From contig QHYE01000077.1 of NCBI GenBank assembly GCA_003224055.1, positions 1 to 64,000 of the forward strand: 64,000 bases of DNA. Direction: 5' to 3'. The DNA is from Acidobacteriota bacterium. GTDB taxonomy: Bacteria; Acidobacteriota; Terriglobia; Acidiferrales; UBA7541. Shown here one piece after another: positions 1 through 64,000 of this stretch. The position numbers and the translations under genes are program-made. The first letter of the stretch is position 1. Each line of letters opens with the position of its first letter. A model generated the notes under the pieces. That model saw only the letters and a program-made list of their open reading frames with translations, was not told the origin of the DNA and did not search any database.

Positions 1-1
1 G

Positions 2-295
2 AATGGCGCCATTCGCAATCAGATGTTCCGAGCCTTTCCGAAAAAACCGTACCGCCAACGCGCCAAGATCGAAAGCATCTGCTCGGCCGTCAAACGCAAG
101 CTCTCTTCGCGCGCGCCCGGACGTAGTCTAGCCACCCAGATTCGCCAAGCCTTGCTGCTCGGCCTTGCCTACAATCTCTACCGTTTGAGGCATCGCTTCC
201 CTCAGAGAGGATGTCAACAGAGCCCAAGTGTTGTTTCTAAACGGGGTTACGTTGCGACAATATTGTGCAGCTCGCCCGGGCTCGAGCGGGGTTGA
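2..295 (+). CDS. IS4/IS5-superfamily transposase, C-terminal fragment
   Basis: The reading frame is open from the window edge and ends at a TGA at 293-295, so only the C-terminal part of the protein is visible. It contains the Y-x2-R-x3-E-x6-K signature (YRQRAKIESICSAVKRK), which holds the last acidic residue of the DDE catalytic triad of IS4/IS5-type transposases, followed by the usual hydrophobic helix (ALLLGLAYNLYRLRHRF). The tail after that helix is longer and less ordered than usual, so the end of the gene may be degenerate. I could not see a clear terminal inverted repeat downstream. Whether the element is intact depends on sequence left of the window. Confidence 0.75.
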   Translation, partial: NGAIRNQMFRAFPKKPYRQRAKIESICSAVKRKLSSRAPGRSLATQIRQALLLGLAYNLYRLRHRFPQRGCQQSPSVVSKRGYVATILCSSPGLERG

Positions 296-610
296 TTCAG
301 TGTGCTTTGGAACGGTGCGGGTTCAGGCGGTAAAAAGAAAAGCGGGAGCCGGGCCCCCGCGCTCCAGGTAGAGTGTTCTCTAAGCTGAATTGTACCAAAG
401 GGATAACAAAAGTCAAGTGAAAGTTTCGAAGCGGGCCAGTTTCCGGTGAGCGCGTCAACCAGGCACCAGCCAGAAATGCCCCTTTACGAAATGTGCAACC
501 GGCCGGTCACAAGCGATTGACTCCCTCTTGTACCCTTCGCTTATCATTGCGGGCATGAAATCCCAGCCACATTCCTCGTACATCCTTATAGCCGAGAGGA
601 GCATTTCCGG
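296..610. other. Intergenic stretch, no gene recognised
   Basis: No convincing coding region was found between the transposase remnant and the first PilZ gene. A GC-rich hairpin-like sequence (gcggg...cccgc) lies near 341-361 but lacks a T-tract, so I do not call it a terminator. A purine-rich GAGAGGAG ribosome-binding site at the right end belongs to the next gene. Confidence 0.5.
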
Positions 611-937
611 ATGCCAACTGACGGCCAGAGAATCCAGAAGAGGTCCCCTGCTACCGTGGCTCTACAGATCTCAAGTGAGAAACAGCCGTTCATCACGGAA
701 TTGGCATTTACTGAAAACGTTAGCTTACACGGCGTCCGGGTCGTAACGGAGCGCGCGTGGAAATCAGGAGAGCGCGTGATTGTGAGGTCTTATCACGGGA
801 GCATCCAATCGCGGGCAAGGGTGATCTATTGTTATCCTTTGGCGGAAGCACGGTATGCCGTTGGTTTGGAGCTACGCTCGGCGGTGGGGACGTGGATGGA
901 CGTTTCACAACCACAACCACCCAGGGTGGAAGTGTAG
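611..937 (+). CDS. Small single-domain PilZ protein
   Basis: A 108-residue cytoplasmic protein consisting of little more than one PilZ domain, the fold that binds cyclic di-GMP. The N-terminal RxxxR motif (RIQKR, residues 7-11) and the downstream NxSxxG motif (NVSLHG) are both present, so ligand binding is plausible. The hydrophobic beta-strands between them fit the six-stranded barrel. An AGAGGAG ribosome-binding site lies about 9 bases before the ATG. It closely resembles the PilZ protein at 52158-52487 (shared NVSLHGVRV core and similar YC.PL segment), suggesting paralogues. It has no output domain, so it would act by binding a partner. Partner and process are unknown. Confidence 0.85.
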   Translation: MPTDGQRIQKRSPATVALQISSEKQPFITELAFTENVSLHGVRVVTERAWKSGERVIVRSYHGSIQSRARVIYCYPLAEARYAVGLELRSAVGTWMDVSQPQPPRVEV

Positions 938-958
938 CCAGCGATAGCCGGCGGCATT

Positions 959-1408
959 TCAAGCCGCGGGGGCTTCCAAAAGCTCGTCATTATTTCTGCG
1001 CGCCGAATTGCATTTGGAGCATCTCCATAGCCGGAAACTTCTCGGCGTCTGCAGAACCTTAGCAAGATACATGGGCAGCCCATCTTGCGAACACCAGACC
1101 TCAGGCATCATGTCCCGGCCGACCCCATTCCCGTTATGCGCGACGACGAAGTATCCGCGTGAGCAATTGTAGTGGACGAAGCAATCAGGCTCCGGACACG
1201 CATACACAAGAGTCTGCGCCGGCTCGCTCCCGGTTTGTAGAGGAACTTGGGTAAGCCGCATCTCAAGATGATGCTCGTGACAGAGGGGATGAAGCTCCCT
1301 GCTCCTACGCGGAGCCGACATATGGTGTGTTCCGAAACACCTTAGAAGGGGCTTTTCTGAGGAACCCTGCACTACTGAGGGTTGCGCCGCGCCAGTGTTC
1401 TTTCCCAT
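959..1408 (-). CDS. Hypothetical Cys/His-rich protein
   Basis: A 149-residue protein I cannot assign to a named family. Several Cys and His residues are spaced as in small metal-binding proteins: CHEHH near the middle of the N-terminal half, CPEPDCF about 25 residues later, and a C-terminal CSKC pair in a WRCSKC context. This suggests zinc-ribbon-like structure, but no fold is recognised. It is transcribed opposite to the flanking PilZ genes and converges on the first one. Codon use and amino-acid composition look like a real gene, and the alternative frames give poor products. Confidence 0.6.
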   Translation of the reverse strand: MGKNTGAAQPSVVQGSSEKPLLRCFGTHHMSAPRRSRELHPLCHEHHLEMRLTQVPLQTGSEPAQTLVYACPEPDCFVHYNCSRGYFVVAHNGNGVGRDMMPEVWCSQDGLPMYLAKVLQTPRSFRLWRCSKCNSARRNNDELLEAPAA

Positions 1409-1764
1409 GAATCACCTCGGGTATGCATCCGGCTTCGGATTGGGGTCAAGGCATGCGGCGTGCCAGTCCAGATGTCGCCAATCTTCTTGAAAAAATTAGA
1501 GATAAGGAAACTCGCGTAACAAGCCGCCATTACCATTTTCTGCGCGGCATGAAGAAATTACAAGTTGTAGTACGCCCGCTGCCTTGCCCCTGACGGCGTC
1601 GGGACGGTCATCGAAATACCCAGGTAATCACCTGAGTGGCGATTGCGGTCTTCTATCCCTTGACGGCTTCATCGATCCTGTGTAGTTGTTCGTTAGGTAA
1701 GAGATGGGCAAGTGGGGACTGCCGCCTCGGTCACCTGAGTTCCCACATCGGCGGTGATCTTCTT
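1409..1764. other. Intergenic region between divergent genes
   Basis: About 355 bases separate the divergent Cys-rich gene and the double-PilZ gene. Promoters for both should lie here, but I found no clear -35/-10 pair. The frame of the downstream gene is open back to 1636, but that extension reads as low-quality sequence and is not taken as coding. Confidence 0.5.
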
Positions 1765-2655
1765 ATGACGAGCTATTCCGGGAATGCTGCCAAGTCCAGG
1801 CCTGCGCTAACCTCCGCGCAGGGAAAAAACCTTCGTCAGAGCGAGCGTGTTCTTCTAACCTTGCCCATTCGCATCTCGGGTGCCGGGGAATATGGAAAAG
1901 AGTTCGTTGAGGAAGGACACACAGTAGATGTCAGCCGCCAAGGCGCGACAATCATGGTGGACCGCGAGCTGCGCCCCGGCCAAAACATTAAGATTCAGCG
2001 CATCGGGGTATTCAAGGAAGCGATGGCTCAGGTCGTCGGCCAAATAATGAGAGGAACCCAGGGTTTGCTGTATGGGATAGCTTTGGTCGACCCCAACGTC
2101 AATCTTTGGGATATTTCATTCCCTGCTGCTGGCGAGGCGGACAAGGCGGTGCTCCGCGCCCTGCTCAGATGTGTTGCCTGCGGGCAGTTGGAAGTGTCAT
2201 ACCTCAATGAATTTGAAGCCGATCTCTTCCTTTACCATCGTAGCATCGCCCAAATCTGCGAACGATGCGGAGGCTGGACCACTTGGACTCCGCCGTACGG
2301 ACAGATCTCCGCCGGGCCCCGCATCCCGGTGGAGGCGGATAACCAGCGCCAAAGGTCGTTCTACGTGTTAGCGCCTGGGACGCGGAATCAGCGAGCGCAC
2401 GATCGTATTCCGGCAGACACGATTGGAAGCGTTCGGCACCCCACCCTTGGAACCGAGGTTGTCATCGTCGGAAACTTGGCGCGGGGAGGTTTAAGCTTTT
2501 ACAGCACCAGCACGTACGCGGAAGGGTCAAGCGTAGAGATGGCGGTACCCTACACGTCGAAGACACCAAATATTTATGTGCCCGCTCGGATCGTGAGCTC
2601 ACGAAAGGGAACAGATAAGGGCTTCAATGAATACGGAGTCTCTTATATATTTTGA
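1765..2655 (+). CDS. Tandem PilZ-domain protein with zinc-binding insert
   Basis: Starting at the ATG at 1765 gives a 296-residue protein. The N-terminal part has RQSER (RxxxR) and DVSRQG (D/NxSxxG), a canonical PilZ motif pair. The middle contains CVAC and CERCGG pairs that could form a zinc ribbon. The C-terminal part repeats a degenerate pair (RAHDR and NLARGG), consistent with a second PilZ or YcgR-like domain. It is probably cytoplasmic and c-di-GMP responsive. The upstream in-frame GTG at 1636 would add 43 residues of unconvincing sequence, so the ATG is preferred. It runs convergently into the PIG-L gene with a 19-base gap. Confidence 0.8.
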   Translation: MTSYSGNAAKSRPALTSAQGKNLRQSERVLLTLPIRISGAGEYGKEFVEEGHTVDVSRQGATIMVDRELRPGQNIKIQRIGVFKEAMAQVVGQIMRGTQGLLYGIALVDPNVNLWDISFPAAGEADKAVLRALLRCVACGQLEVSYLNEFEADLFLYHRSIAQICERCGGWTTWTPPYGQISAGPRIPVEADNQRQRSFYVLAPGTRNQRAHDRIPADTIGSVRHPTLGTEVVIVGNLARGGLSFYSTSTYAEGSSVEMAVPYTSKTPNIYVPARIVSSRKGTDKGFNEYGVSYIF

Positions 2656-2674
2656 CCGACTTGGCCGCGGCCGC

Positions 2675-3562
2675 CTATTTTGTGGGAAAGAAGGGGAACA
2701 GCTTGCGAATCTCTTCTTCGCTGGGTGTGCGTCCGTATTCGGTGATTTCAAAGGCCTCGGCGTGCTGAATGCGCTGGGCCTCAGGCCCGTAGAGCCTCTC
2801 CAGGGCGTCGCGCCACTCGGGCTTGACGCTGCCGACGGCGATGGGCCGCGTCGCGAGCCAGGTCTTGCGTGCAACGGGATCCTTAGGAACCTCATCAAGC
2901 TCGCCAACGGTCCACGGAAGCCACTCGTAGAATTGCGAGACGTGTGAGTCGAGCATGGCGATCTTTTTCTGGTACACGTCGTCGATGGAAACCACAATGT
3001 CGGCCCGGAATGGCTGCGGCCGCGTGAACCGGTCACTGTAATAGAGGAACACGGGATTCCGACGCAGGGGAGACGTGTCGGTCACGACATTCGGCACTAT
3101 GACCATGTAGGACGCATCCTGCACGAGCACTCCGGTATAGCGATGATCGGGATGATAGTCGTTGGGACGGGGCCCGATCACAATGTCCGCCTTCCATTGG
3201 CGGATCTCGCGGATGACCTGCTCGCGGACGTCTAGAGTTGGCAAGAGACGGCCGTCATGGTTGTCGAGCACCTCGTATTCGATGCCGATTCGCCGTGCGG
3301 CCTCTTGTGCTTCGGCACGGCGGCGCATGGCGAGCGGGCCTCCACCCAGGGATTGATGGCCAGCGTCGCCGTTGGTCAGCGAAACGAATTTCACTTTGTG
3401 GCCGAGCGCGGCGTACTTAGCGGCCAGTCCTCCCGCGCCCAGGTCGCAGTCGTCAGGATGCGCGCCGAAGGCGATGACGCGTACAGGTTCATTCTGGGCC
3501 TGCGCCGGCAATCTCCCTAACATCAGCATTGCCAGTGCGCACAGAAGTCGCTTCCTCGTCAT
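2675..3562 (-). CDS. PIG-L family (LmbE-like) N-deacetylase, exported
   Basis: A 295-residue protein with an N-terminal signal peptide (MTRKRLLCALAMLML..AQAQ) followed by a PIG-L/LmbE fold. The metal-binding HPDD motif is at residues 35-38 and a second His cluster (YHPDHR) lies about 100 residues later. Members hydrolyse N-acetyl groups on sugars or glycoconjugates using zinc. The signal peptide places this one in the periplasm or outside the cell. The substrate cannot be read from sequence. It stands alone on the minus strand between a PilZ gene and an SDR gene. Confidence 0.88.
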   Translation of the reverse strand: MTRKRLLCALAMLMLGRLPAQAQNEPVRVIAFGAHPDDCDLGAGGLAAKYAALGHKVKFVSLTNGDAGHQSLGGGPLAMRRRAEAQEAARRIGIEYEVLDNHDGRLLPTLDVREQVIREIRQWKADIVIGPRPNDYHPDHRYTGVLVQDASYMVIVPNVVTDTSPLRRNPVFLYYSDRFTRPQPFRADIVVSIDDVYQKKIAMLDSHVSQFYEWLPWTVGELDEVPKDPVARKTWLATRPIAVGSVKPEWRDALERLYGPEAQRIQHAEAFEITEYGRTPSEEEIRKLFPFFPTK

Positions 3563-3702
3563 TCCTCACCCCCCACAAAGCCCGGTAAGCTTGCCCCACT
3601 CCCGTAGCCCTTTGCAAGACATGGCCGGCGATTTGACGACAGCTTCGCGCTAGGCCTACACTCTGCCTCTCCATTTCGAAGCTTGAGTTGAGGGAAGAAA
3701 TC

Positions 3703-4479
3703 ATGACGGCGGAATTGCAAGGCAAAGTGGGGATTGTGACCGGCGGGACGTCCGGTATTGGCCGTGACACCGCCGTGCTTTTTGCGAAGGCCGGGGCCAA
3801 AGTGGTGGTCGCCGGCCGCCGCGAATCCGAAGGAAAGGAAACGATTGATCTGGTCCGCGCCGCGGGCGGCGATGGCCTGTTCGTCAAGACCGACGTATCG
3901 CGAGGCGCCGAAGTCCAGGAGCTCGTCCGGAAAACGGTCGAGAAGTTTGGCCGCTTGGACGTCGCGTTCAACAATGCCGGGATCGAAGGTGTCTGGAGCC
4001 CCATCGCCGAACAGTCCGAAGAAGACTGGGATCGTACCATCGACATCAATCTCAAAGGCGTCTGGCTTTGCCTGAAGTACGAAATTCAGCAGATGCTCAA
4101 GCAGGGTGGTGGCGGGGCTATCGTCAACATGGCCTCCGTCGCAGGTTGGATTGGCTCCGCTGGGGCAGCCACGTATTGCGCTAGCAAGCATGGCGTGATG
4201 GGGCTGACGAAGTCCGCCGCGCTCGAAAACGCGCGAAGCGGCATTCGGGTAAACGTCGTGTGTCCTGCGGTGATCGAAACGCCCATGGGCGAACGTCTTT
4301 GGGGCGCGCCGGAGGCGAAAAAGTTCGCGCTCGGCCTCCATCCCATCGGCCGCTTTGGAACGTCAAGAGAAGTCGCCGAAGCCGTTGTGTGGATGTGTTC
4401 GGACCATGCATCCTTCATGACAGGCCAATCCTTAGTTCTCGATGGAGGACTCTTGGCAGGGCCCAATCCTCCCAACTAA
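3703..4479 (+). CDS. SDR family oxidoreductase
   Basis: A 258-residue classical short-chain dehydrogenase. The cofactor motif TGGTSGIG lies near residue 13, the NNAG motif follows, and the catalytic Ser and YxxxK (YCASK) are present. The sequence after the active site (PIGRFGTSREVAEAV.W..SD...FMTGQ.L.LDGG) is the typical glucose-1-dehydrogenase/3-oxoacyl-reductase-like tail. I chose the ATG at 3703 because a GAGGGAAGAA ribosome-binding site lies just before it. The in-frame TTG at 3688 would place that site inside the gene. The substrate is not predictable. No operon partner is visible. Confidence 0.88.
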   Translation: MTAELQGKVGIVTGGTSGIGRDTAVLFAKAGAKVVVAGRRESEGKETIDLVRAAGGDGLFVKTDVSRGAEVQELVRKTVEKFGRLDVAFNNAGIEGVWSPIAEQSEEDWDRTIDINLKGVWLCLKYEIQQMLKQGGGGAIVNMASVAGWIGSAGAATYCASKHGVMGLTKSAALENARSGIRVNVVCPAVIETPMGERLWGAPEAKKFALGLHPIGRFGTSREVAEAVVWMCSDHASFMTGQSLVLDGGLLAGPNPPN

Positions 4480-4625
4480 CTGCGCGCTGTCGATGTAACT
4501 GGCCGATAATTCGCATAATCGCAGACTAACCCACAACCAAGACCTGGAGTATGTTGGTGCCGCGTGATTTATTTCCCTCAATATGATGAGATGAGGCCTG
4601 TGAATTCGCAGGAGACTCCCGGTTT

Positions 4626-5510
4626 ATGACGTGGAAGCGAGTTGTGACGGCCGCGGTGCTGATTCCATTTGTTGTTGGCCTCGTGTTGTGGGGTTCGACC
4701 GCCATTCTCGCGCTGGGAGTGGCGCTGGTGGTGATGCTGGCGATGTTCGAGTATTTCGCGCTAGGCGAAGCCATCGGGCATCGGGCATATCGCTTTTGGA
4801 CGGCGACTTGCGCACTTTTGATTATTTACCTTCAGTGGCTGACCACTGTCATTAACTGGACCAAGATGGGCGGATTCGCTTACGCGCAGTGGGAGTTGCG
4901 TTTGGGAGTGTATCTGACGCGGCTGTTTCCACGAGCGGAAGACGGAATCTTTCTCTTTGTGCTTGGAATTGCCGTCATCACGTTATTCACAAGACGGACG
5001 TTAGTTGAGGCCTTGCCGTCTGCCGGGATCAGTTCCAGTGGCCTGATTTTGGTCGCGTTTCCGTTGTCGTATGCAGTTCGGCTTCACGGTGCTGGCACGC
5101 AAGGGCCATCAATGCTTCTCTTTGCGATGGTTATTATCTGGGTGGGGGATACGGCGGCGTATTTCGTGGGGCGATCCTTCGGCAAGTACAAACTGGCGCC
5201 ACAATTGAGTCCTAAGAAGACTTGGGAGGGAACAGTGGCGAGTTTTCTTGGGTCGCTTATTGTGGCTGTCGTTTTTGCGAGGTTTGTCACGGTGCCGTTG
5301 AAGCACTTGCTAGCAATGGCGGCGGTAGGGAATGTGGCTGGGCAGTTGGGGGATCTGCTGGAGTCGGCATACAAGCGCAGCGCGGGGATTAAGGATTCCG
5401 GGAGTCTCCTACCCGGTCATGGCGGAGTCCTTGACCGAATCGACGCGCTCATCCTTGCGATTCCGGTTGTCTGGTATTATTGGATAGTGATCTACGCTCC
5501 CACGTCGTAG
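4626..5510 (+). CDS. cdsA: Phosphatidate cytidylyltransferase
   Basis: This membrane enzyme makes CDP-diacylglycerol from phosphatidic acid and CTP, the branch point for bacterial phospholipids. The 294-residue product has multiple hydrophobic segments from the N-terminus on, a SPKKTWEG motif and the diagnostic C-terminal signature GDLLESAYKRSAGIKDSG...GHGGVLDRIDAL. An AGGAGA ribosome-binding site precedes the ATG. It is the first gene of a cdsA-dxr-rseP run, an order seen in many Gram-negative bacteria, although uppS, often found just upstream, is absent here. Confidence 0.96.
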   Translation: MTWKRVVTAAVLIPFVVGLVLWGSTAILALGVALVVMLAMFEYFALGEAIGHRAYRFWTATCALLIIYLQWLTTVINWTKMGGFAYAQWELRLGVYLTRLFPRAEDGIFLFVLGIAVITLFTRRTLVEALPSAGISSSGLILVAFPLSYAVRLHGAGTQGPSMLLFAMVIIWVGDTAAYFVGRSFGKYKLAPQLSPKKTWEGTVASFLGSLIVAVVFARFVTVPLKHLLAMAAVGNVAGQLGDLLESAYKRSAGIKDSGSLLPGHGGVLDRIDALILAIPVVWYYWIVIYAPTS

Positions 5511-5585
5511 GTCGGCGGGCCTCCTCGCGGCGGGCGGAGAGGACGGAAACGGGGCGGCTAACCGCCGCACTTCACTAAGGACTCC

Positions 5586-6779
5586 TTGAAACAGGTAGCC
5601 ATTTTGGGATCCACCGGTTCGATTGGAAAGCAATGCCTGTCGGTGGTGGAGTCTCTGCCGGGGAGGTTCGGCGTCGTTGCGCTGGCTGCCGGTGGAAACC
5701 TGGAAGAGTTGGCCGGACAAATCGACCGGCACAAGCCTGAATTGGTGTCCGTAGGAGACGCCAAGAAGGCGGATGAACTTGCGGTGCTCCTGCGAGAGAA
5801 GGGCATCTCGCCGCTGCCGGCAATTCATCACGGCCGGGAAGGGATGCTGGCGGTTGGAACGCACTCGAAAGCCGACATTGTCGTTTCGGCGGCGGTGGGG
5901 GTGGTTGGACTGGAAGCAACGTATGAAGCCGTGAAGCTGGGAAGGACGGTCGCGCTCTCGAATAAAGAAGTGCTCGTCGCGGCAGGTGAGTTGGTGATGG
6001 CCGCGGCGAACAAAGCCGGGCGGGAGCTGTTGCCGGTAGATAGCGAACACAACGCCGTTCACCAATGTTTGCGCGGCGGAACGCATGGTGAAGTGCGGCG
6101 GCTGGTGCTGACGGCTTCGGGTGGACCATTCCGGAAGACTCCGCTGGCGGCGCTGGCGAGCGTTACTCCCGAGCAGGCGCTGGCACATCCGAACTGGCGC
6201 ATGGGCAACCGCATCACCATTGATTCGGCAACGATGATGAACAAGGGGTTCGAAGTGATTGAGGCGCGCTGGCTTTTCGGAATGCGCCCCGAGCAGATCG
6301 AGGTGGTCATTCACCCGCAATCCACGATTCACTCCATGGTGGAGTACGTGGACGGTTCTGTTTTAGCGCAACTCGGCCCCACGGACATGCGCATGCCCAT
6401 CCAATATGCGTTAACCTATCCAGAGCGGGTGGCATCTAATGACGTAGCCCTCGACTGGAGCAAACTAAAGCGGCTGGATTTCGGAAAAGTTTCGACGCGG
6501 CGTTTTCCGTGCGTGCGACTCGCGCGGGAGGCGATGAAAAAGGGCGGCGCGTTTCCCTGCGCGTTGAATGCGGCGGACGAAATTGCAGTGGCGGCGTTTC
6601 TGGAACGGCGCCTCCCGTTCCTGGGAATTCCTGAAGTCATCGAGCGCGTGCTGGGCCGCACACCGCGGGTTCGATTTGAGAAGATGGACGATGTGCTGAC
6701 GGCCGATGCTGAAGCTCGTCGAATGGCAAGGGAAGAGGTAGAACGGCTGGCGGTCAGCGCGGCGGCAGCGACCACGTAA
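5586..6779 (+). CDS. dxr: 1-deoxy-D-xylulose-5-phosphate reductoisomerase
   Basis: This cytoplasmic NADPH- and divalent-metal-dependent enzyme makes MEP in the non-mevalonate isoprenoid pathway. The 397-residue protein starts at a TTG (MKQVAILGSTGSIGKQ), which brings the Rossmann GSTGSIG motif to its usual place at the N-terminus. The metal/substrate region PVDSEHNAVHQCL and the MNKGFEVIEARWLFG segment are conserved, as is HPQSTIHSMVEY..GS. Length matches the family. It lies 75 bases after cdsA and 27 bases before rseP, so co-transcription is likely. Confidence 0.97.
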   Translation: MKQVAILGSTGSIGKQCLSVVESLPGRFGVVALAAGGNLEELAGQIDRHKPELVSVGDAKKADELAVLLREKGISPLPAIHHGREGMLAVGTHSKADIVVSAAVGVVGLEATYEAVKLGRTVALSNKEVLVAAGELVMAAANKAGRELLPVDSEHNAVHQCLRGGTHGEVRRLVLTASGGPFRKTPLAALASVTPEQALAHPNWRMGNRITIDSATMMNKGFEVIEARWLFGMRPEQIEVVIHPQSTIHSMVEYVDGSVLAQLGPTDMRMPIQYALTYPERVASNDVALDWSKLKRLDFGKVSTRRFPCVRLAREAMKKGGAFPCALNAADEIAVAAFLERRLPFLGIPEVIERVLGRTPRVRFEKMDDVLTADAEARRMAREEVERLAVSAAAATT

Positions 6780-6806
6780 ATGCCGGAGAAAAGGTAAGAA
6801 GGATTT

Positions 6807-8141
6807 ATGAACACATTGATTGGCATATTCCTGGTGCTCGGGCTGATGATTTTGGTGCACGAGTGGGGACACTTCATCGTCGCGCGGCTGTTCGGTGTGC
6901 GCGTCGATGTGTTTTCGATCGGGTTTGGTCCGCGTCTGTTTGGCTGGAAGAGAGGGGCGACGGACTATCGCATCAGCGCACTGCCGCTCGGCGGGTACGT
7001 ACGAATGGCCGGGCAGGACCTCTCCGAAGTCGATTCAAGCGATGTGGCTCCGACGGGCGCCCCTGATGAGCTGATGAGCAAGCCGCGTTGGCAAAGAGCG
7101 CTGATCTCATTTGCCGGTCCAGCTGTTAATTTGATTTTGCCGGTGGTCTTGCTCGCGGGCTTCTTCGTCATCAAAGGTTTTCCGTATCCCGCTTACCTGG
7201 ACAAACGGATCGTGATAGCCGGGCTTCCTGGCGCCAGCCCTCTTGCAAAAGCGGGCGTGCACGATGGCGACCGGATCATCGCAATTAACGATATCGAAAC
7301 TTCGACATGGTCAAAGGTGAACAGTGTTCTCCTGCAAACTCCCGCTACGGGAACTTTGCGTTTCACCGTCGAACATCAGGGTGCAAAGCAAACGATTGAA
7401 GTGAGCGCCGCGGACATACGCAACACGGACCGTGTTTTGGGTAACTTGCCGGCGCCAGCGCTGGTTGGCCGCGTAGAACGCGGGAAGCCTGCCAGCCATG
7501 CAGGCCTCCAGCGCGGAGACCTTATCGTCTCTGTCAATGGAACGCCCGTGCGGAACTGGTTCGAGTTCTTCGATGCCATCCGGCAGTCCAATGGGCAAAC
7601 GTTGAACGCAGTCGTGAGGCGCAATGGCAATGAACTGGCCGTTGCAATTCATCCGATGCAGGACAAGGATGAAGACGGGCAAACGGTTTGGCGGATTGGA
7701 ATGGCGGCTGGAACCGAGTGGGCCTTCAAAGAAATGAGTCTTGCCGCCTCTGTGAAGGAAGCCACGGATGAAACGATCGGTGCCACAGGCAAGCTTATGA
7801 GCGTGATTGGCAGGCTCTTCACCGGCAAACTGTCCGTCAGGCAGTTGCAGAGCTTCGTAGGGATTGCGGTACAGGCCGGCCAGGCGGTGCAGGATGGCCC
7901 TGTGGACACCATCAATCTGATGGCCATGATCAGCCTGAACCTCGGCATCCTGAACTTGCTGCCGATCCCCATCCTCGATGGAGGCAACATTCTTCTGCTG
8001 GCAATGGAAGCCATTCGCCGCCGCGATTTCAGCCTGGCATTCAAAGAGCGCTTCGTGCAGGTTGGATTTGTCTTCCTCTTGGTGCTGTTCGCCTACGTTA
8101 TGTACAATGACGTTGTGCGGCTGCTGCCGAGCCACTCCTAG
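6807..8141 (+). CDS. rseP: RIP metalloprotease RseP (site-2 protease)
   Basis: An inner-membrane zinc protease that cuts anti-sigma factors within the membrane during envelope stress. The 444-residue protein has HEWGHF (H18-E-x-x-H22) in the first membrane helix and the second metal site LDGG near residue 390 in the C-terminal helices. Two PDZ-like domains occupy the periplasmic middle (around residues 130-210 and 215-295), as in Gram-negative RseP. An AAGGAT ribosome-binding site precedes the ATG. The ECF sigma/anti-sigma pair at 60.5-61.7 kb is one conceivable client, but nothing in the sequence links them. Confidence 0.95.
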   Translation: MNTLIGIFLVLGLMILVHEWGHFIVARLFGVRVDVFSIGFGPRLFGWKRGATDYRISALPLGGYVRMAGQDLSEVDSSDVAPTGAPDELMSKPRWQRALISFAGPAVNLILPVVLLAGFFVIKGFPYPAYLDKRIVIAGLPGASPLAKAGVHDGDRIIAINDIETSTWSKVNSVLLQTPATGTLRFTVEHQGAKQTIEVSAADIRNTDRVLGNLPAPALVGRVERGKPASHAGLQRGDLIVSVNGTPVRNWFEFFDAIRQSNGQTLNAVVRRNGNELAVAIHPMQDKDEDGQTVWRIGMAAGTEWAFKEMSLAASVKEATDETIGATGKLMSVIGRLFTGKLSVRQLQSFVGIAVQAGQAVQDGPVDTINLMAMISLNLGILNLLPIPILDGGNILLLAMEAIRRRDFSLAFKERFVQVGFVFLLVLFAYVMYNDVVRLLPSHS

Positions 8142-8172
8142 GACGCAATCGCGCACGAGTGGGGAATTAGAA

Positions 8173-8667
8173 ATGGCGACATCACCGGCGCACCGGGTTT
8201 CCACCGGAGAGCGCCTCAATACCGCAGAGACAACGGGGAAGCTTCAGCAGGCGGTAGCCGCGCGGGGAATCCGCATGACCCGCCAGCGCCGCGTCATTCT
8301 TCAGGTGATGGATGATGCCGAGCAGCACCTGGACGTGGATCAAATTCTTGCCAGGGCGCAGAAGATTGATTCGGACATTCACCTCGTTACGGTGTACCGT
8401 ACGATTGACCTGCTGAAGAAGCAGGGACTCATTGACGAATTGGATCTGCTACATCTTCGCGGGGATCGCCACTATTACGAGACGCACGGTCCGCGCGATC
8501 ACATTCATGTGGCGTGCTTGCGCTGCGGCAAGGTTCGGGAATTCGAAAGCCGCTTGTACGAGCAATTGAAGGAGCAGATCGCGCGCGATTTTCACATGAA
8601 GGTCACCGTGTCGCGCACGGAAGTCGGCGGTTATTGCGCCGACTGCCTCCAGAAAACAAAAGAATAG
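8173..8667 (+). CDS. Fur-family transcriptional regulator
   Basis: A 164-residue metal-dependent repressor. The N-terminal winged helix includes TRQRRVILQVM, a DVDQI segment and LVTVYRTIDLLKKQGL, characteristic of the family. The dimerisation half has the HIHVACLRCGKV metal site with a CxxC and a second CADC pair at the C-terminus, forming the structural zinc site. I placed the start at 8173, with GGGGAATTAG just upstream. The frame is open much further upstream inside rseP, but that part is a shadow. Fur, PerR and Zur cannot be separated safely; it carries both CxxC pairs and a His-rich sensory region. Confidence 0.92.
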   Translation: MATSPAHRVSTGERLNTAETTGKLQQAVAARGIRMTRQRRVILQVMDDAEQHLDVDQILARAQKIDSDIHLVTVYRTIDLLKKQGLIDELDLLHLRGDRHYYETHGPRDHIHVACLRCGKVREFESRLYEQLKEQIARDFHMKVTVSRTEVGGYCADCLQKTKE

Positions 8668-8723
8668 GCTCGCTTCGTCTTTTCGATTGGGAACTCCCGG
8701 CCGGCGCCGGTGTCTAAGCCGTT

Positions 8724-8906
8724 ATGGAACTCCAATTTGAACTCCCACGATCCCGACGGCACATCCTTCTTTTTCTTTGGTCAGTGGTTCTGGCGGTTGC
8801 TCTATGGCCGCTGCTAGAACGTGCCCTCGAAAGATTTTCGCCGCAATTTGGTGCAGCGACGACCTCGGCAGAAAGCAGTTGGGATTTGCGCTCGATGTGG
8901 CGCTAA
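8724..8906 (+). CDS. Small single-pass membrane protein, unknown
   Basis: A 60-residue product with one clear hydrophobic segment (HILLFLWSVVLAVALWPLL) and a charged N-terminus, so probably a small inner-membrane protein. It follows the Fur gene by 56 bases on the same strand and its stop overlaps by four bases the stop of the convergent MBL-RibF gene. No family is recognised, and a real gene is likely but not certain. Confidence 0.5.
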   Translation: MELQFELPRSRRHILLFLWSVVLAVALWPLLERALERFSPQFGAATTSAESSWDLRSMWR

Positions 8907-10810
8907 GTTTCCGAGGCTTCTCGCCCGCTGGACAGAACTAGCTGGCGATTGGACCGAAACCGGCGCAAGCGATTGAAGAATTGGTTTGCTGCGCTGATGT
9001 CATGAGCGATTTGTGCGCGCAATTCCTCGGGGCCGCCGAATTTCTTTTCTTCACGAAGACGCTCCCAAAATCGCACTTCAATCCGTTTCGGCGTGGTCTC
9101 CGGCTGAAAATTGAGCAGGTGCGTTTCCACGCTTAGCGACGAGCCGTTGAACGTCGGGCGAACGCCGATGTTGGTGACAGAACGGTGGCTGCAGGTTTCG
9201 CTCTCGAGCACTGTTCGCGTGATGTACACACCTCGGGCGGGGAGCAGCTCCTGCTCGGCGGCAAGATTCAACGTGGGAAAGGTAAATTTGCGGCCGGTCC
9301 CGGTGCCAGTGACCACTTCACCGGTCAGCGCGAAAGGCCGGCCCAGGAGGCGCCCGGCATGGGACACATCTCCCTCCGCCACTTCCCGGCGAATGATCGT
9401 GCTGGAAACCACTTCGCCGTGGCACTCCACGGGAGGAATAATCACGACCTCAAACCCGTTTCTTGCGCCCAGCTCGTTCAGCAACTTCACGTTTCCCGCC
9501 TGCTTGTGTCCGAAATGAAAGTTCTCGCCGACTAGAACAGCTTTCACCTGAAGGTCGCGAACAAGGATTTGCTCCACAAATTCCTCGGGAGAGAGTCGGG
9601 AGAGTTCGAGGGTGAAGGGCATGATGACCGCGGCTTCGATGCCCAGGGCATTAAACCATCCCAACCGTTGCGCGATGGTCGAAAGCCTCAGCGGAGCGGA
9701 CTCGGGCCGCAACACTTTCCGCGGTGATGGATCAAACGTAAGAACAGTGGATACCGCACTGAGGGCGTGCGCACGCTCGACCGTGGCGCGAAGAATCGCT
9801 TGATGGCCCAGATGGATGCCATCGAAGTTGCCGATGGCTAGGACGCTCGCGTGTCCATAGGACGCATAGCGCGAGGCCCAGGCCTGCGAGGATGTAAACG
9901 TCGTCAGTCGCCGCAATGGGGGACCTCCCGCGAGCGTGATGCGTGCCGGCGCCTGCCGCTCGCGGCCCGCTTCATCTCTTGCATCCACGTATACGTCAAA
10001 TTGAAGGCCATCATAGGCCAATTGCACGTGGGGGAAGCCCATCTGACGAAGCCGCTCGTTGGTTTCCGCGTGTGGCAGGTCGTGCGCGATGTGGGTGAAC
10101 CACGCGCGCCGAGGCTTGAGCTGCTGGATGATGGCCAGTGCCTGATCCACGGTCTGGTGCATGGGGTGAGGAGTGTCGCGCAACGCATCGAGAACCAGAT
10201 CGTCGAGGCCTTGCAGCAGCGCCAGGGAAGAATCAGGAATCTTGCTGAAGTCCGTCAGGTAGGCTGCGCGTCCGAAGCGAAAGCCCAGAACTTCCATGTC
10301 GCCGTGGAGCATGGGTAGGGGAATGAATGGGATGCCCAGAAGTTCGAAAGGACTGTTGGCGAGGTTGAGTTTCACGCTGGGCACGGTGCTGAGGGTGGGC
10401 TTGTCATCGAAGACATAAGAAAAAACGCGGCGGATGACGCGAAACGTTTCTTCGTTGCCGTAGACGGGAAGCGCGGAACGCTGACGGAGATTGAACGGGC
10501 GAATGTCATCAAAGCCAAGGATGTGGTCAGCATGCCCGTGCGTCAGTAAAATCGCATCGAGGCGGTCGAGGCCAGCTCGCAACGCCTGCTGGCGGAAATC
10601 CGGGGTCGTGTCAATCACTACGTGCTGGCCGTCGCGTGAAATCAGGACGGAAGGGCGCAGCCTTTTGTCGTGTGGATCGTTCGAGGCGCACACGCGACAG
10701 GGGCAGGCCAGCGTGGGAACCCCCATGGAGGTGCCGGAACCAAGAACCGTGAGCTTGAGTGGAACGGAGGCCACCTTCAAAGTGCCGGAACGTCGAGAAG
10801 CGGGCCGCAA
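8903..10810 (-). CDS. ribF: MBL-fold hydrolase fused to bifunctional riboflavin kinase/FAD synthetase
   Basis: One uninterrupted 635-codon frame holds two proteins that are normally separate. Residues 18-280 are a PhnP-type metallo-beta-lactamase hydrolase: GSGTSMGVP at the start, the HGHADH metal motif at 91-96, a later LDAL and a FTHIAHD motif. Residues about 303-625 are RibF: GNFDGIHLGH (327-336) of the adenylyltransferase, SSTIIRR, then the kinase domain GRPFALTGEVVTGTGTGRKFTFPTLNL. RibF makes FMN from riboflavin and ATP, then FAD. No Met codon lies near the RibF boundary, so separate initiation would need a GTG, CTG or TTG near 9900-9980. The natural fusion is the simplest reading, but a missed stop or indel at the junction cannot be excluded. 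Confidence 0.88.
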   Translation of the reverse strand: MRPASRRSGTLKVASVPLKLTVLGSGTSMGVPTLACPCRVCASNDPHDKRLRPSVLISRDGQHVVIDTTPDFRQQALRAGLDRLDAILLTHGHADHILGFDDIRPFNLRQRSALPVYGNEETFRVIRRVFSYVFDDKPTLSTVPSVKLNLANSPFELLGIPFIPLPMLHGDMEVLGFRFGRAAYLTDFSKIPDSSLALLQGLDDLVLDALRDTPHPMHQTVDQALAIIQQLKPRRAWFTHIAHDLPHAETNERLRQMGFPHVQLAYDGLQFDVYVDARDEAGRERQAPARITLAGGPPLRRLTTFTSSQAWASRYASYGHASVLAIGNFDGIHLGHQAILRATVERAHALSAVSTVLTFDPSPRKVLRPESAPLRLSTIAQRLGWFNALGIEAAVIMPFTLELSRLSPEEFVEQILVRDLQVKAVLVGENFHFGHKQAGNVKLLNELGARNGFEVVIIPPVECHGEVVSSTIIRREVAEGDVSHAGRLLGRPFALTGEVVTGTGTGRKFTFPTLNLAAEQELLPARGVYITRTVLESETCSHRSVTNIGVRPTFNGSSLSVETHLLNFQPETTPKRIEVRFWERLREEKKFGGPEELRAQIAHDISAANQFFNRLRRFRSNRQLVLSSGREASET

Positions 10811-10834
10811 CTTAGCAGGCCACCGGGCGGAAGC

Positions 10835-11314
10835 CTACGGGCGCGCCTTGGCCTTGACTTGCGCCGCCTGCGCCGCAATCGCCTGATTGACCTCCAAAAA
10901 GGTCATCTTCAATTTGCCAAGGAGATCCATCAGCAGAGTGTCTTCCTCTGGCGCAAGATTGCCCTTGGTCTTTTCGTGCAGGGCGTCGAGCATGTCGATC
11001 AATTCGCGCGCAGCTTCTGGATCGATCATCGGCTGGCCGGAGCGCGGATCCGCGTAAGCGCCCAGAACCATGGCGGCATTACTGCCGAGCATGCGGACCA
11101 GGTTTTCGAACGCGGGCAACCGCGCGGGCAACTCTGCCGGAGGTACCGCGGCAGGGGCTGTCACCGACTCCGCAGGCGCAAGCGGGCGCATCGCGGCCTC
11201 GCGCTTGGCTTCGCGCTCTGCTTCTTCCACTACTTCTTTGCGCAGCTCGCCCTCGGAGGTAAACGGGCGCCGGTCAATGACGCGGAACGACTCTTCCTGT
11301 TTCTTTTCGGACAA
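10835..11314 (-). CDS. DUF1844 domain protein
   Basis: A 159-residue soluble protein. The N-terminal half is charged and Ala/Pro-rich; the C-terminal half (FENLVRMLGSNAAMVLGAY..., then a helical EAARELIDMLDALHEKTKGNL stretch) matches the DUF1844 family, small helical proteins common in Acidobacteria and deltaproteobacteria. Their function is unknown. It lies 24 bases upstream of the MBL-RibF gene on the same strand, so the two are probably co-transcribed. Confidence 0.85.
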   Translation of the reverse strand: MSEKKQEESFRVIDRRPFTSEGELRKEVVEEAEREAKREAAMRPLAPAESVTAPAAVPPAELPARLPAFENLVRMLGSNAAMVLGAYADPRSGQPMIDPEAARELIDMLDALHEKTKGNLAPEEDTLLMDLLGKLKMTFLEVNQAIAAQAAQVKAKARP

Positions 11315-11469
11315 AGGGCATTCCTTAACGATGTAGTTCGAATTTAGTTTATCACGGTTGTAGCTTTGGGTCGCTCCCGCACTTGAGCCGGGGCCAGTGG
11401 CGAGCTTGTCAAAGGACCGGCGTCACCGTAGAGTGGAACGCTTGACGAAGGCGGGAAATATTCCGAGAC

Positions 11470-12408
11470 ATGACGCGCCCCCGCAAAAAGCAAACAAAGA
11501 ACGGAAAGAATCCGCGGCGCCGCCGGGCTAAACCGGTAAAGCGGGCGCAAGAGACTCCGGGCGAATGGTTTGAAAAGCTCGTGGCCGTGCAGGCTCGGCT
11601 TCGCGCCCCGGGCGGCTGTCCCTGGGATCGCGAACAGACTCACGAATCGCTGCGAACCTATTTGATTGAGGAGGCCTACGAAGTCCTGGAAGCGCTGGAG
11701 AGCAGGAACGACGCCAAGTTCGCGGAGGAGATGGGCGATCTTCTCCTGCAGATCGTATTTCATTCGCAGATGGCGCAGGAGAGGGGTGGTTTTACGATTT
11801 CAGATGTAATCCGCGAAATCCACGACAAGATGATTCGGCGGCATCCCCATGTTTTTGGAGAAACGCGTGCGAAAGATGCAGCGGACGTATTGAGAAACTG
11901 GGAGCAGATCAAAGCCGAGGAACGGCGTTCGAAAGCTAAAAACCCTGTCAATCACTCTGGAAGCAAGTCGGCGAGAGAAGCCTCGCTGCTCGATGGCGTG
12001 TCGCGCGCCCTTCCCGCAACCCTGGAAGGTTTCCAGCTTACGCGCAAAGCCTCGCGCATCGGCTTCGACTGGGAGACTGCCGGAGGCATCTTCGAAAAGA
12101 TGGGCGAGGAGACCAGGGAATTGCAAAATGCTCTGGACGCCCGGGAACAACCGAAAGTTGAGGAGGAGCTCGGAGATTTGCTCTTCGCTGCTGTAAACCT
12201 CGCGCGATTTCTGAAGGTAGACCCGGAGATTGCCCTGAAAAAAGCCAATGAGAAATTCTCTCGAAGATTTCGCTCCATGGAAAAGCTGGCGCGGGAAGGC
12301 GGGCGGGAGTTCAAGAATCTACCGCGACAGGAAATGGAAGCGCTCTGGGATCTCGCCAAGCGGACGGAGCAGAAAATCGAACGGAGTGGGGCGCTAGCCA
12401 AGCGATGA
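11470..12408 (+). CDS. mazG: Nucleoside triphosphate pyrophosphohydrolase MazG
   Basis: MazG hydrolyses (d)NTPs to monophosphates and pyrophosphate, cleaning nucleotide pools and lowering ppGpp-related stress. The 312-residue product starts with a basic tail of about 30 residues, then has the LRAPGGCPWDREQTHESLRTYLIEEAYEV signature segments, EEMGDLLLQIVFH, and a second MazG domain with EEELGDLLFAAVNLAR, so both EExxD-type metal sites are present. It begins a run whose next gene overlaps by ATGA. Confidence 0.95.
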   Translation: MTRPRKKQTKNGKNPRRRRAKPVKRAQETPGEWFEKLVAVQARLRAPGGCPWDREQTHESLRTYLIEEAYEVLEALESRNDAKFAEEMGDLLLQIVFHSQMAQERGGFTISDVIREIHDKMIRRHPHVFGETRAKDAADVLRNWEQIKAEERRSKAKNPVNHSGSKSAREASLLDGVSRALPATLEGFQLTRKASRIGFDWETAGGIFEKMGEETRELQNALDAREQPKVEEELGDLLFAAVNLARFLKVDPEIALKKANEKFSRRFRSMEKLAREGGREFKNLPRQEMEALWDLAKRTEQKIERSGALAKR

Positions 12409-13145
12409 GTTCGGATATCGTTGTCCGCGAATGCGAAAGCCTCGATGAATTTCAACGTTGCGTGGACCTGCAACGCGAAATTTGGGGGGAAGCAGACCTC
12501 GAAGTTGAGCCGGCCACGCTGTTCGTCGTCGCCGCACATACGGGCGGCGAAGTGCTGGGCGCTTTCGATGGCAAGCGTCTCGTGGGTTTCACGCTCGCGG
12601 TCGTCGGACTCCAGGGCGGCGTCCCTTACCTACACTCGCACATGACCGGCGTGCACAGCGAATACCGTGACCGGGGTGTTGGCCGCATACTGAAACTCTT
12701 TCAGCGAACCGAAGCTTTGGGGCGCGGCATCCGGCTCGTACAGTGGACCTTCGATCCTCTCGAGCTCCGCAACGCGCACTTCAATTTGAACAAGCTCGGC
12801 GCGATTTGCCGGAAGTATTGTCCGAACCTGTATGGAGTGACGACGAGCCCGCTTCACAGGGATTTGCCCACGGATCGTTTGCTGGTGGAATGGCATCTGG
12901 ACTCCGCGCGGGTGGTCGCGGCGATCGGTGACCTCGCCAAGGATCCCGTCGAGGCGCCGGCGTTTATCGAATTGCCTCCGGATCTGGAGCGCTGGCAGCG
13001 CGAAGGTTCGCCGGAGGTTGGCAGAGTCCAAGCCCGCGTTCGCGAAGAGTTCGCGAGGTGGTTTGCGAAGGGGTATGCCGCGGTCGGTTTGCGCACCACT
13101 GGGGCGAGCAGGGCCTACCTCCTGACGCCGTGGAGCGACTTCTGA
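12405..13145 (+). CDS. COG3375-type GNAT acyltransferase (possible N-succinyltransferase)
   Basis: A 246-residue protein whose start overlaps the mazG stop (ATGA). It carries the acyl-CoA loop of the GNAT fold (RDRGVGRILKLFQR) and the long C-terminal region (LRNAHFNLNKLGAICRKY and a TDRLLVEWHLDS block) typical of the COG3375 family. In Geobacillus kaustophilus a relative of this family next to N-succinylamino-acid racemase is a succinyl-CoA:D-amino acid N-succinyltransferase. Here the next gene, 32 bases downstream, is an OSBS/NSAR enzyme, so the same chemistry is a reasonable inference. Substrate specificity is not visible. Confidence 0.85.
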   Translation: MSSDIVVRECESLDEFQRCVDLQREIWGEADLEVEPATLFVVAAHTGGEVLGAFDGKRLVGFTLAVVGLQGGVPYLHSHMTGVHSEYRDRGVGRILKLFQRTEALGRGIRLVQWTFDPLELRNAHFNLNKLGAICRKYCPNLYGVTTSPLHRDLPTDRLLVEWHLDSARVVAAIGDLAKDPVEAPAFIELPPDLERWQREGSPEVGRVQARVREEFARWFAKGYAAVGLRTTGASRAYLLTPWSDF

Positions 13146-13177
13146 AACCTTTGGGAAAAGCGAGCGACTGAGGAAGC

Positions 13178-14284
13178 ATGCGCGTTCGAGAAATCACGTT
13201 GCGAGAAGTGCGGATGAAACTGGTGGCTCCATTCGAAACCAGCGCGGAACGCACCGACGTCCGCCGGATCATTCTCGTGGAAGCCGATGTGGACGGCACC
13301 GTTGGCTGGGGCGAGTGTGTCGCCGGAGAAACTCCATCGTACAGTCCGGAAACCACGGACACGGCGTGGCATATTCTGCGCGATCATGTCTGGCCACTTT
13401 TAAAGGAAAGGGAATTTGGTTCGGCCGCCGAAGTCTGGGACCTTCTCGGCCACGTACGCGGCCACAACATGGCGAAGGCTGCTCTCGAAGCTGCCATCTG
13501 GGAAGCCGAAGCCAGACAAAAATCCATGCCGCTTTCTAAACTGCTTGGCGGAACGCGCGAAGAAATCGCTTGCGGCGTCTCCGTCGGCATCAAAGATTCT
13601 CTGGATGAACTCGTTGCAGCGGTGAAAAAGGAACTCGCGGCCGGCTACCAGCGGATCAAAATCAAGATCAAACCCGGCAAGGATCTCGATCAAGTGCAGC
13701 GCCTGCGGCAGGATTTCCCACGCATCAAGCTGATGGTAGACGCTAACTCCGCTTACACGCTTGAAGACTGGCCTCTCCTGAAACAGCTCGAAGGCTTTTA
13801 TCTCATGATGATTGAGCAGCCGCTCGGCTGGGACGATCTTTACAGCCACGTCGAGCTGCAGAAGAAACTCGACACGCCGATCTGCCTCGATGAATGCATT
13901 CACAGCGAGGAGCAGGCGCGCGCCGCCGTGGAACTCGGCGCCTGCAAGATTATCAACATCAAGCTCGGCCGCGTCGGCGGCTACACGGTCGCACGCCGCA
14001 TCCACGATTTTTGCCAGCAACGCGGCGTCCCCGTTTGGTGCGGTGGCATGCTCGAATCCGGCATCGGCCGAGCGCACAATATCGCGCTCTCCACGCTTCC
14101 GAATTTCACCCTGCCCGGCGACGTAACCGCAAGCAATCGCTATTGGGCGGAAGACGTCGTCGATCCCGAAGTGACCGTCTCGCCGCAAGGCACGATTCGC
14201 GTGCCTACCGGACCCGGCATCGGATTCGCACCGCGCAGCGAACTCATCGAAAAACTCACCATTCGAAAAGAACGGCTGGCCTGA
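13178..14284 (+). CDS. menC: o-succinylbenzoate synthase / N-succinylamino-acid racemase family enzyme
   Basis: A 368-residue enolase-superfamily enzyme of the muconate-lactonizing subgroup. The capping domain is N-terminal. The barrel has the general-base KxK motif (RIKIKIKPGKD), three metal ligands in LMVDAN, IEQPLG and CLDEC, and the second lysine in INIKLGRVGG. These residues are shared by menaquinone-pathway OSBS and by N-succinylamino-acid racemases, so sequence alone does not separate them. No other men gene is nearby, whereas a COG3375 acyltransferase is directly upstream, which favours racemase activity or promiscuity. The symbol reflects the family, not a proven role. Confidence 0.85.
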   Translation: MRVREITLREVRMKLVAPFETSAERTDVRRIILVEADVDGTVGWGECVAGETPSYSPETTDTAWHILRDHVWPLLKEREFGSAAEVWDLLGHVRGHNMAKAALEAAIWEAEARQKSMPLSKLLGGTREEIACGVSVGIKDSLDELVAAVKKELAAGYQRIKIKIKPGKDLDQVQRLRQDFPRIKLMVDANSAYTLEDWPLLKQLEGFYLMMIEQPLGWDDLYSHVELQKKLDTPICLDECIHSEEQARAAVELGACKIINIKLGRVGGYTVARRIHDFCQQRGVPVWCGGMLESGIGRAHNIALSTLPNFTLPGDVTASNRYWAEDVVDPEVTVSPQGTIRVPTGPGIGFAPRSELIEKLTIRKERLA

Positions 14285-14330
14285 TTCCGCGCAAATCGAA
14301 CCCGCAGCCGGGCGAGGGCCTTCCCGTGGC

Positions 14331-15242
14331 GTGATCACTGCATCGATTGCTCTGCTGATCGTCGTCTGGGCTGTCAACTTCATTGCTGGCAAGATCGCTC
14401 TGCGCAGCTTTCCCGCTTTGGCGCTGGCTTCGTTTCGCGTGGTCCTTGCCGGGATCGTGATGATTCCTGCGTATCTGTTCTGTTCCCGCTTGCCCGCATT
14501 CGCCGAAGCGGCAGACGCCCGCCGCAAAGGATTTACGCTGCGCGATCTATGGATCTTCCTGTACCTGGGCTTCTTTGGCGTCACCGTGAATCAAATATGC
14601 TTCACGATTGGCCTGCATTACACGTCGGTCAGCCATGCGTCCGTCATCGTCGGCATGGGGCCCATCTACACGCTGGCTCTCGCGGCACTGATGCGGCTGG
14701 AGACCGCCACGCGGCGAAAAGCCGTTGGCATGGCCATCGCTCTTGCGGGGATCGTGATTATGGCGTCCGAGAAGGGCCTTTCTGCGAATTCACCTTCGCT
14801 ACTCGGCGATGCCATAGTCATGACCGGTTCCATCGGCTTTGCGATGTACGTTGTGCTGGGAAAGCGAGTGGCAGGGAAGTACGACACGCTGACCATGACG
14901 GCGTTCAATCACTTTGCCGGGGCGCTGATCGTTTTGCCGCTGGTGATCCAACAGGCGCGGATGATGAGCCGCGCAGAAGAGTGGCGCGCCATCCCCGGGT
15001 CCGGTTGGACGGCCCTGCTCTATATGGCGATCTTCAGCTCCGCCATTGCTTACGTTTTTTATTTTTGGCTGCTGCGCTATCTCGAAGCCTCGCAATTGAG
15101 CGCCTTCTCTTACCTTTTGCCAATGCTCGCCACGATTCTCGGCATCATATGGCTCGGCGAAAAAGGCTCTTGGTTCCAAGTCCTCGGCAGCATTCTCGCG
15201 CTGGGTGGCCTGTACTGGATCGAATCCGGCAGGAGCCGCTGA
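14331..15242 (+). CDS. EamA/DMT-family transporter
   Basis: A 303-residue membrane protein with about ten hydrophobic segments in two homologous EamA halves (first half around residues 1-140, second around 155-300 ending in LGEKGSWFQVLGSILALGGLYWIE). Such carriers usually export amino acids, amines or nucleosides. It starts at a GTG, 46 bases after the OSBS/NSAR gene, and is probably in the same transcript, which would make an amino-acid or acyl-amino-acid substrate plausible. Direction and substrate are inference. Confidence 0.9.
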   Translation: MITASIALLIVVWAVNFIAGKIALRSFPALALASFRVVLAGIVMIPAYLFCSRLPAFAEAADARRKGFTLRDLWIFLYLGFFGVTVNQICFTIGLHYTSVSHASVIVGMGPIYTLALAALMRLETATRRKAVGMAIALAGIVIMASEKGLSANSPSLLGDAIVMTGSIGFAMYVVLGKRVAGKYDTLTMTAFNHFAGALIVLPLVIQQARMMSRAEEWRAIPGSGWTALLYMAIFSSAIAYVFYFWLLRYLEASQLSAFSYLLPMLATILGIIWLGEKGSWFQVLGSILALGGLYWIESGRSR

Positions 15243-15264
15243 TTCTCCACGGACGGGTTATAGG

Positions 15265-15270
15265 TATAAT
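15265..15270 (+). promoter_or_regulatory. -10 box of the tRNA-Arg promoter
   Basis: A perfect TATAAT ends eight bases before the first base of the tRNA, so transcription should begin about one to three bases before the mature 5-prime end. No good -35 element is visible at the expected distance. Confidence 0.6.
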
Positions 15271-15278
15271 GACTTCTC

Positions 15279-15355
15279 GCGCCCGTAGCTCAGCTGGATA
15301 GAGCATCTGGCTTCGAACCAGAGGGTCGGGAGTTCGAGTCTCTCCGGGCGCGCCA
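15279..15355 (+). tRNA. tRNA-Arg (anticodon TCG)
   Basis: A complete 77-base cloverleaf with encoded CCA. The acceptor arms are GCGCCCG and CGGGCGC with discriminator G. The D arm is in GCTCAGCTGGATAGAGC, the anticodon stem-loop is TCTGG-CTTCGAA-CCAGA with anticodon TCG, and the T arm is GGGAG-TTCGAGT-CTCTC. The 3-prime half from the anticodon stem onward is the left copy of the attachment repeat of the mobile element that follows, so the element uses this gene as its integration site and leaves it intact. Confidence 0.97.
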
Positions 15356-15506
15356 GTTTTATATTCTGCTAAGCGCCGCTGGCCTCCTCGCTGTATCACC
15401 GGACATATGGATAGATCTCGTCAGCGATCCAATAGTTCTCCACAAGAATTGCAAAGAGCGTTCCCATCAACAATAGCGCCCAGCGTCGACGTCTCCAGAC
15501 GGTGCT
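15306..15506 (+). repeat. attL: 201-bp direct repeat, left copy
   Basis: This block is identical base for base to 25025-25225. It begins in the 5-prime strand of the tRNA-Arg anticodon stem (tRNA base 28), covers the rest of the tRNA and continues 151 bases into the 3-prime end of a convergent membrane-protein gene. The first differing base on the left is A here versus G in the right copy; on the right, GGCG here versus AAGA. Confidence 0.95.
15396..15506 (-). pseudogene. 3-prime fragment of the membrane gene duplicated in attL
   Basis: The last 37 codons of the membrane-protein gene found intact at 25115-25510 are repeated here (ending ...NYWIADEIYPYVR). Upstream the frame runs into element DNA, so this is a by-product of the long attachment repeat and not a gene. 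Confidence 0.85.
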
Positions 15507-15560
15507 GGCGCTTAGATAGTCCGCAGTTGCACTTTCGCGGGAAGTGAATCGGAGCCCAAG

Positions 15561-16316
15561 ATGACAACACCTGACGAGCGGTTTGAGAGCGAGCTCGACG
15601 TATTTCGGACGGAGGCAGCGCAGGGCACCCAGTTTTTTTATGCCTACGTCGCGGTGCGTGCCGCGGCTACCGCGCACGAGCCGGTTCTCAAGCTCCTAAA
15701 TCAGTCGGCTCTGTTTTGGAACACCAACTTGGCAGCCCTTCAGACCTCTGCGTTTATAGTTCTCGGCCGCATTTTTGACCAAACCTCACCTCACAACCTT
15801 GACAGGGTTCTTCGTATAGCACGGGACAATCCCCGGATCTTTTCTAGGGTCTCGCTTGGTCGACGGAGACAGGGCAATAAGTCCGAGCCGCCTCCATGGC
15901 TTGCCGAGTTCCTTCGTGCTGCCTACGAACCAACGCCCAAAGACTTCCGCCGCATCCGCGCTCACGTTCGTAAATGGCGCAGGGTCTACGAGAAGAATTA
16001 TCGAGATCTGCGGCACAAAGTGTTTGCGCACAACGTGGTGGACCGTGATGAAACTGCAGCTCTGTTTGGAAGGACCAATATCCGCGAGCTGCAGAGGATG
16101 TTCGTCTTTCTCAATTCGTTACATGAGGCTCTATGGCAATCATTCGTCAACGGGGCGAGGCTTGTCCTTCGCCCGTTACGGTATTCCGTGAAGCGCATGA
16201 GAGCTTTGCCGTCGCCCGGCACGGGGCGCTGGGCAACCCAAGAGCGCATCACTCATGAAGTGACGGAGTTCCTCCTGTCAGCTTCGAGCGTGGCCAACGC
16301 ACCGCTGGGCGGTTAG
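15561..16316 (+). CDS. HEPN/AbiU2-like protein, possible abortive-infection cargo
   Basis: A 251-residue mostly helical protein, the only plus-strand gene in the element. A segment with FWNTN..AL..SAFIVLGRIFDQ followed later by YRDLRHKVFAHN resembles the AbiU2-type HEPN domain. R151 and H157 make the R-x(4-6)-H motif that forms the RNase active site in HEPN toxins. AbiU2 itself is linked to phage abortive infection. Position at the element edge, opposite to the core genes, fits cargo. The family match is by pattern only, and no antitoxin partner is adjacent, so a defence role is inference. Confidence 0.55.
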   Translation: MTTPDERFESELDVFRTEAAQGTQFFYAYVAVRAAATAHEPVLKLLNQSALFWNTNLAALQTSAFIVLGRIFDQTSPHNLDRVLRIARDNPRIFSRVSLGRRRQGNKSEPPPWLAEFLRAAYEPTPKDFRRIRAHVRKWRRVYEKNYRDLRHKVFAHNVVDRDETAALFGRTNIRELQRMFVFLNSLHEALWQSFVNGARLVLRPLRYSVKRMRALPSPGTGRWATQERITHEVTEFLLSASSVANAPLGG

Positions 16317-16344
16317 GCGGTCGTCCATTGATCCAGGAATCGGC

Positions 16345-17127
16345 TCACGCTCCCGCCGGCCGCAGTTTTCCACTGATAGCCAGGGAACGACGGAATTGTT
16401 CTTCGATGAGGCTGCTGCCGCCTGACGCCCCTTTCGTGATGAGGTGGAAAGAGTAGGGCGGACCGATTGTTTCCGGGTGCGATGCTGAAATCTCAGCTGC
16501 GAGCGAAAGCATCGCCTTTGCTACGGCCTGGGGAGTACGGTCTCTCCCTATGAGCTCCAGGAGTTTGTCGCCAGCCGCAATTCCTTCCTCCGAATCCACG
16601 TCTCCAATAATCGCCACTCCGGAGTCGTGCTCCCATTCATCCGAGGAACGGTCCGTGCAGCAAAAAATCCGGTTGCGCACACGCCTCCGTTCGCGATCGT
16701 AGCCGAGCAAATTTAGATTGACCCGATCGGTGCTGTCGAAGAGTTTTGGGCGGGCAGAGCGTGCTCTTAGGAATTTGCTGACCAAGAACCTGTATGCCTT
16801 CCCTGCGGATTTGCCCACTTCCTTGGCGTAGGACAAGGCCGCCGCGTGCACCGTGGGGACGATAATCCCGGCAACCTGGTCGAAGCTCGCCTCGGGGAAT
16901 TTCTCGACATAGCGGCGCACGGCATCATACACAGAGAAATCCAGAAATTTGCTGACCGATGAGGAACCCGCGAGCACGAGACCTGGACTGGCCCGAAGCA
17001 CTTTGAATTTTCTCGCGGTCTCTTTCGGTCTTGCGGCATAGTGGCCATCGGGATGCCGCACGCTCACTCTTCCATCGGAGCACACGATTCCGAAATCTTT
17101 GCTGTGGTAGCTCTGAATCAGGCTCAA
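16345..17127 (-). CDS. Ntn-hydrolase (proteasome-subunit)-like protein of the element
   Basis: A 260-residue protein, last in the leftward capsid operon and starting three bases after the preceding stop. The N-terminus (MSLIQSYHSKDFGIVCSDGR), a later KFKVLRASPGLVLAGSSS and a helix rich in VYDAVRRYVEKF resemble the sandwich fold of proteasome/HslV-type Ntn hydrolases. Ser2 could be the N-terminal nucleophile after Met removal. The assignment is to fold level only. In a capsid operon lacking a recognisable prohead protease, a maturation role is an attractive but untested idea. Confidence 0.5.
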   Translation of the reverse strand: MSLIQSYHSKDFGIVCSDGRVSVRHPDGHYAARPKETARKFKVLRASPGLVLAGSSSVSKFLDFSVYDAVRRYVEKFPEASFDQVAGIIVPTVHAAALSYAKEVGKSAGKAYRFLVSKFLRARSARPKLFDSTDRVNLNLLGYDRERRRVRNRIFCCTDRSSDEWEHDSGVAIIGDVDSEEGIAAGDKLLELIGRDRTPQAVAKAMLSLAAEISASHPETIGPPYSFHLITKGASGGSSLIEEQFRRSLAISGKLRPAGA

Positions 17128-17130
17128 TTC

Positions 17131-17340
17131 TCAATCCTTGAACTGGCGCGAGGTCACGGTGCGGCTGGCGACCTGGTTGGTGAGCGAGGATACGCCGGAA
17201 CCTTTGGAAAACAGTTTGCTGACCGCGCCGAGAACCAGGCTGGCGCCGAGCGAGAGAGCGGTGCTGAGGAGAAACGCGTTCAATCCGCCGGCGGCGAGCG
17301 TTGCCGCTATCCACGATATGACTGGAACAATGAATGGCAT
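17131..17340 (-). CDS. Small membrane or tail-protein-like fragment
   Basis: A 69-residue product with a long hydrophobic N-terminal region (two possible membrane segments, residues 3-23 and 26-44) and a polar tail. It begins one base after the stop of the double zinc-ribbon gene and ends three bases before the Ntn-hydrolase-like gene, so it is probably translated. The layout (hydrophobic start, then SKGSG and a VASRTVTSRQ stretch) recalls the beginning of some phage tail-tip proteins, which would make it a truncated relic. That resemblance is weak. Confidence 0.5.
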   Translation of the reverse strand: MPFIVPVISWIAATLAAGGLNAFLLSTALSLGASLVLGAVSKLFSKGSGVSSLTNQVASRTVTSRQFKD

Positions 17341-17341
17341 C

Positions 17342-18055
17342 TCAAATTTCCTTTCCGGAGGTTTTCCCGCCGGGCCTGGCGCCAGATTTCTGGTCGCCCG
17401 ACTTTTTCGGCTTGAGTCGATCGAAGAGGCTGGGTTTCTCTTCCGCGATCGGGGCCGCTTCGACTTTTGGTTCCTGGCTCAGAAGGCTCACCCGCCCCCC
17501 GGGTGACCTAACGCGTTCGCGGATTTGGTCCAATGGAAAAATATCGGGCGAGGGCATGGGAATTTTGTGATCCCAAGAGACTTCCATCCCGGTGATTCGC
17601 GTGTCGCCCGGCGCCGGCTCGGGAAGCAAAGATAGGCGAGCTGGACTTTGGCAGAGCGGACATGGATCAGCCCACGTGCCCTTGTGCTGGAATTTCTTTT
17701 CGACGGCGCCGCAGCTTTCACGAGAACACCGAATCAGCCAGGTTCCCGACTCCGGCACAATCTCTAGGGTGCGAATGAACGTCCCTTCCGCGGGCGGCGC
17801 CGCCGGCGCGATGGTCTTCTCTTCCATCGGCCGAGACGCCGCAACCGCGGGAGGTTCTACCAGCGCGGGCTCGTGAAGAAATCGTACCCACGCCGGATTT
17901 AGGCAACGCCGGCACGGTGGTGCTGGCTCCCCCTCGCGCAGGCTCAGCTTTTCGACGAAATTGCATCCGTCCTTCATGCAGCGGAGAATCCACACGCCTG
18001 ACGCCGACAATAGTTTGCCGGTGCGAACCGACGCCGGATTTTCTTTGGGTTTCAT
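17342..18055 (-). CDS. Double zinc-ribbon protein of the capsid operon
   Basis: With the start at 18055 (CGGAG upstream) the product has 237 residues; an upstream in-frame ATG at 18097 would add 14. It contains two copies of the same unit, C-x(4)-C...C-x2-C: CMKDGC...PPCRRC and, about 80 residues later, CSRESC...DPCPLC. Both are preceded by a G-W-x-I/L-RC strand, which indicates internal duplication of a zinc ribbon. The C-terminal third is low-complexity and charged (Lys/Gly-rich). It lies between a head-type protein and a small membrane protein. No known family is recognised. Confidence 0.6.
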   Translation of the reverse strand: MKPKENPASVRTGKLLSASGVWILRCMKDGCNFVEKLSLREGEPAPPCRRCLNPAWVRFLHEPALVEPPAVAASRPMEEKTIAPAAPPAEGTFIRTLEIVPESGTWLIRCSRESCGAVEKKFQHKGTWADPCPLCQSPARLSLLPEPAPGDTRITGMEVSWDHKIPMPSPDIFPLDQIRERVRSPGGRVSLLSQEPKVEAAPIAEEKPSLFDRLKPKKSGDQKSGARPGGKTSGKEI

Positions 18056-18166
18056 TCGTGAGGAACTCCGGAGCGCCGGCAGCGCATTGATGCCCATCGC
18101 TGCGCCGCCGCCGGTCCAGCCTGCGCATGCCGTGCGGAGGACGGCACGCGCAAAACCAAAACTTCT

Positions 18167-18580
18167 CTACGGCGTGGGCACCTTGGCCGGATCTGTGAGA
18201 ACCGCAAGCGCCGTCAACAGGGCCGCGGCGGCGTTGCTCGTAGTGGTGATTGTGAGCCTCACAAATCTCTTGCCGCCAATGTACCCGATCCTGAACTGCG
18301 AGCTTGGCGATGCGAATGTGAACGACGCGCCCGCCGGAGTGCCGAGGAGCTGGTCGGCAGGGACCGCCGCGGCGTCCGCAAGCGTCGGTGATTCACCGTG
18401 ATCGATCGTGGTCGTAAAAACGGCCGTTCCCGAAGCGATCGTGCCGCTGGCTATGATCACTTCCAAACTTTCGAAACCCAAGCGGTCAATGATTGAACTC
18501 ACGGTTGCTACGTTCGTTGAAATCGATTGCGGATCGATCGCGCGACGCACGGCGATCTCGTTGTGCAAATCTCGAGCCAT
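18167..18580 (-). CDS. Putative phage head-associated protein
   Basis: A 137-residue protein directly downstream of the capsid gene (73-base gap). Its layout matches a family of small proteins found beside HK97-type capsid genes: an N-terminal helix (MARDLHNEIAVRRAI), IDRLGFESLEVIIASGTI, a variable centre with DQLLGTPAG, and a C-terminal GYIGGKRFVRLTIT block. These are annotated as phage hypothetical or head-completion/decoration-like proteins. A capsid-related role is inferred from family pattern and position. Confidence 0.65.
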   Translation of the reverse strand: MARDLHNEIAVRRAIDPQSISTNVATVSSIIDRLGFESLEVIIASGTIASGTAVFTTTIDHGESPTLADAAAVPADQLLGTPAGASFTFASPSSQFRIGYIGGKRFVRLTITTTSNAAAALLTALAVLTDPAKVPTP

Positions 18581-18652
18581 TTTTTTCTCCTCTTCCGAAA
18601 AACCTCAGGGCTACCCCACCAGGGCAAAAGGCCCAAAATCGCCACTTCGCTT

Positions 18653-20020
18653 CTACGGAATGATTCCGTCGATCACGCAGAAATGCTCGGGGCGCGCGAG
18701 CACGACGTCGGCGCGAAGATAGGCGCGGATCCAAACCTGCAGGGCCCGAAACGCGCCAAAAGATGAGTCACCGCCTACGCGCGTGACTTCGATGTTCAGC
18801 TCCGTGCGCAGGCCGAGTAAAAGCTGGTTAAAATCACCAACGTAGGCCTCGGAGCTCACGTTTGACGAGCCTTTGGTGTTCGTGATCGGAATCTGATTGG
18901 TGATGAGTTTCTGCAAACTCTTGAATGACTCCGGCTGCTCGAGCGCGTCGTTCACAGTCGACTGAAATTTGTCGATGGTGCCCCAGGTGCGCGGCGCGAA
19001 AATCGCCGTTCGAGGAATCCCGTTTTTGGTCATGATCAACTGCATGGCTTGCGAGAACTGATTGAAGGTGGTGGTTGACGTGAACTGCGCCCCGTTCGTC
19101 CCGAGGTCGATCAGCTGCACGCCGCCGGCCAAGCCTAGGGAAGTGTTTTTAATTCCTAGGGGCGACGCCGCACTGCCATCGCCGCGGAGTGCCGCGCGAT
19201 CGAGCTCGAGCGCAAGGACTTTTGCCAGCGAGTTTTTCAAGACTGCGTCCAAATTCGACGCGTCTTCCACCAACTCCACCGAAGCACTGCACAGCGCCAT
19301 CAGCGTTCGCGCGCTGAGCCTGATCAGCCCAAACGTCGCATCCGAAAAGTTTGCCGGTTGATTCTCGACTTTCCAGCCGATTCCGGGATCTGCCGTGAGC
19401 TTGGCGATCGAGAGGGTGCTCTCGTTCATGGGCAAAGTAGTCGCGCCCGCCTGTAGCACCACTGCCTGGTTGCGCGCTAAGTCGATGATGTCGCCAGCAA
19501 GGGGGAAGGGAACCAGGACGCCGCCGAGGACGTCGGAGGATCCGCCGAGAGCACGAAGTTCGGCCTGCGCGTCCCGCCAATTTCCCGTCACTTTCGCTTT
19601 CACGATCCGGCCGAGCGACAACTCGTCGGCGCGAATCCCATCCGGCAGCTCGTCGGTCCTGCCCGTCAAGATCGATTCATCGATCCGGAGGCCTCGGACC
19701 TCGTTTCCTTTTGAATCAATGAAGCGCGGCGCCGGCTCGCGATACTCTTCCCCGATCTGTTCCGCCGGCACTTGTCGGCCATCGCGGCGCTCGAGTTCCT
19801 TGGTGGCATCGGCGAGCCGCTTGCCGCGATCGCCACTTTTGCCGCCGCCGGCGCCATGGATTTCGTTCCGCACCTTGTCGCTCTCGTCCATGTATTTGTC
19901 GAAGTCGGCGCTCTCTTGGGCGGTCATCTCGCGTTTTTCTTTCGCAGCGAGGTCGAAAATCGCGCGGCCCTGGGCCACCAGGGTGTTGCGCTTGGTTTGC
20001 AGCTCGAGCTTGGTTGCCAT
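18653..20020 (-). CDS. HK97-fold phage major capsid protein
   Basis: The 455-residue product starts at 20020 behind AGGAGA; an upstream in-frame ATG at 20128 lies beyond a terminator. The N-terminal ~85 residues are a charged coiled coil (TKRNTLVAQGRAIFDLAAKEKREMTAQE...), like the HK97 delta domain that acts as a scaffold and is cut off during maturation. After a linker comes the capsid core: GGVLVPFPLAGDIIDLAR, GWKVENQPANFSDATFG, LARTLMAL-like strand, VELVEDASNLDAVL and a RAALRGDGSAASPLGI segment, all hallmarks of the family. It is the only recognised virion gene of high certainty in the element. Confidence 0.92.
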   Translation of the reverse strand: MATKLELQTKRNTLVAQGRAIFDLAAKEKREMTAQESADFDKYMDESDKVRNEIHGAGGGKSGDRGKRLADATKELERRDGRQVPAEQIGEEYREPAPRFIDSKGNEVRGLRIDESILTGRTDELPDGIRADELSLGRIVKAKVTGNWRDAQAELRALGGSSDVLGGVLVPFPLAGDIIDLARNQAVVLQAGATTLPMNESTLSIAKLTADPGIGWKVENQPANFSDATFGLIRLSARTLMALCSASVELVEDASNLDAVLKNSLAKVLALELDRAALRGDGSAASPLGIKNTSLGLAGGVQLIDLGTNGAQFTSTTTFNQFSQAMQLIMTKNGIPRTAIFAPRTWGTIDKFQSTVNDALEQPESFKSLQKLITNQIPITNTKGSSNVSSEAYVGDFNQLLLGLRTELNIEVTRVGGDSSFGAFRALQVWIRAYLRADVVLARPEHFCVIDGIIP

Positions 20021-20048
20021 TCTGATTCTCCTGAAATTCGTTTGGGCC

Positions 20049-20079
20049 AAAAAAAAACGCTGGCTGAAAATCGCCAGCG
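20049..20079 (-). terminator. Intrinsic terminator in the leader of the capsid gene
   Basis: Read leftward, a perfect 7-bp stem (CGCTGGC / GCCAGCG) with an 8-base loop is followed immediately by nine T residues. The T-tract ends only 28 bases before the capsid start codon at 20020, and the ribosome-binding site fills much of that space. There is little room for a promoter between them, so upstream transcription reaching the structural genes would have to pass this terminator. Confidence 0.85.
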
Positions 20080-20304
20080 CTCGACTTGGGAGCCCCTCAA
20101 TTTTTTCTTTCCACTTCTGGTTGCCCATAGGGGCGGCCCGCGTTCGGACCCAGGAGGGAAAGCTAGAAACTCTACGATCTTAGGATGCCACTCAGAGTGA
20201 GCACGTCTACTGGAACTGAGGGACAGATTTCGAACACCAGCACTTTCGGAGAGCTCGAGCGCGGACTTGACCTTTTGGCCAGGGGCAGGCCTCGGCCACC
20301 TGTT

Positions 20305-20637
20305 TCACTTCGTCGGATCCGGTTCATGACCCATTTCTCCGTCTTCAGAGGCCTCGGCCGAGAACGTCTCGAACCAGTCCCGCTCTTGCCACATCGCATG
20401 GCCGTGGCGATGCAAATTGACCATCACATCCAACAGCGTCTTGAACACTGGGAGCGGCAAAATTCCCAACCCGCGTTCGACTTCGATGCCCGTATAGGCC
20501 GTCACCCGCAACCAGAACGGGGCGAACATGTCCAGCCAGGTTAGGTACTCGCGGTTCCCGCCATGAATGCGGTTCAACTCTTCCGCCGCGGAGTCCGCCA
20601 GCTTCTGATACTCCTCGTTCGTTGCGGGTTCACTCAT
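20305..20637 (-). CDS. Hypothetical element protein (110 aa)
   Basis: Start taken at 20637 (MSEPATNEEYQK), behind a GAGGAAGAG ribosome-binding site and overlapping the stop of the preceding gene by four bases. The protein is acidic, mostly helical and has a hydrophobic central stretch (WLDMFAPFWLRVTAYTGIEVERGLGILPLPVF). The frame is open further upstream but that extension overlaps two coupled genes. No family is recognised. Confidence 0.6.
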   Translation of the reverse strand: MSEPATNEEYQKLADSAAEELNRIHGGNREYLTWLDMFAPFWLRVTAYTGIEVERGLGILPLPVFKTLLDVMVNLHRHGHAMWQERDWFETFSAEASEDGEMGHEPDPTK

Positions 20638-20822
20638 TTTTTTCTCTTCCTCGGGACGAGTACCGTAACGAATTCGTCGCAGGGGGGGCCCTCCCATAAT
20701 CCTCGGCCGCGCGCGCGCGATTGCGTAGCCGGTATCCGTCGCAAAGGCTGTAGCTTTTTGCACGCCATTGGGTACAAAGGCTTTACCTGCCGCGCCAGGT
20801 TCGTGCGAACGCGCGTGTTCAT
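20634..20822 (-). CDS. Small basic element protein (62 aa)
   Basis: A 62-residue, strongly basic product. Both ends overlap neighbours by four bases (ATGA), which is the main support for translation. It contains two Cys residues well apart and ends in PRKRKK. Nucleic-acid binding is conceivable from charge only. No family is recognised. Confidence 0.45.
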   Translation of the reverse strand: MNTRVRTNLARQVKPLYPMACKKLQPLRRIPATQSRARGRGLWEGPPCDEFVTVLVPRKRKK

Positions 20823-21052
20823 GGTCGTGTTCTTCGCGTGAACCTTGCCTCAATGAACGGTATAAGTCTCCCCTCGGGAATGACAGGAAAGTCTTTCGAT
20901 TCAATGAGTAAGATGAAGGAATGCGTCTTCCGCTCCTCTTCGAGAACTTCGATCACGTTGGTGTCAGCTGGTAATCGTGAACTCCACACTTCATTGCTGC
21001 GCAGAAAAGAGTTCAAGAATTCCCCGGAAATTCTGAGTTTCCGAACACTCAT
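20819..21052 (-). CDS. Hypothetical element protein (77 aa)
   Basis: The start at 21052 (MSVRKLRISGEFLNSFL) overlaps the stop of the upstream gene by ATGA. An in-frame ATG at 21097 would overlap that gene by 49 bases and is less likely. The product alternates predicted strands and helices and contains a VIEVLEEER...SFILLIES core. No family is recognised. Confidence 0.55.
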   Translation of the reverse strand: MSVRKLRISGEFLNSFLRSNEVWSSRLPADTNVIEVLEEERKTHSFILLIESKDFPVIPEGRLIPFIEARFTRRTRP

Positions 21053-21378
21053 TGCGGGTTTGCCTCTCTTTCGCTGCGGTAGCCGATCCATTCCCAATCG
21101 TCGTCATAGAACATGCCAACATAGAGCCCAGGCCGTCCGTATCTTTTCAGATCGATGAGCATCTGAGCTGCGAACCCAAGAGCCTGCGCTTCTTTATAGT
21201 CGCCCCTCTTCCTTGCAGATCTCGAGTCGCGCCGAAGACGCGCGACCGTAGAAGAAATCCAGCCGTTCGCCGTGCGGTGAGGGAATCTATTCGTCTGGGC
21301 TTTCGCGCAAACTTCCCGCGAATCGAATTCCAAGAAACTCTCGTCTTCTTCCCTCGGCGCATCTAGGAGCGCACGCAC
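21049..21378 (-). CDS. Hypothetical element protein (109 aa)
   Basis: First of a chain of four genes coupled by four-base overlaps, starting 24 bases after the replication-initiator stop. The 109-residue product has a charged N-terminus, a basic helix (STVARLRRDSRSARKRGDYKEAQALGFAAQMLIDLKRYG, only described here by its Arg/Lys-rich face) and an aromatic C-terminus (GMFYDDDWEWIGY). No family is recognised. Confidence 0.6.
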   Translation of the reverse strand: MRALLDAPREEDESFLEFDSREVCAKAQTNRFPHRTANGWISSTVARLRRDSRSARKRGDYKEAQALGFAAQMLIDLKRYGRPGLYVGMFYDDDWEWIGYRSEREANPQ

Positions 21379-21401
21379 TGGCCACCTCTCACATGGTTAA
21401 C

Positions 21402-22148
21402 TCACCGATGCCACCGACCAAATGTCTGCCTATATGCGCTGCTCGAATTGCCGGGAGTCGGTGATTCAACGAGAACACGGCGGCCAACCAAAGCCGGCCC
21501 GGGTCTGACGCAGTCTGGACCGACGCGAAAATCCCAATGACAGCGCCATGCATCACGCCCAATGTACCGCCCGATGTAGAAGCCCGCATCTTTCTCCCAC
21601 GGCAAGATCCGATTGAACCCGGCGCCGGTCCACAACATTTCCTGCAAATCTTTCCAGCGGTATTCGAACAGCCCGGACCACGAAAGACCGCAGTGCAAAT
21701 GAAGCCGGCCACCACTTTCGCCGAACTGATGCACGACGAAGAATTCGACCCGGCCATGCACTTCTCGCTCAATCCAGGAAATCATGCGTTCGAAAAAATG
21801 CTGCACGAAATCAGGGAAAGGCTGAGCTTGCTCCATTGGAAAACCGCGAGCCCACGGAAAATCCTGCGTCCGAAAGGTCAACGTCAAGAACCAAAGCCAG
21901 CGACGTGCCAGAGTGCGTCGCCCCAGATCATCGATGAATTCACCAATGCGATCGGAAAAGCAGAGCCGACAAGAACAGGGCGCTCGGTGTTTTCTACGAC
22001 GCAACTTTCGGCACGGAAAGCACGGACAGAAGGCACGCCGCATCGATGTTCGATTGCACAATCTTGGTGCAATGCGTTCGTCGGGATAATTTACGCGCAG
22101 GGTGCCCGCAACTCCTTCAATCGTCGGGCACTTAGCTTTTTTTCCCAT
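21402..22148 (-). CDS. Rolling-circle (HUH) replication initiator, microvirus VP4-like
   Basis: A 248-residue protein with the three Rep motifs in order: motif I FLTLTF (87-92), motif II with HLH (His150, His152) in GGRLHLHCGL, and motif III YIGRYIGRD with Tyr191 and Tyr195. Upstream are Cys pairs (CPCFPC and PCSCRLCF), as in microvirus Rep proteins where a C-x2-C element precedes the HUH domain. Such enzymes nick one strand at an origin and stay bound through the tyrosine, driving rolling-circle replication. This implies that the excised element replicates as a circle through ssDNA. The nick site itself is not identified. The ATG at 22148 lacks a good ribosome-binding site, so the exact start is uncertain. 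Confidence 0.78.
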   Translation of the reverse strand: MGKKAKCPTIEGVAGTLRVNYPDERIAPRLCNRTSMRRAFCPCFPCRKLRRRKHRAPCSCRLCFSDRIGEFIDDLGRRTLARRWLWFLTLTFRTQDFPWARGFPMEQAQPFPDFVQHFFERMISWIEREVHGRVEFFVVHQFGESGGRLHLHCGLSWSGLFEYRWKDLQEMLWTGAGFNRILPWEKDAGFYIGRYIGRDAWRCHWDFRVGPDCVRPGPALVGRRVLVESPTPGNSSSAYRQTFGRWHR

Positions 22149-22185
22149 GCAGTTTCGAGCCGTCGTCCGGGCACACCCCGTGGAA

Positions 22186-22680
22186 TCAAGTATGAGAGCG
22201 AGGAACCCCCACCCCCGCCTCCCCCGCGCAAAACCCCGCGCGGGGGAGGAGCGCGTTTACGTCCCTGACGGCGGCACGGCGCATTCCGTGGGCCAGGTGT
22301 TGCGGTCGTTTTGGAGGCCGACTGCGCGTGTCTGCGTTATCGCGCGTAACTTCGATTTCGAAGTTCGGCCGCGGCGAACCCTTCGTGGTAGGCTTTACCC
22401 CAGTACACGCCAAATGAACGTTGTCCCCGACTAAAAGGCACTGCAGGCCTGCGGCTTGCAGTGCCATCCTGAAACCGGTTAGATTCCCGACCGAAATACG
22501 ATCCACAGACTCGCCTCCCAACTCGACCGGATTCAAGAGATCCAGGACATAGCAAGGCCCGTTCTCGCTTTCGAATGCGCGACAGACCCTGCCAGCGATC
22601 TTCACGCCAGGTTTCCAAAACTCCGCGGAGAGAAAGACGCTGTCGGCATCCTCCGTCCGCCCCTTGAACGTTCTGCTCAT
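22186..22680 (-). CDS. Possible ssDNA-binding protein of the element
   Basis: A 164-residue protein 38 bases upstream of the HUH Rep gene, with AAAGGAGAAAAAA before its start. The first ~115 residues look like a compact strand-rich domain (VKIAGRVCRAFES...CYVLDLL...VEL..., then GDNVHLACTGVKPT...FEIEV), which is suggestive of an OB fold. The remaining C-terminal residues are Arg/Ala-rich and less convincing; a frameshift there is possible. Its pairing with a rolling-circle initiator makes ssDNA binding a sensible guess, nothing more. Confidence 0.5.
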   Translation of the reverse strand: MSRTFKGRTEDADSVFLSAEFWKPGVKIAGRVCRAFESENGPCYVLDLLNPVELGGESVDRISVGNLTGFRMALQAAGLQCLLVGDNVHLACTGVKPTTKGSPRPNFEIEVTRDNADTRSRPPKRPQHLAHGMRRAAVRDVNALLPRAGFCAGEAGVGVPRSHT

Positions 22681-22802
22681 TTTTTTCTCCTTTTACTGAA
22701 GTTTTTGTTTCAAACCTAGGGACACACCTGCAGCTCACTCACTCCGAACGACAATGCGGTCTGTTTCTTGTTCCGCGCATCGCAGTTCTCGGTGTGGAAG
22801 TT

Positions 22803-23117
22803 TCAGAACGACCTTGCGGACCTGGCTGAACGCCGCGGGCTAGAACGTCGATGTATTGCCGGCTTCCGGATCGCGGCCGGCGTTACGGCAGCCTCTTCTA
22901 AAAACTTTAAGAGGTCCGTCATGACGTACCGAACGGAGCCGCCGACTTTTCGGTATCGAAGCCCATAGCGCTTTTTGCATCGCCAGATGGAAAGCGTTTG
23001 AGGTTTAACCCCGAGAACGCGAGCGGCTTGCTCTGTAGTCAAGAGTGTGGGCACGTTGATCGGCGACGTCGCGTTCGGCGCTAGGCTTGCAGACGGGCCT
23101 TGGCTTTTTCTCTCCAT
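22803..23117 (-). CDS. Excisionase/AlpA-like helix-turn-helix protein
   Basis: With the start at 23117 (CAGGAG upstream) the product has 104 residues. The core LLTTEQAARVLGVKPQTLSIWRCKKRYGL...RKVGGSVRY...DLLKFLEEAA is the winged helix of the MerR-like HTH_17/excisionase group. Flanking tails are Ser/Ala/Arg-rich. Such proteins assist element excision or regulate its genes. It is the first gene after the predicted leftward promoter and precedes the replication genes. Confidence 0.78.
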   Translation of the reverse strand: MERKSQGPSASLAPNATSPINVPTLLTTEQAARVLGVKPQTLSIWRCKKRYGLRYRKVGGSVRYVMTDLLKFLEEAAVTPAAIRKPAIHRRSSPRRSARSARSF

Positions 23118-23281
23118 GTTCTGCTCCTGATGACGCGGGCGAATCGTTTCAGGGCGCAGCAATGCAGCAGCCTGCGCCCCCTTATGGCCGGACATCTCTC
23201 GAATTTCACGAGAGCGGGATTAGTGGATTCCTTTACCTTACGGTGGGGAACTGCTTTACGTGGAAAGTGCGAAACGAGGAG

Positions 23282-23311
23282 AGCCTACATCTGCGTCCCC
23301 GACCTTGTCAA
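23282..23311 (-). promoter_or_regulatory. Predicted leftward promoter of the excision/replication operon
   Basis: Reading leftward, a perfect TTGACA (23311-23306) is followed 18 bases later by TAGGCT (23287-23282), in the 237-base gap between the integrase stop and the excisionase-like start. It would drive the excisionase, ssDNA-binding-like and Rep genes. The -10 match is only partial. Confidence 0.4.
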
Positions 23312-23354
23312 CAATTTTTAACCGGAGTAACTGAGGATATCGCTTATTTACTTT

Positions 23355-24554
23355 TTATGTCCGGCCAGGGCGGCCGCTTCCGAGACGCCCCGCACGCATC
23401 GCTTTCGTTGCGGTTTCCATCGCTGCTCGCACCGGGCTTTCCTCGAGCCGAGCATAAATCTGGGTTGCCGCGAGGCTGCGATGCCCTAATGTTTTTCCAA
23501 TCACCGGAAGACTGAACCCTTTGCCCGCCATCCAGGAGCCCATTGTTCGCCGCAGATCGTGAAATCTCAGATCGCTCAAGCCCGCACGCTTTCGGAGCCG
23601 CGCCCACCGTTCCTTCGGATCAATCAGGTGACCGGTCTTGCCGCGCCCCGGGAATACAAATTCGCTCTTCCCATCTTTTGCCTGCCGTTTCTTTAGCATC
23701 TCGATCGCAAACGGCATAAGCGGCACGTGAATGGCCTCCCCGGCCTTCGCCTCTCCTTCTGGGATGGTCCACATTGCGTTCTCGAGATCCACTTGCTCCC
23801 ACCGCATCGCGAGAACATTACCGCGGCGCGCGCCGGTATAAAGTGCGAGGTAGATTAAATCCCGCAGGTCCCGACTCCGCTCGTTCTTCACGGCTTTCAG
23901 GAACGGGAGCATTTCCTCCGCTTGGATGAACCGGTCACGTTTCCGTTCAGGGAATAGTCGAATCCCCAGCACGGGGTTCGGACCGACAAAGGCCTCCCTG
24001 GCGCTTGCCCAATTGAAAAGTGAGCGCAGAAGCTGCATGGCCCTGTTCGACGTATAAGGTCCGCGCTGCCGTTCGATCGCGTGTTGCAATCTCTCCACAT
24101 CGCTTCTCTGGATTTCGTGCAGCTTGCGGTCTTTGAGAGGCGAGAGGCACGCCTTGAAAAACCATCGCGGATTACGTGGGCATTTGTTGCGGACCTCCAC
24201 GTGTTCCTTGAGATAGGTGTCGAAGAGCTCTTGGAGCGTTGGATTGTGTACCAGGGTCCGCCGCGCCCTGGCGGGATTCAACCCTTTAGCGATATCCGAG
24301 TTCAGCGCTTCCGTGCGCCCTCGCGCCTGTTCGACCGTGACATCCGGGAATGGCCCGATGCGAATGCGCTCGGGCCGACCTTCGATCTTCCGATAGAGGA
24401 AAAAGGTTTTTTTTCCTTTAGGAGTCACTGAAAGGCAGAGCCCGCGCGCCACCTCGTCATGATAGTAAGCAGGCTGTCTGCCCGTCGGCGCCGGCTTGGA
24501 CTCCAGGACACGTTTGGTGAAGTTGAATTTTTGCGTTGTTCTGTTTTTGGTCAT
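23355..24554 (-). CDS. int: P4-type tyrosine integrase
   Basis: A 399-residue site-specific recombinase. The N-terminal Arm-DNA-binding (DUF4102) domain is seen in YHDEVARGLCLSVTPKGKKTFF...RIRIGPFPDVTVEQAR; the SAM-like core-binding domain follows around residues 105-195. The catalytic domain has Arg243 (TGARRGN), His332-x-x-Arg335 (HDLRR), His358 (LGH) and the nucleophile Tyr367 (QIYAR), so it should be active. Its position near the right repeat and the use of a tRNA gene as target fit P4-type elements. Its start overlaps the stop of the small upstream gene by four bases. Confidence 0.95.
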   Translation of the reverse strand: MTKNRTTQKFNFTKRVLESKPAPTGRQPAYYHDEVARGLCLSVTPKGKKTFFLYRKIEGRPERIRIGPFPDVTVEQARGRTEALNSDIAKGLNPARARRTLVHNPTLQELFDTYLKEHVEVRNKCPRNPRWFFKACLSPLKDRKLHEIQRSDVERLQHAIERQRGPYTSNRAMQLLRSLFNWASAREAFVGPNPVLGIRLFPERKRDRFIQAEEMLPFLKAVKNERSRDLRDLIYLALYTGARRGNVLAMRWEQVDLENAMWTIPEGEAKAGEAIHVPLMPFAIEMLKKRQAKDGKSEFVFPGRGKTGHLIDPKERWARLRKRAGLSDLRFHDLRRTMGSWMAGKGFSLPVIGKTLGHRSLAATQIYARLEESPVRAAMETATKAMRAGRLGSGRPGRT

Positions 24555-24838
24555 TGATCCTGCCCGGGCAGTTCTTCTTCACGCCGGCGCAGTTCCTTCC
24601 GCAGCCGCGCGACGTCTTCTGCCGCATCCTGGAGGATCTCGGCGAATCCGTAGGCAATGGCTCCGCTCACTGGCTCATTGCCTTCCTTCGTGAGCTCCTC
24701 GAGAAGCAGGGCGACGGACCGAATCTTTTTTTCCAGAGCCAACGGGTCGCCGGGTCTGAGCGTGAATGCTTCGTCTAGAATTTCTTGATCCAGGTCCATT
24801 TTGGGTTCGGTGTTGGGGTTCGGTTCCGCTGCCATCAC
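24551..24838 (-). CDS. Small acidic coiled-coil protein upstream of integrase
   Basis: A 95-residue acidic protein coupled to the integrase gene by a four-base overlap. It is mostly helical (ILDEAFTLRPGDPLALEKKI..., and a C-terminal heptad-like ILQDAAEDVARLRKELRRREEEL). It could be a regulator or cofactor of recombination, but no family is recognised. Confidence 0.6.
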   Translation of the reverse strand: MMAAEPNPNTEPKMDLDQEILDEAFTLRPGDPLALEKKIRSVALLLEELTKEGNEPVSGAIAYGFAEILQDAAEDVARLRKELRRREEELPGQDQ

Positions 24839-24880
24839 TCCTCCAATTGCGCGGACCCTATGCGCGCGAGCCGCCCGCCG

Positions 24881-24944
24881 TTGCTACGAATTTGCTACCT
24901 TTCGCATCAATTTGGCGGAACAGGGGTGAATTCGTCGGGTAGCA
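24881..24944. promoter_or_regulatory. Repeated TGCTAC motifs near attR
   Basis: TTGCTAC occurs at 24881-24887 and again at 24892-24898, extended there to TGCTACC, and its complement GGTAGCA lies at 24938-24944. The three copies sit between the start of the int operon and the right attachment repeat, where arm-type integrase sites or an operator would be expected. Function is inferred from position only. Confidence 0.3.
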
Positions 24945-25024
24945 TTTCTGTTGGAAAGATACGCCAATCGTCAATAATTGTAAACAAATATGAATGGGGA
25001 TGCGCCAGACGGGTTGAATCCCCG

Positions 25025-25225
25025 TCTGGCTTCGAACCAGAGGGTCGGGAGTTCGAGTCTCTCCGGGCGCGCCAGTTTTATATTCTGCTAAGCGCCGCTG
25101 GCCTCCTCGCTGTATCACCGGACATATGGATAGATCTCGTCAGCGATCCAATAGTTCTCCACAAGAATTGCAAAGAGCGTTCCCATCAACAATAGCGCCC
25201 AGCGTCGACGTCTCCAGACGGTGCT
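25025..25225 (+). repeat. attR: 201-bp direct repeat, right copy
   Basis: Identical to 15306-15506. It contains a 5-prime-truncated tRNA-Arg (25025-25074, from the anticodon stem to CCA) that cannot be functional, then the 3-prime end of the intact membrane gene. This shows that the original uninterrupted locus was tRNA-Arg followed by that gene. Confidence 0.95.
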
Positions 25226-25510
25226 AAGAGGTGAGAGCTGCATTGGAATATCCACGAGGTAAGCGGCACAGTAGCAAACATTGGCTAGTAATGCCAGGAT
25301 GGCAAGAAGCAAAAGCGAATGTAACGTCAATTCCGCACGGAAATGGGGCCAAGTTGCTACAAGCCAGACAACAACGACCGCGCCGAGGACAAAGTTATAG
25401 AGAAGGCGACGCGGCTCCCAAAATCGGATCGCATCGACGAGGACCCCTCGAAACGGACCGGATGGCGACTCGCCAAAGCCTTGTAACTGAGTTGGATGTT
25501 CGGTTTCCAT
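25115..25510 (-). CDS. Small membrane protein flanking the integration site
   Basis: A membrane protein of 131 residues if started at METEHPTQ (25510), which has GGGAG upstream; earlier in-frame ATGs at 25525 and 25540 are possible. Three to four hydrophobic segments are visible (FVLGAVVVVWLVATW, LLLLAILALLANVCYCAAYLV, and ALLLMGTLFAILVENYW). Only its 3-prime end is duplicated in attL. Family and function are unknown. Confidence 0.7.
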   Translation of the reverse strand: METEHPTQLQGFGESPSGPFRGVLVDAIRFWEPRRLLYNFVLGAVVVVWLVATWPHFRAELTLHSLLLLAILALLANVCYCAAYLVDIPMQLSPLSTVWRRRRWALLLMGTLFAILVENYWIADEIYPYVR

Positions 25511-25790
25511 ATGGAGGTCTCCCATCGAGGCTGACAGCACTAAGCTACAGCGCTGCTTGCTATTGTCAAGTGCTTTTCAAGGCAAAGTGGATTCCATGCG
25601 ATTCACCTCGACGTATAACGCGCAAATGGGTAGCGAACAGCAGGCCTCCGGAGCGACTCGCAGAGCAAAGCCCCGGCCGCCGCGTAAGCCTCGTGGCGGT
25701 AGCGCGAATTTTAGTTTGATGGAAGAATAACGCCCGAACATCCATTACAGCGTTTCTATAGCGGGGCATGGCGTGGGTGGGAGGAGCCAA

Positions 25791-27164
25791 ATGACGGCAA
25801 GGCACCATGGAAGCACTCTCAAGAACTCATGCCGAACCTGCTCTCTCCTTGGATTGGCTATTCTGTGGATGGTTGCCTTCGCCGCGCCTACACTGTGGCC
25901 CCAGGCGACGGGCTCTCCAAAGTTTCACGTCGACTCTAATCGTCTGCAAGGCACGCTCGAGAAACTGAGTGAGTTCGGCCGGAATCCTGAGGGCGGTGTC
26001 ACGCGCACCGGATTCTCGGAAACCGATATGGCCGCTCGGGAGTACGTCATCGGCCTGATGAAGCAAGCCGCGCTCGAGGTCCGCGTCGACCCCGCGGGAA
26101 ACATTTTCGGTCTGCGCGCAGGCTCGGAGAAGCTGCCGAAATTGCTCTTCGGCTCGCACATTGATTCCGTTCTCCATGGCGGAAACTTCGATGGAGATGT
26201 CGGCAGCATGGGCGCCATCGAAGTAATGCGCGCTCTGAACGACGGAAGCGTGAAAACTCGCCACCCCTTGGAAGTGGTCATTTGGACCAATGAAGAGGGT
26301 AACCACTTCGGCGTAGGTACTCTGGGTTCGGGTATGGCCGCTGGGACGCTCGGACCTGAGATTCTCGATCGTAAGGATGGGCAGGGGCTCACCCTTGCGG
26401 ATTGGCTGCGCCGCTACGGCCAGGATCCGTCGCATCTTACCGACGCGCGCATCCCACGCGGGGCTTTGGCAGCATTTCTCGAATTGCACATCGAACAAGG
26501 CGCGCACCTCGATGAATCCAAAATTCCCATCGGCGTTGTGCAGGGAATTGTAGGTATCAAACGGTGGCAGTGTGTGGTCACAGGTTTTGCAAACCATGCC
26601 GGCACCACGCCCATGAATCGCCGGAAGGATGCCCTCGCGGCAGCCTCCCGTGAATTGCTTGTGGTCCGCGAAGTGGTGCGCGCGGAGACCGGCCACCAAG
26701 TGGGTACCGTCGGCTACTTGCGGGCCGAGCCTGGCGCGGTTAACGTTATTCCCGGTCGTGCTGAGTTTCCCGTCGAGTTGCGCGACCTGGAAGCGTCAAA
26801 AATCGACCGCATGTGGGAACGCATGAAAGTACGATTCACGCAGATTGACAAGGAGGAGAACGTCGAAACGCGCTGCACTGCGTTGGACAAATCAGATCCC
26901 GCCCACGCCGACCCGGCCTTACAGGCCGCCGTGCGCGATGCGGCAAAGTCGCTCGGCCTTGCCACCATGGATCTGCCCAGCGAGGCGGGCCAGGACTCCC
27001 AGGAAATTGCCAAGATTGCGCCGATGGCGATGATCTTCGTCCCCAGTCGCGACGGAATAAGCCACTCTCCCAAGGAATTCACTTCGTGGCAAGACGTGGC
27101 CAACGGCACCGAAGTTCTCTACCGCGCGGTTCTGCTGCTCGACGATCGGCTCAACCGCAAGTGA
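25791..27164 (+). CDS. Secreted M20-family amidohydrolase (allantoate/N-carbamoyl-amino-acid hydrolase type)
   Basis: The ATG at 25791 behind GGGAGGAG gives 457 residues. A signal-like hydrophobic segment (CSLLGLAILWMVAFAAPTLW) lies near residues 18-37. The catalytic domain has the metal motifs GSHIDSVLHGGNFDG and WTNEEGNHFGVGTLGS, an ELHIEQG segment, and SHSPKEFT near the C-terminus, the set of the hydantoinase/carbamoylase subfamily. Members hydrolyse N-carbamoyl or ureido groups. Predicted export is unusual, as characterised relatives are cytoplasmic. It begins just right of the mobile element. Confidence 0.9.
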   Translation: MTARHHGSTLKNSCRTCSLLGLAILWMVAFAAPTLWPQATGSPKFHVDSNRLQGTLEKLSEFGRNPEGGVTRTGFSETDMAAREYVIGLMKQAALEVRVDPAGNIFGLRAGSEKLPKLLFGSHIDSVLHGGNFDGDVGSMGAIEVMRALNDGSVKTRHPLEVVIWTNEEGNHFGVGTLGSGMAAGTLGPEILDRKDGQGLTLADWLRRYGQDPSHLTDARIPRGALAAFLELHIEQGAHLDESKIPIGVVQGIVGIKRWQCVVTGFANHAGTTPMNRRKDALAAASRELLVVREVVRAETGHQVGTVGYLRAEPGAVNVIPGRAEFPVELRDLEASKIDRMWERMKVRFTQIDKEENVETRCTALDKSDPAHADPALQAAVRDAAKSLGLATMDLPSEAGQDSQEIAKIAPMAMIFVPSRDGISHSPKEFTSWQDVANGTEVLYRAVLLLDDRLNRK

Positions 27165-27215
27165 TTCCCGGCCTTGATTGAACTATCCGAAATGCACTGC
27201 TCGGCCTGCGTCCAC

Positions 27216-27896
27216 TTAGCCGTGCTTGGCGCGGTCCACTTCTTCCTCGCGACCGTTCGTATGAATCTTGTTGAGTAGACCTACGGCCCCGGCCCAGACT
27301 GCACCGGCACAGTATCCGGCGATGACATCGCTGGGGTAATGCACTCCCAGATAAATGCGCGAGTATCCGATCATTCCGATCAGCAGCACCGCGCCCGTCC
27401 AGATGCACCATTTGGCTGCGCGTCCGCTGGTACCCGCCGCGAGAATCGCAGCAAGTACGCCATAAAAGCAGACTGAGCCCATGGCGTGCCCGCTCGGAAA
27501 ACTAAATGTGGTTGGAGTCGGTCCAAAATAGCCAATAGGCCGGGGGCGATGGAATGCCAGCTTCAACGTTACGTCGAGCACAGCCATGCCAACCATTGTC
27601 ATCGCCAGCAACGCCGCCGTGCGGGCCTGGCGGTTGTAAAGAAACGCGGCGATCGCCAGAACGCACAATGTGGTTACCACCGCCACGGATCCAAGGAATG
27701 AGAATCCGTGCATGATCCAAGTAAGCGCGGGAGTGGCGTGACGATGGACTGCATTCCGCACAAACTCGTCGAATTTCTGGGTATCTCCCTCCAACATTTC
27801 TTCCGCCAGCCAGCCGAAAACGAACAGTGCGGTCGCGGCGATCAGGAGTGCGCCAAGGAGCAAGAATCCGTTTTTTGCTTCTTTTGGTTTTTCCAT
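27216..27896 (-). CDS. PAP2-superfamily membrane phosphatase
   Basis: With the start at 27896 the product has 226 residues and about six membrane segments. The three acid-phosphatase motifs are present in order: KLAFHRPRP, PSGH and SRIYLGVHYPSDV. Such enzymes dephosphorylate undecaprenyl pyrophosphate, phosphatidate or related lipids in the membrane. The frame is open upstream to 28367 but that part is the shadow of the dehydrogenase gene. Lipid substrate is not predictable. Confidence 0.9.
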   Translation of the reverse strand: MEKPKEAKNGFLLLGALLIAATALFVFGWLAEEMLEGDTQKFDEFVRNAVHRHATPALTWIMHGFSFLGSVAVVTTLCVLAIAAFLYNRQARTAALLAMTMVGMAVLDVTLKLAFHRPRPIGYFGPTPTTFSFPSGHAMGSVCFYGVLAAILAAGTSGRAAKWCIWTGAVLLIGMIGYSRIYLGVHYPSDVIAGYCAGAVWAGAVGLLNKIHTNGREEEVDRAKHG

Positions 27897-28128
27897 GTCG
27901 TTGGATTCGGTGAGCCTCGGAATGTTACCTTTTCTAACGGGATTGGTCGAATCGCCGCAAGTTCCCCTCAGGACGCCCTCTAAGGAAGTGACTTCAATGA
28001 GGTGGCGCGAACTGCGCTTTGATGGAAGAATAGCGTTGCGGCGGCATCGCAGTCGCAAGATACTCGGCCGTTTCATTCCACACAGTTGACCGGACGGCAG
28101 GAAATCCAGCCGTCGAGGAGGCAAGACC

Positions 28129-29223
28129 TTGCCCGGCATCCCTTTGCGAAATGGCGGCACCGCTGCGCGCATCGCCGTAATTCCCGGCGACGGCATCGGT
28201 AAGGAGGTCACACCTGAGGCGGTGAAGGTGCTGCGGGCGGTTGCCGGGTCAGCCAAGCGGCCCATGGAATTCATCGAATTCGACTGGGGCGCGGACAAGT
28301 TTCTGCGCGAGGGCGTAAGCCTCCCAGTCGGTGCCATCGAAATACTGCGCGACGAATTCGACGCCATGCTCTTTGGCGCGCTCGGGGATCCGCGCGTGCC
28401 TTCGAATCAGCACGCCGCCGATATCCTGCTGGGGCTTCGTTTCAAACTCGACCTCTACGTCAACGCCCGGCCCGTCGAACTGCTCCACGACCGGCTGACA
28501 CCGCTGCGCGACCGCACCGAGAAAGACATCCGGCTGATGGTCTTCCGGGAGAACAGCGAGGGCCTCTACGTGGGCGTCGGAGGATTCTTCAAGAAGGGCA
28601 CCGCCGACGAAATCGCCGTCCAGGAAGACGTTAATTCCCGCAAGGGCGTCGAGCGCATTATTCGCTACGCCTTCGAATACGCCCGGCACAACGGTCTGAA
28701 GCGCGTGTGCATGAGCGACAAGTCCAATGCTATGAACTTTGCCCACGACCTGTGGCAGCGTGTCTTCAAGGAAGTCCGCCCGGAGTACGCGGAGATCGAT
28801 TCCCGTCATCTCTACATCGACACGCTGGCGATGGAGATCGTCCGCGATCCCCGGCAATTCGATGTCATCGTGACCTGCAATCTCTTCGGGGACATCATCA
28901 GCGACCTGGGCGCACAGCTCGCCGGCGGCCTCGGCCTCGCCCCCTCCGGCAACATCCATCCCGGAAAAACGTCGCTATTCGAACCCGTGCACGGCTCCGC
29001 CCCGAACATCGCCGGAAAGGGAATCGCCAATCCGCTCGGTTCCGTTCTGGCCTCGGCCATGATGCTGGAATTCCTGGGCTGGAAACCGGAGGCCGTGGCG
29101 CTTCGCGAGGCTGTGCGCGCGGCACTCCAAGAGAACCATGTGACGCCCGATCTCGGCGGCGAAAAGCGAACGCAAGCCGTTGGAGATTGGCTCGCAGAGC
29201 GAGTCGAAGTGAAGTTAAAGTAA
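28129..29223 (+). CDS. leuB: Isopropylmalate/isocitrate-dehydrogenase family protein
   Basis: A 364-residue NAD(P)-dependent beta-decarboxylating dehydrogenase. Visible are IPGDGIGKEV near the N-terminus, the substrate loop with FRENSEGLYVG, the catalytic K/Y region, DSRHLYIDTLAM, and the family signature NLFGDIISDLGAQLAGGLGLAPSGN followed by FEPVHGSAPNIAGKGIANPLG. It starts at a TTG behind GGAGGCAAG. Neighbouring leu genes are absent, so 3-isopropylmalate is the likely but not the only possible substrate (tartrate or isocitrate relatives exist). A palindromic repeat overlaps its stop codon. Confidence 0.85.
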   Translation: MPGIPLRNGGTAARIAVIPGDGIGKEVTPEAVKVLRAVAGSAKRPMEFIEFDWGADKFLREGVSLPVGAIEILRDEFDAMLFGALGDPRVPSNQHAADILLGLRFKLDLYVNARPVELLHDRLTPLRDRTEKDIRLMVFRENSEGLYVGVGGFFKKGTADEIAVQEDVNSRKGVERIIRYAFEYARHNGLKRVCMSDKSNAMNFAHDLWQRVFKEVRPEYAEIDSRHLYIDTLAMEIVRDPRQFDVIVTCNLFGDIISDLGAQLAGGLGLAPSGNIHPGKTSLFEPVHGSAPNIAGKGIANPLGSVLASAMMLEFLGWKPEAVALREAVRAALQENHVTPDLGGEKRTQAVGDWLAERVEVKLK

Positions 29224-29231
29224 TACTTTAA
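29215..29231. repeat. Dispersed palindrome, copy at the leuB 3-prime end
   Basis: TTAAAGTAATACTTTAA, a perfect 17-base palindrome that includes the stop codon of the dehydrogenase gene. Related palindromes occur at 31022, 34106, 36871, 36946, 44434 and 44513. Confidence 0.6.
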
Positions 29232-29256
29232 GTAGAGTTCGGTCCGACTTAGGCGC

Positions 29257-29913
29257 CTATCTGCGGCGCACCAATTGCGTCAAGAGCACTCCAAGCAGGA
29301 ATCCTCCGACGTGCGCCCATACTGCGACGCCCCCCTTTGCGCTGGTTCCTAACGCGTCAATCCCTGCAAGAAACTGAAGCAGAAACCAATAGCCAAGAAT
29401 GAAGACCGCCGGGATCGGAACCACAAAAATGAACACGAGAGTGAGGATCCGTTCTCGAGGAAAGAGCACCATGTACGCGCCCATGACCCCCGAAATCGCC
29501 CCACTTGCACCGAGGGCCGGAATCGTCGAGCCGAGATTGAAAAGAACGTGAAGCAATCCCGCTCCGAGCCCGCAAGTCAAGTAGAAAAAAAGATACGGCA
29601 AGTGGCCAAAGACATCCTCCACGTTATCGCCAAAAATCCAAAGGAAAAGCATATTCCCTGCAAGGTGAAGGAAGCCCGAATGAAGGAACATGCTGGTGAT
29701 CAGCGGCAGGAACGCGGCCTCGAAGCCCATGTGACCGTCTAGGAAGGCGGGGATGCGGGCCGGAATCGTGGCATTGGACAGTATGAATAGCTTCTGGTCA
29801 TAGGGGGGAAGAGCGAGCTGGTAGAGAAATACGACCACATTCGCAAAAAGGAGCGTGATATTTACGACCGGATAGCTTCGAGAAGGATTGTTGTCCTTGA
29901 GCGGAATGAGCAT
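29257..29913 (-). CDS. Rhomboid-family intramembrane serine protease
   Basis: A 218-residue protein with six hydrophobic segments. The catalytic Ser is in GASGAISGVMG on one helix and the catalytic His in WAHVGGFLLG on the last, forming the rhomboid dyad; the HLAGNMLFLWIFG motif of the family (HxxxN) is also present. Rhomboids cut membrane proteins within or near the bilayer. It converges on the dehydrogenase gene. Confidence 0.92.
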   Translation of the reverse strand: MLIPLKDNNPSRSYPVVNITLLFANVVVFLYQLALPPYDQKLFILSNATIPARIPAFLDGHMGFEAAFLPLITSMFLHSGFLHLAGNMLFLWIFGDNVEDVFGHLPYLFFYLTCGLGAGLLHVLFNLGSTIPALGASGAISGVMGAYMVLFPRERILTLVFIFVVPIPAVFILGYWFLLQFLAGIDALGTSAKGGVAVWAHVGGFLLGVLLTQLVRRR

Positions 29914-30277
29914 GAGTAGTGGTCCACAGCAGAGTAGCGAATCACAAAAGAAAAGGAAATGAAAAGAGGAGGGAATATGGCCCGCGGGGCGCGTCCGATA
30001 ACATTCGCCTTCAGGGTTTGCAAGTTAACAGAATACTCTCTGCCCGGAAACCCCTCGAATAGCTGGGCTTTTCTCAATTCTTTGCGTCCGGAAATCCTTG
30101 CATCGCTTTTGGAAATTCAAAATCTGCACACCTGCCCTCCGCGAGATTTTTCCAAATTATTGACGCGGAGATTGCGCCGCGAGTGCGCGTATGGTATTTA
30201 CAATGGTTCCGCGTGTGCGCGCGTTTCGAGCGGGGTGCGGGAATTCGTTCGACGCAAGGTCGGCACGCCGACAGATC
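29914..30277. other. Divergent intergenic region, rhomboid/recO
   Basis: Promoters for both divergent genes are expected here, but none is clear. A good GAGGAGGG ribosome-binding-like sequence around 29967 leads into an open frame that overlaps recO out of phase, which I regard as chance. Confidence 0.4.
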
Positions 30278-31018
30278 ATGCCTGCCCGGGAAACGGAAGC
30301 CATTATCCTGAAGACATTTCCACTGGGCGAGGCGGACCGCCTGGTCAGCTTTCTCGGACGGTCGTCCGGGCGCGTGCGCGGCGTGGCCGCAGGCGCCCGG
30401 CGCTTGAAGAACCGCTACGGCTCCACGCTCGAGGCTCTCTCGCACGTCCAGCTTTGGTACGTCGAGAAGGAAACCCGGGAGCTGGTTCGCATCCAACAGG
30501 CCGAATCGCTCGAGTCTTTTCACAAGGCGCAGAGCGATTATGGTCTGAGCACCGGCTTGGCTGTGGTGAGTGAAGTCTCGGAACTGGTTTTACCGGAGCA
30601 CGAAGTTTCGGAATCAATGTTCCGGCTGATCCTGCTGGTGGCCCGGGAAGTCGAGCGCAGCGGCGACTGGAATCTGCCACTCAGTTATTTCGCGTTTTGG
30701 ACGGTGCGGCTCGGCGGGTGGCTGCCGAGGTTCGATCGCTGCGCCGGGTGCGATGCGCCGCTCGGTTCCAAGCCGGCGTTTTATGACGCGCATCAACCCG
30801 GCCTCTTCTGCGAGAAGTGCCGCCGCTCCGGGATGAAGCCGTTGCACCACGAGGCACGCCTTCTCGCCGAACGCTTTACCGGCGAGCGGCTCGACCGCAT
30901 CGAGTTTGAAAAATCGATGCAGCCCAGCGCTGGGGAACTGCGCGAAGCTTCCTTGACCTGGATCGAGCACAACCTCGAGCGTCGTTTGATAACGCGTGAA
31001 CTTTTGGAGCAGACTTGA
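30278..31018 (+). CDS. recO: DNA repair protein RecO
   Basis: RecO helps load RecA on SSB-coated DNA in the RecFOR pathway. The 246-residue product starts at 30278 ([26 protein letters not shown]), giving the family N-terminal OB fold with [18 protein letters not shown]. The helical C-terminal domain contains a CAGC...CEKC zinc pair typical of many RecO proteins. The longer frame from 30191 adds unlikely residues. The stop overlaps the TTG start of glyQ. Confidence 0.93.
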
Positions 31019-31959
31019 AAGTTAAAGTAAAACTTGAGAAACGACAGAGGGGGCTCAACTTCCAGGATTTGATCCTGCAACTCTCCCAGTTCTGGGTGAA
31101 GCAAGGCTGCGTCCTCCAGCAACCGTACGACGTCGAGGTTGGCGCCGGCACGATGCATCCAGAAACGTTTCTCCGTGTACTCGGTCCCAATCCCTATCGC
31201 GTCGGCTATGTGCAACCGAGTCGTCGGCCCGCCGACGGCCGCTACGGCGAAAATCCCAATCGCCTGTACAAGCATTCGCAATTTCAAGTCATCCTCAAAC
31301 CTTCGCCGGTGGACGTCCAGGATCTTTACCTCAAGAGTCTTGGCGCCATCGGAATCCATCTCAAGGAACATGACATCCGTTTCGAAGAGGACAATTGGGA
31401 ATCCCCGACGCTCGGCGCTTGGGGCATCGGCTGGCAAGTGCTGCTCGACGGCCTCGAGATCACCCAGTTCACCTACTTCCAGCAGAGTGGCGGCATCGAC
31501 CTCGACCCCATTTCCGTCGAACTGACCTATGGGCTTGAGCGCATTTGCGCATTCCTTCAGGGCGTCGAGAGCGTTTACGATCTACGTTGGTCCGCGGACA
31601 AAACCTACGGTGACATTCGCCTCATGGAAGAGCAGCAGTTCTCTGAGTACAGCTTTGATCGCAGCGACGCCGCTGCCATTCGCGCCGAATTTGAACTCCA
31701 CGAAAAACAAGCCAAGGAACTCCTGAACGGTTTCAAGACCGCGGAAGGGAAGGACCGCGTCCGCTGGCCGATTCTCGCAGCGTACGACCACTGCCTCAAG
31801 TGCTCGCACCTCTTCAACTTGATGGACGCGCGCGGCGTTATCTCCACAACGGAACGCGCCGCGCTCATGGCCCGGGTGCGCACCATTGCCTGCCGCACGG
31901 CTGCCGCCTATCTCGAACAGCTCACCTCCGCAACTCCACGGAGAGAGGTGCGCGCGTGA
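31015..31959 (+). CDS. glyQ: Glycine-tRNA ligase alpha subunit
   Basis: Forms the alpha2-beta2 glycyl-tRNA synthetase with the next gene. The 314-residue protein contains the class II catalytic core: [56 protein letters not shown] and [22 protein letters not shown]. The TTG start overlaps the recO stop; GGAG lies eight bases upstream. The normal beginning of GlyQ corresponds to NFQDLI at residue 15, so the first 14 residues ([14 protein letters not shown]) are an extension, encoded by one of the dispersed palindromes. Confidence 0.96.
31022..31038. repeat. Dispersed palindrome, copy at recO/glyQ junction
   Basis: TTAAAGTAAAACTTGAG, an imperfect palindrome lying just after the glyQ start codon and encoding part of its extra N-terminal residues. 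Confidence 0.45.
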
Positions 31960-34100
31960 AGCCCGTGGCTAACGAGAAACGCGTCGAACTCCTCTTCGAA
32001 GTTGGCTGCGAAGAAATTCCCGCAGGCATGCTTCCGAAGGCCGAGGAAGAACTTCGCACCAATATCGAAAAGCTTCTCTCCGCCGAGAGTCTGTCCGAGG
32101 GCGTAACGGTTGAAACCTTCAGTGCTCCCCGCCGGCTCACGGCCTGGGTCCGTGGCCTGCTCGCCAAGCAACCCGACGTCGAGACCGAAGTCACCGGCCC
32201 ACCCAAGTCCGTCGCCTATGAGCCGGTCGGCGCGCCGACGCGTGCCGCGTTGAGCTTCGCCGAAAAGCAGGGTGTCCACGTCAGCGACCTCTACCTGGTC
32301 CAGACTCCCAAGGGCGAATACGTCGCCGCCAAGCAAATCAAACTCGGCCGCACCGCCGCGCAAATCCTCACCGCCATTCTCCCGCGCTCCGTCCACGATC
32401 TCACCTGGCCGCGCTCCATGACCTGGACCGGCCTAGAGGGCGCGCGCTTCATCCGGCCCATTCGATGGATCGTCGCCGTGCTCGAAGGCAAGCCTCTGAA
32501 ACTTTCCGTCGGCGGCATTCCTGCGGGCGACACGACCCGCGGCCATCGCTTTCTCGGATCGAGCGCCATCCGCGTCAAGAGTTTCGGCGGCTATGAGAAG
32601 CATCTCCATTCGAACGGCGTCATCGTCCGTCCCGCGGAGCGCCAGGAAAAGATCGACAGGGAACTGGCGGCTCATGCCAAGCGCAGCGGCCTCGACATCC
32701 ATGAGGATGCCGCGCTGCGAAAGCTCGTCATCTATCTCAACGAGTTTCCCACCGTCATCCAGGGGGACTTCGATCCCGCCTTCCTCAATCTTCCGGACGA
32801 AATTCTCGTCATCGTCATGCGCGATCACCAGAAATACTTCGCCGTCGAGAAAAAGAACGGCGACCTCGCCCCGCACTTCCTTGCGGTGATTAACGTCGCA
32901 GGCGATTCCAAAGGCATTATCCGTGCCGGACACGAGCGTGTCCTTCGCGCGCGCTTTGCCGACGCGCAGTTCTTCTGGACCTCCGACCAGAAGTGTCGGC
33001 TCGCCGACTATCTGCCGAAGCTTGAGCGCATTACCTACGAATCGCGCCTGGGCAGTTTCCGCGACAAAGTCGAACGCGTTCGCGCCATCTCCCGCTGGCT
33101 GACCGAGCAGTGGTTCAACCTTGGCATGCTCCAGGCCCACGTCGCCGAAGCGGACCGCGCCGCAGAGCTCGCCAAGTGTGACCTCGCCACCGAGATGGTG
33201 CGCGAATTCCCCGAGCTGCAGGGAATCGTTGGCGGTCTCTACGCACGGGCTCAGGGCGAGCCCGTGGAAGTCGCTGACGCCGTCTACGACCACTATCGCC
33301 CCGTCGGGCTCGACGATCCCATCCCGCGGAATCTCACGGGTTGCGCCGTGGCCCTCGCGGACAAACTCGATTCCGTGGTGGGTTGCTTCGCCGTGGGCGT
33401 CGTCCCCACGGGCTCGAGCGATCCTTACGCGCTACGCCGCGCCGCGCTCGGCATTGTGAAGATCATTCTCGACAAGAAACTCCCCCTTTCGATTTCGCTT
33501 TCGATTGGTGCGGCCGCAAAGGCGCTGGTCACGCTCAAACCCAAGCGGGGCGTCACTCCCGCGCAGGAAGCGCAGATTCTCGAGTTCATTCTCGACCGCG
33601 CGAAATACGTCTTCCGCGAAAGGGAAGGCTTTGGCTACGACGAAGTCAGTGCTGTCTTCCGTGCTGGTGCCGATGATCTCGTCGATGCCCAGAAACGTCT
33701 CGTGGCTCTGAAGGCCATCCGCAAGTCCAAGAACTTCGAGCCGCTGGCAGTTTCCTTTAAGCGCATCCGCAAGATCCTGGAGAAGGCGAATATCCCCGCA
33801 AAAGACGGCCATCACGTGAACCCGGACCTATTTGAGAGCCCCGCGGAACGCGAGCTCTACTCGGCAGTCCGCGACGCAGCCACGAAAGTTCAGGCTCTTA
33901 AGCGCGCGGGGAAGTATCAGGAAGCGCTTGTGGTCATCGCCGGCTTACGCAAAGCCGTGGACCAGTTCTTCGATGGCGTCATGGTCATGGCGGAGAATGA
34001 AGCCGTACGAAATAACAGGCTGGCTCTCCTCGCGGAACTTCTCCGCGAGTTCACTACAGTCGCCGACTTCTCCGAAATTGGCGGAGAAGAGCGGCGCTAG
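31956..34100 (+). CDS. glyS: Glycine-tRNA ligase beta subunit
   Basis: The GTG at 31956 overlaps the glyQ stop (GTGA) and gives 714 residues, the usual size. The N-terminus has [22 protein letters not shown], followed by [10 protein letters not shown], and the long catalytic-like and HD-type regions ([15 protein letters not shown]-equivalent in residues around 370, [23 protein letters not shown]) and a C-terminal anticodon-binding part with [22 protein letters not shown]. Needed with GlyQ to charge tRNA-Gly. Confidence 0.96.
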
Positions 34101-34105
34101 CTACT

Positions 34106-34120
34106 TCAAGTATTACTTGA
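34106..34120. repeat. Dispersed palindrome, copy after glyS
   Basis: TCAAGTATTACTTGA, a perfect 15-base palindrome six bases after the glyS stop codon, in the short gap before ppdK. Confidence 0.6.
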
Positions 34121-34222
34121 GGTACGTTTCTGTCGGCGCGCCGACAAGACTCCGGATTTTTGTTTCAGAACTTGCATTGGCACCAGAAGCTCGACGACTA
34201 AAAATCTCTAGCGAGGGACACA

Positions 34223-36919
34223 GTGAAAAAATGGATTTATTCTTTTGGGGCAGGCAAAGCCGAAGGCGATGGGACCTGGCGCGATCTCCTTGGAGGCAAA
34301 GGCGCCGGACTCGCCGAAATGACCAAGATCGGCTTGCCGGTTCCCGCAGGCTTCACCGTTTCGACCGAAGCCTGCGATTTCTTTTACAAGCACGGCAAGA
34401 AGTATCCTCCGGAACTGCGAAAGCAAGTCGCTGACAACGTCGCAAAACTCGAACGGGTCACAAAGAAAAAACTCGGCGATCCCAAGAACCCTCTTCTCGT
34501 CAGCGTTCGCTCCGGTTCCGCGCGCTCCATGCCCGGTATGATGGAAACCATCTTGAATCTCGGATTGAACGATCGCTCCGTGACCGGCCTGGCCGCAGTC
34601 ACGAAGAATGAGCGCTTTGCCTACGACGCTTATCGCCGGTTCGTCCAGATGTACTCGACAGTCGTCATGGAAATGTCCAAGGAGGATCTCGAGCACCGTC
34701 TCCGTGCGATGAAGGATCGGTTGGGAGTCAAGGAAGACACCGCCGTGCCGGCCAGTGGCTGGAAAGAGCTGGTCGCCGAATACAAATCCCTCTTCCGGGA
34801 AAAGACCGGCAAGAACTTCCCGGACGATCCCATGGAGCAACTCTGGGGAGCCATCGGCGCAGTGTTTGGTTCGTGGATGGCGGAGAAAGCGGTGACCTAC
34901 CGGCGCGTCGAAAAAATTACGGGGCTTCTCGGCACCGCCGTCAACGTTGTGCAGATGGTGTTCGGCAACACCGGCGACAATTCCGGTACCGGCGTCTGCT
35001 TCACGCGCGACCCGAGTACCGGCGAAAAAGTCTTTTACGGCGATTACCTCGTCAACGCCCAGGGAGAAGATGTCGTCGCCGGCATTCGCACACCCATGCC
35101 GCTGCGCGAAATGGCCAAGACCATGCCCAAGGTTTATGCCCAGCTCGAGAAAGTTCGAGTAAAACTTGAGAAGCATTATCGCGACATGCAGGACATGGAG
35201 TTCACCGTCGAGAACGGCACTCTCTACATGCTCCAGACGCGCACTGGCAAACGCACTCCTGCCGCCGCTTTTCGCATCGCCGTGGACATGGCCAACGAAA
35301 AGCTCATCTCGAAAGACGAAGCTCTCCTCCGGATCAAGCCGGAAGACATCGAGCGCCTCTTCTATCCGGTCATCGATTCGAAGGTGGACAAGAAATCTCT
35401 CAGTTCGAAAATTCTGGCCACCGGCATCAACGCCGTGCCCGGCGCTGCCGTAGGCAAGGTGGTTTTCTCCGCGCAAAAGGCGGAAGAGTGGGCCGCGCGC
35501 GGCGAGAAAGTGATCCTCGTCCGCCGCGAAACCAGCCCCGAGGACGTCGGCGGCATGGCCGTCGCTCAGGGCATCCTCACCGCCACGGGCGGTAAGACCA
35601 GCCACGCCGCTGTAGTGGCGCGCGGCTGGGGCAAGTGCTGTGTCGTCGGCGCGGAAAAACTGGACATCGATTACAAATCGCAAACCATGTCCGCCGCCGG
35701 AAAAGTAGTCAAGGAAGGGGATTGGATCACGCTGGACGGCAGCGAAGGTGTCGTCTACACCGAGGCGATGCCGCTGGTCACGCCGGAATTCCCCAAATCC
35801 TACGAGGCCCTGATGAAGTGGGCCGACCAGACGCGCCGTCTGCGCGTCCGCACCAACGTGGACACGCCGCAAGACGCTCGCAAGGCCATCGAGTTTGGCG
35901 CCGAGGGCATCGGCCTTTGCCGCACCGAGCACATGTTCTTCACCGACTTCGAGCAGCCGGAAAGGAGCCACGAGCGCCAGCGCGCCATCCAGGAAATGAT
36001 CCTGGCGGATGAAAAAGTCGCTCGCGTCAAGGCCCTAGACAAGCTTCTCCCATTCCAGCGTCGGGACTTCATCGGCATCTTTAGAGCCATGGACGGATTT
36101 CCGGTCACCATCCGCTTGATCGATCCGCCGCTGCACGAATTCGTTCCACACGATCGCGCCAAACAGGAAGAGCTGGCCCGCGACTTGAAAATTGATGTCG
36201 AGAAAGTCGCCCGGCGCGTCGAGCAGTTGCACGAAGCCAACCCCATGCTCGGGCATCGCGGCTGCCGCCTGGCCATCACTTATCCCGAAATTCTCGAGAT
36301 GCAGGTGCGCGCCATCATCGAAGCCGCCATCGAATGCCAGAAAGCCGGAGTTAAAGTATTACCTGAGATCATGCATCCGCTCGTTCTCGATCGGAAGGAG
36401 CTCTCCATCCTCGAACAAGCCACGCGCCGCGTGGCCGATGAACTGATCAAAAAATTCGGCGTGAAGCTCAGCTACATCGTCGGCACCATGATTGAATTGC
36501 CGCGCGCCGCTCTGCTGGCCGGGGAGATCGCGCAAGTCGCGGAGTTCTTCTCCTTCGGCACCAACGACCTTACGCAAACCACCATGGGCCTCTCTCGTGA
36601 CGACGCCGGCCGCTTCCTCCCGGACTACGTGGACGAGAATAAAGCCGCTGTCTTTAGCTCCGACCCTTTCCAGTCTCTTGATACCAAGGGCGTGGGCATG
36701 CTCATGCGCTGGGGCATCGAACAGGGACGCAAGACCCGCAATAAATTAAAGATCGGCATTTGCGGTGAGCATGGAGGAGACGCCGACAGCGTAAAATTCT
36801 GCCACGCCGTCGACATGGACTACGTCAGTGCATCGCCATTCCGCGTCCCGATTGCACGGTTGGCCGCAGCTCAAGTAGTAGTTGAGGAACGGGAAACAAA
36901 GAAAAAGAAGGGGAAGTAA
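34223..36919 (+). CDS. ppdK: Pyruvate, phosphate dikinase
   Basis: A cytoplasmic enzyme interconverting pyruvate, ATP and phosphate with PEP, AMP and pyrophosphate. The 898-residue protein has the ATP-grasp N-terminus (LLGGKGAGLAEM, RSGSARSMPGMMETILNLGLND), the central swivelling phosphohistidine domain (GGKTSHAAVVARGWGKCCV with the catalytic His) and the C-terminal PEP-binding barrel (GxxRTEHMF, NPMLGHRGCR, CGEHGGD). GTG start behind GAGGGA. It may share a transcript with glyQS. Its last residues (QVVVEERETKKKKGK) extend past the normal end and are partly encoded by a dispersed palindrome. Confidence 0.97.
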   Translation: MKKWIYSFGAGKAEGDGTWRDLLGGKGAGLAEMTKIGLPVPAGFTVSTEACDFFYKHGKKYPPELRKQVADNVAKLERVTKKKLGDPKNPLLVSVRSGSARSMPGMMETILNLGLNDRSVTGLAAVTKNERFAYDAYRRFVQMYSTVVMEMSKEDLEHRLRAMKDRLGVKEDTAVPASGWKELVAEYKSLFREKTGKNFPDDPMEQLWGAIGAVFGSWMAEKAVTYRRVEKITGLLGTAVNVVQMVFGNTGDNSGTGVCFTRDPSTGEKVFYGDYLVNAQGEDVVAGIRTPMPLREMAKTMPKVYAQLEKVRVKLEKHYRDMQDMEFTVENGTLYMLQTRTGKRTPAAAFRIAVDMANEKLISKDEALLRIKPEDIERLFYPVIDSKVDKKSLSSKILATGINAVPGAAVGKVVFSAQKAEEWAARGEKVILVRRETSPEDVGGMAVAQGILTATGGKTSHAAVVARGWGKCCVVGAEKLDIDYKSQTMSAAGKVVKEGDWITLDGSEGVVYTEAMPLVTPEFPKSYEALMKWADQTRRLRVRTNVDTPQDARKAIEFGAEGIGLCRTEHMFFTDFEQPERSHERQRAIQEMILADEKVARVKALDKLLPFQRRDFIGIFRAMDGFPVTIRLIDPPLHEFVPHDRAKQEELARDLKIDVEKVARRVEQLHEANPMLGHRGCRLAITYPEILEMQVRAIIEAAIECQKAGVKVLPEIMHPLVLDRKELSILEQATRRVADELIKKFGVKLSYIVGTMIELPRAALLAGEIAQVAEFFSFGTNDLTQTTMGLSRDDAGRFLPDYVDENKAAVFSSDPFQSLDTKGVGMLMRWGIEQGRKTRNKLKIGICGEHGGDADSVKFCHAVDMDYVSASPFRVPIARLAAAQVVVEERETKKKKGK
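36871..36885. repeat. Dispersed palindrome, copy in the ppdK 3-prime end
   Basis: TCAAGTAGTAGTTGA, one mismatch from a perfect palindrome, inside the last codons of ppdK. Confidence 0.5.
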
Positions 36920-36945
36920 CGCGGAAAAATCGATTCGAACGAAGC

Positions 36946-36960
36946 TCAAGTAACCCTTGA
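36946..36960. repeat. Dispersed palindrome, copy after ppdK
   Basis: TCAAGTAACCCTTGA, an imperfect copy in the convergent gap between ppdK and the lptF-lptG gene. Confidence 0.45.
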
Positions 36961-37011
36961 AGTCGTCGGCGCGCAGACGTCTCTGCAAATTCTGCGCGTC
37001 CGGCGATTTCT

Positions 37012-39342
37012 TTACGTCGGCATCTTGAAAAAAAAATACAAACCCAGAAAAAAGAAAATAATGTCCGGAGACCATCCCGCAAGCAATGGCGGTAGCTGTC
37101 CCACTCCACCCATCGCTTCCAAAAGCGCCGCCATCGCCCAATACGTAATTCCGATCGCCACGCCCAGCGACACGCCGCCAAGCGCTCCGCGTGTTCCTAC
37201 CAGAAAGGCAAAAGGTATCGCCAGCAGCATGCTCACCGGCGCCATCAGCGGATAGGCAAGCTTCTTCTGCCACTGCACGGTCAGCCCGGCCACGTCAAAT
37301 CCCGCGCGATGCAATCCCTCTATGTAAGCGCTCAATTCCCGCCAGCTCATCTGAAAGGCCTGCCGGACTTCCCGATTGAAATATCCCGGCGGCTCCGTCA
37401 GCTCCGGAAGCGACGTGACCGGAGGAAGCCGGTCATAACGCACGATCGTGCCGCTCGAAAAATCGCGAACCCACCCGCCCTCCAGCACCCATACTTTTTG
37501 AGATTCCGACCATCGCGCCCGCGTCGCATACGCGCGCCGCCGCAATTGGAACGTCGCCGGATCGATTTCCAGAACGCTCAATCCTCCAAACAGGTTTTGC
37601 GCCGGGAGGAAGACGTCGTAATTGTAAATCTTGTAGTCTTCGCCGAAGATCCAGCGTTGCGGACGCGTGTAAGTCTGCGGCGGGCGTCCTTTGATCAGAT
37701 TTCGCAGCGCGTCCTGACGCTGGTTGGCAAACGGCAAGTACGTGTCGTCGAGCACGACCATGATCGCGGCCAGCGCCATTCCTGCGAGCAGCAATGGCAC
37801 CGCCAGGCGGTACAAGCTCATGCCGCTTGCTTTGATCGCCACGATTTCGTTGCTCTTGCTCATGATTCCCAGAGTGACCAAAACGGCCACCAGCGCCCCG
37901 AGCGGGGCCAGCTGATACATCAGGTAAGGGGCCAGATAACGGAAATAGTCCACCACGATCAGGAAGGGAACACGGTGGCGCGCAATGTCATCCAGCAATT
38001 CGAAGAACGTGAACGTTTCGAACAAAAAGACAAACGTGCCCATCAGCAGCGCGAAGTATGAAAAGAACCTCCGCAGAATATACAAATCCAGCAGCCGCGG
38101 AAAACTCGAACCGTCGCGAGTGCCCGTTTCTTGCAGGCCGCGATCTCCATTGGCCGGCCCCCCAGCTGCAGCACGCACGCGCGCCTGTGTCTTGCGCCGC
38201 CGCCGCAGCCGCAGCCGGCTCTTGAAAAATCCCAGCGGCCGCAGCCAGTGGCTCTCTCCGCGAAACTGCTCCATTCGCGGCAACAATGACAGTCCGAGGA
38301 CTGCTAGAACGATGTTGGAGATCCAGATCCCTCCAGCCGGAGAAACGGCTCCTTGCCGCGCGAGTCCCGCGCCCATCACGAACAGCAGATAATACAACGC
38401 AATCAGAATGAGGGCGATCAACGATCCCGCCGCGCGCCCGCCGCGCCGCGGCTGCGCTCCAATCGGAACCGCCACCAGTGCAAAGACAAAACAAGCGACC
38501 GGAAAAGCAAACCTGCCGTGAAGATCCACACGCGCGTCGCGCCAGCCCGGGCCTTTGTCCTCCAGCAGCGCCCGAACGGATCGCTCCGGATTGCTGAGCT
38601 GCCGCGGTTGCGCGGGCACCAGGCCATTGACTTCGATGGGCCAATCGCTCTGTCCAAACGCCGTCACGGAATAGTGATCCGCATCGTTACGGGAAAATTC
38701 GTGGGTCGTGCCCCCTTGAAGATGCAGCTCCAGCTTGCCCTGCTTTGGTTCGGCAATGACAATCGCGTTCTCCGCCAGGGTGAGGCGTGAGCCGTTCTCT
38801 CCGCCGGTCTCCGCGAGAAACACACCGTGCCATTGCGTGCCGCTGGCCGTCACGTCGTTGACGTACAGCACCCAGCCTGGAAATCGCTCGTCGAAGACCC
38901 GCGGCTGCACCTGAAAGGATATTTGCGAGGAGATCAAATTCGCTTCGATGGAACGAAGTGTGCGCAAGGCCAGCGGCGAAAGCCAGAGGCTCATGACCAG
39001 TGTGAACGCGGCGCCCATCAGTGCTATTACACCGACGGGCAGGAGAATCCGCCGGCGTCCGATGCCGAGGGCCGTCAGGGCGATGATTTCGCTGTCGGCG
39101 GACATACGTCCAAGGCCGAGAAGCACGCCGATCAGAATGGCCATGGGGACGGTAAAAATAAAAATGCCGGGAAACAGGCAAAGGAACAGCTTCAGAATCT
39201 GGCTGCCGGAGCCGGAATGACGGACAAAAAGCTCCATCAAGCGGACAAGCTTCGGAACGAAAAGAACAAAAGTAAAAACGATAAGCCCAAGAACGGCGTG
39301 CCGGAAAACTTCGCGGACGATGTAGCGGTCCAGGATGCGCAT
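37012..39342 (-). CDS. LptF-LptG single-chain lipopolysaccharide export permease
   Basis: A 776-residue inner-membrane protein containing two complete YjgP/YjgQ permeases in tandem. The first (about residues 1-365) starts MRILDRYIVREVFRHAVLG and has the periplasmic beta-jellyroll between membrane helices. A basic linker (RLRLRRRRKTQARVRAAAGG) around 375-420 joins it to the second (about 430-776), which restarts with LLDLYILRRFFSYFALLMGT. With LptB and LptC such permeases extract LPS for transport to the outer membrane. Normally LptF and LptG are separate proteins; here the heterodimer is covalent. This supports a diderm organism. Confidence 0.92.
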   Translation of the reverse strand: MRILDRYIVREVFRHAVLGLIVFTFVLFVPKLVRLMELFVRHSGSGSQILKLFLCLFPGIFIFTVPMAILIGVLLGLGRMSADSEIIALTALGIGRRRILLPVGVIALMGAAFTLVMSLWLSPLALRTLRSIEANLISSQISFQVQPRVFDERFPGWVLYVNDVTASGTQWHGVFLAETGGENGSRLTLAENAIVIAEPKQGKLELHLQGGTTHEFSRNDADHYSVTAFGQSDWPIEVNGLVPAQPRQLSNPERSVRALLEDKGPGWRDARVDLHGRFAFPVACFVFALVAVPIGAQPRRGGRAAGSLIALILIALYYLLFVMGAGLARQGAVSPAGGIWISNIVLAVLGLSLLPRMEQFRGESHWLRPLGFFKSRLRLRRRRKTQARVRAAAGGPANGDRGLQETGTRDGSSFPRLLDLYILRRFFSYFALLMGTFVFLFETFTFFELLDDIARHRVPFLIVVDYFRYLAPYLMYQLAPLGALVAVLVTLGIMSKSNEIVAIKASGMSLYRLAVPLLLAGMALAAIMVVLDDTYLPFANQRQDALRNLIKGRPPQTYTRPQRWIFGEDYKIYNYDVFLPAQNLFGGLSVLEIDPATFQLRRRAYATRARWSESQKVWVLEGGWVRDFSSGTIVRYDRLPPVTSLPELTEPPGYFNREVRQAFQMSWRELSAYIEGLHRAGFDVAGLTVQWQKKLAYPLMAPVSMLLAIPFAFLVGTRGALGGVSLGVAIGITYWAMAALLEAMGGVGQLPPLLAGWSPDIIFFFLGLYFFFKMPT

Positions 39343-39750
39343 GGCGCGAACCGTGAGTGTAGCACGGCCGCGGCGGCGTTCACCTGCGGCGCCTTCGGCA
39401 TCGTCATCCGTGGATGCCGGTTAAGATCAGCATGTGCCAACGGCCCAGGCTGCGATCGACAGCATTCCTCAGTTTCTCGTACCGCCCAGCCCTGAGCGCC
39501 GGGAGGCGGGGAACAAGCCGCGCCTCCGCGAAATTTACTTCAGCGTGCCGCAAGATTATCGATGGAACTGGATGCTCCCGCGGCTGACCGGGATTTGACC
39601 ACCTTCCGTCACCTTGATCGAGGAGAGCCCTGGGCCTGGGCCTGGGCCTGGGCCTAGCGCGCAACCGCTCATGGTGGTGCCCGTGGTCGTCATTGCGGCT
39701 TTCGCAAGGGCATCACCGACGGCGTGCACGCCGCGGCCGGAAAGAAGCGC
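39343..39750. other. Intergenic region upstream of the mer-type operon
   Basis: About 400 bases between the divergent lptFG and merR genes. Apart from a hexamer repeat at 39629-39655 I found no gene or RNA. Confidence 0.45.
39629..39655. repeat. Hexanucleotide tandem repeat
   Basis: Four and a half perfect copies of CCTGGG. Such short tandem arrays can change length by slippage. No gene covers it convincingly. Confidence 0.75.
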
Positions 39751-39782
39751 TTGACTCTGGACTATACTCCAGGGTGTAGCTT
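39751..39782 (+). promoter_or_regulatory. MerR-type promoter/operator
   Basis: TTGACT (39751-39756) and TAGCTT (39777-39782) are separated by 20 bases, and the spacer holds a near-palindrome (CTGGA...TCCAG). This over-long spacer with a centred dyad is the hallmark of promoters activated by MerR-family proteins and closely resembles the ZntR/MerR targets. It lies 20 bases before merR, so the regulator should control its own operon. Confidence 0.75.
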
Positions 39783-39801
39783 CTACAGGGGAGCCAAGGT
39801 A

Positions 39802-40218
39802 ATGCACATTGGCATCGTCGCAAAGAAGATTGGGCTCAGCGTTGACGCGATTCGCTTTTACGAGCGCAACGGTTTGCTTCCGCGGCCTCCTAGGACACAG
39901 GGGGGCTTCCGGACATACGGCGAAAACGATGTCGAGACGCTGGCTTTTGTCCGCCGCGTGCAGAGCCTGGGATTCAAACTCAGCGAGATCCGAGGGCTCT
40001 TGAGCTTGCGAGGGAATCGCTTACAGCCCTGTGCGCCGGTGCGGCGCCGATTGGAAGAAAAGCTCTCTGACGTACAGCAGAAACTTACTGACCTTCACAA
40101 GCTGGAGCACGAGCTGCGTTTGGCCCTGCGCAGTTGCGACAGAGAGATGCGCAAACGACCTGCTCATTGCCCGATTTTGAGAGAAGGAAGCCCGCGGAAG
40201 CCGGAGAGTGCCAAGTGA
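39802..40218 (+). CDS. merR: MerR-family regulator, Hg(II)-type
   Basis: The start at 39802 gives 138 residues. The N-terminal winged helix IGIVAKKIGLSVDAIRFYERNGLLP...RTYGENDVETLAFV is classical. Three cysteines, Cys77, Cys112 and Cys123, match the mercury-binding triad of MerR; the 35-residue gap between the first two equals that of Cys82-Cys117 in the Tn501 protein. A long dimerisation helix lies between. Its stop overlaps the next start (GTGA), and the promoter upstream has the correct MerR architecture. Mercury is the likely signal; other thiophilic metals are possible. Confidence 0.88.
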   Translation: MHIGIVAKKIGLSVDAIRFYERNGLLPRPPRTQGGFRTYGENDVETLAFVRRVQSLGFKLSEIRGLLSLRGNRLQPCAPVRRRLEEKLSDVQQKLTDLHKLEHELRLALRSCDREMRKRPAHCPILREGSPRKPESAK

Positions 40219-40538
40219 AAGTTGAAGTGTTGTACGTGGCGGAGTGCCCATCTCATCCTGCAGCGGTGAAGCTGGTCAAAGAGGTCCTGGCCGCAGAAGG
40301 TGTCGCGGCGGAGATCCAAGAAGTGCTCGTAAGAGACGAAGGAATGGCTGACGAACTTAGATTTTGCGGTTCGCCGACGATCCGAATCAATGGACGAGAT
40401 GTTGCCGGAGAGTCACAGAAAGCGCAGACTTTTGCGCTGAGTTGTCGTCTGTATCCCGGATCGAAACAAGTCGGCCTTCCGCCTGCGGAAGCGATTCACC
40501 GAGCGGTGCTGGCAGCGCGGCAAGAGGGCAGGCCATGA
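40215..40538 (+). CDS. Thioredoxin-like protein of the mer-type operon
   Basis: A 107-residue cytoplasmic protein starting at GTG 40215. It begins with a thioredoxin-like strand and active-site Cys (VEVLYVAECPSHPAAVKLVKEVL) and has a second Cys in FCGSPTIRINGRDV followed by the cis-Pro-like SPTI. It resembles small proteins listed as alkylmercury-lyase-like or DF family (seleno)proteins, in which the active-site Cys can be replaced by selenocysteine. Overlaps on both sides (GTGA, ATGA) show tight operon coupling. Thiol handling of bound metal is inferred. Confidence 0.75.
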   Translation: MKVEVLYVAECPSHPAAVKLVKEVLAAEGVAAEIQEVLVRDEGMADELRFCGSPTIRINGRDVAGESQKAQTFALSCRLYPGSKQVGLPPAEAIHRAVLAARQEGRP

Positions 40539-40873
40539 AACAGGGGACGGGCGTGTCGGCTTCATTGGTGGCGATGCTCAGTTCCGTCGCGACGATCAGT
40601 TGTTGTCTTCCGCTCGGATTTGCCGCTGCTCTTGGAGCCAGCGCTGCAAGTGCTTTCTTCACGACGCTGCGTCCCTGGCTTTTGGGTCTCTCCGTTGCAT
40701 TGCTTGGCCTCGGATTCTGGCAACAGCATCGTGCCAAACAGTGCGCTGTCCGGGGTAGATTGCTCGGCAGCGTGCTGCTCTGGGCCGCATTGGTCGTGGT
40801 CTTGGGGATGATTCTATTCCCCCGGCAAATTGCTGGATTCATCGCTGACCGGTTCTACGAGACTGGAAAATGA
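40535..40873 (+). CDS. merT: MerT-like mercuric ion carrier
   Basis: A 112-residue inner-membrane protein with three hydrophobic segments. The first contains the vicinal Cys pair Cys23-Cys24 (TISCCLPLGFAAAL) that accepts Hg(II) in MerT proteins. A further Cys (KQCAVRG) lies in the loop between segments two and three. The ATG overlaps the previous stop and the last bases overlap the next start (ATGA). No MerP or MerA is encoded here, so how imported mercury is reduced is not evident from this window. Confidence 0.82.
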   Translation: MKQGTGVSASLVAMLSSVATISCCLPLGFAAALGASAASAFFTTLRPWLLGLSVALLGLGFWQQHRAKQCAVRGRLLGSVLLWAALVVVLGMILFPRQIAGFIADRFYETGK

Positions 40874-41460
40874 AGAAGAAGTCAATCGTCCTGGCGGTGA
40901 TAGCTGTCGTCCTGCTTCTTGCGGTCGCGTACCTGTGGGGTCCCTCGTCAGTGCCGCCAGGCCAAGAGCCGCTCGTTGCGCTATCGAATGCAAATTTCAG
41001 CGACTTCGAGAATGTCTTTGACGGTGACTTGGGCACCCCTCGGCTGGTGCTGCTTCTTTCTCCGACGTGAGCAACTTGTCTGCGGGGGGCCTCCGCAGTT
41101 CAGCAACTGTTGGCTCGGCATCCGGAACGAAAGGTCCGTGTGCTGGTTGTTTGGGAGCCAATCCTGGCAACCGACTGGAAATCGCCCAGCGGGAATACGC
41201 TGGCGCGAATTCCGGACCGGCGGGTGCGCCAGTTTTGGGATGCAAAGCACGTTGTGGCAAACGCGTTAAATAAGATTGTGAAGCGAAGATCCCCACAGCC
41301 TGAGCCGAGCTGCTGTGTCCAGAAGGGATTCTACTGGGATGACGCGATTCTTTACGCACCGCACGTGCACTGGAAGGACGAGCCGACCTCAGTGTTTTGG
41401 GACGGGCCGGTTGCGCGAATTATTCCGGGACTGGAGAAGGCGCTCGACGGCCAGCCTTGA
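40870..41460 (+). CDS. Thioredoxin-fold selenoprotein (in-frame TGA read as Sec)
   Basis: A single frame of 197 codons, overlapping the merT stop by ATGA, is interrupted only by TGA at 41068-41070. The residues around it, LVLLLSPT-(TGA)-ATCLRGASAV, form the redox motif Sec67-x-x-Cys70 at the expected end of the first thioredoxin strand, and the frame continues without a break as a normal Trx-like domain (VRVLVVWEPILATDW...FWDAKHVV...). An N-terminal membrane anchor (IVLAVIAVVLLLAVAYLW) places it on the periplasmic side. A hairpin fitting the bacterial SECIS pattern follows the TGA. Standard gene callers would truncate it to 66 residues or call a pseudogene. The selenocysteine machinery is not in this window. 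Confidence 0.85.
41080..41098 (+). promoter_or_regulatory. Bacterial SECIS-like hairpin
   Basis: CTGCGG pairs with CCGCAG around GGGGCCT; adding one G-U pair gives a 7-bp stem with loop GGGCC. The apical loop starts 15-16 bases after the TGA and begins with G. This agrees with the general bacterial SECIS rule of a short stem-loop about 16-37 bases after the Sec codon with a G in the first two loop positions. Confidence 0.7.
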
Positions 41461-41586
41461 AAGACAAACGGCATTCGTCCGGGCGTTTTCCTGCTCGCAG
41501 TGTTCGCCGTCATCTTGCTTTCGTGCCTAGCTGACTTCCCCTGGGGAGATGCAAGAAAAGAGCATAGCCGTTGCTACACTGACCGT

Positions 41587-41934
41587 ATGGAAGAGAAAGT
41601 GATACCGATACTGCGCGTTCAGGATGCCGGCATTGCTGTCGCGTGGTACAACCGACTTGGTTTCCATCAAACATCAGTGCATCGATTCGAGGCTGGACTC
41701 CCGGCTTTTGTCACCGTCGAGCGAGGACCGATGAAGCTGTTCCTGTCAGAACACAAGGGCGATGCGAGGCCGGACACGCTCCTATACCTTGGAGTTGCCG
41801 ACGTTTATCCGATCGCAAAGGAATTTGGCGTAGAAGTTGAAGAAGCACCTTGGGGGTACGAAATTGAGATCCGCGACCCCGACGCAAACCGGCTGCGAAT
41901 CGGGATGCCTAAACGCGCGTCCAATAACGGATGA
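41587..41934 (+). CDS. VOC/glyoxalase-superfamily protein
   Basis: A 115-residue protein starting at 41587. It has the beta-alpha-beta-beta-beta layout: PILRVQDAGIAVAWYNRLGF, then VTVERGPMKLFLSE and a C-terminal GYEIEIRDPDANRLRIG. This arrangement is that of bleomycin-resistance-type (binding) proteins. The antibiotic or metabolite bound is unknown. It lies 126 bases after the selenoprotein gene. Confidence 0.85.
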   Translation: MEEKVIPILRVQDAGIAVAWYNRLGFHQTSVHRFEAGLPAFVTVERGPMKLFLSEHKGDARPDTLLYLGVADVYPIAKEFGVEVEEAPWGYEIEIRDPDANRLRIGMPKRASNNG

Positions 41935-42187
41935 TGACTCATATTCCAGGCGATTCCAGCTCCGCCCGGGCCCAGGGCTTCGCCGCAGAGTCCTTCTTGG
42001 AGTTCGCGCTTGCGGGGCGCCATTTCTGTTAGCCTCGATTACGTGATAGTTTTTCTAAAGGCGGTTTCCCTCTAAACCAGCACAGGCGGGCTCGATTCGA
42101 ATGCGACCGAGCCTGAACCGCCGCTCAGCCTTCAACTGTCAGCCGGACGCCCTCCGGTCACGGGTCTATCAGGGAGACACGCGCAGA

Positions 42188-44380
42188 ATGAAGCCAGTTC
42201 ATCTGGTTGTCTTGTGGCACATGCATCAGCCGCAGTACCGCGATCCGGGAAGCAGCCGCTACGTCCTTCCCTGGACGCGCTTGCATGCCCTGAAAGATTA
42301 CTGGGGCATGGTGGACATGATGCGCGAGTTTCCGAAGTTTCATGCCACGTTCAACGTCGTGCCTGCGCTGGGTCTCCAGCTCGAAGAGTATGCCAGCGGA
42401 AATTTCAATGAGCCGTGGTTTTCGCTGGCGTTCAAGAATGCCGAGGAATTGACGCGCGAAGACAAAGCCGAAATTCTGGCGCGCGCCTTTCAGGTCAACC
42501 ACGAGCGCCTGATGTCGCGCTGGCCGCGCTTCGTGGAATTGCACGAATGGTCGCACCCGGCCGGCGGCGCGCAGGCGCTCGTAACTTTCACCCCGCGCGA
42601 TTGGCGCGACCTGCAACTGCTTTCCCAGTTGGCGTGGATGGAAGAATCGTGGCTGCAAAAAGATTCCGTAGTCGGCAAGCTCTCCACGAAAGAGAAAGAC
42701 TTCTCGGAGAAGGACAAAACCGCGCTCAAGGAAAAACAGTTCGAATTGCTGCGCATGGTTCTCCCCGCCTATCGCGAAGCGGCGCAGCGCGGCCAGATCG
42801 AAATCAGCACCACGCCGTTCTATCACCCCATCCTTCCGCTCATCTGCGATTCGGATATCGCCCGCGTCGCGAATCCCGGTACGCCGCTCCCGCGCCGCGC
42901 ATTTCGCCACCCCGAAGACGCGCGCGAACAGTTGCAGCGCGCGCGTGCGTATCACGAAAGAATTTTTGGCGTGAAGCCCGCCGGACTGTGGCCCTCGGAA
43001 GGTTCTGTCTCCGATCAAGCCCTGACCATCGCCGCCGAAGAGGGATTCGAATGGTTCGGAACCGATGAAGGCGTTCTCGGCCGCACTCTCAACGTCGGAT
43101 TTTTTCGCGACGCCAACGGAATTCCCGCGAACGCCGATCGCTTATACAAACCGTGGCGCGTGCAACTCGGCGGGAAGGGAATCACGGGATTGTTCCGCGA
43201 TCACCATCTCTCCGATGTCATCGGATTTGTGTACAGCCGCATGGATGCCAAATCCGCCGCCGCCGATTTGCACGGACGTCTGCGTCATCTTGGAAACACC
43301 GTGCAGAGCGCGCAGCCGCTCACGATTTGCTTATTCCTCGACGGCGAGAACGCGTGGGAATACTATCCGGGCAATGGCCGTGAATTTCTGCGCGAATTTT
43401 ACGGGCGCATTCAGGGCGACCAGGATTTTCGCGCGCTCACCGCAAGCGAAGCCACCGCCGCCGCAGGAGAAATCCCAACCATCAACGGAATTTTCCCGGC
43501 GTCGTGGATCAACGCCAATTTCGACGTCTGGATCGGCCACAGCGAAGACGTCGCCGCGTGGGAATTGCTCTGGGACGCGCGCGAAGCGTATGGCCGCGCG
43601 GTGGACGCGCAAAAACAAGGCCGCTCGGACGCGCCCACGGAAACCGCGCTTAAAGAAGCGCAGGAATCGCTGCTCGTTTCCGAGGGCAGCGACTGGTGCT
43701 GGTGGTACGGCCCCGAGCACAGCACCGCGAACGATGCGGAGTTCGATGCGCTTTATCGAAAGCATCTCACCGGCGTCTACCTTGCCCTCGGCCAGGTGGC
43801 GCCGGAAGAACTCGCCAAGCCAATCAAGCGCCGGCCGGAGCACGCGCTGCAACTTGCGCCGTCGAGTTTTCTCAACGTCAAAGTAGACGGCCGCGACACT
43901 TCTTATTTCGAGTGGCTCGGCGCCGGCCTGTATTCACCGGAGCGTCGCGGCGGCTCGATGCACGGCCGCGTATTCTACTTGCACGAGCTGCGCTACGGCT
44001 TTGAGGAAGAGCGCTTCTGCGTGCGCATCGATCCCTTTGCCGCCGCGCTCGGCGAGCTCGAAGATCCCGAGTTCCGCATCACCATCGGCGGCGCGGAAGA
44101 ACTCACTATTGTCGTCAATCTGGTGCGCGGCCACGTCCAGGGATTCGCGGTCGAAAAGGCCCGCTTGTGTCTCCTGAACCCGAGGGCCGTAGCGGAAGTC
44201 GCCTTCGAACGGATCCTCGAGGTGGCCATCCAGAAGGACCAGATCAACCTCACCGGCCAGACCAAGCTCCGGCTTGGCGTGGCGCTGTGGCACGGCGGAT
44301 TGCCCGTGGATGTCTTGCCGGCCGCGGGGTTTCTGGACGTCCCGCTCGGCGAAGACCACGCGGCTTGGCTGCCGGAGTAG
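42188..44380 (+). CDS. Glycoside hydrolase family 57 protein
   Basis: The ATG at 42188 (AGGGAGAC upstream) gives 730 residues. The N-terminal (beta/alpha)7 barrel shows GH57 conserved regions: HMHQPQY at the start, a GLWPSEGSVSD motif carrying the probable catalytic Glu, and WFGTDEG carrying the catalytic Asp region. A helical and a beta-sandwich C-terminal part follow. GH57 enzymes act on alpha-glucans such as starch and glycogen (amylopullulanase, 4-alpha-glucanotransferase, branching enzyme). No signal peptide is visible, so intracellular glycogen is a plausible substrate. Confidence 0.92.
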   Translation: MKPVHLVVLWHMHQPQYRDPGSSRYVLPWTRLHALKDYWGMVDMMREFPKFHATFNVVPALGLQLEEYASGNFNEPWFSLAFKNAEELTREDKAEILARAFQVNHERLMSRWPRFVELHEWSHPAGGAQALVTFTPRDWRDLQLLSQLAWMEESWLQKDSVVGKLSTKEKDFSEKDKTALKEKQFELLRMVLPAYREAAQRGQIEISTTPFYHPILPLICDSDIARVANPGTPLPRRAFRHPEDAREQLQRARAYHERIFGVKPAGLWPSEGSVSDQALTIAAEEGFEWFGTDEGVLGRTLNVGFFRDANGIPANADRLYKPWRVQLGGKGITGLFRDHHLSDVIGFVYSRMDAKSAAADLHGRLRHLGNTVQSAQPLTICLFLDGENAWEYYPGNGREFLREFYGRIQGDQDFRALTASEATAAAGEIPTINGIFPASWINANFDVWIGHSEDVAAWELLWDAREAYGRAVDAQKQGRSDAPTETALKEAQESLLVSEGSDWCWWYGPEHSTANDAEFDALYRKHLTGVYLALGQVAPEELAKPIKRRPEHALQLAPSSFLNVKVDGRDTSYFEWLGAGLYSPERRGGSMHGRVFYLHELRYGFEEERFCVRIDPFAAALGELEDPEFRITIGGAEELTIVVNLVRGHVQGFAVEKARLCLLNPRAVAEVAFERILEVAIQKDQINLTGQTKLRLGVALWHGGLPVDVLPAAGFLDVPLGEDHAAWLPE

Positions 44381-44433
44381 AGATGGCGGCGTAAAGCCCC
44401 CTCTACAAACGGCTTAGGTGCGAAATCTTGTAA

Positions 44434-44450
44434 GTTAAAGTTCTACTTGA
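44434..44450. repeat. Dispersed palindrome, copy after GH57 gene
   Basis: TTAAAGTTCTACTTGAA, an imperfect copy in the convergent gap between the GH57 gene and the propeller gene. Confidence 0.5.
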
Positions 44451-44512
44451 ACTGGCTCCGACCGGCCTCGGAAGACCGCCCCTACGAGGAGTTGCTCTCG
44501 AAGTTTGTCAGC

Positions 44513-44527
44513 TAAAGTTTTACTTTA
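44513..44527. repeat. Dispersed palindrome, second copy after GH57 gene
   Basis: TAAAGTTTTACTTTA, a perfect 6-bp inverted repeat around TTT, 22 bases before the 3-prime end of the propeller gene. Confidence 0.55.
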
Positions 44528-44549
44528 AGTCCCTCCTTCCGAACGTTGT

Positions 44550-45695
44550 CTAAAATAATTTCACGGCAAGCTCCTGGGGGTGATCGCCGACGGGAATCAT
44601 GGTCACCAGAAAATTGGTGCGTACGCGAATCACGGCGAGGTCGCCGGAGCCCTGGCTTACGACAAGGAGCAAATTTTCCTCGGGATCGAAGCGCAGCGCG
44701 GACGGCGAGTCTCCGGCAGGGACGGGAAAGCCTTTGCCGGGATCGCGGATAATGCGGCGATTGTAGATGTCCACGGGCGTGACGCGGCCGGCGGCAGTGT
44801 CCGAGACATAGAGCAGGGAAGCATCGGCGCTGAGCACGCCGCGAGTGGGCGCGGAGCCGAGCACCATGTAGTCGCCCACTTCGTGCGTCCACGTGTTGAT
44901 GGCCTGAAGGCCGTGGGCTTCCGGCGAGATGACGTAGAGCTCGCCGCCGTCCGGCTTGAGCAGCATGTCCGTGGGCTTGCCGGCGAGTTCAAGATTTGCC
45001 ATCAGGACGCCACGGCGCAGGTCCACCACGGAGATGCGGCGCTCGGAGCGGCTGAGGACGAAGGCCACCGAGCTGTCCGGCAGGATAGCGACGTCTTCGG
45101 GCTGCGCCACGACGCCAACTGCTGCGCGCTGGGCCAGCGTCCCAGCGTCGTGGATGCCGAGGGAGCCGTCGTGGCGATTCACCACCAGGATGGATTTTCC
45201 GTCCGGAGTGACCCGCGCGAGGACGGGTTCGTGGCCGGTGGCGGCTCGCGCGACGATGGCGTGCGATTGAGCGTCCAGCGCCAGGAGCATGTCGTTGCCG
45301 GAAGTCGTGGTGTAAAGCCATTTGCCATCCCGGGAAAATTCGACGGCGTAGGGAAGCGGGCCCACGGGAATGCGCGCGGTGATCTGGTTGATGCGGGGAT
45401 CGAGAACCCAGACGTAGCCGCCCGCGCTGCTGACACCAAAGACTTCGGCGCGCGTGGGATGCTCGCGCAATCCGGAAAGGCCCGGGCCGACATACATGTG
45501 CGAAAAGGCTTTGAGCTTGACGAGGTCGACCACAGTGACGCTGCCGTCGGCGGTGGTGACATAGGCATAAAGCCGCATACCCGGGCGAAGAAACGAGGGG
45601 CGATGCTCGCGCAGAAGCAGGGTCAGTCCGGCGAAGGCCAGGGCGGCGAGAAGGAAGTAGACGCGAAAGTTCTTGAGGCGATTCATGTTAGGCAT
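44550..45695 (-). CDS. YncE-like beta-propeller protein, membrane anchored
   Basis: With the start at 45695 (GGGAGA upstream) the product has 381 residues. It begins with a hydrophobic anchor (VYFLLAALAFAGLTLLL) and continues with seven or so repeats of the YVTN type, such as LYAYVTTADGSVTVVDL, WLYTTTSGNDMLLALDA and LLYVSDTAAGRVTPVDI. Such propellers are periplasmic or outer-surface proteins of uncertain role, often binding proteins or DNA. The frame is open upstream to 45884 but that stretch holds repeats. Confidence 0.85.
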   Translation of the reverse strand: MPNMNRLKNFRVYFLLAALAFAGLTLLLREHRPSFLRPGMRLYAYVTTADGSVTVVDLVKLKAFSHMYVGPGLSGLREHPTRAEVFGVSSAGGYVWVLDPRINQITARIPVGPLPYAVEFSRDGKWLYTTTSGNDMLLALDAQSHAIVARAATGHEPVLARVTPDGKSILVVNRHDGSLGIHDAGTLAQRAAVGVVAQPEDVAILPDSSVAFVLSRSERRISVVDLRRGVLMANLELAGKPTDMLLKPDGGELYVISPEAHGLQAINTWTHEVGDYMVLGSAPTRGVLSADASLLYVSDTAAGRVTPVDIYNRRIIRDPGKGFPVPAGDSPSALRFDPEENLLLVVSQGSGDLAVIRVRTNFLVTMIPVGDHPQELAVKLF

Positions 45696-45900
45696 GGGAT
45701 TCTCCCATGCGGAAGTTGAGAGTTGACAGTTGAAAAAAGCGAGGGGGTACACCCCCCCATCCGATGCATGAATGTCAAAACAAGGGGATGTAAAATGGGC
45801 AATTTGTAAGTGCATGAAAAGAAAGAGCGGCGATTTCTTGAGGATGACGAAGCGCGAGTTCCAGAATGGGAATTGTTGGTACACACCCCGGCTGTTTTCA

Positions 45901-46026
45901 TATGAGTGGCAAATACAGGACTTACAGGTGACAGGTCTGTATGAGTGGCAAGTAAAGGACTTAAAGTAAGTGGGTTTTCAATGGTTTGCGAGCGACTCGT
46001 ATGAGTGGCAAACAAAGGACTTACAG
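45901..46026. repeat. Three imperfect 27-base repeats
   Basis: Units at 45901-45927, 45940-45966 and 46000-46026 share TATGAGTGGCAAxxAxAGGACTTAxAG. Spacings are 12 and 33 bases, so they are not strictly periodic. The conserved part contains no long dyad. Confidence 0.8.
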
Positions 46027-46191
46027 AAATGGATTTTTCGTTCGGGCAGTGACGTAGATGAAGGTTTGGAAGGGATGCGGCTTGTTGCGTCGAGTTCACA
46101 GGACATGGTAGCACGGAGTATACCGACTGTCAACTACTAACTACTTGGTGATTCGAATGAGATGTGGCAACGGGGACACAGTCTGAAGGCC

Positions 46192-46241
46192 AAAAGGTCT
46201 AAAAGTTTAAAGGTCCAAGAGTCTAAAAGTCTAAGGGTCTG
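46192..46241. repeat. Degenerate GTCTAAAAG array
   Basis: Five short units of about ten bases (variants of AGGTCTAAAAG, AGTTTAAAGG, AGAGTCTAAAAG, AGTCTAAGGG) follow one another upstream of the WD40 gene. Confidence 0.65.
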
Positions 46242-46329
46242 AACGTCGCGACCGGGTTGGGATGCAGGCGACGCAATCGAGACGTTCGGAGAACGAAAAA
46301 AATGCCCCACATCATGTAAGCTGGGCCGA

Positions 46330-47270
46330 ATGAGAGACCGGTCGGCTGCAATACTTTTGGTTCTGTTGGCGCTAGCGGCTTACTCGTGTTCGCGGGCGCC
46401 GCAACGGGCGTTGGATTTTCCGCTGGTTCAAAAATATACGACGCACGCGGGAGACCTGTTCTATTTCCGGCCGCGCGACGGGCAATTTGTGTTGCTGGAG
46501 CGGCGCAAGGCGCTGGCGGTGGCGGTTGCGCCGGAGCCGAATATTCAAGCCTACTCCTACGAGGACCGGATCACGGTGAGCCGGCCGCAGGACGAGATGC
46601 TGGAGAACACGGTCTTTCTGAGAAAATCGGTCCTCAGCAAGCACTGGCCATCACGGCTGACGGATGGAAGCTGGCAGGCGGCGATGCAACCGGCGCGGTC
46701 ACCCTTTGGGAGATCGCCACAGGGAATTTGACGCTTCAGTTGAAAGAGCGGAGCCCCATCCTCAGCCTGGCGTTTTCCCCCGATGGAAAATGGCTGGCCG
46801 TCGGCGTGGCCAAAGCGGCCGGCGAGGCAGCGGATACCGTGTGGGTCTATGACGTCCACTCCAACGGTCCGCACCACAGCTTTGGACGCGCTACGGCCGC
46901 GGCGCTGGCCTGGTCGGCGGACAGCCGCTGGCTCGCGGCGGGACTCGATGACGGCACCGTGCTGGTAAGCGAGGCCGGGAGCGATCGCGAACCGCGGCGA
47001 ATCCGGTTGTCCCCCTCCGCGGTCACCGCGCTTGATTTTCATCCCTCCGGGCTGTTCCTGGCTTCGGCGCATGCCAATAAACGCGTGCTGCTTTTCAAAC
47101 TGGCAACGGGAGAGCGGCTCTATACCTTCGAGGCGGCCCTGCCGCCCAATCCGCAGTTCCCCCGAGTCATTGAGCGTGTCGCCTTTGACGGGAAGGGAGC
47201 TCGCTTGGCGGCCGCTTATGCCGAAGGCGAGTTCAGTATCTGGGACATGTCTGCGTTGAGCCACCCTTAG
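46330..47270 (+). pseudogene. WD40-repeat lipoprotein, frameshifted
   Basis: The first frame (46330-46731) starts with a lipoprotein signal (ILLVLLALAAYSC with Cys20) and continues sensibly to about codon 103. Near 46630-46640 the coherent protein moves to another frame, where QALAITADGWKLAGGD begins a WD40 propeller running to 47270. The second frame is open upstream to 46386, but that part is a shadow. Joining the two would give roughly 310 residues. One base too many (or a -1 ribosomal shift) around AGCAAGCA explains it. No strong slippery heptamer is visible, so mutation or sequence error is favoured. Confidence 0.75.
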
Positions 47271-47290
47271 AACCGAAGGTGCGGCACCCG
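47261..47290. repeat. Degenerate CCACCCT hairpin repeat
   Basis: A worn copy of the hairpin family seen at 50641-50672 and 57626-57654: CCACCCTT...AAGGTGCGGCACCC. It spans the stop codon of the WD40 gene. Confidence 0.4.
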
Positions 47291-48691
47291 CCTAGGGAAT
47301 TGGAGGTTCAAAACTTTCCGAGGTGTCGACCCACCAATCTCCTATGCCTTCAAGTTCGACTTCGACTCTGGCGTCGTCGTCAAGGTGGAGGACAGTTCGA
47401 AGACCGGAATCTCGGTACGCTGGCGAATCCACAGTCCATCCAGGCTTTCTATTATGAGATCTTCCAGCAGTATATGGGGAAAGTGAGATTTCATGATTCT
47501 CGATACGTTCCCCCGGATTCGATCGGTCTTGGGGGAACGCTAAGTCTTTCGCCCGACTCAAGCAATCTCCCCTCTGTATTTCATACTCTACATAGCGGTG
47601 AAGAGGAGAAATTCCTGCTTTTATCGGAATTCGCGCGAGAGCTTGCCCCTAACATCGACAGGGTACGCGCTCCGGTCGAAGGCACCACCACAGGTATCGA
47701 GTTCGAGATCAATCAATTACGTCTTCGACTGAGCCAAGTCGGATCGGGGATTGGACGTGCCCTAGGAATAGCATACCAAGCCCTCATGACCCCTCTCGGA
47801 GGTCTCTGCGTTATTGAGGAACCGGAGAGTCATCTACACCCTAGCGCGCAACGCACATTGCTGAGATTCTTATCTGAACAAAGCCGGGAGAAGCAAATCG
47901 CGATTAGCACACACTCCCCCGCCATTGCCGGCTGTGTTGAGCGAAACGATCTGTTTCTTGTTACGAACGTAAGCCGCGTCAGTCAGGTGTCTCCGGCACG
48001 GGATCCCGAAATAGCTTTTGGCATTGCGAAAGCGCTCGGTGTTAATCCTAACGACCAGATTACGACTGACAGCCTTGTCGTTTTTGTGGACGGCCCCTCG
48101 GACGAACGGATACTAAGAGCCTTTGCGGAAACGTTATGGAAAGAGGGGAAATTATCTTCAGACCTAAATAGGGCGCCGATTGCGATACTCCCACTTTATG
48201 GACAAGGCAACCTCAATTTCCTTGTGAGTACCCAGAATTTGGCAAATCTGAGGAAAATGTTTTTCCTGATAGCTGACTCTGACAAAAACTCACCTGGTGA
48301 TCCACTCTCAGAAATTAAACGACAAGTTATCGAAAGAGTGCGCGAGAAAGGAGGTCGGGAGTTCGTCTGGCGCAAGAGAGAGATTGAGAATTACTTGCAC
48401 CCGAAGGCCATAGCCCGGGTGCCAAAGATCGACCTGCCTGAAATAAGGGATTTCTCAGATGTTAAGCAAACCATCATGAATTTGCTCCAGAAAGAGAAAT
48501 CCGCTGAGGCGGAGTACCTTGAGGAGAAGCATGGTCTAAGAGTTGCACGAGCCATGACTTCGGACGAGATATTGGAAATGTGTCGCATTGAGCACAACGG
48601 ATCGCAGCGCTACGAAATCGTGGAATTATTTAGAACTCTCCTGGGTTGTGTTCTGAAACCGGAGCCGGAGGCCAAGCTGAAGACCGCGTAG
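47279..48691 (+). CDS. OLD-family ATPase/TOPRIM nuclease, 5-prime truncated (probable pseudogene)
   Basis: From about 47450 the frame encodes the second half of an OLD-type protein: Walker B LCVIEEPESHLHP, the switch STHSPAI, and a TOPRIM domain with VVFVDGPSDE, LPLYGQGN and FLIADSD, ending with a RKREIENYLHP motif. The Walker A part is missing. The first ~55 codons in this frame make poor protein, while another frame upstream (47330-47440) encodes a sensible SYAFKFDFDSGVVVKVEDSS. So the gene is both frameshifted and truncated at the WD40 boundary. OLD nucleases act in anti-phage systems such as Gabija (GajA). If translated at all, an internal ATG near 47475 is the likeliest start. Confidence 0.7.
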   Translation: MRHPPRELEVQNFPRCRPTNLLCLQVRLRLWRRRQGGGQFEDRNLGTLANPQSIQAFYYEIFQQYMGKVRFHDSRYVPPDSIGLGGTLSLSPDSSNLPSVFHTLHSGEEEKFLLLSEFARELAPNIDRVRAPVEGTTTGIEFEINQLRLRLSQVGSGIGRALGIAYQALMTPLGGLCVIEEPESHLHPSAQRTLLRFLSEQSREKQIAISTHSPAIAGCVERNDLFLVTNVSRVSQVSPARDPEIAFGIAKALGVNPNDQITTDSLVVFVDGPSDERILRAFAETLWKEGKLSSDLNRAPIAILPLYGQGNLNFLVSTQNLANLRKMFFLIADSDKNSPGDPLSEIKRQVIERVREKGGREFVWRKREIENYLHPKAIARVPKIDLPEIRDFSDVKQTIMNLLQKEKSAEAEYLEEKHGLRVARAMTSDEILEMCRIEHNGSQRYEIVELFRTLLGCVLKPEPEAKLKTA

Positions 48692-48941
48692 AAGGTAAGA
48701 TGTCGGCTGTGCCCGTGAGGTGCCACTTGTAGTTGTTCCATCGATGGTGGAGCGGACGATTTTTGCCACGATCCCTCCACCACGGTCGGGATGACAATAG
48801 AAACTAGAAATCAGAAAAGTGAAACTAGAAAATGGTGAAGACAAAGTCCCCACACGCAAGTACGGCGTATGGGCACCCGGTGTTTCAAAATGAAACGAAT
48901 CCAGGAGTGCCACCACTACTTCTAGAGCAGGGGGTGAAAGA

Positions 48942-49229
48942 GTGCCCAGCTTCCCTGTCCCCAAAGGCCGCCGCTCGAAGCGGGTGATGTCGAAGAGGCG
49001 CGCGAGCGTGGTCATCAATCTGGATCGCGACCAGAAGAGGCTCCCCTGTCTGGTCGTCGATTCCTCGAAGGAAGGCTTCCGGCTTCGCGGAAGCTTCCAC
49101 CTAAGGCGCGGCCAAGCGGTCGAAATTGTCCTCGATGAAGACCCGTTCAGCTCCGTGCGTTGCAGCGTGGTCTGGGTCGGCAGAGCCGGCTCCAAGCAGG
49201 AAGGGGAAGTCGGCCTGGAAACTATCTAG
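48942..49229 (+). CDS. Small PilZ-like protein
   Basis: A 95-residue protein starting at GTG 48942 (AGGGGGTGAAAG upstream). It has RRSKR as RxxxR and VDSSKEG as D/NxSxxG, followed by FRLRGSF..LRRGQAVEIVL and a final strand pair, as expected of a lone PilZ barrel. Cyclic di-GMP binding is plausible. It is one of five PilZ-type genes in this window. Confidence 0.75.
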   Translation: MPSFPVPKGRRSKRVMSKRRASVVINLDRDQKRLPCLVVDSSKEGFRLRGSFHLRRGQAVEIVLDEDPFSSVRCSVVWVGRAGSKQEGEVGLETI

Positions 49230-49308
49230 CCCCTCGGCAGGGATTCTGACGGCCCCTCTGACTTCTTCTCCGCCTTTATTGCCCCCTTTTTTCTCTAGTT
49301 TACGCCGC

Positions 49309-49689
49309 CTATTGGAGCTCTTCCTCAAAATAGAAATGGTAGTGGTTCCGGCATCCGGGATTGAAGGGGGCAGAGCAGACCGGGCAGCGAGACTCGCATT
49401 GCATGTATTCGCGAATCGTCAGCCTTGCGCCGCAGGCTCCGCACAGAATGGCTTCCTGATTCCATTCGCTCCGCGGCCAAACCTCTATGGCATGGCCCGC
49501 GAGCGCGATATGGCAGTCTTTGCAGGCATAGTAGGTGGCGCAGCACTTCATTTTGATGGCGATGACGTCCGCCTGCGCATGGTGGTGCAAGCAACGCGTC
49601 TGCGGATCGAGATTCAGTCCACGAACCTCTGGAGTATCTGCACGTGCGGCGCGGCGGAGGAGCGGTTTCTTTTTTCTTGACGTGGACAT
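49309..49689 (-). CDS. CHY zinc-finger protein
   Basis: A 126-residue protein (start MSTSRKKK at 49689; an in-frame ATG lies three codons earlier). It contains the CHY-type arrangement: RCLHHHAQADVIAIKMKCC, YYACKDCH, then CGACG, MQCESRCPVCSAPFNPGCRNHYH. Three zinc sites are expected. In eukaryotes the domain is found in RING E3 ligases; bacterial stand-alone forms have no known function. The N-terminus is basic. Confidence 0.88.
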   Translation of the reverse strand: MSTSRKKKPLLRRAARADTPEVRGLNLDPQTRCLHHHAQADVIAIKMKCCATYYACKDCHIALAGHAIEVWPRSEWNQEAILCGACGARLTIREYMQCESRCPVCSAPFNPGCRNHYHFYFEEELQ

Positions 49690-49716
49690 TCGATCCAACC
49701 CTTTGGGTTTCGCTTT

Positions 49717-50103
49717 TCAAAGCGTACGGGGCTTGACTCTTCCTCGAAATCGCGGCGAGGGTCGAGACTTCTTCCTTCGTAAGGCGGCGCGACTCGAGCG
49801 GACTTCGAAGCGAACGCCTTCCGCGCGTTGCAAATAGGCAACGATTTCAAACAAGTTGCGAGCCTGCGGGTTGCCACGGGGACCGAGCATGCGCATGAGA
49901 CTCTTCGGGGAGCGATGGGTGACGTCGCTCAGCTTGGTAAAGCCAACGGTGGCATTGATGAAATCGCGCAGGATGATCTTGCCGGTTTCCACGTCACCGG
50001 AAAGAAAGTTTTCGATGCCCTCCCGGAGAAGGGCCTTGCGGAATCCCGGATCACGCTTTACGCGCGCCCGGATGGTTTCCTTGAAATCCCGAGTCAAAGC
50101 CAT
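49717..50103 (-). CDS. HTH antitoxin of a HigBA/RelBE-type pair
   Basis: A 128-residue protein starting at 50103 behind AAAGGTG. ALTRDFKETIRARVKRDPGFRKALLREGIENFLSGDVETGKIILRDFINATVGF is the N-terminal helical region and TKLSDVTHRSPKSLMRMLGPRGNPQARNLFEIVAYL the helix-turn-helix of HI1420-type antitoxins, which repress their operon and bind the toxin. The C-terminus has an extra basic tail. The toxin gene directly upstream is broken. Confidence 0.85.
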   Translation of the reverse strand: MALTRDFKETIRARVKRDPGFRKALLREGIENFLSGDVETGKIILRDFINATVGFTKLSDVTHRSPKSLMRMLGPRGNPQARNLFEIVAYLQRAEGVRFEVRSSRAALRRKKSRPSPRFRGRVKPRTL

Positions 50104-50108
50104 GGTTG

Positions 50109-50434
50109 TCACCTTTCTGTACCCTTTCGCTGCTTGTAGTCCTGCCAACGGGCCAGTGCTGATGTCTGCCTGCTGGCGTTTTTTTTGTCCCTCCGCCAAC
50201 TAGGATTACAAGGCGGTCGCCATCTTTGCCGAAGTAAAGCCGGTAGCCTGGACCAAAATCAATCCGGTACTCGTAAACACCGGCTCCCACGCCCTTGGCG
50301 TTGGAAAAATTGCCCTGGTGGATGCGGGCTAGTGCAGCCGCCACCTTGGCCGCCGCTTCTTTGTTCAGGCGGTCATACCATGCGGCATACGGACTGCGTC
50401 CGCCCCGGTCAAGGTATTCGCGCACTTCGACCAT
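50109..50434 (-). pseudogene. RelE/HigB-type toxin, twice frameshifted
   Basis: The first ~80 codons encode a good phage-derived Gp49/HigB-like RNase toxin (MVEVREYLDRGG..., YEYRIDFGPGYRLYF, LVILVGGGTKK). After an A8 run the family sequence RQQADI is found in the next frame, and a further base later ALARWQDYKQRKGTER-stop in the third frame, ending at TGA 50109-50111, six bases before the antitoxin start. Restoring the canonical C-terminus needs loss of two bases. In the current frame translation would run on to 50051 with an aberrant tail. Sequencing error at the homopolymer could explain one of the two shifts. Confidence 0.7.
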
Positions 50435-50525
50435 ACTTGATGGTAACATATGAGGTACCATTGTCAAGGGCCACCGCGGGCGAGTCACTACGGCAGGGAT
50501 GACAGAAGAAATGAGAAGGCCGCGG

Positions 50526-50599
50526 GCACGACTGAAGTCGTGCGCCTACACGGGAAGAAGGACGCCTACGCGGGAAGAAGGGCACGATGTATCGTGCCC
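50526..50599. repeat. Pair of GCACGA hairpins
   Basis: GCACGACTGAAGTCGTGC (50526-50543, 8-bp stem, 2-base loop) and GGGCACGAT-GT-ATCGTGCCC (50580-50599, 9-bp stem) are separated by two near-identical units containing CGCCTAC and CGGGAAGAAG. They look like REP-type intergenic palindromes. Confidence 0.75.
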
Positions 50600-50640
50600 C
50601 TACGGGAGACACCGGGGGAGAGAGGCAAAATCAACATCTC

Positions 50641-50672
50641 CACCCTTGCGTGACCCATAACCCGCAAGGGTG
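50641..50672. repeat. CCACCCT-type hairpin repeat
   Basis: CACCCTTGCG pairs with CGCAAGGGTG around a 12-base loop and is followed by GGGCGCCC. The same AGGGTGGGGC(A/G)CCC tail follows the hairpin inside leuS at 57626-57654. Confidence 0.7.
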
Positions 50673-50718
50673 GGGCGCCCAGCGACGGCCCGCGGAAGGG
50701 CGGGCCAAAAAATTGAGG

Positions 50719-50940
50719 GCGCAACCGCCGTTAGGCTGCTGCGCCCTCTAAACTGAGCCGTAAAGTTTCTAACCTTGCCGATCCCCATCCGGCGACGGAC
50801 CTGCCGTTAGGCTTGTCGCGCCCTCCAAACGGAGCCGGTAAGGCTTCGAGCTTCGCCGTTCAATTTCGCGGCGCAACTGCGGTTAAGCTGCTGCGCCTTG
50901 TAAACTGAGCCGTAAAGTTCTTAAGCTTCCCGGTTCAATC
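50719..50940. repeat. Three tandem ~74-base repeats
   Basis: Units begin near 50719, 50793 and 50871. Each contains GC(A/G)ACxGCxGTTAxGCTG(C)TGCGCC..AAACxGAGCCG(G)TAA(A/G)G followed by TT(C)xAxCTT(C)xC(C)GxT. Units one and three are closest. The middle unit carries small insertions. Confidence 0.75.
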
Positions 50941-51058
50941 TAATGCGGAAGATAATGGTTCCCGCTGGCGGCGTCAATCAAATTCGGAGCAAACTGCTGT
51001 GCAAATCTGTGGACGGGTGTGCAAAATTCCCTGGGAAGGGAGATGAAGCAGGAAGAGT

Positions 51059-51682
51059 TCAATTGGCCTTGGTTGCGACGATAGTGAAGGTGATCTTCAA
51101 TTTGTCCTTCACTTTGACGGAGCCGCCGCCGACCTTTATGGGCGTGATACCGTGGTCCGTTTGCAAAACCGAAACTTCTCCTTGTGCCCGCAATTCGCCT
51201 GCCGCCGCGCGCACGCGGAGGGGAAAGCTGACCGGCTTTTCCACTCCGTGAAGGTTCAGTTTGCCGGCAAGCGTCAACTCCCAGCCGTCGGCGGTTTTTT
51301 TCACCGCGGACACGTGTGTGGACATGAATACGATTTCGGGAAACTTTGCGACATCGAGGACTTTCTCCCCAGTCATCGTCGCCTGAACGTCTCTGCGGTC
51401 TTTCTCCGACTCGCCAGGATCAACGGCCGTGAGCGATTTCGCGGGAACTTTCAAATGCACAGCGGAGGCTTCCATGTTCTGGGGATCAAATTGCACCTGG
51501 CCGGAGATTTCTTTCGCGACAATCAAGTGATCGTGGCCGAACATCTTGAATGCGCCCTCTTTGTAGACGTCAATTTGCAGCTTGCTCTTTGCGTTGTCGA
51601 TTGAATAGGCGCCCTTTTCTTGCGCTGCCGTCGCGAACGCCGCCAGTGCCAGGGCGAGGGAGCACACGATGTGCTGTTTCAT
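51059..51682 (-). CDS. YceI-family periplasmic protein
   Basis: The start at 51682 (CAGGAAAG upstream) gives 207 residues with a signal peptide (MKQHIVCSLALALAAFATAAQ). The mature part is an extended beta-barrel lipocalin-like YceI domain: GAYSIDNAKSKLQIDVYKEG, FGHDHLIVAKEISGQVQFDP, KFPEIVFMSTHV and a LTLAGKLNLHGVEKPVSFPL block. YceI proteins bind isoprenoid quinones or other amphiphiles. The ligand here is unknown. Confidence 0.9.
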   Translation of the reverse strand: MKQHIVCSLALALAAFATAAQEKGAYSIDNAKSKLQIDVYKEGAFKMFGHDHLIVAKEISGQVQFDPQNMEASAVHLKVPAKSLTAVDPGESEKDRRDVQATMTGEKVLDVAKFPEIVFMSTHVSAVKKTADGWELTLAGKLNLHGVEKPVSFPLRVRAAAGELRAQGEVSVLQTDHGITPIKVGGGSVKVKDKLKITFTIVATKAN

Positions 51683-51867
51683 TGGTACTTTCCTGCATCG
51701 TCGTAGCAATATTTCGCTCGCGCCACTCTGATTTGCTTTGGGCACGTGGAAACCCTCCCCTGCGAGTCAGGCGAATTCGGGCGGGCCGGCCCTGCACATT
51801 CGCGATATAGAGTATATCGGCGTGCTTAGGATTGACTATGCAACAAACTAGACAGTGGTAAGCGGGA

Positions 51868-52056
51868 TTATGGGCGTTTCGTGACGGGGCGGATTCTCTT
51901 GGATTCGAAGGCCTCGGCCGCGGAGAGTTTACGGTCTAAGTGGGGTTCCGAGCGCGGGCCGCCGGAATGCATCAAACAGCGCTGGCCAGGAGAAACTCCG
52001 CAGGTTGGACAGGGGACGGCGGTGAACTGTTCCGGGGTCAGATCGCGCATCCGCAT
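51868..52056 (-). CDS. Small zinc-binding-type protein (62 aa)
   Basis: A 62-residue protein with CPTCGVSPGQRC and downstream HSGGPRSEPHLDRKL, a Cys3-His arrangement that looks like a small zinc finger. The first 13 codons and flanking bases recur in a decayed copy at 53100-53138. No function is known. Confidence 0.6.
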   Translation of the reverse strand: MRMRDLTPEQFTAVPCPTCGVSPGQRCLMHSGGPRSEPHLDRKLSAAEAFESKRIRPVTKRP

Positions 52057-52157
52057 AGGGAGAAGATGCCGGAAAACAAGGCGAAAGACTGTTCAAAATG
52101 GCACAGTTCCAAGTTGGGACTCGGAAACGGTCGATCCTACCGGCTAACTGCAGGGAA

Positions 52158-52487
52158 TCAGTGTGGGGGAGGCGGGGGTGATGGTTTGCTTAGTTCGGGC
52201 CAATCCCCGGTTGGGTGAAGCAACTCCAGCCCCACGGAAAAGGAATCGTCTGGAAGGGGTTTGCAGTAAACGACATGTGCCCGCGAATGGAGATGGCCGG
52301 GGAAGGATCGAACGGAAATATCTTGATTGGGAGCCCAAGGGCTTTTCGTTAAAACGCGGACGCCGTGAAGACTGACGTTTACTGTGGACGTAATCTCATG
52401 CGCGGCGTTTTCGGAACCGTGGAGTTCGACCAACACGCTTTTGGGGATGCGGCTTTCGGTCCGGATCGGAGGGAATACGTTCGCCAT
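52158..52487 (-). CDS. Small PilZ protein with polyproline tail
   Basis: The start at 52487 (MANVFPPIRTES, GCGGAG upstream) gives 109 residues. RTESR and NVSLHG are the RxxxR and NxSxxG motifs of a PilZ domain. The C-terminus ends in a run of prolines (KPSPPPPPH). It is a close paralogue of the 611-937 protein. An earlier in-frame ATG at 52508 is possible. Likely a cytoplasmic c-di-GMP adaptor with unknown partner. Confidence 0.82.
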   Translation of the reverse strand: MANVFPPIRTESRIPKSVLVELHGSENAAHEITSTVNVSLHGVRVLTKSPWAPNQDISVRSFPGHLHSRAHVVYCKPLPDDSFSVGLELLHPTGDWPELSKPSPPPPPH

Positions 52488-52561
52488 GGCTGTTTTCTCC
52501 GCTTGCATTCTGCTGGGCTGTCGCGCCGTACTGGCGGCGGATTTGGCAAAGTGGGCCGGGG

Positions 52562-52891
52562 TCAGGTGCCACTGTAAGTGCGGTACGCGGACCACGTGAC
52601 GCGGCGGTCCTGGAAATTCAATCCGATGAAGTAGCGGTTGCCCGGGAGCAACAGGCAATAGGTGACCTTCCCGCTGATGGTGATTTCATCTTTCAAGGAA
52701 GTGACTTGTGCCACTTCGCCAATTTGCCAGGGGCGGCTGGAAACCACGCTGGCACCGTGAGCGCTGACGTTATCCGTATAGGTCAGTTCTGGTTCGCTGG
52801 CAGGTTTATCCTGCGCACGGGTGAGGCGGACAACAATTGCGACTGGTATGCGCTTCTCCATGCGTCCGCTGAATATGCTCTTGATGGCCAT
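52562..52891 (-). CDS. Small PilZ protein
   Basis: The start at 52891 (MAIKSIFSGRMEKRIP) gives 109 residues. RMEKR and DNVSAHG are the PilZ motifs and the strands between and after fit a single barrel (VTSLKDEITISGKVTYC, NRYFIGLNF). It lies 74 bases upstream of the other PilZ gene on the same strand, so the pair may be co-transcribed. Confidence 0.82.
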   Translation of the reverse strand: MAIKSIFSGRMEKRIPVAIVVRLTRAQDKPASEPELTYTDNVSAHGASVVSSRPWQIGEVAQVTSLKDEITISGKVTYCLLLPGNRYFIGLNFQDRRVTWSAYRTYSGT

Positions 52892-53099
52892 AAGGGCCTT
52901 GCGCTGGCCGGGTGGCGGAGTCCTGCGACGCGGGCTGGTGGGAGCCGCGGACGGTTCGATATTCCGCCTCAATGGAGGAATAGCACGGAAGGGTTTCTCC
53001 ACCAATCAGGTGAAGACCTGAAATAGGGCTCGGGTTAATCCATAAGTGCTCTGGTAGTACGTTCGCCGCGGGGGTAAGTGAGGGCGGACAGAAGACGCG

Positions 53100-53138
53100 G
53101 CGGTGAACTGTTCAGGTGTCAGGCCGCGCATGCGCATC
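53100..53138 (-). repeat. Decayed copy of the 51.9-kb small-gene start
   Basis: About 38 bases match 52019-52056, with a few substitutions, and still encode MRMRGLTPEQFTA in one frame, but the following Cys-rich part is absent. It is either a duplication remnant or part of a dispersed sequence. Confidence 0.5.
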
Positions 53139-53171
53139 GCAAACGCAGGAAAAACGATGCATTCGAGACGG

Positions 53172-54200
53172 CTAGTTGATGGTGCGGTGGAGGACGGCAG
53201 CGATTTGGCGCATCTCGTCGGCAAGGACGGCAAATTCTTCGGGGAGGATGGATTGCATGCCGTCGGAGAGGGCTTTATCCGGTTCGTGATGGACTTCGAT
53301 GAGCAGGCCATCGGCACCGACAGCGACGGCAGCGCGCGAAAGCGGAAGAACCTTGTGGCGCTTGCCAGTGCCGTGGCTAGGATCCACGAGGATGGGCAGG
53401 TGGCTGCGCTTCTTGACGGCGGGGATCACGGCAAGGTCGAGTGTATTGCGTGAAAAATCGGAAAAGGTGCGGACGCCGCGCTCGCAAAGCATGACGTTGT
53501 AGTTGCCCTCGGAAAGAATGTATTCGGCGGCCATGAGAAATTCATCGAGCGTGGCGGACATGCCGCGCTTGAGGAGGACGGGTTTTTTGGCGCGGCCGGC
53601 GCGTTTGAGCAAAGAAAAGTTCTGCATGTTGCGCGCGCCGATCTGGATGACGTCGGCGTATTCCTCGACGAGGTCGAGGGATTCGTTGTCGATAGCTTCG
53701 GTGATGATGCCGAAGCCGTGAGTGGCGCGGACCTTCGAAAGAATCTTCAGTCCTGCTTCACCAAGACCTTGAAAACTGTACGGAGAAGTGCGCGGCTTGT
53801 AGGCACCGCCGCGAAAGAGACGCGCGCCGGATTTTTTGATGCGTTCGGCAATGGCGAGGCATTGCTCTTCGGTTTCCACGGCGCAGGGGCCGGCGATAAG
53901 GGCGATGTGCTGGCCGCCGACGATGACGTCGCCGGAGGGCGTCGGGATTCGCAGGATGGTGTCTTCTTCCTTGGTGTCGCGGCTGACGAGCTTGTAAGGC
54001 TTGCTGACGGGGATGCACTCGACAACGCCGGGCAGGGATTCGAGGACGCCGAGGTCGATGGCGCCTTTGTTGCCGGTGATGCCGATGGCGGTGCGGAGCG
54101 AGCCCGGCATGGGGTGGGCCTTCAGGCCGAGGCGTTCGATGCGCTCGCAAACGGCGCGGATCTGCGCCTCGGTGGCGTGCGACTGCATAACGACGAGCAT
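53172..54200 (-). CDS. aroF: 3-deoxy-7-phosphoheptulonate synthase (type I-beta)
   Basis: DAHP synthase condenses PEP and erythrose-4-phosphate, the first step of aromatic amino-acid synthesis. The 342-residue protein has an N-terminal ferredoxin-like ACT-type domain (about residues 1-70, [21 protein letters not shown]), found in the I-beta class and used for feedback control, then the barrel: [57 protein letters not shown] and [11 protein letters not shown]. It stands alone. Confidence 0.96.
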
Positions 54201-54328
54201 GGATGGCTCCCCCGGCGCGGTGAGTGAGGATTGAGTTTACGGCAAGCTGCGGCTGGGCCGCAAATGGAGGCGTGCCGGGAAGGATTTGGCGCGTGTGATA
54301 GAATGGTTGGTTTAAGACGGAGAAGAAA

Positions 54329-55519
54329 TTGTCACTAGGCATGCCTGAACAGCCCATCGTACAACCGACAGAATTCGATCCCGAAGACGAATACCGCCCA
54401 GAACCCGAGCCTGAACCGCAGCCGCCAACGTGGATGGATGGAAGTGTGCGGATCGGCATTCATACGTCCATCGCGGGCAGTTATTTGAATGCGCTGGAAG
54501 CGGCGCGGAAGCTGGGCTGCAATGCGCTGCAGATTTTCTCGGCGAGCCCGCGGATGTGGCAGGGAGGCTCGGCGCGTGTGGCCGAGCTGGACGCGCTGGC
54601 ATTTCGCGCGCGCCGGGAAGAGCTGCGGCTGGGGCCGCTGGTGGTTCACGCGAATTACCTGATCAATCTGGCGTCGGCGGAGCGGATGTTGCAGACGCGG
54701 TCGATTCAGGCGTTCCACGATGAGATTGTGCGGGCGTTGGCGCTGGGGGCGGATTTTCTGGTGGTGCATCCGGGGTCGCGGGGAGAGGCGACGGCGGGGC
54801 AGGCGATTTCCACGGTCGTGGAGTCGGTGAAGCAGGCATCGAAGCGGGCGCCGATGGGCGGGCTCCGGATTTTGATCGAAAACTCGGCAGGGATGGGAAC
54901 TGCGGTCGGCTCGCGGCTCGAAGAGGTTGGTGAAATTCTGGCGGGCCTTCGCGGATTGCCGGTGGAAGCATGCCTGGATACGGCGCACCTGTTTGCGGCG
55001 GGCTACGACATCAAGAGCGAGGGCGGGCTGGCTTCGACGATCGGGCAGATCGAAAGCACGATTGGGCTGGAAAATGTGCCGGTAATTCACGCGAATGATT
55101 CGAAGATCCCGCTGGGCGGCCACGTGGACCGGCACGAGCATATTGGAAGAGGAAAAATTGGTGCGGATGCGTTTGCGCGGATTTTGCGGCACCCACGGTT
55201 CGGTTCGGCGGCTCCCGAGGGATTAGCGGGACGGGTGTTTGTGGCGGAGACGCCGATTGATGATCCGGGAGATGACCGGCGAAACGTGGCCATGCTTTGG
55301 GAGTTGGCGGGATTGAAAGAGCAGGCGCCAGCGGCGGAGAAGGGGTTCTCCATGCTGACGGCGGCGCTGAAGAAGAAAATTACCATCCACAGAAAGACAG
55401 AAAAGAAGAGAAAAGATAACGCAGAGACACAGAGGACACGGAGTCTCGCAGAGAAGACGCGTCCAAGAAAAACCATGGCGAGGAAAACCAAGGCAAAGAA
55501 AAAGAAGAAGAGGGGATAG
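54329..55519 (+). CDS. nfo: Deoxyribonuclease IV (AP endonuclease family)
   Basis: A 396-residue protein starting at TTG 54329 (ACGGAGAAG upstream). An acidic Pro-rich lead of about 38 residues precedes the endonuclease IV barrel: RIGIHTSIAGSYLNALEAARKLGCNALQIFSASPR, VVHANYLINLAS, HPGSRGEA, ENSAGMGTAVGS, CLDTAHLFAAGYD, HANDSKIPLGGHVDRHEHIG and VAETP. The three zinc ligands sets are complete, so abasic-site cleavage in base-excision repair is expected. The last ~50 residues are an Lys/Arg-rich tail outside the family, derived from low-complexity repeat-like DNA. Confidence 0.94.
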   Translation: MSLGMPEQPIVQPTEFDPEDEYRPEPEPEPQPPTWMDGSVRIGIHTSIAGSYLNALEAARKLGCNALQIFSASPRMWQGGSARVAELDALAFRARREELRLGPLVVHANYLINLASAERMLQTRSIQAFHDEIVRALALGADFLVVHPGSRGEATAGQAISTVVESVKQASKRAPMGGLRILIENSAGMGTAVGSRLEEVGEILAGLRGLPVEACLDTAHLFAAGYDIKSEGGLASTIGQIESTIGLENVPVIHANDSKIPLGGHVDRHEHIGRGKIGADAFARILRHPRFGSAAPEGLAGRVFVAETPIDDPGDDRRNVAMLWELAGLKEQAPAAEKGFSMLTAALKKKITIHRKTEKKRKDNAETQRTRSLAEKTRPRKTMARKTKAKKKKKRG

Positions 55520-55525
55520 GGCGGA

Positions 55526-58165
55526 GTGGCGGAACAGAATACAACGGGGAACCCGGAGCAAGGCGCACACGGCGGCGCACAAGGCGCGGGGCCGGGATAC
55601 GATCCGCAAAAGATTGAAGCCAAGTGGCAGAAGCGCTGGGCGGACGCGCGCGTATTTGAATCGGAAGTTGATCCCTCGAAACCGAAATATTACGTTCTGG
55701 AAATGCTGCCGTATCCGAGCGGCACGCTGCACATGGGCCACATGCGCAACTACACCATCGGGGACGTGGTGGCGCGCGTGAAGCGCATGCGCGGATTCAA
55801 CGTGTTGCATCCGATGGGATGGGACGCGTTTGGGCTGCCCGCGGAAAATGCGGCGATCCAGAACAACACGCATCCGCGGACGTGGACCAATAAAAATATT
55901 GCGGAATTTCAGCGCGTGCTGCGGCGCTTTGGGTTCAGCTACGACTGGCGGCGGGAAATTTCAACGTGCGAGCCGGAATACTACCGGTGGAACCAGTGGT
56001 TTTTCCTATGCATGCTGGAGCGCGGGCTAGCGTACCGGAAAAAGAGCCGCGTGAACTGGTGCCCGAAGTGCTGCACGGTGCTGGCGAACGAGCAAGTGAT
56101 AAATGGCGGCTACTGCTGGAGACACGAAGACACGCTGGTGGAATCGCGGGAGATCGAGCAGTGGTTTTTGAAGACGACTGCGTATGCGGATCAGTTGCTG
56201 GATGATTTGAAGCAACTGGAAGGCGGATGGCCGGAACGGGTCATCCTGATGCAGCGGAATTGGATCGGGAAATCGCAAGGCGCGAGGGTGAAGTTTGCGG
56301 TGGCCGATGTCGCAGGCGCAGAACCGATTGAGGTTTTTACGACGCGCATCGATACGATTTATGGCGCGACGGCGGTGATCCTCGCGCCGGCGCATCCGCT
56401 GGTTTCGAAGCTGCTCGATGGATCGCCCGTGCGCGGGGAAGCTGAACCAAAGCTGGCGAAAATGGGACAGGCTTCCGTGAAGACCGAAGACCTAGCGACG
56501 ATGGAGAAAGAGGGATTCTTCACGGGGCGGTATGCCGTGAACCCATTCAGCGGGGGAAAGATTCCCATCTGGGTCGGAAATTTTGTGCTGATGGAATACG
56601 GGACTGGCGCGATTATGGCGGTGCCTGCGCACGATGAGCGCGACCTGGAGTTCTGCAGGAAATATGGGCTGCCGGTGCGCGTGGTGGTGGAGCCAAAAGA
56701 AGTCGAGAGTTCAAAGTCGAAAGTTAAAGGGGAGAAAAAAGTAGCGGGGGCTGCTCGCTCGGGCCAAGAAGTTGCCGATGAGGCGTTTACCGATTATGGG
56801 ATTAGCGTAAATTCCGGGCCGTACAGCGGAATGGAGAGCGAGACGGCGATCGCGAAGATGACGGCATTCGCGGAACAGAAGGGATTCGGACGCGCGGAGA
56901 CGATTTTCCGGCTGAAGGACTGGGGGATTTCGCGGCAGAGGTATTGGGGCACGCCGATTCCGGTGGTGTACTGCGCGAAGGACGGGATCGTGGCGGTTCC
57001 CGACAGCGACCTGCCGGTGATTCTTCCTAACGATGTAAAGCTAACCGGAGAGGGCGGATCACCGCTGGCAGCAACACCGGAGTTTGTGAATACGACTTGC
57101 CCAAAATGCGGCGGGCCGGCGCGTCGCGAGACGGATACGATGGATACATTTGTGGATTCGTCCTGGTATTTCTACCGCTACTGCGATCCGCACAACGACA
57201 AAGCTCCGTACGATTCGGCTAAGGCCGCTTACTGGTTTCCGATCGACCAGTATATCGGCGGGATCACGCACGCCATTCTGCACCTGCTGTATTCGCGCTT
57301 CTGGTGCAAGGTGATGCGCGACCTGGGACTGATCACCCATAACGAGCCCGCAGCACGGCTCTTTACCCAGGGGATGGTACAAAAGGGCGGCGTGGCGATG
57401 TCCAAGTCGAGAGGAAATGTGGTTGGCGCGGAGGAGATGGCGCAAAAGTATGGGGCGGATACGGGACGGTTGTATACATTGTTCGCCGCGCCGCCTGAAA
57501 AGGATTTGGAGTGGAGCGAGGAGAGCATCGAAGGCTCGTGGCGGTTTCTGAACCGTGTGTACCGGCTGGTGGATCGGCATTCCGCAGCTCTGCGCGGGGT
57601 GAAGGCTGGAGTTGGGAAAATCGAAGCCCCACCCTCAAAAACCGAGGGTGGGGCACCCGGAGCGGCGAAAGAGAGGACTTTGCTTCGCAAGACGCACCAG
57701 ATTTTGCGGCGCGTGACGCAGGATTTTGAGACGCGCTGGCACTTCAATTCGGCGATTGCGCTGATCATGGAGCTGACCAACGAAATCTATGGGCAGGAGC
57801 CGCTGGAAGAAGGTGTGCGGCCGGAGATTCGAAAGGAAGTGCTGGAATTGCTGACGCTGATGCTGGCGCCCATGACGCCTCACTTGGCCGAAGAGCTGTG
57901 GGAGATGCTGGGGCACAAGGAAGGGCAGTGGACGGTGGCGTGGCCGTCGTTCAGCGAAGAGCTGGCGCGAGATGATGAGGTCGAAGTCGTCGTGCAAATC
58001 AGCGGGCGCGTGCGCGGGAAACTGAAGGTGCCAGCTGGAACTGGGGAAGAGGAGATCGTCAAGCGGGCACAGGCGGAACCGGGAATTGAGCATCACCTGT
58101 CGGGCAAACGGATCGTGAAACGGATCTTCGTTCCAGACAAGCTGGTAAATCTCGTCGTGGCGTGA
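55526..58165 (+). CDS. leuS: Leucine-tRNA ligase
   Basis: An 879-residue class I synthetase starting at GTG 55526, seven bases after nfo. Visible are the HIGH-type motif HMGHMRN, the Zn/editing region ([42 protein letters not shown]) and the KMSKS-type motif AMSKSRGN, with the C-terminal anticodon domain. Two insertions stand out: about 25 residues of low complexity near residue 395 and a stretch at about residue 700 encoded by a perfect hairpin repeat. Both lie between structured parts, so the enzyme is presumably active. Confidence 0.96.
57626..57654. repeat. Hairpin repeat inside leuS
   Basis: GCCCCACCCTC and GAGGGTGGGGC form a perfect 11-bp stem with a 7-base loop. It lies in frame in the leuS coding sequence and adds residues such as [12 protein letters not shown]. 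Related hairpins are intergenic at 50641 and 47261. Confidence 0.8.
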
Positions 58166-58232
58166 GGGGGATGGCATGATGGAAGGCGCGGCGAAGCGAG
58201 CGGCGGACCCGGCGCAAGAGCAGGGAGGCAGG

Positions 58233-59810
58233 ATGAAGGCGGAACTCGGCGGCGTGGTGGTTCTGGACTTCGGCGGGCAGTATACGCAACTGATTGCGCG
58301 CCGCATCCGCGAACAGCAGGTGTTTTCCGCCGTTTTGCCGTGCTCATCGTCGATCGAAGAGATTCGAAAGCTGGAACCGGCGGGAATTGTTTTGTCCGGG
58401 GGGCCGAGCTCGGTTTATGACGCGGAAGCGCCGAAGTGCGATCCGAAGGTATTGGCGCTAGGCATCCCGGTCCTGGGGATTTGCTATGGGATGCAGTGGA
58501 TCACGCATACGCTGGGCGGCAAGGTGGAGAAAGCGGAGAGGCGCGAGTATGGGCGGGCGCAACTGAACCTTGAGGATTCGACGAAAGGGGATGTCGGATC
58601 GGAACTCTTCACAGGGATTCCCGCATCACTGCGGGTGTGGAACAGCCACGGTGATCACGTGCGGGCGCTCCCCGAGGGATTTCGCACGATCGCGCATACG
58701 GAAAATGCGATCGCGGCGGTGGAAGATGCGAAGCGCAAGATTTATGCGGTGGAGTTCCATCCCGAAGTAAACCATACGGAGCGCGGAACCGAGCTGCTGA
58801 GGAATTTTCTCTTCCAGGTGTGCAAGGCGGAGCCGAAGTGGAGTGGGGCGGCATTCATTAAAGAAACCACGGCGGCGATTCGCGAGAAGGTGGGGAACCG
58901 GCGGGCCATCTGCGCGCTGAGCGGTGGCGTGGACTCGACGGTGGCGGCGGTTCTGGTGCACCGGGCAATGGGAGACCGGCTGACAAATATTTTCGTGAAC
59001 ACCGGGATGCTGCGGAAGAACGAGTTTGCAAATACGCTCGAAATGCTGCGTGACCGCTTGAAACTTCGCGTCATCGGCTTGGATGCGTCGGAGCGGTTCC
59101 TGGACAAACTCAAAGGCGTCACGGACCCGGAGCAAAAGCGCAAGATTATCGGGCGAGAATTCATCGCGGTGTTCGCGGAAGAGGCGCAAAAGCTGCACGG
59201 AGGCAAGGAGCATGGCGAGATCGGGTATCTGGTTCAGGGGACGCTGTACCCGGATGTGATTGAATCGGTTTCGGTTAAGGGACCATCGGCGACGATCAAA
59301 TCGCACCACAATGTCGGGGGGCTGCCGGAGAAGATGCCCTTCGCGCTGATTGAGCCATTGCGCGACTTGTTTAAGGACGAAGTGCGCCGGATTGGCAGAG
59401 AGTTGGGGTTACCCCGCGAGATATTGGCGAAACATCCGTTTCCGGGGCCCGGACTGGCGGTACGGCTTCTTGGCGAGATCACCCGTCCACACCTGGTTAC
59501 CCTCCAGGATGCCGATGCGATCGTGGTGGAGGAGATCCGGCGGGCGGGCCTGTACGAAAAAGTCTGGCAAGCATTTGCGGTGCTGCTGCCGGTGCGAAGC
59601 GTGGGGGTGATGGGGGACGGGCGGACGTACGGGCTGACGGTGGCGGTGCGAGTGGTGGAATCCGATGACGCCATGACTGCTGACTGGGTGCGACTGCCGG
59701 GGGAAGTACTAGAACGGATCTCGACGCGGATTGTGAATGAGGTGAGGGGGGTGACGCGGGTGGTTTACGATATCAGCTCTAAACCGCCCAGCACCATTGA
59801 ATGGGAATAG
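58233..59810 (+). CDS. guaA: GMP synthase (glutamine-hydrolysing)
   Basis: Converts XMP to GMP. The start at 58233 behind GGGAGGCAGG gives 525 residues, the normal length; an in-frame ATG at 58176 would add 19. The N-terminal glutaminase has GICYGMQ with the catalytic Cys and FHPEVNHT with His and Glu. The ATP-pyrophosphatase domain has the P-loop SGGVDST. The C-terminal dimerisation domain ([11 protein letters not shown]...[10 protein letters not shown]) is complete. Confidence 0.97.
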
Positions 59811-59982
59811 CTTCGCGGGCCTCCCGACGGTGAAAACGCAGGTGGCAATTGAGGGAAAAGATTGGGAGAAAACCGCGGCTCAAAAAAAGGCGTCAGCCGC
59901 GCAGCGGGATTGCACGGCCTAGCCTATAAGACCAATCGGCTCGAACAGCAATGCGTGATGCCGAAAGATTGCGATCGCTAAA

Positions 59983-60354
59983 CTATCTACCGGCCATCTT
60001 CTGAGCCATGTAGAGAATGAGCTTGCGATCCCCTTCTTCCACTTTGCCCAACAAGCGACGAAGCTTGTTGAGAAAGCGTGCATCTTTGCCCATGCTGCCC
60101 CAGGCGATGTCATCCGACGACTTCCGCTTGGGGAGATTCGGCAATACGGGCGGCTCTTCGCCGTCGTAAAAGAGTTGATAGAGTGGGCACTCGAGAGCGC
60201 GTGCCAGCTTCTCCAGTGTTTCGATGGCCGGAACAGTGTGGCCATTTTCGACACGGGAAATGTAGCAACGAAGCAAGCCGGTACGCTTTTCGATGTCGCC
60301 CTGGGAGAGTTTCTTTTCTTCGCGGAGTGCGCGAAGGCGGTCGCCAATAATCAT
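59983..60354 (-). CDS. XRE-family transcriptional regulator
   Basis: The start at 60354 gives 123 residues. IIGDRLRALREEKKLSQGDIEKRTGLLRCYISRVENGHTVPAIETLEKLARAL is a textbook Cro/CI-type helix-turn-helix. The C-terminal half is basic and helical, with no enzyme domain. It is divergent from the ECF sigma gene with 116 bases between, so it may control that promoter or its own. No operator repeat was identified. Confidence 0.9.
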   Translation of the reverse strand: MIIGDRLRALREEKKLSQGDIEKRTGLLRCYISRVENGHTVPAIETLEKLARALECPLYQLFYDGEEPPVLPNLPKRKSSDDIAWGSMGKDARFLNKLRRLLGKVEEGDRKLILYMAQKMAGR

Positions 60355-60470
60355 GGCGGCATTATTCCATGTCGGTAAGATAGGTTGCAAGTAAAAAGTT
60401 AAAAGCCGGGAAGTGAAACAGATGGTGCGGGTTCCGGCAATCCGGGGATAATAGCCGTAACCAAACCTCT

Positions 60471-61121
60471 ATGGCACGCGTCCCAAAAGTAGCGCCCCTT
60501 AGCCCGCCCACAGTGGCGGCGGCAGAGAGGGAGCGCGTTTTCAAGCCGGCCGGAAGCGCTGACGACCGGGAACTGGTCCGGCGGGCGCAGGGCGAGGACA
60601 AAGAGGCGTTTGAAGAACTGATACGTCGCCACCAGCACCGGGTGTTTGCCGTGGCAGGCGGGATCCTGCGAAGGCGCGAAGACGTGGAAGACATCGCGCA
60701 GCAGGTTTTCGTAAAGGCGTATTTTTCACTGAAGCGGTTTGACCAGCGGGCGGCGTTCAGCACCTGGCTGTATAAGATCACGGTGAATGAATGCTGGGAC
60801 CTGCTGAGGAAAAAGAAGGTGCGGCCCCTGGTTTACGAAGCGGATCTGAGCGAGGAACAGGCGCGGATGATCGAGGCTTCGGAGGAAAAGGGGAGCAAGG
60901 CGCCGGACATCAGCGAAAGGCTCGAAGCGCGGCAGCGCGTGGAGAGATTGCTGGAAGGATTGGATGAGCGAGACCGGCTGATGCTGATTCTGAAGGAAGT
61001 GGAAGGGTTTTCGATTGAAGAGATTGCGGAGGTGTTGGAATTGAATGCCAACACCGTAAAGGTGAGGCTTTTCCGCGCGCGACGGCGGGTGGTAGTGCTG
61101 GCAAAGAAGCGCGGGGATTGA
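60471..61121 (+). CDS. ECF-type RNA polymerase sigma factor
   Basis: A 216-residue sigma-70 factor with regions 2 and 4 only. Region 2: FEELIRRHQHRVFAVAGGILRRREDVEDIAQQVFVKAYFSL, with TWLYKITVNECWDLLRKKK. Region 4: LDERDRLMLILKEVEGFSIEEIAEVLELNANTVKVRLFRARRRV. The first ~30 residues are an extra Pro/Ala-rich lead. The next gene looks like its anti-sigma factor. Confidence 0.94.
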   Translation: MARVPKVAPLSPPTVAAAERERVFKPAGSADDRELVRRAQGEDKEAFEELIRRHQHRVFAVAGGILRRREDVEDIAQQVFVKAYFSLKRFDQRAAFSTWLYKITVNECWDLLRKKKVRPLVYEADLSEEQARMIEASEEKGSKAPDISERLEARQRVERLLEGLDERDRLMLILKEVEGFSIEEIAEVLELNANTVKVRLFRARRRVVVLAKKRGD

Positions 61122-61137
61122 GCGGCAAGGAGGCAGC

Positions 61138-61650
61138 ATGCGGAACCTGTTGAACCGAAGAAGAGACCAATGCGAACGGCTGCAGGACTTGCTGGAGAGT
61201 TCGGCGGCGGATGTGCTTGTCGCAAGTATCGAGAAACTCGTAGAGAGTTTGCCGGGGGAGGGGCGGGCGCACTTCGCGGATTGCAGAAGGTGCCGCGAAG
61301 CCCTGCAGGATTTGCTGGCAACTCGTGAACTGTTATTGGGTGCCGTCGCACCCGCGGAGGATGGAGGGCCGTGGTTCGCGAAGCGCGTACTGTCTGCGAT
61401 CGCAGCGCGCGAACGGGAGCTGGCTTTCCCTGCGAGCGCCTGGAGCATGGTGCCGCGATTCGCTTCACGGGTGGCATGGGCATCGGCCATCGTACTTGTG
61501 GCTGGAAGCGCCTGGCTATATCAAAGGTCCACGCCAAGTACGATCCGGCAGCCGGCTGCGGCCTCTTCGCCGGAATATCTGTTCGAAGCGCCCGCGCCGC
61601 CGATGAATCAGGACGATGTGCTTATCAGCATGGCGGAGAGAAACCAATGA
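61138..61650 (+). CDS. Putative zinc-finger anti-sigma factor
   Basis: A 170-residue protein 16 bases after the sigma gene (GGCAAGGAGG upstream). HFADCRRCREAL carries the H-x3-C-x2-C zinc motif of ZAS-type anti-sigma domains. One membrane segment (VAWASAIVLVAGSAWLY) follows near residue 120, and a short periplasmic tail ends the protein. It should hold the ECF factor at the membrane. Its stop overlaps the next start by ATGA. Confidence 0.82.
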   Translation: MRNLLNRRRDQCERLQDLLESSAADVLVASIEKLVESLPGEGRAHFADCRRCREALQDLLATRELLLGAVAPAEDGGPWFAKRVLSAIAARERELAFPASAWSMVPRFASRVAWASAIVLVAGSAWLYQRSTPSTIRQPAAASSPEYLFEAPAPPMNQDDVLISMAERNQ

Positions 61651-62045
61651 GCGAAGCGTCGGTGACTCGAAAAGCGGCCCTTTGGGTTGGCGTTGTTTTC
61701 CTGCTGGGAGCGGCGCTGGGCGGGATGCTGGGATACGTGTTCGCGCACCACACGGCGATGGCCGCGCCGACACAAATGACCGAGACGGAAAAGAGGGCGC
61801 AGAAAGTGCAGCGGCTGACGCAAGAATTGAACTTAGCGCCGGACCAGCAGAAGCAGGTTGAAGCGATTATCGCCAGCGTGCAGGCGCAGTACAAAACGAT
61901 TCGGCAGTCGACGGAGCCGCAAATCAACGAAGCGCGGCAGAAGGGGCGCGAACAGATTCGCGCGATTCTTACGCCGGAGCAGAAACCAAAGTTTGAAGAA
62001 TTCTTGAAGCGGCTAGACGAGGAGAAAAAAAGGAACGGGCAGTAG
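61647..62045 (+). CDS. Spy/CpxP-like membrane-anchored periplasmic protein
   Basis: A 132-residue protein with an N-terminal anchor (AALWVGVVFLLGAALGGMLGYVF) and a helical, charged domain (RAQKVQRLTQELNLAPDQQKQVEAIIASVQAQYK, and ILTPEQKPKFEEFLKRL) of the LTxxQ/Spy type. Relatives such as CnrX sense metals and CpxP/Spy sense misfolded envelope proteins. Coupled to a sigma/anti-sigma pair, it may supply the periplasmic signal input. No metal-binding residues stand out. Confidence 0.75.
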   Translation: MSEASVTRKAALWVGVVFLLGAALGGMLGYVFAHHTAMAAPTQMTETEKRAQKVQRLTQELNLAPDQQKQVEAIIASVQAQYKTIRQSTEPQINEARQKGREQIRAILTPEQKPKFEEFLKRLDEEKKRNGQ

Positions 62046-62068
62046 CTTGCGAAGGCACTGAACTCCGA

Positions 62069-63070
62069 TCAGACTTTCACGATCAGCTTTCCAATATTTC
62101 CGCCGGTGAAGAGCATGTTGATCGCGTCGGGAGCCTTCTCAAGGCCTTCGACGATGGTTTCGCGATCCTTCAGTTTCCCGAACATCTTCCACTGACCGAG
62201 CTGCGTGGCGGCTTCCATAAAGCGCGAAGCAAAGTCGATCACGATAAAGCCCTGAACGCGAAGGCGCTTTACGAGAACGGTGCCGAAACTCTCGAGGCCG
62301 GGGTCTCCCTTGGTGTACCCGGAGATGAGGCCGCAGAGCACTACACGGCCGAAGAGATTCATGCGGTCCAGAACGGTGTGCATGATGTCGCCGCCGACGT
62401 TTTCAAAATTGATGTCGATGCCGCTGGGCGTGGCGGCAGCGAGTTTTTCTTTCCAGTTGGATAGCTTGTAGTTGATGGCGGCGTCAAAGCCGAGATCCTT
62501 GGTGAGCCAACTGCACTTTTCGTCGCTGCCGGCGATGCCAACGACGCGGCAGCCCTGAATTTTCCCGATTTGTCCGGCGATGCTGCCAGTGGCGCCGGCG
62601 GCGGCAGAAACAACCAGCGTCTCGCCTTTCTTGGCTTGCGGGATTTCCATTCCGAAAAAAGCGGTAAGGCCGTTGATACCGAGAACGCCGAGGAAGACCG
62701 TGTCTGAAACGAATGGGATTTTGGGGACTTTCTGGAACTGACGTTTTACCGAGTCGTCGATGATCGCGTATTCCTGAAGGCCGGTGAAACCCGTGACGCG
62801 GTCGCCTTTCTTGTAGTCCGGATGGCGTGATTCGATGATTTCCGCGAAACCAAATGCGCGCATGACATCGCCGATGGCGACCGCGGGGAAGTAGGTATCC
62901 ACAACCATCCAGACGCGCATGGTGGGATCCATGGAGAGATATTTGACCTTGGCGAGGGCCTGGCCGCCTTTCAGCTCGGGGAGCGGTGATTCCGTAAGCT
63001 GTAAGTCACCCGGAGCAAGTAGGCCTTTTGGGCGCGACTTAAGAATGAGCTGGCGGTTTGTTGCGGTCAT
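62069..63070 (-). CDS. NADP-dependent MDR-superfamily oxidoreductase
   Basis: The start at 63070 (MTATNRQLILKSRPKG) gives 333 residues; an upstream ATG at 63118 is possible. The N-terminal GroES-like part has a YLSMDPTMRVWM segment, and the Rossmann part AAAGATGSIAGQIGKIQGCRVVGIAGSDEKC. No catalytic zinc ligands are present. It matches the leukotriene-B4 dehydrogenase/curcumin-reductase group that reduces activated double bonds. The natural substrate is unknown. Confidence 0.92.
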   Translation of the reverse strand: MTATNRQLILKSRPKGLLAPGDLQLTESPLPELKGGQALAKVKYLSMDPTMRVWMVVDTYFPAVAIGDVMRAFGFAEIIESRHPDYKKGDRVTGFTGLQEYAIIDDSVKRQFQKVPKIPFVSDTVFLGVLGINGLTAFFGMEIPQAKKGETLVVSAAAGATGSIAGQIGKIQGCRVVGIAGSDEKCSWLTKDLGFDAAINYKLSNWKEKLAAATPSGIDINFENVGGDIMHTVLDRMNLFGRVVLCGLISGYTKGDPGLESFGTVLVKRLRVQGFIVIDFASRFMEAATQLGQWKMFGKLKDRETIVEGLEKAPDAINMLFTGGNIGKLIVKV

Positions 63071-63179
63071 GGTGGTTTTGGTCGTCAGAGAAGGAAATGC
63101 TTGAAATGTTCTGTACATCCTGAGCGGATGCGCTTAGAGGATCTCATCCTGGCTCAGAGAATCTTCTAGAAAGAATCTC

Positions 63180-63656
63180 TTAGAAAGGAATATCTTCGTC
63201 GGAGATTTCCGCGGCGGGAGCGCCTCCACCGTAAGAATCGTCCGCGGGCGCGGCATGACTTTCGAAGTCATCGCCGCCAGAGCGGGCCCCTGCGCCGCCA
63301 CCGGCGCTGGCCGCGGCTGCGCCTTCGGAGCGGCCGCCGAGCATGCGAAAGTTGTTGGCGACAATTTCGAAGCTGGTGCGCTTCTGGCCTTCCTTGTCCT
63401 GCCATTCGCGGGACTGGATGCGGCCTTCGATGAAGATGAGCGAGCCCTTCTTGAGATACTGCTGCGCGATCTCCGCCTGCTTGCCCCAGACGACGATTTT
63501 GTGCCACTCGGTGCGCTTTTGCTTTTCGCCGTTGCGGTCTTTGTAGGTTTCGTCCGTGGCTACGGAGAAATTGGCGACGGCTTGGCCGCCGCCGGTGTAG
63601 CGCGTTTCGGGATCGCGTCCCAGACGGCCAACGAGAATAACTTTGTTTACAGACAT
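63180..63656 (-). CDS. ssb: Single-stranded DNA-binding protein
   Basis: With the start at 63656 (AGGGGGAA upstream) the product has 158 residues. The OB fold reads SVNKVILVGRLGRDPETRYT, VANFSVATDETYKDRNGEKQKRTEWHKIVVWGKQAEIAQQYLKKGSLIFIEGRIQSREW. A Gly/Ala-rich linker follows, and the C-terminus ends in the acidic DEDIPF tip that recruits partner proteins. Host-type SSB, unlinked to the mobile element. Confidence 0.96.
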   Translation of the reverse strand: MSVNKVILVGRLGRDPETRYTGGGQAVANFSVATDETYKDRNGEKQKRTEWHKIVVWGKQAEIAQQYLKKGSLIFIEGRIQSREWQDKEGQKRTSFEIVANNFRMLGGRSEGAAAASAGGGAGARSGGDDFESHAAPADDSYGGGAPAAEISDEDIPF

Positions 63657-63844
63657 TGAAATTCCCCCTGCGATGGCGAAGATAGCATGCGAGAGAGGAA
63701 AAGGGAAATAAGAGGGAGAGCAAAGAACAGAGAGCAGGAAGTATGGGCGGAGTGCACGCTGCGCGCGCAGTGAAAGCAAGAATTGACAATTGAAGTGCGG
63801 CATCCTAACGTTTGGCTACTTTTCGACAAATGGAGGATTTCCCC

Positions 63845-64000
63845 GTGGGCAGAATGAAGAACGTTTGGTTGATGGCGCTTGCCTGCGTTTTCGTGCTGGG
63901 ATTTGCCGCAAGGAAGGGCGCTTGGCCGCAACCAGAGAACGTGACTGCGGAAACACCCATCGGCTTGTTTGAAGGCCACGGAGACGTAGGCGCTGTGCTA
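63845..64000 (+). CDS. Secreted protein, N-terminal part (TolB/propeller-like), runs off the window
   Basis: GGAGGA at 63832-63837 favours the GTG at 63845; an ATG at 63854 is in frame. The product begins with a signal peptide (NVWLMALACVFVLGFAA) and then has IGLFEGHGDVGAVL, a motif I associate with secreted acidobacterial proteins that precede or form beta-propellers (TolB-like). Only 52 codons are visible, so the assignment is tentative. Confidence 0.55.
   Translation, partial: MGRMKNVWLMALACVFVLGFAARKGAWPQPENVTAETPIGLFEGHGDVGAVL

Follow-up and report, generated by a model that had tools for sequence, protein, structure and literature searches.

A 9,719-bp element (15306-25225) is inserted at a tRNA-Arg(tcg) gene of the Acidobacteriota contig QHYE01000077.1. 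It lies within the 64-kb stretch of DNA that we analysed, hereafter the window. Judged from its genes, it is an element integrated in a tRNA gene, with an integrase, an AlpA-like regulator, a replicon and a capsid cassette. The initial annotation had described a tRNA-integrated unit with perfect direct repeats, an intact integrase, a microvirus-like HUH initiator and a full-length HK97-type capsid protein (MCP) with a scaffold-like N-terminus. These descriptions hold. The features are:

15279..15355, plus strand: tRNA-Arg(tcg), the integration site (ARAGORN), intact on the left side
15306..15506, plus strand: attL, 201-nt direct repeat copy, the tRNA 3' part and the end of the neighbouring host gene
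15561..16316, plus strand: HEPN/AbiU2-like protein, possible anti-phage cargo (PF18734, 2e-21)
16345..17127, minus strand: 260-aa ORF of doubtful function, with an antisense host oxalate-decarboxylase-like fragment at about 16727-16840
17131..17340, minus strand: 69-aa hydrophobic protein (tail-assembly-like phrog_32, E=0.033, not significant)
17342..18097, minus strand: cysteine-motif protein, recognised by eye (phmmer 3.5e-14 to 8487-8972 of L123, the sister locus in the same genus)
18167..18580, minus strand: probable capsid decoration protein (phrog_5707, 1.3e-21; 74% identical in L123)
18653..20128, minus strand: HK97-fold MCP with an N-terminal scaffold-like helical domain, possible start 20020
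20305..20637, minus strand: 110-aa protein upstream of the MCP (phmmer 6.9e-17 to L123:11206-11511)
20819..21097, minus strand: small protein (phrog_20473, 2.4e-5)
21049..21378, minus strand: small protein, an ORF without significant profile match
21402..22148, minus strand: HUH-type replication initiator, Rep (PF23343, 5.4e-8; HLH and YxxxY motifs)
22173..22190, minus strand: candidate origin motif CTTGATTCCACGGGGTGT, 24 nt upstream of Rep
22186..22680, minus strand: 164-aa protein upstream of Rep, without significant family match and without phage match
22803..23195, minus strand: AlpA-like helix-turn-helix regulator or excisionase (HTH_17, 2.3e-8; homolog in L123)
23355..24554, minus strand: tyrosine integrase (PF00589, 1.6e-28; PF13356, 3.7e-14)
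24551..24838, minus strand: 95-aa protein (phmmer 2.9e-9 to its L123 homolog)
25025..25225, plus strand: attR, 201-nt direct repeat copy

The two repeat copies are 100% identical over 201 nt and spaced 9,719 bp apart. Such long and perfect repeats suggest that the element moved recently. The attL copy starts inside the intact tRNA-Arg gene, and the attR copy is the 3' part preceded by a different 5' sequence. An empty attB was not found: in five genomes, relatives of the peptidase gene on the right flank are not next to tRNA-Arg.

The MCP matches PF05065 (8.5e-30) and phrog_10 (3.1e-33). Its AlphaFold2 model (pLDDT 81) shows the HK97 fold and, at the N-terminus, a helical domain; PDB matches to the model include the HK97 and GTA capsids. 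Translation may start at 20020. A decoration-type protein adjoins the MCP in both tailed phages that we inspected. It is present in the window element, L123 and the related locus L017, with a weaker match in L087, and carrying it suggests a lattice of the element's own. The 110-aa protein upstream of the MCP matched no family in the profile searches and is a candidate assembly or packaging factor. For the 199-aa ORF at 20904 the most likely start is instead 20637, because the ATG there comes after a strong ribosome-binding repeat.

At the other end of the element, the AbiU2-like gene had no PADLOC match, and we do not treat it as a catalogued defence gene. The 260-aa ORF had no phage match. 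Its reading by eye as an Ntn-hydrolase found no profile support and was dropped. The initial annotation had taken open frames as an argument for function; the argument does not extend to this distal ORF, with an antisense, decayed host-gene fragment inside it.

The Rep motifs HLH (H150, H152) and Y191xxxY195 align with initiators of Microviridae and support the HUH assignment; the AlphaFold2 model from the single sequence has a pLDDT of 43.9. At tblastn E<=0.1 the Rep matched 33 of 50,697 phage records. The 30 matches listed are all to records of 4.4-5.8 kb at 23-27% identity, and the three records inspected are Microviridae. The likeness to the VP4 initiator of Microviridae is thus remote. 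Unlike these phages the window element is integrative and has a tailed-phage-type capsid, and no microvirus major capsid (VP1) or pilot protein family was among the matches of its proteins. The closest Rep relatives, 70% (L125) and 67% (L126) identical, come from integrative elements without a capsid gene in the same bacterial family. Both have the same upstream motif and a CHC2 zinc-finger protein near Rep; the recombinase is a serine recombinase in L125 and a tyrosine integrase in L126. A plasmid origin of the Rep was rejected after a search of 72,556 plasmid records gave no match (tblastn E<=0.1).

The motif CTTGATTCCACGGGGTGT occurs once in the 64-kb window (0 expected). Its first 17 nt occur in 3 of 151 genomes, exactly the three with this Rep, and the reversed control occurs in none. 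Hence there is a conserved motif linked to Rep that resembles a nick site.

The initial annotation framed the element as a chimera of microvirus and tailed phage. This framing does not survive the comparison of Reps, and a microvirus origin of the element is rejected, as the nearest relatives are capsid-less integrative elements. Furthermore, phage P2, a complete tailed phage of 33.6 kb, already has an initiator A with HWH (399-401) and then YIAKY (450-454), annotated as origin-nicking. The P2 capsid has the HK97 fold. The window element is instead a modular mosaic of satellite parts, because its Rep and upstream motif recur in capsid-less elements and its capsid cassette recurs in L123, where Rep is absent.

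As the initial annotation had noted, no TerL, portal, prohead protease or tail gene is recognised in the 9,719-bp element. For TerL and portal this rests on genome profile searches, a bait search of the loci and ORF sizes. No ORF except those of the MCP and the integrase reaches 280 aa, which leaves no room for a normal-sized TerL or portal. A hidden portal or TerL among the unassigned proteins is rejected on this ground of ORF size. Profile searches recognised no lysis or entry gene in the window element, and no small terminase or HNH, where a very divergent small terminase could escape detection. The element's own genome (95.6% complete) has no match to the portal profile PF04860 or the TerL profile PF03354, and hence no resident helper was found with these two profiles. 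The tallies of the genome profile searches, including the portal and TerL absences, are lower bounds: a PF23343 search of 396 genomes did not recover even the Rep of the window element. The TerL and portal bait matches in loci L029 and L090 are baits matching themselves and do not form an independent positive control.

Fifteen further MCP loci lack TerL and portal, 16 with the window element. They were collected by MCP similarity and contain an MCP by construction. Direct repeats flank 14 of the 16 (13 at tRNA genes), 8,407-10,299 bp apart, with a mean of 9,286 bp (sd 574); repeats wider than about 20 kb are outside detection. In two loci more than one pairing was possible and the tRNA pair was used: L085 also carries a longer repeat pair that is not at a tRNA (8,405 bp), and in L092 a third copy lies farther out. 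An integrase is present in 15 of the 16 loci. L028 is an IMG/VR contig whose ends repeat, and it is therefore probably a circle of 9,103 bp. At L093 a genome-level TerL match was checked by translating that stretch; there is no TerL inside the locus. Among viral contigs, single-protein queries returned no relatives and alignment A2 returned 55.

The relatives differ in their other genes. A primase/helicase-type protein replaces Rep in 9 of the 17 elements compared. L017, L087 and L028 have a small terminase (phrog_83, 2.5e-21 or better), with weak matches (E 0.003-0.01) in L019, L085 and L026. A small terminase in relatives fits elements that redirect the motor of a helper. Two Streptomyces elements, with MCPs 81% and large replication-type proteins 74% identical, have identical gene omissions. 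Among the relatives are L091 of Streptomyces anulatus NRRL B-2873 and L088 of S. fulvorobeus NBRC 15897.

In the MCP tree, which contains no published cfPICI capsids, the window MCP falls in a 19-row clade (support 100/99). This clade comprises 13 such elements, three cfPICI-like rows and three undetermined loci; the 27 rows sampled from phages, prophages and viral contigs all fall outside it. It spans seven named phyla. Including two circular Clostridioides difficile plasmids makes it a clade of 21 rows (100/99). Within the clade we found no related prophage with terminase, portal and tail genes, the case that the initial annotation had named as speaking against its reading. The three cfPICI-like rows, L090 and the near-identical L029 and L030, have TerL, portal and protease. 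The MCP of L026 is nested among tailed prophages.

The sister locus L123 keeps the capsid cassette, with an MCP 61% identical to that of the window. It has homologs of the cysteine-motif, decoration, MCP, 110-aa, AlpA-like and 95-aa proteins; no repeats or tRNA were detected there. Where the window element has its distal ORF, L123 has a tape-measure gene. Together with the host-gene debris in the distal region of the window, this makes the loss of a tail gene possible. There are signs of purifying selection in the sequence comparisons: pN/pS is 0.36 for the MCP against L123 and 0.23 for the Rep against L125, and dN/dS of the MCP between the two Streptomyces elements is 0.28. The capsid alignments contain in-frame stops in L017 (one TAG) and L123 (one TGA and one TAA). 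These alignments run beyond the start codons by 9 and 33 nt, and read from their starts the genes stay open through 443 and 455 codons.

Capsid-coding satellites in the literature searched, as far as the sources were available, bring either a whole head (cfPICI, PMC10690885) or one shell modifier (Ccm, PMC8569155). The cfPICIs are described as encoding MCP, protease, portal, connectors, both terminase subunits and HNH (PMC10690885). The window element shares with them an integrase, an AlpA-like regulator, a replicon and its own HK97 capsid in an integrative satellite, and cfPICI-like loci lie in its MCP clade. It differs in that portal, TerL and protease are absent, small terminase and HNH are unrecognised and the replicon is HUH-type. 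The cos-type SaPIbov5, like the window element, has an MCP homolog without portal or TerL. This homolog, Ccm, is reported to be 24% identical to the helper protein, to take the pentamers and to give T=4 shells, and SaPIbov5 relies on the portal and shell protein of its helper (PMC8569155). In that mixed shell Ccm supplies only the pentamers. The clade of the window MCP, in contrast, occurs in satellite-type loci of seven named phyla, and some of its members travel together with a decoration-type protein.

The two C. difficile plasmids (pCD-ISS1-type) are circles of 7,991 and 8,329 bp whose MCP belongs to the clade of the window MCP. Neither portal nor TerL was found in them by bait search or ORF size. 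They are annotated as plasmids and differ from the window element in being episomal, with no integrase among the genes listed and a helicase-type replicon (an 869-aa protein); HNH is present in one.

We consider it likely that the element is a capsid-carrying satellite that depends on a helper phage, and probably, by analogy, it works like capsid-forming PICIs or like Ccm of SaPIbov5. Rolling-circle replication by such a satellite, as proposed initially, is the best-supported reading. Alternatively, a tailed prophage may have lost its packaging and tail genes and kept its capsid by chance. The host-gene debris in the distal ORF, the tape-measure gene of L123 at the same position and the nesting of the L026 MCP among tailed prophages would fit such decay. 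However, elements of similar size with the same omissions occur in many hosts, and the two Streptomyces elements retain similar MCPs and replication-type proteins without the same genes. The MCP clade contains no sampled tailed phages, MCP and Rep show signs of purifying selection, and the perfect att repeats suggest recent movement. The window element has neither TerL nor portal, and phrog_32 is its one weak tail-assembly match. Decay, which the initial annotation kept as its conservative alternative, is weakened by this recurrent architecture and has become unlikely.

A more serious competitor, possible and clearly less probable than the helper-dependent satellite as a whole, is that the MCP modifies the assembly of a helper. 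It would then form only part of a mixed helper shell, as Ccm does, and so shrink the helper capsid, or it would poison helper assembly. Ccm is a precedent (PMC8569155), and the elements lack portal and TerL as SaPIbov5 does. However, the decoration-type protein in the window element, L123, L017 and more weakly L087 suggests an own lattice, and the presence of cfPICI-like rows in the same clade also speaks against a mere modifier. Moreover, the model in PMC7762592 gives T=4 shells an average of 17.98 kb, more than the 8.4-10.3 kb of these elements. Packaging without any helper, by a portal-free route and perhaps as rolling-circle ssDNA, would make the element an autonomous mini-virus. An HUH-type Rep and a capsid are indeed together in one element, and two profiles found no resident helper. 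Yet more than half of the elements compared replace this Rep by a primase/helicase-type protein, some relatives carry small terminase, HNH or even TerL and portal, which fits motor packaging of dsDNA, and no lysis or entry gene is recognised in the window element. We regard this scenario as very improbable.

For the helper-dependent satellite, we infer helper use, excision and particles as follows. A tailed helper phage would trigger excision of the element, by infection or by induction. Rep would nick the origin and start rolling-circle replication. Satellite MCP and decoration protein would build a small shell around the helper portal, about the T=3 class for 9-10 kb, and the protease, terminase and tail of the helper would complete the particle. 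The role of the AbiU2-like gene may be to protect the cell or to tune the helper. We favour a shell made entirely of satellite MCP, as in cfPICIs, over one mixed with helper MCP as for Ccm, since the element brings a matching decoration protein.

The element appears to be a member of a family that is widespread, is poorly recognised and has its own shell-protein lineage. In the parts of the literature searched we found no description of MCP satellites without portal and TerL, SaPI Ccm apart, and none of a satellite that combines an HUH-Rep with an HK97 capsid; this negative carries little weight. With about even chances, there is an old, satellite-only HK97 capsid lineage in at least seven phyla, with shells of about T=3 for 8-10 kb. 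Its bearers would form a continuum from full heads (cfPICI-like) through small terminase plus capsid to elements with the capsid alone, for which portal, motor and tail are borrowed. Whole replicons, including the HUH rolling-circle unit, would be swapped among these bearers.

If this is true, a broad class with its own capsid lineage and neither portal nor motor would reveal how few parts of a virion a satellite must own. The docking of a foreign MCP on a helper portal would become testable in ordinary hosts, for example Streptomyces. Cryptic capsid-bearing plasmids of about 8 kb and small "tailed phage" contigs would be reread as satellites. Genome sizes in the class are narrowly spread (sd 6% of the mean), which makes it a place to seek T=3 HK97 shells, and satellites, rather than small tailed phages, could explain part of the missing small HK97 capsids.

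The element lies between perfect direct repeats of 201 nt (15306-15506 and 25025-25225), which are 9,719 bp apart. The left copy begins within an intact tRNA-Arg(tcg) gene (15279-15355). The ORFs at 15396-15677 and 25115-25540 have a common C-terminus: the repeat runs on from the tRNA to cover the 3' end of a small gene next to it. A perfect att repeat of 201 nt suggests that the element arrived recently, or that it once resided in a near-identical site. The minus strand is the main coding strand, and the genes are arranged as follows.

Minus strand, first in gene order: 95-aa protein
Minus strand, next: tyrosine integrase
Minus strand, next: AlpA-like HTH protein
Minus strand, next: 164-aa protein
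Minus strand, next: HUH-type replication initiator (Rep)
Minus strand, between Rep and capsid gene: three small proteins
Minus strand, next: HK97-fold major capsid protein (MCP)
Minus strand, directly downstream of the MCP: decoration-type protein
Minus strand, next: cysteine-motif protein
Minus strand, next: 69-aa hydrophobic protein
Minus strand, last in gene order: 260-aa ORF
15561-16316, plus strand, adjoining attL: AbiU2/HEPN-like gene

The AbiU2/HEPN-like gene is possibly anti-phage cargo; it has no match among the PADLOC models. The 260-aa ORF holds an antisense, decayed piece of a host oxalate-decarboxylase-like gene (about 16727-16840; 38 codons aligned, stop-containing), of which open copies are present in related genomes (L124, L127). 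Host-gene debris of this kind points to weaker constraint at this end of the element. Three near-identical 18-nt repeats of start codon plus ribosome-binding site (18578-18595, 20635-20652 and 22678-22695), about 2 kb apart, precede the decoration, 110-aa and 164-aa genes.

The MCP has 491 aa and matches PF05065 (8.5e-30, residues 202-487) and phrog_10 (3.1e-33, residues 36-487). In its AlphaFold2 model (17-row alignment, pLDDT 81), the N-terminal domain is helical and the capsid fold comes after it. Among the PDB matches of the model are the phage D3, GTA, R4C and HK97 capsids, with E to 7e-16 and TM-scores, normalised by target length, of about 0.6-0.78. The downstream protein matches phrog_5707 (1.3e-21) and, as a query, finds 6 of 50,697 phage records (E≤0.01); in both of the two records opened, its counterpart directly follows the MCP.

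Rep matches PF23343 (5.4e-8) in a direct scan, although the genome profile search for this family misses it; genome profile tallies can thus omit true members. Initiators in 33 of 50,697 phage records, from small phages, match Rep (E≤0.1; 23-27% identity among the 30 matches listed), and the three records opened are all Microviridae. Aligned with three Microviridae initiators, Rep keeps HLH (H150, H152) and Y191xxxY195; its AlphaFold2 model, from the single sequence only, is poor (pLDDT 43.9). Among 151 related genomes, Rep is present in three: its own, G455 (70%) and G492 (67%). The Rep loci of the latter two, L125 and L126, each encode a CHC2 zinc-finger protein together with either a recombinase or an integrase, and none of their proteins matches a capsid. 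In L126, two 24-nt repeats lie 6,367 bp apart at tRNA-Leu. Rep occurs in none of the MCP loci L017-L095. The initial annotation had cast the element as a hybrid of microvirus Rep and HK97 capsid. This framing does not hold up, given the Rep relatives in capsid-less loci and the HUH-type initiator of phage P2 (HWH, then YIAKY), which is a precedent for such an initiator in a phage with a capsid of the tailed-phage type.

Upstream of Rep, the window, L125 and L126 have a near-identical stretch, CTTGATTCCAC(G/A)GGGTG. It occurs once each in the same three of 151 genomes as Rep (reversed control 0), and once in the window against 0 expected. It starts with CTTGAT, as does the phiX174 nick region. 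This is strong evidence, at the level of sequence, for a Rep-linked candidate origin, at which nicking would take place. By eye, a further Rep-like locus (L106:9392-17775, genome G171) encodes a protein resembling P-loop ATPases alongside several small proteins of hydrophobic character; it may be a tailless provirus.

The MCP finds matches in 12 of 396 genomes of the phylum (E≤1e-5). Six (the window, L017, L018, L019, L020 and L026) belong to tRNA-bounded elements that measure 8.4-10.3 kb; the remaining six (L021-L025, L027) are in loci that look like tailed prophages or are on a 3-kb contig, judging ORFs by eye. With a three-MCP alignment as query, we obtained 13 loci from an 84,980-species genome collection and 55 from IMG/VR. 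Eight of the 13 (L083-L088, L091, L092) lie between direct repeats 8.6-10.0 kb apart, seven with a tRNA at the repeats and one (L088) with a 22-nt repeat and no tRNA. L090 is cfPICI-like, resembling the capsid-forming PICIs; L095 reads as a tailed prophage, and no boundaries were established for L089, L093 and L094. In L093, from a Chloroflexota MAG, the relative (L093:2015-3301) seems by eye to interrupt a YifB/ComM-type ATPase gene, whose halves lie at 1108-2112 and 12199-12939, and to have a serine-type recombinase in place of the tyrosine integrase. The IMG/VR contig L028 has a 127-nt end repeat and is probably a 9,103-bp circle; L029, also with an end repeat, is probably a 9,998-bp circle and carries large terminase (TerL), portal and protease. 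The two are similar in size and both have an HK97 capsid, whereas only L029 has portal and TerL.

Including the same-genus sister L123, 16 MCP loci lack portal and TerL; 15 have an integrase, the exception being L028, where we saw none. Of the 37 genomes or records searched, 19 gave a match to portal PF04860 and 17 to TerL PF03354, and in none of the 15 portal-less loci covered did either fall within the element. Eleven of these have no match anywhere in the genome or record; for L017 (TerL), L087, L088 and L091 the matches are on other contigs or far from the element. Bait searches with eight TerL and nine portal sequences (E≤0.01) found none in the 15 loci, nor in L089, L093 and L094. The window's own genome matches neither profile, hence any helper would be external or would rely on other families of these proteins. 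Small terminase is strong in L017, L087 and L028 and weak in L019, L085 and L026; HNH occurs in L083 and L028, and protease in L020 and the unbounded L089. Replication genes differ among elements, with a primase/helicase-type cluster common to 9 of 17 compared.

L123 has kept, in the same order, homologs of four window proteins: the 110-aa protein, the MCP (61%), the decoration protein and the cysteine-motif protein. It also has homologs of AlpA, the 95-aa protein and the integrase (distant), the last two in swapped order; Rep is absent, and no bounding repeats or tRNA were detected. In place of the 69- and 260-aa ORFs is a 650-aa tape-measure protein (L123:6531-8483; phrog_8462, 5.7e-32). The other L123 ORFs of at least 280 aa are the integrase, the MCP, a 286-aa protein without assignment and, opposite the tape-measure gene on the antisense strand, a frame of 333 aa. 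L092 encodes a Dit-like protein (L092:11289-12617; phrog_33, 2.8e-5); satellites of this kind may carry single tail genes. Against L123, pN/pS is 0.36 for the MCP, 0.31 for decoration, 0.54 for the 110-aa and 0.64 for the cysteine-motif protein; Rep gives 0.23-0.27 in the comparisons with L125 and L126. These are rough values because synonymous sites are near saturation in most comparisons. Between the Streptomyces elements L088 and L091, MCP dN/dS is 0.28.

In a 49-row MCP tree (IQ-TREE, LG+C20+F+G4 PMSF; published cfPICI capsids not among the rows), 19 MCPs form a clade (100/99) of 13 portal-less loci, three cfPICI-like rows and three loci of no assigned class. The 27 rows from phages, prophages or viral contigs all fall outside it, and a 90-row quick tree recovers it at 99. 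L019 and L020 attach at 95/90; the L026 MCP, which sits amid those of tailed prophages, is a case of its own. The clade mixes portal-less with cfPICI-like rows, so the order of head-gene gain or loss cannot be read. The clade spans Acidobacteriota, Bacillota, Chloroflexota, Balneolota, Actinomycetota, Pseudomonadota and Thermodesulfobacteriota, a spread in which binning errors are possible since several rows are MAG contigs. Identity alone does not separate the groups. The window MCP matches 26 phage records at no more than 31% identity (top score 76 bits, at most 68% coverage) and has 30-46% identity to clade members outside its genus (L017 39%, L018 35%). Its phmmer scores against the best-scoring loci listed are 170-353 bits. 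With L088 or L018 as query, the best eight of 246 and 250 phage rows, respectively, reach at most 28%. The window MCP finds 136 matches among 72,556 plasmid records, 112 from Klebsiella and 16 from C. difficile. When the MCPs of two C. difficile circles (L162/L163; pCD-ISS1 of 7,991 bp, and one of 8,329 bp) are included, they group inside this clade, then of 21 rows (100/99), and the L019 and L020 join falls to 89/93. The 15,764-bp record NZ_CP149739 has two MCP places and may be a dimer.

The 14 repeat-bounded elements measure 8,407-10,299 bp (mean 9,286, sd 574), with repeats over about 20 kb apart outside the detectable range. This narrow size class suggests a packaging limit. In the capsid-size model outlined in PMC7762592, a genome of 8.94 kb has T of about 2.49, and T=3 goes with 11.78 kb (lower 95% limit 8.1 kb).

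Repeats, profiles, motifs, the MCP model and the bait search confirm the tRNA-integrated unit initially described, with integrase, HUH-type Rep and HK97-type MCP and lacking TerL and portal. Its interpretation as a satellite is supported by the 16 portal-less loci, the MCP clade without sampled phage rows and the selection estimates. Beyond the observed integration site, modules, motifs, relatives and selection, we propose that the satellite would excise and start rolling-circle replication from the Rep-linked motif. Its MCP would assemble a small shell on the helper portal, with helper protease, terminase and tail used. The main rival within the satellite reading is a mixed shell, as outlined in PMC8569155 for Ccm, the MCP homolog of SaPIbov5. 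The element falls outside the cfPICI group as PMC10690885 describes it, since searches for portal, TerL and protease came up negative. It would work like a cfPICI with more of the head handed to the helper.
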